Source: Methanosphaera stadtmanae
Lineage (GTDB): Archaea; Methanobacteriota; Methanobacteria; Methanobacteriales; Methanobacteriaceae
Assembly: GCA_015062825.1 (NCBI GenBank)
Contig: SUTR01000023.1
Span: forward strand, 1-38,732
Direction of reading: 5' to 3'
Length of the DNA: 38,732 nucleotides
Shown one piece after another: positions 1 through 38,732 of the stretch. Numbering within the stretch: position 1 is the stretch's first letter; each line of letters starts with the position of its first letter. Under the pieces are notes generated by a model that was given only the letters and a program-made list of their open reading frames with translations, was not told the origin of the DNA and made no database searches. The translations under genes and the position numbers were made by a program.

Positions 1-718
1 TTTTTATTGTTCTCCATACATCTTCTATAGGATTTAAATCAGGACAATAGGGTTCTAAAAAGATTAATTTGAGGTTTAATATGTCACATACCTTTTCTAT
101 AATTTTTGCATGATGTATTTTTGCATTGTCAAGTATTAGGTAAATAGGTTTTTCTTTAGATAATAAATCCTTTATTTCAGTGTTTTGTAAGTTATTTACT
201 ATTATTTCTCGTTGTAAATTAGCAATTTTTCGGGTGTTGTGTATATCCTCTTTTTTACAGATCTTTTGTATTTTTTCTATTGATTTTTGTTTTGAATTTT
301 CATTATATAATTCATCATTTATTTTATTTATTAAATCCTTAGTTGATAACTGGTTTTGATGTAAAATTGATTGTATATTTTCTATTTTTAAATTAGGGTT
401 TGTTATTGCTTGTTTAATTTGTTTTATAACTTGTTTGTTGTTTGTATTCAGTGCTCTAAAGTTACAAAGTGTTTTTAAAAATGTATATGCATTATTTTTT
501 GTATTTTCTTCCATGTATGAATTACAATTTATTCCTTGAAATCCGACTATGTTTATTCCAAATTTTACGGGAGGTTTAATTATAATATTTTTTGTTCCTG
601 GTTTATATAATACTCTTGATGTATTTGGTGCATTTTGTGATCTTGTTTCATCTAATATGGCTATTTTGTCTGTTTTTGCATTAATGAGCTTCGTTTTTTT
701 TAAGTTTTTCTTCTGCAT
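1..718 (-). CDS. IS630-type transposase, DDE catalytic part (orfB), 3' end cut by window edge
   Basis: This frame is open from an ATG at 718 to the window edge. It encodes the DDE catalytic domain: a first Asp in AILDETRSQ, a second in LILDNAKIHHA, and the classic PYCPDLNPIEDVW block supplying the final Glu. All three catalytic positions are present, so the domain does not look decayed. It overlaps orfA (681-1178) by 38 bases in another frame. The natural fusion would join the frames at a run of eight A (minus strand, 701-694); one A fewer restores a continuous protein. It may be expressed by frameshifting or transcriptional slippage, or the extra A may be an inactivating mutation. The last part of the protein lies outside the window. 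Confidence 0.8.
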   Translation of the reverse strand, partial: MQKKNLKKTKLINAKTDKIAILDETRSQNAPNTSRVLYKPGTKNIIIKPPVKFGINIVGFQGINCNSYMEENTKNNAYTFLKTLCNFRALNTNNKQVIKQIKQAITNPNLKIENIQSILHQNQLSTKDLINKINDELYNENSKQKSIEKIQKICKKEDIHNTRKIANLQREIIVNNLQNTEIKDLLSKEKPIYLILDNAKIHHAKIIEKVCDILNLKLIFLEPYCPDLNPIEDVWRTIK

Positions 719-1178
719 TTTCTGGTCTTGTTGAATACTTTAACATAGGTTTTCCATAATTAAGGTTTAATTTTTCTCTTGTTATTACCCAAACTTGTTT
801 ATCACTGTATTCTATACCAAATTCATCTTTAATTAATTTTTTTACTCTTTTTAAGTCATAATTTTCTTCATTTCCGATAATTTTATCATATAAATATTGT
901 TTTTGTTCATTAGATAATAATGATTTTCTTCCACAATTAGAATATTTTGAAGTTAATCCATCAAAACCTAATTCATTATAATCTTTTATCCATCTTTCAC
1001 CAGTTTTACGGGATATATTTAAATTATCAGAAGCTTTAGATATGGTTTCACCTTTGTAAACCATTCTGATTAATAATAAATGTCTGTATATTTCATAGGA
1101 GTCTCTATATTCTTTTAATAAGTCATTCATTTCATTTAATGATAAATGATTTTTGACTTTTTTATTTTCAGTTTTCAT
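681..1178 (-). CDS. IS630-type transposase, N-terminal DNA-binding part (orfA)
   Basis: The 165-residue product is the helix-turn-helix half of an IS630 transposase. Residues about 25-75 form a first HTH (KGETISKASDNLNISRKTG, then GERWIKDYNELGFDGL), followed by a winged-helix-like segment with VKKLIKDEFGIEYSDKQVW and the linker to the DDE domain. Translation ends at a TAA shortly after an A8 run. The DDE domain continues in the +1-offset frame as orfB. The DNA-binding half would recognise the element ends. Expressed alone, it could act as an inhibitor of transposition, as shown for truncated products of other IS families. The gene lies directly downstream of mmp11, on the same strand. Confidence 0.8.
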   Translation of the reverse strand: MKTENKKVKNHLSLNEMNDLLKEYRDSYEIYRHLLLIRMVYKGETISKASDNLNISRKTGERWIKDYNELGFDGLTSKYSNCGRKSLLSNEQKQYLYDKIIGNEENYDLKRVKKLIKDEFGIEYSDKQVWVITREKLNLNYGKPMLKYSTRPENAEEKLKKNEAH

Positions 1179-1214
1179 AGAAATATATGTTCATAAAATG
1201 GCATATACTTTTGG

Positions 1215-1244
1215 TAAAAAACTATAGAAGAAAAAATTTCTTCT
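1215..1244 (-). terminator. Terminator of mmp11 transcription unit
   Basis: Read on the minus strand, an 8-bp perfect stem AGAAGAAA/TTTCTTCT with a 3-base loop is followed by ATAG and a run of six T. It begins one base after the mmp11 stop codon. Confidence 0.6.
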
Positions 1245-1245
1245 T

Positions 1246-2199
1246 TTATTCTTCATCTTCAACATATACCTTACCATATTCTTCTGGCTGATTATATAAT
1301 CCTATTGCTGCAAGAGCACCTATCAATCCAGCATCTCCGGTAACGTTTTCAACGCGTATGCCATTATTTGATGCAATTTGTTGGGCCTCATCAATATATT
1401 TCATGGATTTTTTAGCTTCTAATCCATATTTTTCAACTTCTTCTGGTATTTCAAGTTTGTCCCATACTGCAATGGCTGTCTTATCCGATAACGTGGTAAC
1501 CTTTAGTTTTTCAACAACACTTTGAATCAGGTCTTCTTTTTGGTCTTCCTTTACAGCAAATACTAATGCAATTGATACACAATTACGTGTTTTATTAGGA
1601 TTATTTGGATATAATTGGCAAGTAATATGTTCAAGGTAACGATAACCCTTTTCATCCTGTATTTGATTTGCAATATTATTTGCCAGTGTCCATGTAGCTC
1701 CTTCGGTTGGTATGTCCGTGTCATCTATTCCAATAATTACTTTATGAAGCTTTGGTGTTATTACAGCAGCTTCACCTATCTTGGATCCGCCACCTTTTTC
1801 ATAGATTTCAACTCTTTTTACGCCATCAGCCTTGCCTCTACACATAGCAGCACCCACACCAGCTCCTGCAAGACCCTTATGATGAATTTTTATTTCATCA
1901 CCATCAATACTGGCTTCTGCTATTCCTGCAGCTTGGAGACTTGGTTTAAGGTTCAATTCTGTTTTTCCAACATCTAAATAATAAGTGTGTTTGTTTCCAT
2001 CACGTTTGGCATTTTTAACTAATGGACTTGTTCTTTGATATTGGGTTATCATCCAATCAGATCCAATTGGACATGGATGGTACTCTATTAATTCTATTTT
2101 TTCTTCATCTGAATCGGTAACGGTTAGAATTTCAAAGTAGGGTGTTATCCATGGATCAGTATATTTCTCTTTTAACTGTTTTGGTGTTAATATTTCCAT
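1246..2199 (-). CDS. mmp11: Methanogenesis marker protein 11 (TiaS-like GIDDTD protein)
   Basis: The 317-residue soluble protein carries GIDDTD at 157-162, the signature of the domain shared with archaeal TiaS (the enzyme that puts agmatine on the tRNA-Ile2 anticodon). It also has the Gly-rich stretch AGAGVGAAMCRGK (111-123). The combination fits the methanogenesis marker 11 family, found in methanogens and of unknown exact function. A role in modifying or activating a methanogenesis component is only inferred from its distribution. The start follows an AAAGGA ribosome binding site. It lies 85 bases downstream of ribH on the same strand and may share its transcript. A terminator hairpin follows directly. 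I did not find the zinc ribbon typical of full-length TiaS, which argues against calling it TiaS. Confidence 0.8.
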   Translation of the reverse strand: MEILTPKQLKEKYTDPWITPYFEILTVTDSDEEKIELIEYHPCPIGSDWMITQYQRTSPLVKNAKRDGNKHTYYLDVGKTELNLKPSLQAAGIAEASIDGDEIKIHHKGLAGAGVGAAMCRGKADGVKRVEIYEKGGGSKIGEAAVITPKLHKVIIGIDDTDIPTEGATWTLANNIANQIQDEKGYRYLEHITCQLYPNNPNKTRNCVSIALVFAVKEDQKEDLIQSVVEKLKVTTLSDKTAIAVWDKLEIPEEVEKYGLEAKKSMKYIDEAQQIASNNGIRVENVTGDAGLIGALAAIGLYNQPEEYGKVYVEDEE

Positions 2200-2284
2200 A
2201 TTTTCATATTTCCTTTTATTGTTTATTTAATATAAAAATTGTATTTTTTATAAAAAGAATTTTGAAAAGAAGTTTAAAATGAGA

Positions 2285-2689
2285 TTATTGTAATCTTTTA
2301 ACAAGTTTAACTGCAGCTTCAACTGCACGTTTTCCATATTCTACTCTTTGGTGTGCTTCTAGTCTTGTCATACCTGGACCTGATATTCCAAGTGTAACTG
2401 GCTTGTTGTATTCTAATGATAAGTCAGTTATTTTACGTGCTGCATGTTGAACTACTATTTCATCATGTTCTGTATCTCCTTCAATAACTGCACCTAATGT
2501 GATAACAGCATCTACATTTCCATCATCTAATAATTTTTTAATGGCAATGGGCATATCATATACTCCAGGTACTGGAAATACTTCTGTAATTTCTGCATCT
2601 AAAAATTTAGCATGTTCCTTTGCTAATTCTAGCATCATGCTGGTAATGTCAAAATTAAATTCTGCTACTACTGCTCCTATTTTAATCAT
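2285..2689 (-). CDS. ribH: 6,7-dimethyl-8-ribityllumazine synthase
   Basis: Lumazine synthase condenses 5-amino-6-ribitylamino-uracil with 3,4-dihydroxy-2-butanone 4-phosphate, the penultimate step of riboflavin synthesis. In methanogens this feeds FAD/FMN and shares precursors with coenzyme F420. The 134-residue product has the short archaeal length. Recognisable features are the substrate-binding AEFNFDIT (9-16), the turn VPGVYDMP (40-47), the [12 protein letters not shown] segment with the likely catalytic His75, and the C-terminal GISGPGMTR loop. The ATG is preceded by GGAG at good spacing. A tiny membrane ORF lies upstream with an equally good ribosome binding site, and mmp11 follows. 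Confidence 0.93.
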
Positions 2690-2760
2690 ATATTTTAATC
2701 TCCATATTTATTTTTTTAAAGCTTCTAGTTTTCTCTTATAAGTGTTGTATGCTGTTATGT

Positions 2761-2847
2761 TTATACTAGGTATAGTACAAATGCTGATACTGAACTTACT
2801 ATCATAATAATTATGATAAATAATGCTGCTGCTTTTGCTGTTTCCAT
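2761..2847 (-). CDS. Putative 28-residue single-pass membrane peptide
   Basis: An ATG with a well placed GGAG (GGAGATTAGATAATATG) opens a 28-codon ORF. It begins METAKAAA and continues as one uninterrupted hydrophobic helix of about 20 residues (LFIIIIMIVSSVSAFVLYLV). It lies between leuB and ribH on the same strand. The -1 frame continues from the overlap region without a stop into a basic tail (NITAYNTYKRKLEALKK, ending at 2708), as if the intact gene once encoded a TM helix plus a cytoplasmic tail. The function is unknown. It could be a real small protein, a frameshifted remnant, or one made by -1 frameshifting. I do not recognise the family. Confidence 0.45.
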   Translation of the reverse strand: METAKAAALFIIIIMIVSSVSAFVLYLV

Positions 2848-2931
2848 ATTATCTAATCTCCATATTATGTAATCTTATTATATATTATATGTTAATTCTT
2901 ATTTTTATATTATATTATTTTTTTAAAAAAA

Positions 2932-2973
2932 GGCTATTTAAGAGAATAACTGGGAGGTTTTTTTATTCTCTTA
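2932..2973 (-). terminator. Terminator after leuB
   Basis: The perfect 11-bp inverted repeat TAAGAGAATAA / TTATTCTCTTA (2939-2949 and 2963-2973) is followed on the minus strand by AATAGCC and seven T. It lies 11 bases after the leuB stop and probably separates leuCDB from ribH-mmp11. Confidence 0.7.
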
Positions 2974-2984
2974 CATAATTTCCA

Positions 2985-3959
2985 TTATAACTTACTTGCA
3001 ATATATTCTGCCATTTGGGTGGTAGTGGATGTTCCACCTAAATCTGGTGTAACATTTTTTCCTTCACGTATAACATCTATCAGTACTTCTTCTACTTTTC
3101 TTGCTGCTTCAGATTCACCTAAATAGTCAAGCATCATACATGCTGATAATATTGTAGCTGCTGGGTTTGCTATTTGTTGTCCTGCAATATCAGGTGCAGA
3201 TCCATGTACTGGTTCAAATAATCCGTTTTCATCACCTATATTTGCTGATGGAATCATTCCTAATCCACCTACAAGTCCTGCTCCTTCATCAGATAATATG
3301 TCTCCATATAGGTTGGTGGTTACTATTACTTCAAAGTCTAATGGATTTGTTATTAGGTACATTGCAGTTGCATCTACATAGAAGTCATTTGTTTCAATTT
3401 CTGGATGATTTTGTGCAACTTCATAGAATGTATTTTTAAACAGTCCATCTGATATTTTCAGTACATTTGCTTTATGTACACATGTTACCTGCTTTCGACC
3501 TGTATCTTTTGCATATTTAAATGCATATTCGGATATTTTCTCTGATGCTTTTTTGGTAATTTTTTTACGTGCAATTGCTCCTTCTGGAGTTTCTTCTTCA
3601 TCACCAATATATAGGTCTTCAGTGTTTTCTCTTACAATCATGAAGTCTATGTCGCCATATTTATCTGGTTGTAATGATTTTACAGGTCTTAGGTTTACAA
3701 ATGTGTTTAATTCATGTCTTAGTCTGACTATTACATCTGCTGCTGTTTCACCTGCTGCTCCAAATAATACTGCATCTGATTCTTTTGCAATTTTTATTGT
3801 TTCATCAGGTAATGCTTTACCTGTTTCTTCTTTACATGCATCTCCTGCTATTGCATGTGTATAATTAAATTCTATTGGTAGTTTGTCTAGTACTATGAGT
3901 GTTGCATCAACTACTTCTTTTCCTATTCCATCTCCAGGAATTACTGCTATGTTATACAT
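2985..3959 (-). CDS. leuB: 3-isopropylmalate / homoisocitrate dehydrogenase (LeuB/AksF type)
   Basis: This NAD-dependent beta-decarboxylating dehydrogenase of 324 residues has GDGIGKEV near the N-terminus (9-16). It also has the substrate-Arg region VRLRHELNTFVNLRPVKS, the metal-binding NLYGDILSDEGAGLVGGLGM, and the nucleotide-site block FEPVHGSAPDIAG. In leucine synthesis it oxidises 3-isopropylmalate. The close methanogen paralogue AksF acts on homoisocitrate and its longer homologues in 2-oxosuberate synthesis for coenzyme B. The sequence alone does not settle which substrate is used here. It starts 13 bases after leuD, is clearly in one operon with leuC and leuD, and is closed by a strong hairpin. 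Confidence 0.88.
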   Translation of the reverse strand: MYNIAVIPGDGIGKEVVDATLIVLDKLPIEFNYTHAIAGDACKEETGKALPDETIKIAKESDAVLFGAAGETAADVIVRLRHELNTFVNLRPVKSLQPDKYGDIDFMIVRENTEDLYIGDEEETPEGAIARKKITKKASEKISEYAFKYAKDTGRKQVTCVHKANVLKISDGLFKNTFYEVAQNHPEIETNDFYVDATAMYLITNPLDFEVIVTTNLYGDILSDEGAGLVGGLGMIPSANIGDENGLFEPVHGSAPDIAGQQIANPAATILSACMMLDYLGESEAARKVEEVLIDVIREGKNVTPDLGGTSTTTQMAEYIASKL

Positions 3960-3972
3960 TTATTCACCTTTT

Positions 3973-4476
3973 TTATTCATTAAATTCTGTGTTGTTAAGA
4001 TATTGTATTAGTCCACCATTTTCAAGGATTCCAAACATGAATGGTGGTAATTTTGTAAAGTCATATTCCTTATCTTGGGTAAGGTTATATAGGTGTCCTT
4101 CCTCTAAGTCTATTTTTATCGTATTTTCTTCTTCTATTTCATCAGGTCCATTAGGTGCTTCAACTAATGGTAATCCTATGTTTGTAGCGTTACGATAGAA
4201 TATACGTGCAAATGATTTTGCCACTACTGCTTTGATTCCTGCAGCTTTTATTGCGATAGGTGCATGTTCACGACTTGATCCACATCCAAAGTTTGAACCT
4301 GCAACAATAATGTCTCCTTCCTGTATTTTATCTTTATAATGTAGGTCATATCCTTCCATTACATGTTTTCCTAAATCTTCAGGTTGGCTTAATGTCAAGT
4401 ATCTGCCGGGAAGTATGCTGTCGGTGTCTATATCGTCGCCTAGTTTTAATGCTCTTCCTTCAATAATTTTTTCCAT
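3973..4476 (-). CDS. leuD: 3-isopropylmalate dehydratase small subunit (LeuD; HacB possible)
   Basis: The 167-residue swivelling subunit of the aconitase-type hydro-lyase pairs with the LeuC protein encoded 28 bases upstream. Conserved features are [15 protein letters not shown] (13-27), [12 protein letters not shown], and [19 protein letters not shown]. The specificity loop after PGRYL reads YLTL. As I recall, methanogen homoaconitase small subunits have YLRT here, and M. jannaschii LeuD has YLVY. The Arg that would bind the longer homoaconitate chain is absent, which favours LeuD. The remainder, including SREHAP, also resembles LeuD. Dual use cannot be excluded. Confidence 0.87.
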
Positions 4477-4504
4477 TATACTACATCCTCCATAATATTT
4501 ATTC

Positions 4505-5761
4505 TTATTTGTTTTCTGGTGCTGTTATATGTCCTGTTAGTGCACTTTCTGCTGCAACTATTGGTGAACTTAAGTATACTTTACCTTCTGGGCTGCCTTG
4601 TCTTCCTTTGAAGTTACGGTTTGATGTGGATAGGCTTACTTCACCATCACCAATAAGACCAATGTGTCCTCCTAGACATGGACCGCAACATGGATTACAT
4701 ACAAGTGCTCCTGCTTCTACAAATATGTCCATTAATCCTTTTTCTAGTGCTTGTTTGTATATTGTTCTGGATGATGGTATAACAAGGGTTCTTACACCTT
4801 CCTTGATTTTATTTCCTTTAAGTATTCTTGCTGCCTGTTCTAAATCCTTAAGTCTTCCATTAGTACATGAACCAATAAATACCTGATCTATTTCAACATC
4901 TTCACATTCAGATGCTGGTTTTACATTGTCCACATAGTTTGGACATGCTACTTGTGGTTCTAGTTGACTTACATCAATATCCATTACCTCTAGGCTACTT
5001 GCATCACTATCTGTTGTAAATTTGGTGTATGGCTTGTTTGTCCTGTTTTTAAGGTATTCATCGGTTATTTTATCAGGTTCTACAAGTCCTGTTTTTCCAC
5101 CCATTTCTATTGCCATATTACTCATTACAAGTCTGTCTGACATTTCCATTGTTTTTACGGTTTCTCCTGCATATTCACATGCTTTGTATGTTGCACCGTC
5201 TTGACCTACTTCTCCTATGATGTGAAGAATTATGTCTTTACTTGTAGTGTTTTCTGGTAATTTTCCACTTATGTTGTATTGTATTGTTTCAGGTACTTTA
5301 AACCATAATTGTCCTGTAGCAAATACCATTGCCATATCAGTAGAACCAATACCAGTGGAAAATGCTCCGAGTGCACCATTTGTACATGTGTGTGAATCAC
5401 TTCCTACAATTACTGTTCCAGGTAATGCATGTCCTTTTTCTGGTACAACCTGATGACATACTCCTTCATATACATCATAGAAATTTTTTATTCCCTGCTG
5501 TTTAACAAAGTCCCTCATTATCTGATGGTTTTTTGCTGCATCCAGTGAATCGGCCGGTACCTGATGGTCAAATGGTATTACAATTTTATCGGGATCCCAG
5601 ACTTTATCAGTATTTATCTGTTCTAATGATTGTAAGGTTAAAGGACCTGTTAAATCATGAACCATAGCAATATCAATATCTGCCATGATTATTTCACCAG
5701 CTTCGACTTTTTCTTGTCCTGAAGCTTTTGCTAATATTTTTTCACTCATTGTCATTGACAT
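4505..5761 (-). CDS. leuC: 3-isopropylmalate dehydratase large subunit
   Basis: The 418-residue catalytic subunit of the aconitase superfamily interconverts 2- and 3-isopropylmalate. The 4Fe-4S ligands appear as Cys299 (GSCTNGR) and Cys359/Cys362 ([10 protein letters not shown]). Other marks are DHQVPA (65-70), [15 protein letters not shown] (120-134) and [13 protein letters not shown] (378-390), which binds substrate. It is the first gene of leuC-leuD-leuB. A GGGAGG site lies 11 bases before the ATG at 5761. Two further in-frame ATGs follow at once (5755, 5749), so the exact start is uncertain by a few residues. Methanogens often carry a second LeuC-like homologue for coenzyme B synthesis, so substrate assignment rests on family resemblance. 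Confidence 0.9.
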
Positions 5762-6345
5762 ATTATATGTTACCTCCCTAGTATGACATTTAATATTGTA
5801 TAAATTAATATAATCTTAATTTAATTGTTTTTATTCTCTTGTTATTTTTATTTCGTGATTATGTGAATATTATTAGAATTTTTTTAAGTTAAATTTTTCA
5901 TAATTCCACTTTATGTATATTTTTAATCTACTAAGTTAATATTTTTTATCATTATCATTGTTTCAAAAGATTTAAGTATTACTTAAAATATAATTATTTA
6001 TTACAATATATTGTTTAGAAAAAAATAATATTTAATATGGAATTGATAATAAATTATCTATTTAATCTATTATAATATGAATAATTATGAAATTTATTAG
6101 TAATATGTTTATTCTGTTTTACTTATCAAGTCTTAACATAAAAACCTTTATATAGCATTTACAGAAATTTAAACATATCACAAATATATTAATATATATT
6201 ATTTAAAAATTATTTTACGAGATTATATTATAAAATACAAATAAGTATTTTAAATAATTTTTTCAATTCATTACTAATTTACGATTATTAATATAATTAA
6301 TAATAAAAACCCGCAGTTGAACAAAATATTCGAAGGAGGAACAAA
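5762..6345. other. Divergent intergenic region between leuC and RPA
   Basis: These 584 very AT-rich bases hold no ORF that I can support. They must contain the promoters for leuCDB (minus strand) and for RPA-radA (plus strand). Only the RPA side has a clearly recognisable TATA box. On the leuC side, TATA-like sequence lies around 5800-5815 on the minus strand, about 40-50 bases before the start, but the composition makes it weak evidence. Confidence 0.6.
6141..6160 (+). promoter_or_regulatory. TATA box for RPA-radA
   Basis: AAAACC followed by TTTATATAG (TATA element 6147-6154) has the form of an archaeal BRE plus TATA box. Transcription would start near 6178, leaving an AT-rich leader of about 165 bases, unless a nearer promoter is used. 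Confidence 0.5.
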
Positions 6346-8730
6346 ATGAATCCTGAAGATGAACAATACTATAAACAAAGATATCAGGAAATAAAGGATA
6401 AAGTAGAATACAAACAATTCCTACAGGATATCGAAGAGATAGAAGATGAAAATTCAGATGATCCATTTATCACACAAGACCAAGTAGTGACAATGGTCAT
6501 AGAAAAATATGCAGGAAGACAAAACATACAACAAACCCATACAAACCAGGTACAAAAAATATCTTCACTAATCGAAGGTAATGGAAACATAAGCATACAA
6601 GGAAGATTACTGGCAATATCCAACATAAAAACGTTCACAACCAAAAAAGGACGTGAAGGCAAAGTAGCAAATCTCACAGTGGAGGATGAAACTGGTAAAA
6701 TCCGAGTTGTAATGTGGACTGACAATATGAAATATATGAATCGTATTGAAGAAGGAAACATTATAAAAATAAACAATCTGGAAGTACGAAAAGGATATAC
6801 TGGTGATTTGGAAGTTCAAATGAGAAACAATTCCACAATACAAGTAATGCCAGAGGAAGTAGCACCTGATCTTCCAAAATATGAGGAAACAATAACCAAC
6901 CTTGAAGATATCACTGAAGAAGGGGAATATAATGTAATTGTAAGAATTACTAAAATCTCCACACTAAGGGAAATCAAGAAAGAAGATAAGACACTGCAGA
7001 TAGTGACATTGGATATAATGGATAAGACCAAGTCAATGGAATTCACATTATGGAACAATGACACCAAATTAGTAGACACCCTTGAACTTAAAGAAAACGA
7101 TACAATAAAAATCATAAAAGCAAGAGCAAATACACGTTATGACCAGGTATCATTATCAAACAGTTGGAATGGAAGGATAGTTAAAGGTGACTATGATGTC
7201 CCAGAATTCAAGGCTGAAATACTAAAATTAAATCAAGCTAAATCTGACCAGGAAAATGTTAATGTAATAGGAGTAATTACAAAAATCTATGATACAATAA
7301 CATTTGAAAAAAATGATGGATCAACCGGTCAAGTAAGAAGTATAGAGATAACTGATGATACTGACAGTATACGTGTAACATTATGGAACAAGGAAACTGA
7401 AATTCAGATGAACAAAGGTGACATCATAAAAATCGAAGGGGCAAACATTGAATTTGATGATTACTCTGGAGATAGATACAGGTTAAACACAGGATGGAAT
7501 GCTGCAATAGTAATTAATCCCGAAATAGATGATGACCTAAAAGAAAAACTTCAAAGTATTGAAAACCTGTCAACAATAAAAATAAAAGATGTTCTTGATA
7601 CGCAATATGATGAAGGCAGAGAGGTGGATGTCATAGGAAGAATACTATCCATGGCTGACATACGTCAATTCCAAAGAGTAGATGGAACAGATGGACAGGT
7701 ACGTTCAATAGAACTGGCTGATGAAACAGGAGTTGTAAGAACATCTCTATGGGATGAAAAGTCAGACATCAACCAGGGATTGGGGGATGCAATAAAAATA
7801 GAAAATGCTAGAACAAGACTTGGACAGGGAACAATGGAGTTAAGTGTAGGTAGATCATCAAGAATAACCGTGCCAACAGATGAAGAAACTGAATTGCTGC
7901 CATCATATGAACAACTTGAACTAGACAGATACAATGATAGAACAATAAGCCAACTGGAAGAAAATGAACAGAATGTAAAACTCAGAGTAAGAATAACCAA
8001 TATCAATGATGTAAATACATTTACAAGAACAGATGGCCGTGATGGAAGGGTACGTGCAGTATATGTAGCAGATGAAACCGGTGAAATACAAGTATCATTA
8101 TGGGATGATGATACTGATATGAAGCTTTCAGAAGGAGCTGCAATGATAATAGAAAACCCATCCATTTCACTACAACAAAATACATTAAGATTGTCTATTG
8201 CAAACAGTTCCACATTCAGAACCGCTAGACCTGATGAAGAAGAATCAATGCTCTCCAGACATGAACTGGAAAACATACTATATGTTGAAAAATACATTGA
8301 AGATATAGAAGAAGATGACAGACACATCAGAGTACAAGGGGTAATAGAAGAAATCAATGGAGAAAAAATATTATATGCAATGTGTCCAAACTGTAACAAA
8401 CGCATTACTCAAAGTGAAGAAGGATATATCTGTGACATTTGTGGTGAAAAAATAGAAAATCCTGATTATCTTATGATAATCCCATGTACATTACAGGATG
8501 ATACAGGTACAATAACTGCAACATTCTTCAGAAAACAGGCAGAAGAATTAATAGGTGCTACAACTGAAGAGGTTATTGAAATATTTGAACAAACTGGTGA
8601 TGAATCTTCAATGTCATCCAAAATTGAAGATCTTGTTGGACATGAAATAACTGTAATAGCAGATTCCAGCTATAATGAATATCAGGAAGATATCCGATTA
8701 AATGTAAGAAGAATAGTAATAGTAGTATAA
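6346..8730 (+). CDS. rpa: Replication protein A, single-stranded DNA-binding, five OB-folds plus zinc finger
   Basis: The 794-residue RPA coats single-stranded DNA in replication and repair. After an acidic N-terminal helix-rich stretch, five OB-folds repeat at about 75-165, 190-280, 300-395, 420-515 and 540-630. Each shows the same pattern of VxGxIxxI..., a DG-containing loop, IELADETG and SLWDE. A C-terminal domain holds a C4 zinc finger (Cys680/Cys683 CPNC and Cys696/Cys699 CDIC) followed by one more OB-like segment. The ATG has GGAGG directly upstream. radA follows after 70 bases, an apt pairing because RPA and RadA act together in homologous recombination. In M. thermautotrophicus the equivalent RPA is, as I recall, annotated as two ORFs (MTH1384/1385), while here it is one continuous frame. 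Confidence 0.92.
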   Translation: MNPEDEQYYKQRYQEIKDKVEYKQFLQDIEEIEDENSDDPFITQDQVVTMVIEKYAGRQNIQQTHTNQVQKISSLIEGNGNISIQGRLLAISNIKTFTTKKGREGKVANLTVEDETGKIRVVMWTDNMKYMNRIEEGNIIKINNLEVRKGYTGDLEVQMRNNSTIQVMPEEVAPDLPKYEETITNLEDITEEGEYNVIVRITKISTLREIKKEDKTLQIVTLDIMDKTKSMEFTLWNNDTKLVDTLELKENDTIKIIKARANTRYDQVSLSNSWNGRIVKGDYDVPEFKAEILKLNQAKSDQENVNVIGVITKIYDTITFEKNDGSTGQVRSIEITDDTDSIRVTLWNKETEIQMNKGDIIKIEGANIEFDDYSGDRYRLNTGWNAAIVINPEIDDDLKEKLQSIENLSTIKIKDVLDTQYDEGREVDVIGRILSMADIRQFQRVDGTDGQVRSIELADETGVVRTSLWDEKSDINQGLGDAIKIENARTRLGQGTMELSVGRSSRITVPTDEETELLPSYEQLELDRYNDRTISQLEENEQNVKLRVRITNINDVNTFTRTDGRDGRVRAVYVADETGEIQVSLWDDDTDMKLSEGAAMIIENPSISLQQNTLRLSIANSSTFRTARPDEEESMLSRHELENILYVEKYIEDIEEDDRHIRVQGVIEEINGEKILYAMCPNCNKRITQSEEGYICDICGEKIENPDYLMIIPCTLQDDTGTITATFFRKQAEELIGATTEEVIEIFEQTGDESSMSSKIEDLVGHEITVIADSSYNEYQEDIRLNVRRIVIVV

Positions 8731-8800
8731 TTACTGCTTCCTATTTTTATTTTTCAAAAAAAAAATTATTATAAAACAAAAGATTAAGGAGAAATAGATT

Positions 8801-9736
8801 ATGGTAGAATTAGAAGACTTGCCTAGTGTAGGAGAAAAAACAGCACAAAAACTAAGAGATGCAGGATTTGGGGATATGATGCGTCTTGCAACTGCAACCG
8901 CTAAGGAACTTGCAGTAAAAGTGGAAATTGGGGAAGGTGTTGCAGCAAAAGTAATTGAAGCAGCTAGAAAAGCTGAAAAAATAGACTTTGAAACAGCATT
9001 TGAAGTAATGGAAAGGCGTGAAGATGTTGGAAGAATAACAACTGGAGCAACAGGATTGGATGAACTTATAGGTGGAGGAATCGAAACCCAATCCATCACA
9101 GAAGTATATGGTGAATTTGGTTCCGGTAAAAGTCAGATATCACATGAACTATCCGTAACTACACAACTGCCAACAGAGGAAGGTGGACTTGACGGTGATG
9201 TAGTATTCATAGATACAGAAAACACATTCCGTCCAGAAAGAATAGAACAAATAGCAGAAGCATTTGGACTGGATATAGAAAATGTACTTAAAAGGATACA
9301 TGTTGCAAGAGCATTTAACAGCAGCCACCAAATGTTAATGGCAGATAAAATAAATGAATTAATACAAAAGGGAATACCTGTAAAACTTATCATTGTAGAT
9401 TCATTAATGGCTCATTTCAGAGCAGAATATGTTGGACGTGAATCACTTGCAACACGTCAGCAAAAACTAAACCAACACCTACATACTCTACAGACAATAG
9501 CAAACACATACAATGTAGCAGTGTTAATTACAAACCAGGTACAGTCAAAACCTGATGCATTCTTTGGAACACCAACAAAAGCAGTAGGTGGACACGTATT
9601 AGGACACGCATCAACATATAGGATATTACTCAAGAAAGGTTTATCCGGTAAAAGAATTGCAAGACTTGTTGACAGTCCACATTTACCAGAAGGAGAAGCA
9701 GTATTTAAAGTAACAACCGAAGGATTAGTAGATTAA
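8801..9736 (+). CDS. radA: DNA repair and recombination protein RadA
   Basis: This is the archaeal RecA/Rad51 recombinase, which forms ATP-dependent filaments on single-stranded DNA and drives strand exchange. The 311 residues match the usual archaeal length. An N-terminal helix-hairpin-helix domain ([20 protein letters not shown], 4-23) binds DNA. Walker A is GEFGSGKSQ (104-112), and Walker B is LIIVDS ending at Asp200/Ser201. The L2 and C-terminal core signature VLITNQV and [15 protein letters not shown] are present. No intein is inserted. An AAGGAG site precedes the ATG. It probably shares a transcript with the RPA gene upstream. Confidence 0.97.
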
Positions 9737-9749
9737 TATTTTTCACACC

Positions 9750-9771
9750 CTCTTATTTTTTTTTAGTTTTT
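9750..9771 (+). terminator. Oligo-T terminator after radA
   Basis: A run of nine T (9756-9764) followed by AGTTTTTATTTG starts about 20 bases after the radA stop. No clear hairpin is seen, and archaeal RNA polymerase can stop at T-runs alone. Confidence 0.4.
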
Positions 9772-9833
9772 ATTTGTAGTCTTACCCTTTTAATTAAAAA
9801 ATTTCAAATACTTTAATTTAAATATTCATATCT

Positions 9834-10736
9834 ATGGCAAGTTCTTTTGAAATAATATTAGTACCAACCTTAATGATATTGGTGGGTATGTTGCTTAAGA
9901 GACTTAACATTTTAAAAGAGGGTGATAGTGCTGCTCTATCTAAGATAGTCTTAAACATCACTCTTCCATCATTAATATTTGTTAATCTTAGCAAAGCTAG
10001 TATTAATAACGAATTATTGGTTCTTCCAATAACTGCTATTTTTATAGTTTTAGTTACAATGGCTATTGCATATATTTATTCTAGAATCATGTCCTACTCA
10101 AAAGCCACTACATGGACCATTATAATAGCTTCATCAATGATGAACACTGCATTTATAGGTTATCCTGTGATAATGGGTGTTCTGGGAAATGAAGGTTTTG
10201 TAACATCCATCTTCTATGATATGGTTATAGCAGTAATGTTTGTAGTCTTTGGTATGATTCTTGTTTCACAATTTGGAGGTAATAAACGTCAAGTTTTGAA
10301 AAATGGAATTACATTCATGCCATTATGGGCTGTAATTCTTGGATTGTTATTTAACCTATTCAACATTCCATTGGGTTATGTGATTGGAAATTCATTAGAC
10401 TATCTAAGTCAGGCAACAATACCATTGATAATGTTATCATTGGGACTTAAGATTAGCTTCTCACAGATAAGTGATAAATTAAAGGATACGGTATTCATAT
10501 TGTCTCTTCGCCTATTGATAGCACCACTGATTGTAATTATGGTTTTAAAATTCTTTAATGTGACTGGCTTGATTTATAGCGTGGCGGTTCTTGATACTGC
10601 AATGCCTATTGCAATGAATGCATTAGTACTTTCTATTACATATGACTTGGATAATCAGCTCATGGCCAGTGTTATCTTCTCATCAACTATATTGTGTCTA
10701 ATTACACTTTCACTATTTATAACATTTGGCATATAA
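9834..10736 (+). CDS. Auxin efflux carrier (AEC) family permease
   Basis: The 300-residue integral membrane protein has about ten hydrophobic segments in two five-helix halves. It begins FEIILVPTLMILVGMLLKRL and includes the conserved LPSLIF turn (54-59), the Asn/Pro-rich FIGYPVIMGVLG motif, and TIPLIMLSLGL at the start of the second half. This is the layout of the AEC family (Pfam Mem_trans), which includes bacterial malonate/malate carriers and plant PIN proteins. The substrate here is unknown, with a carboxylate the best guess. No Shine-Dalgarno sequence precedes the ATG. The upstream bases TTTAATTTAAATATTCATATCT look more like a promoter close to the start, so the message may be nearly leaderless. 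Confidence 0.85.
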   Translation: MASSFEIILVPTLMILVGMLLKRLNILKEGDSAALSKIVLNITLPSLIFVNLSKASINNELLVLPITAIFIVLVTMAIAYIYSRIMSYSKATTWTIIIASSMMNTAFIGYPVIMGVLGNEGFVTSIFYDMVIAVMFVVFGMILVSQFGGNKRQVLKNGITFMPLWAVILGLLFNLFNIPLGYVIGNSLDYLSQATIPLIMLSLGLKISFSQISDKLKDTVFILSLRLLIAPLIVIMVLKFFNVTGLIYSVAVLDTAMPIAMNALVLSITYDLDNQLMASVIFSSTILCLITLSLFITFGI

Positions 10737-10807
10737 TCTTATTATTTCTTATAATTTAATATAGAATTAATTTCATACTTATTATATAATATGGAGGGTG
10801 ATGAATT

Positions 10808-13800
10808 TTGAATAAGAATATTTCTTTAGTAACAATAATTATTATTTTTTCATTGTTATCATTAACTGTGGTTTGTGCCCAAAATGATACTGATGTCGAT
10901 AATATTCACAGTTCTCAAATAGATACCAGTATCACCAATGAAATATCAGTTGATAAGAATAGAAATATGAATATTTCATCTAAAGTCGATAATTCACGTA
11001 AAGATAATATTAATACAGGTTATGTAATATATAAGGTAAATCAACAGACACTGAAGGATGAAAATAATAATATTATTAAATCCTACATCAAAGATAATCA
11101 GACAACATATAATATTAGAATTCCTTCTACATGGGGTAATGATTATATTAATGTTGAAACGGTATATAGTGGAAGTAAGTCATACTCATCAGCAAGAAGC
11201 AAGTCACAAAACATTACATTAGCAAAAATTAAAACAAACATAATAAATGACATAGCTATTGACAGCAATAGGGTAATATCATTTAACTCAAACATAAACA
11301 ATACTATTAATGAAACAATAAACAATGGATATTTGATATATAAAATAAACAATCAAACATTAAAGGATTTAAACAATAATGTAGTTAAATCCAGTATTAA
11401 AAACAATATTGCAACATATCAATTTCAGCTTCCAAATACCTGGGGAAGAAACAACATAACAGTCGAAACAGTATATAGTGGATATAAGGCATTTGCATCT
11501 GCAAGAAGCAAGTCGCAGATAATCAATTTACCTAAGCTTAAAACTAACATTGTCAATGACATCACAGTAAATCCTAACAGGACAATCACAATTAAATCTA
11601 GGGTGGATGATTCCAAAAATGATAGTATTAGTTATGGATATGTAATCTACAAAATCAACAATGAAACAATTAAATCAAACAACCAGCAGGTAAAAGTAAA
11701 CGTTAAGGAAAATACATGTACATATCAATACAACATACCAAACACATGGTTTAAAGATCAATTAATAATTCAATCAGTATACAGTGGAGCAAAAGGATTT
11801 GACTCATCACGAAGTACATCTGAAACAATCAACATTCCAAGGATAAATACAAATATACAGACTGATTCCCTTATAACAAATACAGACAAGGATGTAGTTA
11901 TTCCAGTAACAGTTAAAGACAGTTATAATCGTCTGGTAAATGAGGGTAATGTCTCAATATACATAGATAACAAACATATTAAAACTCAAAAGCTATCTGG
12001 CGGACAAGCAAATGTTAACATTGGACGATTAAATAACCGAACACATCTCATAAAATCAGTATATAATTCACAAAAATATAATTCAAGTAGCAAAACATCT
12101 ACCGTGAAAATATTACCAACAACTCATATGGATGTCAGGACTGCAAGTTATGTTTATGGCGAAGCTATAACAGTATCATATACTATCTATGATAACAACA
12201 ACAAAACAGTTAATGGTGGAACACTTCTAATATATTCAGACAATAAACTGTTATTGAAAAAGAATCACAACAGCTCTGATACAACAATCACTCTATCAAA
12301 TATATCCGCAGGCAATCATAAATTAAAACTATCATATGAAAGCACAATCTACTGGAACACATCAAAAGAAACAACCATAACAATACAGAAGGCTAAATCA
12401 AACATCTATGCAAACAGTATTCAATCATTCAATACAAATAATCCCAAATTGGAATTAAATGTAACTGATAGTTTAAACAACAGTATTAATGAGGGTAAAT
12501 TGGATTTATATTTAAACAATAAGTTAGTCAAATCACAAAATATCACATCCGATAAAAATTCAATAGTGCTTAATAAACAGAATATAGGTGTATATGATTT
12601 GGAAGTTAAGTTTACCTCAAACAATTATATTTCAGCAAACAAACAATTAAAATTAACAGTAAATCCGGTATCAAAGTATACAATTAAATTAATATATAAT
12701 CCTGCTGCTATAGCCAATCAATCCACAAAAATCAGGGCACAAGTAAGAATTCCAAACTCCGGAACAATTAATACGGGTTCTGTGAAATTTTACTTCAACA
12801 ATACATATATGGGAACTAACAATACAAAAAACAACCTAACATCTAAAAGAATAAACTTGCCAGTTACTGGTGGTGATTATCCGGTTAAGGTTGAATATTA
12901 TTTAAACAATACATTTATAGGTGCTGATTGTCAGATAATGCATGTTAGGGATATTGAAAAGCAAGTTAAACAGGAAACCTTCATTACTATGATGACTGAT
13001 CTAGTTTCAAACTCTAAAATAACCAGTACCAAGAAGGATGTATATTTTGCAATGGATAGAACAACATCTACTCAAAACAATTACAGTCCTAATGACATGA
13101 AGATAATGAATAACATAGCATATAACCTAAATGCCAACGGGTTCAATGTAAAAACAATTAAAAACGGACCTGGTGAAACATATGAAACGGCCAGATATAT
13201 GTATAATAATAACATAAAAAATAGCATATGCTTTGTACTATGTAATGGTGTGGATGCAAACGTTATCAGGGAATATCTCAAAGGCAATGATCGATTACTA
13301 ACTGCTGTAAGAAATCGTGGAAATGACATTGTATTGGGATGGTTCTATGGAGCTGGAAATATATATGATAGTGATGGGGAATATTACTACTGGCTAGAGA
13401 AGGCATGGGATGATAACTATTCCAATAAGGGTGGAATAGCAAATCCTAGAAAGGTCATGGAAGATGATGGAATCAAAGTAATATATGAACATTATGATTT
13501 GAAGGGAGATGATGTTGCAAAATCATTTATAAAATTATATGGTGGTAAAGTAACAGAGAATATTACAAAGAATTCTGTTATTTCAGTAAAGACAAACCTT
13601 TACAATATTACTAATAAAACAATCAATAAGGGCAATGTAATATATACACTTAATGATAAGATAATTAAAAACATCACAATTAACAGTAATGTTGTATCAT
13701 TTAAGTTTACTATGCCTAATGTCAGTGGAACATATGATTTAAAGGCAACATATTATCTTGACAATACCAAAGTAGCTTCAACTGATGACAGGTATATTAA

Positions 13801-13810
13801 GGTAATTTAA
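10808..13810 (+). CDS. Secreted Ig-repeat adhesin-like protein with unrecognised C-terminal domain
   Basis: The 1000-residue surface protein uses a TTG start, placed after GGAGGGTGAT. A signal peptide (hydrophobic core 5-22, likely cut after VVCA, 24) leads into three clear tandem Ig-like repeats at about 36-139, 140-235 and 236-335. Each contains GYVIYKxN, PxTW and VYSGxKxxxSARSKS. Four more divergent Ig-like units follow to about 715. Residues about 718-915 are of a different kind: DVYFAMDRTTST, then predicted alternating alpha/beta with ICFVLCNGVD, DIVLGWFYGAG and AWDDNYSNKGG. A last Ig-like unit closes the protein. It lacks the beta-helix body of the proteins downstream. It lies between the AEC permease and hdrA, probably an insertion into an older gene order. 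A role in attachment or cell-wall interaction is inferred. Confidence 0.8.
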   Translation: MNKNISLVTIIIIFSLLSLTVVCAQNDTDVDNIHSSQIDTSITNEISVDKNRNMNISSKVDNSRKDNINTGYVIYKVNQQTLKDENNNIIKSYIKDNQTTYNIRIPSTWGNDYINVETVYSGSKSYSSARSKSQNITLAKIKTNIINDIAIDSNRVISFNSNINNTINETINNGYLIYKINNQTLKDLNNNVVKSSIKNNIATYQFQLPNTWGRNNITVETVYSGYKAFASARSKSQIINLPKLKTNIVNDITVNPNRTITIKSRVDDSKNDSISYGYVIYKINNETIKSNNQQVKVNVKENTCTYQYNIPNTWFKDQLIIQSVYSGAKGFDSSRSTSETINIPRINTNIQTDSLITNTDKDVVIPVTVKDSYNRLVNEGNVSIYIDNKHIKTQKLSGGQANVNIGRLNNRTHLIKSVYNSQKYNSSSKTSTVKILPTTHMDVRTASYVYGEAITVSYTIYDNNNKTVNGGTLLIYSDNKLLLKKNHNSSDTTITLSNISAGNHKLKLSYESTIYWNTSKETTITIQKAKSNIYANSIQSFNTNNPKLELNVTDSLNNSINEGKLDLYLNNKLVKSQNITSDKNSIVLNKQNIGVYDLEVKFTSNNYISANKQLKLTVNPVSKYTIKLIYNPAAIANQSTKIRAQVRIPNSGTINTGSVKFYFNNTYMGTNNTKNNLTSKRINLPVTGGDYPVKVEYYLNNTFIGADCQIMHVRDIEKQVKQETFITMMTDLVSNSKITSTKKDVYFAMDRTTSTQNNYSPNDMKIMNNIAYNLNANGFNVKTIKNGPGETYETARYMYNNNIKNSICFVLCNGVDANVIREYLKGNDRLLTAVRNRGNDIVLGWFYGAGNIYDSDGEYYYWLEKAWDDNYSNKGGIANPRKVMEDDGIKVIYEHYDLKGDDVAKSFIKLYGGKVTENITKNSVISVKTNLYNITNKTINKGNVIYTLNDKIIKNITINSNVVSFKFTMPNVSGTYDLKATYYLDNTKVASTDDRYIKVI

Positions 13811-13816
13811 CCTTAC

Positions 13817-13860
13817 TTTATTTTTTTACCAATCTTTTTTATCTGATACTATTTTTTTAT
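13817..13860 (+). terminator. T-run terminator after the Ig-repeat surface protein gene
   Basis: Three T-runs (13821-13827, 13835-13840, 13852-13858) follow the stop codon closely. I see no strong hairpin. Confidence 0.4.
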
Positions 13861-13875
13861 TCGTTTTTATACGAA

Positions 13876-13897
13876 CAATATAAAAGTTTATATATGA
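13876..13897 (+). promoter_or_regulatory. Probable TATA region for hdrA
   Basis: ATATAAAAG followed by TTTATATATG gives two overlapping TATA-like elements about 130-145 bases before the hdrA start. This implies an untranslated leader of about 100 bases. Confidence 0.45.
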
Positions 13898-14023
13898 TAA
13901 TCTTAAAAAATTTAAACTATAGGATATAAAATGTTAAATTATTGTTGTTAACAAAATAAAAATCATTCTAATTTCAATTTGAAGTTTGAATGTAATAGTC
14001 TTAATTTAAATAGGTGATTTAAC

Positions 14024-15976
14024 TTGGCAGATAATGAAGAAATACGTATGGGAGTATACGTTTGTCACTGTGGAGTAAACATTGGTGGAGTAGTAGACTG
14101 TGTAGCAGTAAAAGAATATGCAGAAACACTTCCTGATGTAGTAGTAGCACGTGAATACAAATACATGTGTTCAGACCCAGGACAAAAACTCATACAAGAC
14201 GATATTAAAGAAATGAATCTTAACAGAGTAGTAGTAGCAGCATGTAGTCCTCGTTTACACGAACCTACATTCAGAAGAGCTGTAAAAGAAGCAGGATTAA
14301 ACGAATACTTATTCGACTTCGTAAACTTAAGAGAACAAGACTCATGGGTACACGGAGATGATCCTCAAGGTGCAACCGAAAAAGCTAAAGATTTAGTAAG
14401 AATGGGTTGTGCAAAAACAAGATTACTCAATCCTTTAATAGCAGAAAAAGTAGGTGTAAAAGACACAGCTATGGTTATCGGTGGAGGAGTAGCTGGTATC
14501 CAAACAGCATTAGACTTAGGTGACATGGGATTCAAAACATACCTTATCGAAAGAAACCCAACCATCAGTGGAAGAATGGGACAATTAGATAAAACATTCC
14601 CTACACTTGACTGTTCAATGTGTATCTTAGCACCAAAAATGGTAGATGCAGGTAAACACAAAAACATCGAATTACTAGCATACTCAGAAGTAAAAGATGT
14701 AGATGGATACATCGGAAACTTCACAGTAACAGTAGAAAGAAAAGCTAGATATGTAGATGAAGAAACCTGTACCGGTTGTGGAGTATGTCAAGAAGTATGT
14801 CCAATAGAAATACCAAACTACTTCGATGAAGGAACAGGTATGGCAAAAGCTATATACATACCATTCCCACAAGCAGTACCACTTGTAGCAACACTTGATA
14901 TGGACAAATGTGTCCACTGTACAATGTGTCAACAAAACTGTGAAATCGGTGCAATCGACTACGAACAAAAACCAACAACAGTAGAACTAGAAATTGGTAC
15001 AATCGTAGTAGCAACCGGATACGACACATTCGACCCAACAGAAAAAGAAGAATACATCTTCGATCAAGCTGAAAACGTAATTACCGGTTTACAAATTGAA
15101 AGATACATCAACGCATCTGGACCAACCCAAGGTCACGTAATCCAACCATCATCCGGTGAAACACCAAAAAGAGTTGCATTCATCCAATGTGTCGGTTCTC
15201 GTGATGAAAAAGTTGGAAACCCATACTGTTCCAGAGTATGTTGTATGTACGCAATGAAAAACGCACAATTATGTGTAGACCACGAACCAGATACCGAAGT
15301 AACAATCTATTACATAGATATTCGTGCATTCGGTAAAGGTTACGAAGAATTCTACAGATTATCACAAGAAAAATACGGAATTAAATTTATCAGAGGAAAA
15401 GCAGCACAACTTATCGAAAATGAAGATAAAACCATTACAGTACGTGCAGAAGATACCTTACTCGGTAAAGCAACCGCATTTACTTATGATTTAGTAGTAT
15501 TATCCGTAGGTCTTGTACCACCTGAAGGACAAGAAACCTTAAGACAAACCTTAGGTTTATCCAAATCCGCAGATGGATTCTTTATGGAAGCACACCCTAA
15601 ACTCAGACCAGTTGACACAATGACAGATGGTATCTACTTAGCAGGTGTAGCACAAGGTCCTAAAGATATTCCTGACACAGTATCCCAAGCATCAGGTGCA
15701 GCAGCTAGAGCAGCAATTCCTATGATCCAAGGAGAAGTAGAAATTGAACCTATTATTGCTCAAGTTAACGAAGACAACTGTGGAGGATGTGAAATCTGTG
15801 TTGAATTATGTCCATTCGGAGCACTTTCAATTGAAGATGGTAAATCCACAGTTAACGTAGCTTTATGTAAAGGATGTGGAACATGTGTAGCTGCATGTCC
15901 AACAGGTGCATTAGATCAAGCACACTTCAAAAACGAACAAATCCTTGCTCAAATTGAAGCAGCACTTGGAAAATAA
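14024..15976 (+). CDS. hdrA: CoB-CoM heterodisulfide reductase, subunit A
   Basis: HdrA is the flavin subunit of the cytoplasmic HdrABC complex. With hydrogenase MvhADG it bifurcates electrons between ferredoxin and CoM-S-S-CoB, the last step of methanogenesis. The 650 residues show an N-terminal CHCG (Cys14/Cys16) and an FAD-binding GGGVAG (153-158). Cys197/Cys200 (DCSMC) lie near the flavin. Ferredoxin motifs are at Cys249 (CTGCGVC...C) and Cys296 (CVHCTMC...C), with two more at the C-terminus (Cys586 CGGCEIC, Cys616 CKGCGTC). This is the full cofactor set of the family. The start is TTG, eight residues ahead of Met9, with AGGTGAT correctly placed. Codon use is more regular than in the neighbours, fitting strong expression. 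hdrB and hdrC are not in the window, which is usual for this order. Confidence 0.96.
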
Positions 15977-15986
15977 GATTCGTTTA

Positions 15987-16030
15987 ATGAATAAAAATGA
16001 TGGAGATTTTTTCTCCTATTCATTTTTTTA
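15987..16030 (+). terminator. Terminator of hdrA
   Basis: An outer stem ATGAATA/TATTCAT (15987-15993 and 16017-16023) and an inner stem GGAGA/TCTCC (16002-16006 and 16012-16016) are separated by an 8-base one-sided bulge. A T-run follows. The structure begins 11 bases after the stop. Confidence 0.65.
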
Positions 16031-16859
16031 CAAAAATTAAAAACTAATAAACCCCTTACTTATTATATAATGACTCTGTTGAAATACTTTTAGTCCTATC
16101 ATGTCTTATCTTCTAACTTTTGAAATAAAATATGAGTTTTCAAGATATATCCGTTTATACTTTTATTTTATAAAATAATTTTTGTTATCTAGGATTATTT
16201 TCTTCTGTTTTTTTTAGTTGTTAATTAGTTTATATTAATTATTGTTTCTTTTAGTTGATTTTATCTTCATCAGATGTGGTGGCTAGTCTGTTTTTCAGAT
16301 GACTTGATTATATTAATTTTTATTTATTTCATAGTTTTAACTATTGATATGCTGTTGATATATCTAAATATTCTGTATTTGATTTTAATTCACTGCCTTT
16401 ATAATATGATAGGGTGATTATTTGTCTAAATTTTTAATTCAATTTTACACTTAAATGTTTCCTTAGAAATCTTTTTAAAAGGTACATATTTGATTAAATT
16501 TAATTTAGAGTGTATTTCTTATTATTGTGGTTGTTTTATTATTGTGGTTGTTTTATTATTGTGGTTGTTTTATTATTGTGGTTGTTTTATTATTGTGGTT
16601 GTTTTATTATTGTGGTTGTTTTATTATTAGTTGTATTTGGGTTTTTAACTAAATATTAATAATAAAGTTTATTATTTATTAATTTCATAAATATTTCTAG
16701 TGATAATAGTTAATAGAACTTATTTCAATCATTTTTTAACTATTTCATCATCTTACTTTATTTTTGAAGTTTTGATGTTGGATGTGGGAATTCATATTGA
16801 TTTGTTTTTTTCTATTCTTTTCTGTTATCATTAATTATAATTAATTATATGTGAGATTT
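16031..16859. other. Long intergenic region with tandem repeat
   Basis: These 830 bases hold no ORF that I can support. The only obvious structure is the 17-bp tandem repeat listed separately. A short GC-richer patch at about 16270-16310 (GATGTGGTGGCTAGTCTG then CAGATGACTT) could form a weak hairpin. The promoter of the downstream surface protein should lie here, but I cannot place it. Confidence 0.6.
16521..16622 (+). repeat. 17-bp tandem repeat, six perfect copies
   Basis: The unit ATTATTGTGGTTGTTTT is repeated six times without change (16521, 16538, 16555, 16572, 16589, 16606). A decayed partial seventh copy follows (ATTATTAGTTGTATTT). There are no spacers, so this is not a CRISPR. It ends 237 bases before the start of a surface-protein gene. 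Confidence 0.97.
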
Positions 16860-19800
16860 ATGAACAAGCTAAGTAAATTTTTAGTTTTTTCTATGATTTT
16901 ATTTATTGGGCTTGGGGTAGCTTGTGCTGCTAGCGTGGATGATGCTAACATACAAGATACTGAAGTTAGCAGTGTGAATGCTGCTGGTGTTGGTCCTGTA
17001 GATAATGTTGTAGAAGATACTTCTAATAATAATAACCTCATTGTTGAGGAGGATGTTGGGGATAATACTGACCCTGGAGCTAATCCAACACAGTATACTT
17101 CTATTTCAGAGACAACATATAACAATGCAGTAATTACCTTAAGTGGAGATCAATCATTCACTGATGGTGTTGCTACATTTGGAAATAATGTAACATTAAC
17201 AAGTGATGAAACAACAAGAACTTTAAACAATTTAAAAATAATAGTCAGTGGAAATAATGTTACAATAAACAATGTATACTTTAATCATCAAACAAGTACT
17301 GCTACAAAAGTTATTGATGTAGTTGGTGCAAGCAATGTGCTTATAAACAATGCTGACATTACACTTAGTAAAAATAGTGCAGTTACCACCATGGGTATAA
17401 GTGTTAGTGCTAACTCAGATAATGTAGTTATAAACGGTAGTGATGTTGATGTAAGTAGTGCTAGTCAAGGCCTTGTTTGGAATGAAGACTCTCAAGGTAA
17501 CTGGTACAGTACACTTGCAGCAAGTGCAGTTGTAGTGGATGATTCAACAAATGTTAAAATAGCAAACGGCAGCATAAAAATTCAAAATACAACCAGTAAC
17601 CTCACTGGAACTACAATGCCTGCATTAACTATTACTAGTGGTGCAAGTAACGTTGAAGTATATAATAACACTATTAATGCAACGGGTGCACAGTATAATT
17701 ATGGTATTATGTGTAATGACTATGTAAGTGATTTGGATATTAAATATAATCATGTGAATGTTACTGGTGAAGTGTATACTGCTGGTATGGATGTGTCCAC
17801 TTCTACTTCATCTGAGGTTAAATACAACAATATAACTGTAAATAGTACCAATAGTAGTGTAATTGCAAGTGGTAGTGAAGCATTAAGCTATGGAATAATT
17901 CTTGCAACATATCAGGTACATAATAACAATAATGTAATATCATATAATAATATCAGCCTTATAGCAAATGTGGGTTATGGTATTGAAAATTATATGGGAT
18001 CAGTTAATACAATAGAATATAATAATATTACAATACACGCTAAAAGAACAATAGGAATAGCAACAAATGCATCAAATAATAACAACTACAAATACAATAA
18101 TATAAACTTATACTGCAACAATGATGATATTAATTATTTCTATGAAACAATACCAGCACAAAATGTTGGAATAATTGTAATAGGAGCAAACACAAACAAC
18201 ATACAATACAACAACATCACAATAACTGAAAACACCATAAATACCAATACATATGCAGTAATCCTTGCAGATGATACTTTAGTTAACACAGTTATAAATA
18301 ATGTATTATATGTTTATAATATAAATGGAATTTCTAAAATGGGGGATATTGCAATATACAATCATGGAGTATATAATATAGTTACACCTAATTTACCTAT
18401 TTCACAGAATAATTTAAATTTAATCAATAAAAATTTTAAACAAGATGATGATGTTATAATAATTACTGGGGATAATATTGCGGATTATGGAACTAATTCT
18501 GGTGGACTTATGCAAGTAACTTCAGGTATACCAAGTAACTCTAATGTGATAATCTATGTTCCAACAGAGGTTTATGCATTAACTACTAATATTGCTGATT
18601 TTACAATAAAAATTAAAGTAATATCTACTTCTCTTTCTCGATGGCAATCTAAAACAACTATTGTTGATTCATATCTTCCAGGTACACGTATCCAAACATC
18701 TACTGGTGTCGTGTTAATCAATTCTACTTTTTTAGATGTAAATCAGAATGGTCCTCAAAGATATCCTGATAGATGGACAATAGAAAATTCTACTATTCTT
18801 ACATTAGATGAAAAAGTTATAGTTTTAGATGATAGTAACTACACTAAATATTTTGATTCAACAACCAATATATTACTTGACTCCTTTGAAGAAGGTACAA
18901 GTTTAGTTTTAAGGCAAATAAATGCTCAGACTTTGGGTAGAAATAATTTTAACACGCCTCTTATAATTAACAAGCCAATCAATATTATTAGTTATTATCC
19001 AACTAACTTTAATGCAGATATCACATTTGTATCTGGTTCTGAAGGATCAAACATCACAGGCTTAACACTTAATGGTAACTTATACATTAATACATCCAAT
19101 ATTAATGTGAAAAACAACACTATAAATAAAGCTGTTATAATAAAAGATGCTAGTGATGTTGTAGTTGAAGAAAACACATTCAATACAGACACTGCTGCTA
19201 TTGAAGTTATAGGTGGAATTCAAAACACTATTCAAAACAATAACATTGCAACAACAAGCACCTACACAATTACTCTTGATGCTGATAGTGCAGAAAACAC
19301 AATAACTGGTAACAATTTACAGGCAGCACAGCTAACAGGTGCTGACAGTGTGCTTGATGAGGGTGAAGACAACACCATAACCGATGGTGGAGACGAACCA
19401 GTAATAGTTGAACCAGTACTTAAAGTGGACACAACAGAATTTACCGTTGGTGAAACTACATTAATCAGTGCTAGCATTTACATGGGTGATGAAGTAGCAA
19501 CTGATATCAATGGTGGTAAAGTAGTATTTAAAGTAAATGGTAAAACATTGAAAGATGCAAATGGTAAAGTCATATATGCAAAACTTGTAAATGGTACTGC
19601 AACTATACCATCATATGAGATTCCTGTCAGTTGGAATAAAGAAAATGTTACAATAACTGCTGTATACTCAGGAACATCTAAACAGGATGCACTCCGTAGT
19701 GAGGAAGCACAAATTACCATAACACAACCAGAGCCAACAATCACAACAGATGACATTATGACAACAACAGGTGAAACTGTACAGCTCAAAGCAAAAGTAT

Positions 19801-20036
19801 CAATTGCAGACAATCCAATAACCACTGGTAAAGTTGTATTCAAAGTAAATGGTAAAACTGTAAAAGATGCAAACGGTAAAGTAATCTATGCAACTGTTGA
19901 TGAGACAGGTGCAGTAAGTGTTAATTATACCATACCTGAAAATATGAAAGCAGGTGATTATGTTATAACAGTCACATACACTTCAGCAGTTTATGGTAAA
20001 TTAACAAGTAATGCGACATTAACTGTTTCAAGTTAA
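16860..20036 (+). CDS. Adhesin-like protein B: beta-helix body, two C-terminal Ig-like modules
   Basis: The 1058-residue secreted protein has a signal peptide (MNKLSKFLVF... cut near ACAAS, 23-24). A parallel beta-helix body (about 80-520, with a second block about 690-800) shows repeating NNxxITL/NVTINN and xNNNI patterns, as in PbH1/NosD-type proteins. The body is rich in Asn, Thr and N-x-S/T sequons. Two tandem Ig-like modules begin at about 852 and 957, each centred on GKVVFKVNGKT. A GTG at 16851 is in frame but looks like part of the ribosome binding site, so I start at the ATG at 16860. No membrane anchor or sortase-like motif is seen at the C-terminus. Adhesion to host, food or other microbes is inferred from the family. 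The 3' third is nearly identical in DNA to protein D. Confidence 0.85.
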   Translation: MNKLSKFLVFSMILFIGLGVACAASVDDANIQDTEVSSVNAAGVGPVDNVVEDTSNNNNLIVEEDVGDNTDPGANPTQYTSISETTYNNAVITLSGDQSFTDGVATFGNNVTLTSDETTRTLNNLKIIVSGNNVTINNVYFNHQTSTATKVIDVVGASNVLINNADITLSKNSAVTTMGISVSANSDNVVINGSDVDVSSASQGLVWNEDSQGNWYSTLAASAVVVDDSTNVKIANGSIKIQNTTSNLTGTTMPALTITSGASNVEVYNNTINATGAQYNYGIMCNDYVSDLDIKYNHVNVTGEVYTAGMDVSTSTSSEVKYNNITVNSTNSSVIASGSEALSYGIILATYQVHNNNNVISYNNISLIANVGYGIENYMGSVNTIEYNNITIHAKRTIGIATNASNNNNYKYNNINLYCNNDDINYFYETIPAQNVGIIVIGANTNNIQYNNITITENTINTNTYAVILADDTLVNTVINNVLYVYNINGISKMGDIAIYNHGVYNIVTPNLPISQNNLNLINKNFKQDDDVIIITGDNIADYGTNSGGLMQVTSGIPSNSNVIIYVPTEVYALTTNIADFTIKIKVISTSLSRWQSKTTIVDSYLPGTRIQTSTGVVLINSTFLDVNQNGPQRYPDRWTIENSTILTLDEKVIVLDDSNYTKYFDSTTNILLDSFEEGTSLVLRQINAQTLGRNNFNTPLIINKPINIISYYPTNFNADITFVSGSEGSNITGLTLNGNLYINTSNINVKNNTINKAVIIKDASDVVVEENTFNTDTAAIEVIGGIQNTIQNNNIATTSTYTITLDADSAENTITGNNLQAAQLTGADSVLDEGEDNTITDGGDEPVIVEPVLKVDTTEFTVGETTLISASIYMGDEVATDINGGKVVFKVNGKTLKDANGKVIYAKLVNGTATIPSYEIPVSWNKENVTITAVYSGTSKQDALRSEEAQITITQPEPTITTDDIMTTTGETVQLKAKVSIADNPITTGKVVFKVNGKTVKDANGKVIYATVDETGAVSVNYTIPENMKAGDYVITVTYTSAVYGKLTSNATLTVSS
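19098..19207 (+). repeat. 110-base block identical to 28775-28884
   Basis: Base-by-base reading finds no difference between this block in gene B and the block in gene D. Flanking sequence is also similar but carries scattered differences on both sides. Confidence 0.9.
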
Positions 20037-20049
20037 TATTACTTTTAAC

Positions 20050-20078
20050 TTAACTTTTTTTGTTTTTTTATTCCTTTA
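20050..20078 (+). terminator. T-run terminator after gene B
   Basis: Two runs of seven T (20055-20061 and 20063-20069) start 19 bases after the stop. No clear hairpin is present. Confidence 0.4.
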
Positions 20079-20110
20079 TATTTTTTTTTAGAAAATTTTT
20101 TATTTAAAAT

Positions 20111-20130
20111 TAATCAAATATTTATATATA
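20111..20130 (+). promoter_or_regulatory. TATA box for adhesin-like gene C
   Basis: TAATCAAATATTTATATATA holds a TATA element at 20121-20128. It lies about 36-43 bases before the ATG at 20164, giving a short leader that includes the GAGGT ribosome binding site. The 14-mer TAATCAAATATTTA recurs before gene E (from about 32712). Confidence 0.5.
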
Positions 20131-20163
20131 TTTTTAAAATATTTTAGAATGAGGTAATAGAAT

Positions 20164-23100
20164 ATGAATGTTAAAAGAATATTTCTATTTTTCATCATTT
20201 TATTAATAGGAGTAAGTGTTGTTAGTGCTAATGACACTATTGAATCAAACAATTTAGATGATTCTAATATTATTAGTACTAATGTACAGGATAATGCTCT
20301 TAATGATAATAATTTTGATGATAATAAATTAAGTAAAGAACTTGCTACCAAATCATCCATTAAAAAAGATTCAAAGACTGTTATATTAAACAGTACTACA
20401 TTTGATGATTATGTAAGTGGGGGTAAGTTTAATGATAAAATAAATGATGGAGATACCATTGACATTCAGGGAATGCTTGACGGTACCCACTTTGGTCTAA
20501 CAGTTGACAAGCCCCTGAATATAATATCATCCACACATAATGCATACATAGGTGCAGATTCACCTATAGGATTTACCATAGTCACATCAGGAAGTGGAAC
20601 AAACATAACGGGCATTCACTTTAACAATACGCACTTTGTTGTAAAAACCGCTCATAACATCAACTTAAACAATATAACAGTTGAAACAAGTGGTAATCTT
20701 GTAGGATCAGGTCAAGGGGTTACAAGTATCAGAGAGGATTCAACTAATGTAACCATTAACAATTCATACTTTAGAAGTGAAAATAACCTAGGAGTCAGTA
20801 CACTTGTATGTGCAGTTGCACAAAATGTCTTAATAGAAAACTGTACAATAGAAGCAATAGGATTCTGTGGAAATTTAGTATACTTTACAACATATAATGT
20901 TGACTTTGATTCTTCCCGTGGATACGGAAATAGAAACATCACATTCCGTAACAATCACATAATAGGCTTGAATGCCATACAGCAATCCATATGTTATGGA
21001 TTGACCATGGAAGGTAAAGGTCATACCATAGAAAATAACCTGATTGAATATGGTTATTACTGCCTGCAACAACAAGCTAACCTTGCAGAAGCTGATGAAG
21101 TAGATCAAATAATAATCAGAAACAATACAATACCTTATGGTACAAATAACATAGCATTTGCTCAGGTAGAAAACAACACATTCAATGACATTGAGCATCT
21201 TGGAAATTCAAATTTTACAAATAACATAGTAAATAATATGAATATCACAGGAAGTGGAAATTACTATAATAACTCTATTAATATACTAACAGTTAAAACA
21301 AGTAATGCTAATATAACAGAGAATAATATAACAAATTATGTTGATATTGAAGGAAATAACAATACACTTCAAAATAACTCATTTAACATGCTAATAAATA
21401 GTGGAGAAAACAATACTCTGGATAATATTGATGTATTGACCTTAGATGATGTGATAATAATCAATAATGAGAATTTATTTGATTATGGTTCAAGATCTAA
21501 TAATCTTGCAAGAATCAATCGAATTCCAGACAATACATTTGTAATTGTTGATGGGGATAGTATTTACACAGCAAGTCAATTATTAATCAATACAACAGCT
21601 AACAATACAGTAATTCAAATAAACTCAAATAAAATATATAATCTAACAGTCAATGCTACAAATATCACAATAAAGGATACATTCATGCCAAAAGCAGATA
21701 TAACAGCAACAGAATCCACTAAATTAGTAAATAGTGTATTCCTAGCATCTGATACAATGGATAAACTTGTACTTGAAAACTCAACAATAAATAATGACTA
21801 CATAATATTTGACAGTGACAAATACGATCAAATATTTGACACAAATACAAATATCTTACTAGATAACATAACTGATGGTTCAACAATAGTATTAAGAAAT
21901 AAGACAGCCAGTGGAGCAACTAATAATTATAATACACCAATTATCATAAATAAGAAAGTAAATATTATCTGCCTTGATAATATCATATACAATGGGGATA
22001 TTACATTTACAAGTGGTGCTTCCTCATCAAATATGACAAATATGAATATTAACGCAACAGTAAACATAGAATCAGACAATATTACAATAACCCATTCAAC
22101 ACTAAAAAATATCATCCTAAAAAATTCCAACAATAATATAATAGACAATAACACAATAAGCACAGATACCACAGCAATAATCCTGGAAAATTCAAGTTAT
22201 AATAATATAATCAGCAATAGAATCAATACAAATTCTCAATACACTATACAGATGGATACTAATTCATCAAACAATAACATAACAAACAATTACCTAAAAT
22301 CAGATATAGAATATAACAATTATACAATAAATGCAGATTTTGAAAACAACAACATATACAATAATCTACCTGAAATATTTGGTACCCGCATAGCAATGGA
22401 AGTTCCTTCAACAGCAATCTTAAACACTCCAACACAAATAAATATAACAGTAAACTATTATAATGGTTCAGTAACAAACGGTAAAGTATTAATTTTAGTA
22501 AATGGAATTCAAAAGGATGAAATATCCCTAACTGATGGGATGCTAACTACTAATATAACCTTCACTGATGATGGAATAAACACAATAAAAGTACGCTACT
22601 ATTCAACAGAACTATTTGCAAACAGTGCACTATCTAGAAATATCACAGCAAAAAAAATCACTACAAATCTAGAATTTACAGAAACTCCAACAGCAAAAAT
22701 AGGAGAAAACATGACAGTAACATTAAATGTTACAGATGAATATCAAGAAAACATCAATGAAGGAAATATAACACTAACAATAAAAGATGACACATACTCT
22801 GTTGAAATTCACAATGGAATAGCAACAACCAATATAACAGTAATAGAAACCTATATGGGATCACAAATAACAGCATACTATGCTGGAACAGATACAAGAT
22901 ATGAAAAAACAGTAACATCCACCTTAAATATTCAGAAGGGTGAAGCTATAATCACATTATTACCAACACAAATAACAGATAATGGAATAACATTAACAGC
23001 ATACTTTACAGATATAAATGGAAATCCAATAACAGGTACTGCACGTGCACGTTTCGAAGGTACTGGTATAAGATCTCCATTCATCACACCAGCAGATTCC

Positions 23101-24378
23101 AAAGCATCCTATGAAATAACACCAAAACCAACAGGTGACTTTGGAATTAATGTAACCTTTAGAAACAGCAATGCATTCGATACAAAAACACAAGAATTTA
23201 TCATACCTATAAATGGGTCAAAAAATATTACAATAACACTAAATGCAGAAAATACAAAAATAGGTGAAACATTAACCCTAACAGCAGATGTTAAAGATGA
23301 AGACAACAATCCAGTTGATGGTGAAATACTACTGTTTAATATAGCAGATAATACCTACAGAACCACAATAACAAATGGAACAGCAACATACACAACAACA
23401 ACAGATGAAAACTACTACAACAAACAGATAACTGCAACAATGGATGCAAACTACAAATACAATGAAGCAACAAGTAACACAATACAACTAGAAAAAGGGG
23501 ATGTCTTATTAACAGTTGTCCAAGAAGAAACCGATGATAAAATAGTAATCACTGCAAAAGTAACAGACATCAACAACAACTCAATAAATAGGGGCTCTAT
23601 ACTGTTTGGAGAAGAAGAAATACCATTAACAGATTCACAGGCAACATATGAAATGTCATCAAACATACAAGAAGATGTTACATTAGATGTAACATTTACT
23701 TATAATGAAGCATTTAATGATAAAACCGAACAAATCACAATAGAAGCAAAAGAAATACCTCTGGAATTAAAAATTGATACAACCGAATTTGTCAAAGCAT
23801 CAACAACCAACATAACTGCAAGTATTTACAGAGGAGAATCTATAGCCTCTGATATAAACACTGGAAAAGTAGTGTTTAAAGTAAATGGAAAAACACTCAA
23901 AGACTCTAACGGTAAGGTCATCTATGCTAAAGTAGTAAATGGAACAGCAACAATATATGATTATACAATACCAGACACCTGGACAAATACAACAACAATA
24001 CAGGCAGTATATTCAGGTTCAAGTCAGTACTCATCAATAAAAACAGAAAAAGAAACAATAACCATAACAAAACTACAGCCAACAATAACATTTTCTGACA
24101 TAACAGCTAAAGCAAATGACAATATACAAATACAAGTACATGTAACACAGGCAGGAAATCCTATAAATACTGGAAAAATAATCATAAAGATTAATGGAAA
24201 AACATTGAAGGATTCAACAGGTAAAATAATCTATGCACAGATTATAAATGGTACTGCAACCCTTAATTATACCGTTCCATCCAATATGAAAGCTAAAGAT
24301 TACACCTTAAATGCAGTGTTTATTTCAAATGAATATGATCGTGTTGAATCAAATCAAACACTAACCATAACAAATTAA
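20164..24378 (+). CDS. Adhesin-like protein C, 1404 aa: beta-helix plus Ig-like stalk
   Basis: This is the largest protein in the window. The signal peptide (hydrophobic 6-20) is probably cut after VVSA (22). An acidic, Asn-rich linker follows. The beta-helix body spans about 85-480 with a second stretch at about 600-740. A stalk of four or so divergent Ig-like units (about 745-1190) comes next, such as TPTQINITVNYYNGSVTNGK and the two units that share GENMTVTLNVTDEY / GETLTLTADVKDED. The family pair of C-terminal modules begins at about 1202 and 1304 (GKVVFKVNGKTLKDSNGK and GKIIIKINGKTLKDSTGK). The module DNA is more divergent here than in B, D or F. A GAGGT site precedes the ATG. An IS4-type element sits right behind the terminator. 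Confidence 0.85.
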   Translation: MNVKRIFLFFIILLIGVSVVSANDTIESNNLDDSNIISTNVQDNALNDNNFDDNKLSKELATKSSIKKDSKTVILNSTTFDDYVSGGKFNDKINDGDTIDIQGMLDGTHFGLTVDKPLNIISSTHNAYIGADSPIGFTIVTSGSGTNITGIHFNNTHFVVKTAHNINLNNITVETSGNLVGSGQGVTSIREDSTNVTINNSYFRSENNLGVSTLVCAVAQNVLIENCTIEAIGFCGNLVYFTTYNVDFDSSRGYGNRNITFRNNHIIGLNAIQQSICYGLTMEGKGHTIENNLIEYGYYCLQQQANLAEADEVDQIIIRNNTIPYGTNNIAFAQVENNTFNDIEHLGNSNFTNNIVNNMNITGSGNYYNNSINILTVKTSNANITENNITNYVDIEGNNNTLQNNSFNMLINSGENNTLDNIDVLTLDDVIIINNENLFDYGSRSNNLARINRIPDNTFVIVDGDSIYTASQLLINTTANNTVIQINSNKIYNLTVNATNITIKDTFMPKADITATESTKLVNSVFLASDTMDKLVLENSTINNDYIIFDSDKYDQIFDTNTNILLDNITDGSTIVLRNKTASGATNNYNTPIIINKKVNIICLDNIIYNGDITFTSGASSSNMTNMNINATVNIESDNITITHSTLKNIILKNSNNNIIDNNTISTDTTAIILENSSYNNIISNRINTNSQYTIQMDTNSSNNNITNNYLKSDIEYNNYTINADFENNNIYNNLPEIFGTRIAMEVPSTAILNTPTQINITVNYYNGSVTNGKVLILVNGIQKDEISLTDGMLTTNITFTDDGINTIKVRYYSTELFANSALSRNITAKKITTNLEFTETPTAKIGENMTVTLNVTDEYQENINEGNITLTIKDDTYSVEIHNGIATTNITVIETYMGSQITAYYAGTDTRYEKTVTSTLNIQKGEAIITLLPTQITDNGITLTAYFTDINGNPITGTARARFEGTGIRSPFITPADSKASYEITPKPTGDFGINVTFRNSNAFDTKTQEFIIPINGSKNITITLNAENTKIGETLTLTADVKDEDNNPVDGEILLFNIADNTYRTTITNGTATYTTTTDENYYNKQITATMDANYKYNEATSNTIQLEKGDVLLTVVQEETDDKIVITAKVTDINNNSINRGSILFGEEEIPLTDSQATYEMSSNIQEDVTLDVTFTYNEAFNDKTEQITIEAKEIPLELKIDTTEFVKASTTNITASIYRGESIASDINTGKVVFKVNGKTLKDSNGKVIYAKVVNGTATIYDYTIPDTWTNTTTIQAVYSGSSQYSSIKTEKETITITKLQPTITFSDITAKANDNIQIQVHVTQAGNPINTGKIIIKINGKTLKDSTGKIIYAQIINGTATLNYTVPSNMKAKDYTLNAVFISNEYDRVESNQTLTITN

Positions 24379-24380
24379 AA

Positions 24381-24422
24381 TTGAGAATAATAATTTATTC
24401 TCAAATTACCTTTCTTTTTTTT
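24381..24422 (+). terminator. Terminator of gene C
   Basis: The perfect 10-bp stem TTGAGAATAA/TTATTCTCAA with a 4-base loop (24381-24404) is followed by a T-rich tract, starting 3 bases after the stop. Confidence 0.75.
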
Positions 24423-24434
24423 AAGAGAATTTTC

Positions 24435-24451
24435 CAATGCTGTCAATTTAA
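24435..24451 (+). repeat. Left inverted repeat of IS4-type element
   Basis: CAATGCTGTCAATTTAA matches the reverse complement of 26051-26067 at 16 of 17 positions. Confidence 0.85.
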
Positions 24452-24619
24452 GAAGTTGTTATTTTTTTAGTTAAATTTTATTTTGTGTTATTATTTGATT
24501 TTTATTTTTATTGTTTTAATTATTTTATCTTTATTTTAATTAATAGATGCTTTTATTATTTTTATAGTTATTATTCTTTGAGTATATTATTTTAATTGTG
24601 TTTTTAATAATTAATTAGG

Positions 24620-24636
24620 GTCAAGTTTATATATAA
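24620..24636 (+). promoter_or_regulatory. Probable transposase promoter inside the IS
   Basis: GTCAAGTTTATATATAA includes a strong TATA element (24626-24633) about 120 bases before the transposase start, within the element. Confidence 0.45.
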
Positions 24637-24747
24637 GTCTTAATATATTTATTATTAGTGAATATGATTTCTATATTTTTTTGATTTTGGTTATGGTTTT
24701 ATTGTATTCATTTTTGTTTGAATTGGTTGTATTTATGGTGTTAGTTT

Positions 24748-26070
24748 ATGAATTTCATGGCTGAGGTTGAGAATTCTATTTGTCGGATTGAGGACTATAA
24801 TGATTATAAGTATTGGTATGGGCGTAAAGCTTTTACTCGTGTTCGTAAATGGAGTTTTATGGATTATGTGATTTTTATTTTGGTTAATAAAGGTCGTAGT
24901 AGTGTTATTGAGATTGAAGAGTATGTTGAAGATCGTTGGGGTGATGAGTCTAAAATCATTTCTAAACAGGCTTTATCAAAGCAACGACTTAAAATTAAAC
25001 CTAAAATCTTTAAAGATATGAATTTGGATTTTATAATGGATGTGTTTAATAGTTCTGAATTTGAGCATGATTTTGAAGATTATACGATATTAATAATGGA
25101 TGGTTCTGATTTTCAATTACCTAATATTAAAATTACTAAAGAAGAATTTAATGTTGCGCAGGATACTATTGTTTACACGCAATCTCCTAGTGTTAAAGCT
25201 TCTATGTTAATAGATGCTAAATATAACCTTGTAATTGATGCAATTTTGGGTGATTATAAATCTAATGAACGGGAATTAGTTAAACAACACATATCTAATA
25301 TTGAAGATAAAATAAACTTGGAAAAAACTGTGATAATATTTGATAGAGGTTATATATCACTTGAATTAATGTTATTCCTTGAAAATAAAGGTATTAAATA
25401 TTTATTCAGATCCAATGGAAGATACTACCAAAATGAAATATTGGCTATGAAATCTCGAGATGAAACCGTACAATTAGAAATTAATTCAAATAGAACTCAA
25501 AATATTAACGATAAAAACATTAAAAAACAAGCATTAAACCTAAAATATTATCAAACAAGAATAAGCAAACCATTATTAGACAATAATGTCACAGAAATAC
25601 TATTTACCAACATCACAGAATCAGAAGCTGACATTCACAAACTCAAAGAACTATACAAAATGAGGTGGGAAATCGAATTAAATTACGAAAAAATCAAAAA
25701 TAAACTACGAATAGAAAATTTCTCTGGAAAAAGAAGAACCATAATAGAACAAGACTTCTATTCACAAATATACCTCTTCAATTTACAAATGGCAATACAA
25801 AACAAAGCACAAAAAGAACTAGAACAAGAAAACAAAGAATTACGAGAAAAATCAGACAAAGAAAAACGACCAAACACCAGCCTAGGAATTGGACATCTCA
25901 AAAATAAACTAATCAAAATATTACTAAAGCCATTAACAACAATTAAAAAACATCTGGAGAATTTAGTAGGTAAATCCCTAAAATTCACCACAGATCATAA
26001 ATTCAACAGACCCCAAACAAACAGAAAAACTAAACAACACAAATCAAAAATTAAGTTGACAGCATTGTAA
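24748..26070 (+). CDS. IS4-family transposase
   Basis: The 440-residue DDE transposase shows no sign of decay. The catalytic Asp residues appear in LIMDGSDFQLP and in VIIFDRGYISLELM. The Glu sits in the IS4 hallmark YKMRWEIELNYEKIKNKL, a Y-(2)-R-(3)-E-(6)-K pattern. The N-terminal 100 residues include the QALSKQRLKIKP helix region, common in this family. The C-terminus is strongly basic. The ATG at 24748 is followed three codons later by a second ATG (24757), and neither has a good ribosome binding site. The CDS runs through the right inverted repeat, and its TAA (26068-26070) falls just outside the repeat as I draw it. It lies between adhesin-like genes C and D and faces the same way. Confidence 0.92.
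   Translation: MNFMAEVENSICRIEDYNDYKYWYGRKAFTRVRKWSFMDYVIFILVNKGRSSVIEIEEYVEDRWGDESKIISKQALSKQRLKIKPKIFKDMNLDFIMDVFNSSEFEHDFEDYTILIMDGSDFQLPNIKITKEEFNVAQDTIVYTQSPSVKASMLIDAKYNLVIDAILGDYKSNERELVKQHISNIEDKINLEKTVIIFDRGYISLELMLFLENKGIKYLFRSNGRYYQNEILAMKSRDETVQLEINSNRTQNINDKNIKKQALNLKYYQTRISKPLLDNNVTEILFTNITESEADIHKLKELYKMRWEIELNYEKIKNKLRIENFSGKRRTIIEQDFYSQIYLFNLQMAIQNKAQKELEQENKELREKSDKEKRPNTSLGIGHLKNKLIKILLKPLTTIKKHLENLVGKSLKFTTDHKFNRPQTNRKTKQHKSKIKLTAL
26051..26067 (-). repeat. Right inverted repeat of IS4-type element
   Basis: TTAAGTTGACAGCATTG is the inverted partner of 24435-24451, and it encodes the last residues of the transposase. Confidence 0.85.
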
Positions 26071-26566
26071 TATTTTGTGTATAATCTTCTAAAATTTTTT
26101 TTCTATTAATTAAGGGGTTAGCAATTGTATGCTCAAGTTAAGTTTTAACAGTAACTGGTTAAATTGGAATATGATTTTTTTTTATTTTCATATCTTTTTT
26201 TTTTAATTTGAATTATTGGTGATTAATTTATTTGGCTATGATTTGTTTAATTATTTTTTATTTTCCAATAAAGCTTATATGATTTTACATTATGCCATTT
26301 CTGTTTTTAAACATAACTTTTATTAGGTTTGTGCATATAATATTAATTATATGATAAAATTTATTTAATTAAAATTATATTCTTTTTAAAGATATATGAA
26401 GTTTAAACTAAGTAAAATTTTTTATTTTATATAAAATATTTTTAAATTGTTTATTAGCTTAGTGAATTCAAATAAAGTATTTTAAATTTTATTATATTGA
26501 ATTATACGATGATACATGTTTTTAATTATCTGAAAATTTAATTCATGTATTATTTAGGTGATTTGA
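26071..26566. other. Intergenic region before gene D
   Basis: These 496 bases are AT-rich and without a supportable ORF. They should carry the promoter for gene D; several TATA-like stretches exist but none stands out. A ribosome binding site AGGTGAT precedes the ATG at 26567. Confidence 0.5.
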
Positions 26567-29500
26567 ATGAAATTAAATAAGTTAAGTTTATTTGTTTTGA
26601 TTTTATTTGTAGGGCTTACAGTTGTAAGTGCAGCAGATGTGGCAGATGATGCTACAGTTGCTGTTGAAGTACCTCAAGTAGAACAGGCAAGTAATGCACA
26701 AAATGGAGTAGCACAAAAATATGTGCAAGAAGATAATAATTTAGATGAAACAAGTAATGATATTAGTATTACAGAAGATGTAGTTATCACATCTGAAAAT
26801 GTGAACAGTTATACTAATAAAAACTGGACAGTAGAATCTGATGTTACTGTAACTGGTACTGATGGAGTTACATTGAATGATGTGGCTATTAATGTTGCTG
26901 GTAACTATGTGACACTAAATAATTTAGATATAACTACTAGTGCAGGACATGCTAATTATATAGTTAATGCTATTGGTAGAAATAATTTAACAGTAACAAA
27001 TAGTGCTTTAACTATTACTAATACAAATAATGAAGATACATTTGGTATTTATTTAAAAGATGTTACAGGAGCTTTAATTCAAAATGTTGAATTAACTGTT
27101 AATGCACCATCTAAATCTATGAATTGGAATAATTATACAATTGGTGAAGGGGATGATGCTCAAACAGTATGGTACAGTGTTCCATCAGTCGGAGCAATAG
27201 TTAGTGACAGTTCAAAAAATCTTGACATAACTAATAACACCATAGCTATCTCAGCAAGTACACCTTATCAAAGTGGCAGTACCATGCCTGCTATAATACT
27301 AAGAAATCAAACTAACAGTAGCCATGTAAACGATAATACAATAACTGCTAGTGGATCAACATACAATTATGCTATAATGTGTAATGATAATGTGAATAAT
27401 TTAGACATTACAGAAAATAGAATCACAGTAACAGGACAAGTATATACTGCTGGAATAGATGCATCAACATCAAAAGGTTCAAATATCAATTATAACAATA
27501 TTACTGCAACAACAATAAATACAATTGGACTTGCATCAAATCAAGAAGCATTATCATATGGAATAATACTTGCAACTACAAACCAAAACTCTAATAACCA
27601 TGTACAATACAATTATATAAACCTCATGGCTAATGTAGGATATGGAATAGAAAATTACATGGGAGCAAATAATCACATAGAATACAATAATATTACAATC
27701 AATGCTAAACGTGGACTAGGAATAGCAACAAATGCATCAAACAACAACCAATACAACCATAACAAAATCAACATAACCTGTAACCAAGAATCAATTAACA
27801 ATTACTATGAAACAATACCAGCACAAAATGTGGGAATAATAGTAATCAGCGGAAACACCAACACAATTAGCAACAATCAAATTAATATAACCGAAACAAG
27901 TACAACTACAACAACATATGCAATAACATTAGATGAAAACTCTGCAAACAATAATGTTAATAACAATGAATTATATGTCTATAATACAAATGGGGTAACA
28001 TACTATGGAAATGGGGCTGTAAATAACTTAAATATTCTTAATATAGTAAATAATAATATTCCTTATACTGCACCTGTTCAATATGCTATGGTTAATAAAA
28101 ATCTTAAAAAAGATGAGTCCAACCCTTTAATCATTAATATTGAAAATTTTTCAGATTATGGAGTAATGGACCCATATGGTGTTACAATTACACTAAAAAA
28201 TCCAAATGATGATTATATAATAATTGACAGTACTGATTTTAATTTAACCAATGTTGCACCAGTATTAATTGTTGATGGAGTCACAGCAGATAATCCTAAG
28301 TTTAAATTTGTTTCAGAAAATACATTTTTATATAGGGTACTGTTTGGGATGAATGCTATAGTGGTGGACTCATATATCCCATATTCTCAAATAAATAGTA
28401 GGATTCAATTAATAAATACGGTTATATTCACTTCTAAATTTCCTAATAGGTTAACTTTGATAAATTCTACTATATTGTCAGAAACAGAAAATATTCTTAC
28501 ATTTGAAAGTATGCAATATAATACCTATTTTGATTCTACAACAAACATTATGTCTGATTCAGTTTCAGAAGGTAATACTTTTGTATTGAGAAAGTATAAT
28601 GCTCTTAATAATGAATATAATAATTATAACAAGCCGATAATTATTAACAAACCAGTTAATATAACTAGTTATGATTACAGTCCATTCAGTGCAGATATCA
28701 CATTTATTGCCGGTTCTGAAGGATCTAACATCACTGGTTTAACATTAAACGGTAACTTGTACATTAACACGTCTAATATTAATGTGAAAAACAACACTAT
28801 AAATAAAGCTGTTATAATAAAAGATGCTAGTGATGTTGTAGTTGAAGAAAACACATTCAATACAGACACTGCTGCTATTGAAGTAATTGGTGGAATTCAA
28901 AACACTATTCAAAACAACAACATTACAACAACAAGCACCTACACAATTACTCTTGATGCTGATAGTGCAGAAAATACAATAAGTGGTAACAATTTACAAG
29001 CAACTGAATTAACAGGAGTAGACAGTGTGCTTGATGAAGGTGAAGACAACACCATAACCGATGGTGGAGATGAACCAGTAATAGTTGAACCAGTACTTAA
29101 AGTAGATACAACAGAATTTACCGTTGGTGAAACTACAGCAATCAGTGCTAGCATTTACATGGGTGATGAAGTAGCAACTGATATCAATGGTGGAAAAGTA
29201 GTATTCAAAGTAAATGGTAAAACATTGAAAGATGCAAACGGTAAAGTAATCTATGCAAAAGTAATAAACGGTACTGCAACAATCACAGACTATGAAGTAC
29301 CATCAAGTTGGGCAAAAGACAACATTACAATCCAAGCTGTTTATAGTGGTTCATCAAAGTGTGAAGCACTTAGAACTAGTGCTAACTTAACTGTAACCAA
29401 AGACACACCATCAATAACTTCAAGTGATGTTACAGCATCTAAAGGTGAAACAGTTACACTTACAGCTACAGTATCTGAGGGTAGTACTCCGGTTAATGTT

Positions 29501-29707
29501 GGTAAAGTAGTATTCAAGGTAAACGGTAAAACAGTTAAAGATGCAAACGGTAAAGTAATCTATGCTAAGGTAGTAAATGGAACTGTTAGTGTTGAATACA
29601 CTATTCCTGAGAATATGAAAGCAGGAAGCTATAATATTACAGTATCATTTACCGCACCAGGTTATGATAAACTAGTGGATACTAAAACACTTACTGTTAG
29701 TGCTTAA
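26567..29707 (+). CDS. Adhesin-like protein D, close paralogue of B
   Basis: The 1046-residue secreted protein has a signal peptide (MKLNKLSLFVLILF..., cut near VVSAAD, 22-23) and a short acidic linker. Its beta-helix body, about 75-500, follows protein B block by block, as in NVGYGIENYMG and the shared YYETIPAQNVGIIVI. A diverged middle section runs about 500-710. A second beta-helix block, about 710-830, and the two C-terminal modules (from about 840 and 946) are almost the same as in B at the DNA level. The second module ends like that of F. It therefore looks like a mosaic: body related to B, last module shared with F and with the fragment at 32056-32359. AGGTGAT lies just before the ATG. 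Confidence 0.85.
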   Translation: MKLNKLSLFVLILFVGLTVVSAADVADDATVAVEVPQVEQASNAQNGVAQKYVQEDNNLDETSNDISITEDVVITSENVNSYTNKNWTVESDVTVTGTDGVTLNDVAINVAGNYVTLNNLDITTSAGHANYIVNAIGRNNLTVTNSALTITNTNNEDTFGIYLKDVTGALIQNVELTVNAPSKSMNWNNYTIGEGDDAQTVWYSVPSVGAIVSDSSKNLDITNNTIAISASTPYQSGSTMPAIILRNQTNSSHVNDNTITASGSTYNYAIMCNDNVNNLDITENRITVTGQVYTAGIDASTSKGSNINYNNITATTINTIGLASNQEALSYGIILATTNQNSNNHVQYNYINLMANVGYGIENYMGANNHIEYNNITINAKRGLGIATNASNNNQYNHNKINITCNQESINNYYETIPAQNVGIIVISGNTNTISNNQINITETSTTTTTYAITLDENSANNNVNNNELYVYNTNGVTYYGNGAVNNLNILNIVNNNIPYTAPVQYAMVNKNLKKDESNPLIINIENFSDYGVMDPYGVTITLKNPNDDYIIIDSTDFNLTNVAPVLIVDGVTADNPKFKFVSENTFLYRVLFGMNAIVVDSYIPYSQINSRIQLINTVIFTSKFPNRLTLINSTILSETENILTFESMQYNTYFDSTTNIMSDSVSEGNTFVLRKYNALNNEYNNYNKPIIINKPVNITSYDYSPFSADITFIAGSEGSNITGLTLNGNLYINTSNINVKNNTINKAVIIKDASDVVVEENTFNTDTAAIEVIGGIQNTIQNNNITTTSTYTITLDADSAENTISGNNLQATELTGVDSVLDEGEDNTITDGGDEPVIVEPVLKVDTTEFTVGETTAISASIYMGDEVATDINGGKVVFKVNGKTLKDANGKVIYAKVINGTATITDYEVPSSWAKDNITIQAVYSGSSKCEALRTSANLTVTKDTPSITSSDVTASKGETVTLTATVSEGSTPVNVGKVVFKVNGKTVKDANGKVIYAKVVNGTVSVEYTIPENMKAGSYNITVSFTAPGYDKLVDTKTLTVSA
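28775..28884 (+). repeat. 110-base block identical to 19098-19207
   Basis: This is the partner of the identical block in gene B. Both copies are in the same reading frame and encode the same part of the second beta-helix segment. Confidence 0.9.
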
Positions 29708-29715
29708 TGTTATAT

Positions 29716-29768
29716 AAGGAAGGATATTTATTATTCTTTCTTCTATTTTTTAATTTTTTTTTTCGATA
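29716..29768 (+). terminator. Terminator of gene D
   Basis: An 11-bp stem AAGGAAGGATA/TATTCTTTCTT (two G-U pairs, loop of five) at 29716-29742 is followed by T-runs. The same type of hairpin follows gene F and the fragment at 32056-32359, so the 3' untranslated part belongs to the repeated unit. Confidence 0.65.
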
Positions 29769-30392
29769 TGTTTTTATTGTTTTTTTTGTATCTGTTTATA
29801 GTATCTATTTTTTTTAAATATTTTCTTTTGTAATTATAAATATATATTGGATTTTTCGTTTTGGTTGATATATGATGTTTTTGATGTATGTCATAGGGTT
29901 TTGTTGTTTTTATTTAAGGGTATTATTATGATATTGGAAAATTTTCTTATGATGTTATTTAATTTTATTTTTAATTTTGGCAATTGTTGTTAGTGGAGTA
30001 TTTGTTTATTATTTGTTGTTAGTTATCTAGAAGAATATGTATATTCTGATTAAATGGGGGTTTTGTATGTATTTAATCTTATATAGTGTAAAATTATATA
30101 GTTTACTGTATATAACATTAAATATATTAAAAAAAGTTTTTTGGAGGTATTAGATATGCAATCAATTTGTTTTTCATGTTAAACCTCATATCATGTCGAT
30201 GGTGGCATGTTAAGTAGTCATGCTATTTTTAGCGTGGTTATTAATTAGCTTTGGTTTATGGATGCATATATTTAATAATTATTATGAATATATTTATAGA
30301 TTAGTTGGATATTTAATCTTGGAGGAATTAGTTATTATTTTCAGTATTTGGGGAATGTAGGGAAATTTTAAGTAAAATTACACCAAAATGAT
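29769..30392. other. Intergenic remnant zone with structured segment
   Basis: This stretch has no intact gene of normal size. At about 29950-30030 one frame reads as a hydrophobic segment without a start (LILAIVVSGVFVYYLLLVI), possibly debris. At 30100-30245 lies a more organised piece: TATA-like sequence, a strong ribosome binding site, an 8-codon ORF and two hairpins, listed separately. A second orphan site TTGGAGGAATTAG at about 30320 has no start codon after it. Confidence 0.5.
30141..30242 (+). ncRNA. Candidate structured leader or small RNA with 8-codon ORF
   Basis: TTGGAGGTATTAGATATG is an excellent ribosome binding site and start, but the ORF (30156-30182) codes only MQSICFSC. Directly after come ACCTC, which can pair with the GAGGT of that site, and two hairpins. 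The first is CATGTC/GGCATG (30192-30209, 6 bp). The second is a 13-bp stem with a TTTT loop (30213-30242, several G-U pairs). The patch is visibly richer in G and C than its surroundings. It could be a leader with attenuation, a small RNA, or the remnant of a gene start. No family is recognised. Confidence 0.35.
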
Positions 30393-30614
30393 GTGATAAT
30401 TTCTCCACATTTTGATGTTAGGTTGAAAGGTAGGAAATTGGATGTTTCTAGTTATTATATGAAATATTTAAATTAAAAAGATACTAGAATCACCAAAGCC
30501 AAGGGACATAATCGTTTTATGTTATATTATTATTGTGAACCATTGGATCAAATGTTAACTATTATTATTCAGATTGAAGAAAATTATCAGGTGCGTTTAA
30601 TTACAATTTATTAG
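30393..30614 (+). pseudogene. DUF4258-like protein, interrupted by an in-frame TAA
   Basis: One frame is open from about 30372 (stop at 30369) to TAG at 30612, except for a single TAA at 30474. The first half reads IISPHFDVRLKGRK, the second ITKAKGHNRFMLYYY, then TIIIQ and VRLITIY at the end. This matches my picture of DUF4258: His-Phe near the start, a central strand, and a final ITVY. The family is often encoded next to DUF2283 and is suspected to be a toxin. The next gene, 13 bases on, is DUF2283, which supports the call. A GTG at 30393 is the likeliest start, though no clean ribosome binding site precedes it. The protein is probably dead unless the TAA is read through. Confidence 0.55.
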
Positions 30615-30627
30615 AGGTGTTTTTTGT

Positions 30628-30990
30628 ATGGTTAAATATGATGTTTATACATATGATGTAAGTACTGATTCATTATTTATTGCATTTCCTGTTGAATATG
30701 AATATGAAAAGGTTATACAAATTAATGAAGATTTTTTAATGGAAATAGATACTAATGGTTATCCTAGGGCTATTGAAATTTTAAATGCTAGTTCTAATTT
30801 TAATGTTGAGAAAAGTTTTTTGGAAGATGTTCATAAAGTTCATATGAAAATTACTGTAACAGATATGGAAATTATAGTTGAGATTTTATTAACATTAGGA
30901 AATAAGAATATTCTTCCACTTGTAGAATTAGTTGAAAATGAGTCTCATATTCCTTGTAATAATGAAAATATTGCTGTTAGTATTTCTTAG
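30628..30990 (+). CDS. DUF2283 domain protein, putative partner of DUF4258
   Basis: The 120-residue protein begins with the compact beta-rich DUF2283 motif: YDVSTDSLFIAFP, then a strand pair, then FLMEIDTNGYPRAIEILNAS (50-69). The remaining 50 residues (LEDVHKVHMKITVTDMEI onward) are an extension with one likely helix-strand unit. GAGGTG lies eight bases before the ATG. It follows a broken DUF4258-like gene by 13 bases. DUF4258-DUF2283 pairs are a known gene arrangement, often proposed as toxin-antitoxin. Here only the presumed antitoxin is intact. The domain call is by pattern and the biological role is inference. Confidence 0.7.
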   Translation: MVKYDVYTYDVSTDSLFIAFPVEYEYEKVIQINEDFLMEIDTNGYPRAIEILNASSNFNVEKSFLEDVHKVHMKITVTDMEIIVEILLTLGNKNILPLVELVENESHIPCNNENIAVSIS

Positions 30991-31038
30991 TAAAGTATAT
31001 TTTTTAATCATTTCTTTTTTTTGGTTATTGATATTAAA

Positions 31039-31052
31039 GTATATTAATATAC
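31039..31052. promoter_or_regulatory. 14-bp perfect palindrome GTATATTAATATAC
   Basis: This perfect palindrome lies between the DUF2283 gene and the VapB-like gene. It could be an operator or part of a promoter. In DNA this AT-rich, chance is a real alternative. Confidence 0.3.
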
Positions 31053-31329
31053 GAAAAAAATAACAAAAAATACAAAAAAGATATACAAGAAAAAAACAGA
31101 ATAAAAAGAATGAGAACCTCCAACAATTCAGTTTAAAGATTTTTTAGTAAGATTTTCTTAAGACTATGTTCATAATTATCAAACATGACTTGATATTATG
31201 TTTAATATAGAATATAATATACACAATTCAGATAATAAAATAATTGTCACACACCCTTTTAATATTCAAAAAAAAGATCAAACAAATTATCCAACATTCT
31301 CATTATCAATAATAATATCAGGGATTAAA

Positions 31330-31608
31330 ATGACTACTACAATTAGAATTAATGAAGATGTTAAGCAACAATTAAAGATACAGAGTGCTAAATTAGGTGT
31401 TAAACAAATTGATTTAGTTAATAGGTATGTTATTGAAGGAATTAGGAGAGATACTCTGGTTAATATTAAAAGTATTGTGGATATTGAAAGATTATTGTCA
31501 TATGATAAACCTGAAGGAAATAATTTAAAATCATTTGTTAATTTAATTGATAATGATGAGCCAATTGATCCTGTTGAAGAGAAAAAATCGGCTTATAGAG
31601 GTTATTAA
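31330..31608 (+). CDS. VapB-like antitoxin (ribbon-helix-helix)
   Basis: The 92-residue protein starts MTTTIRINEDVKQQLKIQSA, the strand-helix pattern of the MetJ/CopG ribbon-helix-helix fold, followed by KLGVKQIDLVNRYVIEGIRR as the second helix. The C-terminal 45 residues are acidic and probably wrap the toxin. The frame is open further upstream (to an ATG at 31198), but that extension has no domain character. AGGGATT lies right before the ATG at 31330, so I choose the internal start. The PIN-type toxin begins one base after the stop. As in other VapBC pairs it should bind its own promoter and neutralise the toxin. Confidence 0.75.
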   Translation: MTTTIRINEDVKQQLKIQSAKLGVKQIDLVNRYVIEGIRRDTLVNIKSIVDIERLLSYDKPEGNNLKSFVNLIDNDEPIDPVEEKKSAYRGY

Positions 31609-31609
31609 A

Positions 31610-32002
31610 GTGTTTTTTATTGATAGTTGTTATATTATTGCTTTAATGAATGTTAAAGCTAAAAAACATGATGAATCTTTAAAATTATTGGAGTTTATTG
31701 ATAATGAAAGAACATTGATTAATTCTACCGTAATTTTGGAAATTTTTAATAATTTGAAGAAGAAACGTTATTAAGCTAAATGTTTGGATATTATAGATTT
31801 AATTTATTCTATGGATAAAGTTTATTATTTGGATGTATCAGAGTATAATAATGCTCTTGATTTGTGTAAATATTATAATTTTAGTGTTAATTATGGTGAT
31901 TGTACTATAATACAGTCAATGGAAAAATATAATGTTAATAATATAGTTTCATTTGATAATGACTTTGATAAGGTTAAAGGGATTAATAGAGTTTATTTAT
32001 GA
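31610..32002 (+). pseudogene. VapC-like PIN-domain toxin, interrupted by an in-frame TAA
   Basis: One frame runs from a GTG at 31610 (just after the antitoxin stop, with AGAGG inside the antitoxin end) to a stop at 32000-32002. It totals 130 codons, with one internal TAA at codon 55 (31772-31774). All four acidic positions of a PIN RNase are present: Asp5 (FFIDSCYII), Glu44 (TVILEIFNNL), Asp97 (NYGDCTIIQ) and Asp116 (VSFDNDFDKV). No frameshift is needed, and the two halves join perfectly. VapC toxins cleave tRNA or rRNA. This copy should be inactive unless the TAA is suppressed. The single lesion suggests recent loss. Confidence 0.8.
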
Positions 32003-32055
32003 TATTTTTTCTAATTTTTTTTATCCTAATGAATGACTTAATTTCTATAATGTAA

Positions 32056-32359
32056 TCAACTCCAAGTATATCTACAAGTGATGTGCAGTCATCTAGGGGT
32101 GAAAACATTACACTTACAGCTACAGTATCTGAGGAGTACTCCGGTTAATGTTGGTAAAGGGGTATTCAAAGTAAACGGTAAAACAGTTAAAGATGCAAAC
32201 GGTAAAGTAATCTATGCTAAAGTAGTAAATGGAACGGTTAGTGTTGAATACACTATTCCTGAGAATATGAAGGCAGGAAGCTATAATATCACCGTATCTT
32301 TTACTACACCGGGTTGTGATAAATTAGTAGATACTATAACACTTACTGTTAGTGCTTAA
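32056..32359 (+). pseudogene. Detached C-terminal module of an adhesin-like gene
   Basis: The stretch encodes a complete last Ig-like module of the adhesin-like family with no body, signal peptide or ribosome binding site. It begins STPSISTSDVQSSRGENITL and ends with the family TLTVSA and stop. Compared with gene D (29415-29707), two bases are missing at about 32134 (GAGGAGTACTCC against GAGGGTAGTACTCC). That shifts the frame between the start and the main part (32143-32359). The 3' hairpin of the family follows. It is either debris of a deleted gene or a silent store of module sequence. Confidence 0.85.
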
Positions 32360-32365
32360 ATTTAT

Positions 32366-32412
32366 AGAAGAGGGAAAATTTGTTATTTTTCTTTATTCTA
32401 CTATTTTTTTTA
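32366..32412 (+). terminator. Family-type terminator after the detached module
   Basis: A stem of about 13 bp with one mismatch and G-U pairs (32366-32399, AGAAGAGGGAAAA against TTTTTCTTTATTCT) is followed by a T-run. It is equivalent to the hairpins after genes D and F. Confidence 0.5.
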
Positions 32413-32781
32413 TTAATTATCGTTTCAATTTAATTTTAATATTTATGATGTATTGTAAACTTTTTCATAATTCTTTTTATCTGCTTATTTTTATATTTTC
32501 TTATTATTAATTATAAAGTAATAATTTAATATTAGTGAATATTTTCCATGATTTAAAGCATAATTATATATTTTTAAAAATTAATATATATTATTGTAGT
32601 AAATATAATATGAAAAATTATAAAATTTATCTAATAAATCTTAAAATTAACGATAATTAAAAAGTTATTTTAAAAATTAAAATAATTAAAAAATAACTCT
32701 TAAATATATACTAATCAAATATTTACAATTTATTTCTATTTTTCATATAAAGTTTATTATAATAAATATAGGGTGATAAAA
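32413..32781. other. Intergenic region before gene E
   Basis: About 370 very AT-rich bases without an ORF. Near the end, TAATCAAATATTTA (from about 32712) repeats the promoter 14-mer of gene C. GGGTGAT precedes the ATG of gene E. Confidence 0.5.
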
Positions 32782-35700
32782 ATGAATAAGAATATAAAAA
32801 GTATATTCTTTGTATTAACAATAATTTCATTACTTGTTGCTGTATCTGCTGTTAATGCAGCGGATAATACAACTGATAACAGTGTTAGTGACATGGTTAC
32901 ATCTACTAGTACTTCAAGTCAATTAGCAACACAAGAAGTTGTACAAACAAGTTCTGATAATAATATAGAAAATACGGAGAATAATATAATTAAAAAAGAA
33001 AGTAAAAATTTAAAGAATAATCCACCTACGGATCATACTGTTAATGATGATGAAGATTGGGATTCATTATTCACAAGTATTGGATTAGCTTCTAATGTAA
33101 ATGAAGGAGATAATATAGTATTTGGTGGTGATGTTACTACGACTGGAACATCATACATAATAGATAAACCTATCAATATTAATGGTAATAATCATGAATT
33201 GCATATAACTACTAGTTCTAATAGTAAACAGTCATTAAACTTCATTAGTACTGCTGCTGGTTCAAATATCACAGATCTTAAATTTTATAATACACAAGTA
33301 TTTGTTAACACTAGCCAAAACATTGTATTTGATAATATAACTGCAGTAAATAGTCAAACTGGTCTTGGTCAAGGTACTGGTTCATTTGCTATACGTGATG
33401 GATCAATAAATATCACGGTTAAGAATAGTGATTTTATCACTACATCAAATGGTGGATATAGTACTCTAGTATTAACTTGGGCTAAAGATTGTATAATTGA
33501 TAATAACAACATTACTGGCACGGGTAATGTAGGTAATTTAGTATACTTAAATAATTATGGTGGTAACACAAATGCAAATGGAATTACCAACAATAGTCAT
33601 AATACGATTAGTAACAATAATATTACCGCAACAAACAACGGAATATTCTGTTACTCAGTATCCCTAAGTGGAGCAAATAATACAATACTCAACAATAATA
33701 TATCAAACAGTTACACCTATGCCGTTACAACAATATGGGCTGGCAGTTATGATACTGAAACAGATCCAGAAGATACACATAATGTATCTTATCATGGAAA
33801 TAAATATATAAATAATAATATTACAGGTAAATTCTCTACAGGTAATTATAGTGAAGTAAATAACAATATTATTAATGGGGTAAGTATTATAGTTGGACAT
33901 GCAAATGTTACAGGAAACAAATTCTTAAATACTGTAAACTTATCTAATGATATATGTTTCAAAGAAAATAATGCATCTACAGTAACAGTGAATGTAAACT
34001 TATCAAACTGTCATCTTAAAGATAACAACATAAGTGTAGTAAACATTTTAACTGTAGCAAATCCTACATATAACTGTGGGGGAAATATTATTGGAACAAC
34101 TAATGGCAACTTCCAATCATGCAATTGTGGAGGAACATGTTGTCAAAGTGGAAACAATGCTCAAGTATTAATTAAAACCACAAATACACTCAAATCTGCC
34201 AATCCTTCAACACAGAATGTGGAGTATTATTATGGTACATATATCGATGATAATACATGGGAAGTAAATATTACTGAAGATAATTTTAATGAAGTGTTAC
34301 CTACAGGAATATTTAAAACTGCCGTAATACGTGAAGATGACTCAAAAAGAAATTGGTTTACAAATCTCAAAGGGAAAAATGTAATACTTAACATTTATTA
34401 CTTGCCATCCAACCAGACTTTCTCATGTGAAGGTAATGCAAATGTTACTGTTCATTTTATGAGTAATGTTTCTATAAACAATGAACTTTACACTAGCTCT
34501 TTAAAATCAAATTATAATTTTTATTCAGATGGAAATATTACAATTAATTGTGATGAGGACTATTTCTGGGTAGAATATGATGAGTTAGGTTATATATCAC
34601 AGGCACATGGTTTTGATTTATTGAAATTCACTGGAAATTCAACTGTAAAGAACTTAGTTTATAATATAAATATAAGTGAAGATCAGTTAGATGTCATTAA
34701 TTTGAACTATGATAATCATTATTGTGCAGTAAACGGTGATAATTTAACATTAGAAGATTGTACATTTAATATTCAATTACCAAGAAATATTAAAACATAT
34801 TCTAATGGATGGGATACTGTAAATTATTCTGTACAATTATTAGGTTCAGATACACTACAAGATCATTCTCCAAGAAGTGGTAATTTTACTATCATAAATT
34901 GTACATTTAACATTAATTCATTAGCAGAAAATGAAGATGAATATCCATATTTCTTCACTAATCTTGGATTAGCAGATAATCAAACAGTTATATTTAAAGG
35001 AAATACTTTTAATCTTAATAATGTTAGAGGTATTCAATTAGCTACTGATAATGGAATTATTGAGAATAATACGATTACCACTAACTATGATTATGCAGTG
35101 GAATTAATCGGTAACAACAATGCTGTTCAAAACAATGTATTAATTGCTAAAGAGTACAAAGGTAATGATGCAGTATTAATTACTGGAGAAAATAATGTTG
35201 TTCAAAACAATGAACCAATAGAAAAACAGCCAGAACCAACTTTAATAGTTGATACTATTGAATTTACAGTAAATACAAATAAAACAATATCTGCAAGTAT
35301 TTACTCCGGTGAAGAAAAAATGAAAAACATCTCAAAAGGAAAAGTAACATTCAAAGTCAATGGTAAAACACTAAAAGACGCTAACGGCAAGGTAATCTAT
35401 GCAAAAGTAGTAAATGGTACAGCTACAATAGAAAACTATATGATACCAGATTCATGGAATGAAGGTTCAACAATACAGGCAGTATACTCTGGATCCACAG
35501 AATGTGGCAAACTCACAAGTGAAAAAGCAAACATCACAATAAATAAGGAAGAACCAACATTCACCACTGAAAGTGTAACTGCAAAAGCAGGAGATAAAAT
35601 CACACTCAAAGCAACAATAACAGACAATGGTAATGTAATAAACACTGGAAAAGTAGTTTTTAAAATCAACGGTAAAACTGTCAAAGATGAAAATGGTAAA

Positions 35701-35853
35701 GTAGTCTATGCTAAAGTAGTAAACAACACAGTTAATGTTGAATACACCATACCCGATTCATTTAATGTAAAAGATTATAATATAACTGCTGTATTTATTG
35801 CACCAGGATATGATTCTTTAGAAAATACTAAAACACTTACAATCACAGAATGA
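32782..35853 (+). CDS. Adhesin-like protein E, with a cysteine cluster in the beta-helix body
   Basis: The in-frame GTG at 32773 lies inside the ribosome binding site GGGTGAT, so translation should start at the ATG at 32782 (1023 residues). The signal peptide is cut near SAVNAAD (26). The beta-helix body (about 95-430) resembles that of C more than of B or D, as in the shared GLGQGTGS / GSGQGVTS region. Residues 432-454 form a compact cluster of five Cys: Cys432, Cys447, Cys449, Cys453 and Cys454, in the sequence SCNCGGTCCQSG. A non-repetitive middle (about 470-610, FNEVLPTGIFKTAV, WFTNLKGKNVILNIYYLP) and a second beta-helix block follow. The C-terminal modules start at about 815 and 920 and end in TLTITE. 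Confidence 0.85.
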   Translation: MNKNIKSIFFVLTIISLLVAVSAVNAADNTTDNSVSDMVTSTSTSSQLATQEVVQTSSDNNIENTENNIIKKESKNLKNNPPTDHTVNDDEDWDSLFTSIGLASNVNEGDNIVFGGDVTTTGTSYIIDKPININGNNHELHITTSSNSKQSLNFISTAAGSNITDLKFYNTQVFVNTSQNIVFDNITAVNSQTGLGQGTGSFAIRDGSINITVKNSDFITTSNGGYSTLVLTWAKDCIIDNNNITGTGNVGNLVYLNNYGGNTNANGITNNSHNTISNNNITATNNGIFCYSVSLSGANNTILNNNISNSYTYAVTTIWAGSYDTETDPEDTHNVSYHGNKYINNNITGKFSTGNYSEVNNNIINGVSIIVGHANVTGNKFLNTVNLSNDICFKENNASTVTVNVNLSNCHLKDNNISVVNILTVANPTYNCGGNIIGTTNGNFQSCNCGGTCCQSGNNAQVLIKTTNTLKSANPSTQNVEYYYGTYIDDNTWEVNITEDNFNEVLPTGIFKTAVIREDDSKRNWFTNLKGKNVILNIYYLPSNQTFSCEGNANVTVHFMSNVSINNELYTSSLKSNYNFYSDGNITINCDEDYFWVEYDELGYISQAHGFDLLKFTGNSTVKNLVYNINISEDQLDVINLNYDNHYCAVNGDNLTLEDCTFNIQLPRNIKTYSNGWDTVNYSVQLLGSDTLQDHSPRSGNFTIINCTFNINSLAENEDEYPYFFTNLGLADNQTVIFKGNTFNLNNVRGIQLATDNGIIENNTITTNYDYAVELIGNNNAVQNNVLIAKEYKGNDAVLITGENNVVQNNEPIEKQPEPTLIVDTIEFTVNTNKTISASIYSGEEKMKNISKGKVTFKVNGKTLKDANGKVIYAKVVNGTATIENYMIPDSWNEGSTIQAVYSGSTECGKLTSEKANITINKEEPTFTTESVTAKAGDKITLKATITDNGNVINTGKVVFKINGKTVKDENGKVVYAKVVNNTVNVEYTIPDSFNVKDYNITAVFIAPGYDSLENTKTLTITE

Positions 35854-35857
35854 TTTT

Positions 35858-35915
35858 AAAAATAGGTAAAAATGTTTTTTAACAGTTATTTTTTCCTATT
35901 TTCATTTTTTTATGG
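35858..35915 (+). terminator. Terminator of gene E
   Basis: Inverted repeat AAAATAGG (35859-35866) and CCTATTTT (35895-35902), extended by A/T pairs, is followed by a run of T. Confidence 0.55.
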
Positions 35916-35950
35916 AATTTTTGTAAGTCAATATATGGTGGTGGAAAAAA

Positions 35951-38560
35951 ATGAAAATCCACATTAAACTTCTAATTTTAATAACAATTACTTTCACATT
36001 ATTATCTGTTAGCTTTGCTAGTAATTGTACTAGTGAATCGGATAGTCTAAAAATGATTATCTGTGAAGATAATTCTATTATTACGGCAGATGCTTTAAAA
36101 TTGGATTGTAATAATAATTTAAATAGTCAATATTTAAAGGAAAATAAAGAAGTTCAAACAGAAAAAAAGGATATTAAAAAAACAGATAATCCTCAAAGCT
36201 TTAATATTACCTCCAATAATATTAATCAAACATTTAATGTAGAAGATGATGAAATATTCATTAATACAGATATATTATCAACTGGTACTGATATTACATT
36301 AAACATATATGATATTCCTTCAAATATAAACTATTTGACATTGATGGATGAATCACAGGAGTATAATAACGTTAATATACGATTGATTGGTCATGATAAT
36401 TTAACTTTACACAACTTAAAAACATATATAAATGGATTTAATCAGGTGACAATTGAAAATATTAACTTTGTATATGATAGTAATTATACTGATGAGAAAT
36501 ATGTTCAAATAAATGATTTAACAAATATGTTGATTATGGATAATGTTACAATTACTGCTGAAAGAAATGATACAGTTGATTTAACAATTAATCAACCTCC
36601 TAGTAGTGAAAACAATGCAGTGCCATTACATATTAATACTAAGGCGTTAATTGAAAATTGTACTATAAATGCAATACTTAAAGAAAGTCTTATTGACTGG
36701 GATGGAGGATATGGTATTCCACAACAATTAGCGGTGATGATTACAAGTCCTGAGGTGATATTTAACAATAATAATATTGCTGTAATTGGTAATGGGGTGA
36801 TATCTAAAGCTTATTATTCAACATATGGTGTATTTTGCAGTGGAAGAAATTTGACATTCACAAACAATAACATAACAATAAACAACACGACAGGATATAG
36901 TTATGGATTAGTAGTAAGAAGCAGCAATAACCTAGTATCAAATAATAATATTACAATACAATCAAAGGCATATGCCAATGCAGTATACTTTGCAAGAGGA
37001 ACAATTCATAATAATACAATAAGAGACAACTATTTTAACGTTACTTGCACTAGCAACAAAGCACCATGGGGAAACTATGCAGTAGTATATGCAGTGGTAC
37101 TGGAGGATAGAAACTATGTAGGTGGAATATATAATCCAAACCGTACAACTGTAAAGCATAACAATATCATAAATAATACAATTTATGCCAGTGCACGTCA
37201 AACATATTCAATAGAAGTCTTTGGGGCAATTGACTTAAACATTTCAGATAATAAAATGTACAACAACGGTACTGCTCCAATGGCAATTGGAATAATAGGA
37301 TACAACAGCAGTATAAACAATAATAACATAACCTGTGTAGGAACAACAAACAGAACTGATGGAACAGTAGACTATATTGTCAGCAGAACAGTGGGTGTTT
37401 ATGCTTATTTATCAGATGGAATAAATATAACAGACAATACATTCAACATGACAAAGGGACGTGGAATATTTCTTACAAAATCAGACAACATACTCATAAC
37501 AAGAAACATAATAAATACAACAAATCATGATTACACAATAGATTTAAACAGTACCAACATTACAATATTATACAACAATTTAACTTCAAGAAATCATGTT
37601 GGGGATGAATCTGTTAATAGTAGTGCTGGTGAGGATATTACAGTAAAATATAACCAATATACTACTACAACTCTAGAAATTAAATCAAATGACACTACAA
37701 CAATAAATCATACAATACCAATAACTATAACCGTAAAAGACTCTCAAAACAATTCTTTACCTTATGTAAAATTAATAATAAACAATGAAGAAGAAACTAC
37801 TGAGGTAATAACAAGCAATGAAGGAAACTATGTATATAATTATACACCAACAACTGAGGGTAAAAAAACTATAACTGTAAAACTAGAAAACTATCTGATA
37901 TTTGACAATCAAACAAACAACACTATTATAACTATAAACGAATCACCAACACTTATAATAGATTCATTAACACTAACGGCCGGACAAAATACTAATATAA
38001 CAGCAAGAATAACTGTAGGTGAAGAAACATTAACAAGAATTAACAAAGGAAAAATATCCTTTAAAGTAAATGGTAAAACACTTAAAGACTCTAAAGGTAA
38101 GGTAATCTATGCAAAAGTAGTAAATGGTATGGCAACAATTGAAAACTATGAAATTCCAGATGATTGGGGAAAAAATGGAATAACAATACAAGCAGTTTAC
38201 TCAGGATCAACTGAGCTAACAAAAATGTCAAGCCAGAAACAAAACATTACAATCACACCAAAAGAACTAACAATTACAACAGAAGATAAAACAGCTACCA
38301 CAAATTCAACAATCAACTTAACAGCAACATTCAATTACAACTCAGTAAATACTGGTAAAGTAGTATTCAAAGTAAACGGTAAAACAGTAAAAGACACTAA
38401 CGGTAAGGTAATCTATGCTAAGGTAGTAAATGGATGTGTTAGTGTTGAATACACTATTCCTGAGAATATGAAGGCAGGAAGCTATAATATTACAGTATCA
38501 TTTACCGCACCAGGTTATGATAAACTATCAGATACTAAAACACTCATTGTTAGTGCTTAA
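35951..38560 (+). CDS. Adhesin-like protein F, 869 aa
   Basis: This is the smallest of the five beta-helix proteins. The signal peptide (MKIHIKLLILITITFTLL) is cut near SFAS (23). A variable linker is followed by the beta-helix body (about 85-570) with TFTNNNITINNTTGYSYGL-type turns. One extra Ig-like unit lies at about 575-660 (PITITVKDSQNNSLPYVKL). The two family modules start at about 664 and 772. The last module is nearly the same DNA as that of gene D, including a 54-base run without a difference (GCAGGAAGC... to ...GATAAACTA). GGTGGTGGA precedes the ATG. It begins 97 bases after gene E. Confidence 0.85.
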   Translation: MKIHIKLLILITITFTLLSVSFASNCTSESDSLKMIICEDNSIITADALKLDCNNNLNSQYLKENKEVQTEKKDIKKTDNPQSFNITSNNINQTFNVEDDEIFINTDILSTGTDITLNIYDIPSNINYLTLMDESQEYNNVNIRLIGHDNLTLHNLKTYINGFNQVTIENINFVYDSNYTDEKYVQINDLTNMLIMDNVTITAERNDTVDLTINQPPSSENNAVPLHINTKALIENCTINAILKESLIDWDGGYGIPQQLAVMITSPEVIFNNNNIAVIGNGVISKAYYSTYGVFCSGRNLTFTNNNITINNTTGYSYGLVVRSSNNLVSNNNITIQSKAYANAVYFARGTIHNNTIRDNYFNVTCTSNKAPWGNYAVVYAVVLEDRNYVGGIYNPNRTTVKHNNIINNTIYASARQTYSIEVFGAIDLNISDNKMYNNGTAPMAIGIIGYNSSINNNNITCVGTTNRTDGTVDYIVSRTVGVYAYLSDGINITDNTFNMTKGRGIFLTKSDNILITRNIINTTNHDYTIDLNSTNITILYNNLTSRNHVGDESVNSSAGEDITVKYNQYTTTTLEIKSNDTTTINHTIPITITVKDSQNNSLPYVKLIINNEEETTEVITSNEGNYVYNYTPTTEGKKTITVKLENYLIFDNQTNNTIITINESPTLIIDSLTLTAGQNTNITARITVGEETLTRINKGKISFKVNGKTLKDSKGKVIYAKVVNGMATIENYEIPDDWGKNGITIQAVYSGSTELTKMSSQKQNITITPKELTITTEDKTATTNSTINLTATFNYNSVNTGKVVFKVNGKTVKDTNGKVIYAKVVNGCVSVEYTIPENMKAGSYNITVSFTAPGYDKLSDTKTLIVSA

Positions 38561-38569
38561 ATTTATATG

Positions 38570-38605
38570 AGAAAGAATATTTTGTTATTCTTTCTTTAGT
38601 TATAT
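38570..38605 (+). terminator. Terminator of gene F
   Basis: The perfect 10-bp stem AGAAAGAATA/TATTCTTTCT with a 6-base loop (38570-38595) is followed by T-rich sequence. It is of the same type as after gene D. Confidence 0.7.
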
Positions 38606-38620
38606 TTTTTTATCTATTTT

Positions 38621-38717
38621 TTTTAGTCAGTTATAATATTCTTTTTTTATAAAATTTATTTTTAAGTCACTTACAATTTTACTTTTTTATTATATTATAT
38701 TTTTAAGTGACTTATAA
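38621..38717. repeat. Three near-palindromic motifs spaced about 40 bases
   Basis: TTTTAGTCAGTTATAA, TTTAAGTCACTTACAA and TTTTAAGTGACTTATAA recur at 38621, 38661 and 38701. The last two contain TAAGTCACTTA and its reverse complement TAAGTGACTTA. They may be operator sites for whatever lies beyond the window, or a decayed tandem repeat. Confidence 0.5.
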
Positions 38718-38732
38718 ATTTATATATTATTT

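Follow-up and report, generated by a model that had tools for sequence, protein, structure and literature searches.

We interpret the segment at positions 32056 to 32359 of the window (the whole 38,732-nucleotide stretch analysed, contig C124 of G000, a 2.61-Mb draft genome of Methanosphaera stadtmanae) as most likely the untranscribed and decaying tail of an adhesin gene that once stood here in tandem, the dead 3' end of a lost neighbor. The remnant itself is ordinary. What deserves attention is its position behind toxin-antitoxin (TA) genes: adhesin 3' stumps are numerous in this genome and in G003, a complete congener genome, and are often found beside TA operons.

The remnant and its neighborhood

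The features of the window that bear on the remnant are as follows.

24748..26070, + strand: DDE transposase gene of an insertion sequence (IS; Pfam PF01609), between adhesins C and D
26567..29707, + strand: intact adhesin-like gene D, with the module nearest to the remnant at its end (29405-29704)
29585..29674, + strand: D side of a D-F near-identity tract, with 1 difference in 90 bp to F 38438-38527
30628..30990, + strand: DUF2283 gene (Pfam PF10049), between D and VapBC
31330..31608, + strand: VapB-like antitoxin gene (identity to G003 VapBC; ribbon-helix-helix type by inspection)
31610..32002, + strand: VapC (PIN) toxin gene, broken by a TAA at 31772-31774
32053..32055, + strand: in-frame TAA directly 5' of the remnant (sequence)
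32056..32359, + strand: 3' remnant, the last Ig-like (archaeal Big-type) module of a presumably lost adhesin-like gene (identity to the ends of D and F, alignment)
32134..32135, + strand: site of a 2-base deletion relative to D (alignment)
32365..32400, + strand: 3' hairpin and the T-rich DNA behind it, with homologues at D and F (homology; the fold is weak alone)
35951..38560, + strand: intact adhesin-like gene F, next after D in relatedness to the remnant

By sequence and alignment, the remnant module reads TCA ACT CCA AGT ... GTT AGT GCT TAA and keeps its own stop codon. In BLAST it matches the end of D (29414-29707) at 91% DNA identity (E 2.5e-111) and the end of F (38345-38560) at 88% (E 8.4e-73), values that exclude a chance match, and at the protein level it matches the module of D with E 1e-39. 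Homology to both genes continues about 50 bp beyond the stop codon into the 3' untranslated region (to 32411). The 5' 90% of the adhesin gene is missing, the in-frame TAA stands directly upstream, and two bases are deleted relative to D (remnant TCTGAGG--AGTACT, D TCTGAGGGTAGTACT). As a truncated homologue of an intact gene with these two lesions it fits the description of a pseudogene, and homology to the C-terminal modules of intact adhesin-like proteins identifies it as an archaeal Big domain (ABD) module. Pfam returned only weak Big/Ig/MG2 matches for it, in agreement with the published statement that Pfam contains no definition for ABDs (PMC11532034).

An earlier, sequence-only reading had described a complete C-terminal module standing alone, with a 2-base deletion near its 5' end and long matches to the last modules of D and F, all of which the alignments bear out. 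It had also assigned the module its own 3' hairpin. Here the position holds, being conserved with the hairpins of D and F, but the fold is not significant on the remnant alone: 16 of 200 shuffled sequences fold equally well, compared with 2 for D and 4 for F, where the hairpin is better supported. The remnant is presumably promoterless and untranscribed. There is a 93-codon start-to-stop frame from GTG 32078, but we find it hardly credible that a small protein is expressed from it: the first 20 residues of the frame do not belong to the module's reading frame, a signal peptide is missing, and the frames of orphan modules vary between loci.

The DNA just upstream of this lone module, which the sequence-only reading passed over, consists of the VapB antitoxin gene and the broken VapC gene. 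The VapBC block (31302-32024) is 94% identical at the DNA level to a VapBC pair in G003; in Pfam the VapB-like gene itself has a weak Omega_Repress match only. The nonsense TAA of VapC is GAA in G003, where the frame is open; this lesion next to the remnant indicates that the zone is decaying. An hdrA-like gene lies 5' of VapBC in the same orientation in both genomes (13859-15983 here). This makes the region partly syntenic; what sets G000 apart from G003 within it is the set of adhesins B, C, D, E and F together with the remnant. The G003 counterpart of this VapBC precedes other DNA, not an adhesin module. At the remnant junction, the VapC stop is at 32002, homology to G003 runs until 32024, and adhesin homology begins at about 32041-32068. 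Between 29708 and 32060 no adhesin homology was found (best E 0.2), and the 2.3 kb upstream of the remnant contains only other genes. Insertion of VapBC into a still recognizable adhesin was rejected for this reason. The open frame before the DUF2283 gene (30390-30614) was considered as a DUF4258 toxin remnant and dismissed, as it has no Pfam support. An 86-bp stretch nearby (31026-31111) is an inverted copy, 86% identical, of the region upstream of vapB in G003.

The closest relatives of the remnant are its neighbors D and F, as expected for a tandem paralogue. The former gene would have been a sister of D, once located between D and E, and a deletion or replacement would have removed its promoter, signal peptide and beta-helix part, with the other edge of the event lying 20-60 bp 3' of the VapBC operon. 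The stump would yield no exported protein and could persist because it is silent, and hence neutral. No relative in which the sister of D is still intact here was found, so that its loss between D and E is inferred.

Divergence of the module and the donor question

Over 210 aligned coding bases, the remnant differs from D with a dS of 0.30 and a dN of 0.025; dS is 0.35 between the remnant and F and 0.19 between D and F. The divergence from D is mostly synonymous, which argues that most of the differences arose while the ancestor still coded for a protein. Accordingly, the low overall dN/dS of the remnant reflects divergence that mostly predates truncation. Its private residue G35 falls at an almost invariant V/I site. 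No relative closer than D and F was found among the genomes of the genus, the contigs of the species genome or viral contigs, and the lack of a match in the last of these led us to reject a virus-borne module as the origin of the remnant.

Over a stretch of 90 bp, D and F share 98.9% identity, and just upstream they differ by 11% (run permutation P = 0.004, post hoc). Within this tract the remnant differs from D at nine sites and from F at eight, whereas upstream of it the remnant sides with D, from which it differs at 5 sites; there it differs from F at 13, and D differs from F at 10. The tract is likely the product of gene conversion between the two intact adhesins, with the remnant left out.

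The sequence-only reading had left the choice between debris and a silent donor cassette. Debris is supported by the truncation, the in-frame stop and the 2-base deletion. The cassette, a promoterless module kept as a source of variants and copied by gene conversion into D, F and other expressed adhesins, we consider very improbable. The remnant does combine the lack of a promoter with about 90% identity to expressed genes and with homology kept over both module and terminator, and D and F suggest that tracts are exchanged between such modules, but the D-F tract excludes the remnant. It has exact stretches of 50-53 bp in common with these genes (the longest is 53 bp to F and 50 bp to D), yet they are no longer than the exact matches between intact genes (54 bp from D to F). 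The frameshift would be copied too, and the exchange would touch the conserved stalk module rather than the beta-helix, which is the variable part. The occurrence of several orphan modules per genome, some near an intact relative (contig C123), could also speak for donors; however, their start points vary, they form no contiguous array and have no border repeat, and one of them (on contig C18) is a plain deletion scar. The sequence-only reading had proposed looking for remnant-specific variants in expressed genes of isolates and metagenomes. Such alleles include the codons GGG at 32159-32161 and TGT at 32315-32317. None of 121 modules from intact adhesins carries the private G35, the site being V or I in 112 of them, while other residues of the remnant occur singly among these modules (T84 in 1, C87 in 6, I94 in 2). 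The private allele, the D-F tract, the exact-match lengths and the varying start points thus fail to bear out the cassette.

The vls and pilS systems provide the yardstick for silent donors. Like their cassettes, the remnant is a partial and presumably promoterless copy of an expressed gene, with an in-frame stop and only other genes upstream. Their cassettes form a contiguous array near one expression site; the remnant is solitary in the window, intact adhesin genes are many, and the orphans are scattered between TA genes rather than near a single expression site. Donor-specific tracts in an expressed gene were not found in the one genome of the species. Nor did we find constant borders or flanking repeats: starts vary by locus, and the C18 orphan joins inside hsdR, for which reasons a site-specific cassette with a fixed border was also rejected. 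Literature searches returned no paper in which methanogen adhesins undergo gene conversion or phase variation or draw on silent cassettes, consistent with the remark in the sequence-only reading that no donor system has been described for them. The analysis takes away a tempting case for donors of the antigenic-variation kind in a methanogen.

Orphan modules behind toxin-antitoxin genes

A whole-genome search of G000 with the last module of D gave 150 module matches, many of which are internal repeats and about a dozen of which sit in short frames. With extra cases from masked BLAST and TA control loci included, there are 13 orphan 3' modules in G000 and about 10 in G003 (~23 together); the pattern is not unique to the window. 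Their start points differ from locus to locus. In several cases the nearest relatives are local: the window remnant goes with D and F, two orphans on C123 are nearest to each other and to the C123 adhesin, and three G003 orphans are nearest to one another. Longer 3' remnants exist (frames of 229-531 amino acids) but are fewer than the very short ones. In contrast, 5' stumps are rare, with 1 of 50 N-terminal matches from the two genomes in a short frame. This asymmetry is significant against the best 60 or 80 C-terminal matches but not against all 150, and we use it as supporting evidence only.

At 7 of the 13 orphans in G000 the gene immediately 5', in the same orientation, belongs to a TA system: VapBC at the window, C18 and C101, ParE at C112, Zeta at C120, and nucleotidyltransferase/HepT at C121 and C123. 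Among intact adhesins of the same genome the count is about 0 of 33, with only ambiguous neighbors scanned with Pfam. The association, which was noticed post hoc, has a Fisher P of 3e-5, or 1e-4 with the window left out. Conversely, an orphan follows within about 350 bp downstream of 2 of 5 HepT genes and 3 of 7 VapC genes in G000, the broken VapC of the window being counted. The association is not independent between the two genomes, because HepT with its orphan is one shared unit.

The locus on C18 (L057, 261-1332) shows how such a stump can form. There, VapBC is followed by 13 codons of hsdR and these, without a gap, by an adhesin 3' end. The VapBC segment matches contig C42 and two other genomes (G001 and G007) up to one base, then switches gaplessly to adhesin; on C42, VapBC and hsdR are contiguous and hsdR is intact. 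Judged by this switch 13 codons into hsdR, the C18 orphan is a clear deletion scar, with the restriction genes and the greater part of an adhesin lost. The junction in the window is compatible with the same kind of event.

Such events would explain the recurrent tail-behind-TA arrangement if TA operons mark deletion end points, cells that lose a working TA pair being selected against; promoter-bearing 5' parts of adhesins would be lost and silent 3' stumps would persist. TA systems do suppress deletions on Pseudomonas syringae plasmids (PMC6354349). Two findings sit uneasily with this account: some orphan/neighbor units are common to different species, for which plain local deletion gives no explanation, and the orphans are mostly very short, though random deletion should leave all lengths.

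A competing account, which we regard as unlikely, is that adhesin 3' modules travel with TA or IS cargo, the module serving as a homology arm for integration into adhesin 3' ends and leaving direct module repeats around the cargo. Orphan modules do stand directly 3' of TA pairs at several loci, but about half of the orphans have no same-strand adhesin upstream, and in G003 the window's VapBC is present but has no module. HepT with its orphan is found in two genomes with different flanks and with a third block whose order is swapped, one orphan segment has 98% identity across species, near-identical VapC copies (99.8%) occupy two G000 contigs, and G003 contains module-cargo-module arrays; however, no recombinase or circular form was seen, and the C18 junction is non-homologous, inside hsdR. 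The same low probability attaches to the wider proposal that, in genomes of the Methanosphaera type, TA pairs recombine together with adhesin 3' modules as one unit, with module-TA-module arrays as homology-bounded landing sites. If it were true, TA and defence cargo would be gained and lost at these arrays, and the stumps would be their footprints. We prefer TA-limited deletions as the explanation of the recurrent arrangement. For the loss and gain of surface genes in these adhesin-rich genomes, the choice lies between TA addiction and module recombination as what fixes the ends of deletions.

Several shared segments were recorded in their own right. HepT with its orphan is 91% identical over 701 bp between G000 (C121, L055, 6995-7690) and G003 (L075, 2074296-2074993), with different flanks, and a 160-bp block is found on one side of this unit in G000 and on the other in G003, which would look like a circular permutation. 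An 873-bp orphan segment is 98% identical between two species (L064, G000 C5, 26143-27013; L135, G018 C170, 8186-9058), far above other adhesin DNA, and the transposase-type gene to its left differs between the two loci; the gene before the C5 orphan, at one point taken for TnpB, is a DDE transposase. The VapC copies at 99.8% identity (L126, G000 C101, 23901-24419; L125, C104, 1-519) diverge right after the stop codon, and G001 carries a duplicated VapBC pair (L141; 99.9% over 789 bp, ~2 kb apart). In G003, three orphan modules are interleaved with a DUF4143 ATPase gene and a DUF3990 gene in a module-cargo-module array (L077, 663411-670496), and a run of ~20 C occurs in AT-rich intergenic DNA near an IS (L024, ~10812-10830).

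Comparison with known systems

The remnant is of the C-terminal Ig-like stalk repeat type that stands behind the beta-helix in adhesin-like proteins (PMC11532034), but it is solitary, with neither a membrane anchor nor a beta-helix. It resembles the vls silent cassettes of Borrelia (PMC11499132), which are likewise promoterless and incomplete copies with ~90% identity to a surface gene that is expressed; it differs from them in having no contiguous array, no single expression site and no donor tracts in expressed genes. It also resembles the truncated pseudogenes of expanded surface-protein families in gut methanogens. Intestinal Methanobacteriota are reported to show genome erosion, more pseudogenes and an expansion of adhesin-like proteins (PMC13135261), and the remnant, too, derives from a large adhesin-like gene by truncation and frameshift, in a genome with many genes of this kind; here, however, almost only 3' ends remain, often directly behind TA operons. 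As for the P. syringae TA systems that prevent deletions (PMC6354349), the parallel is that TA genes stand at the edges of deleted regions. The present case is chromosomal and archaeal, the association is positional only, and the VapC of the window is broken.
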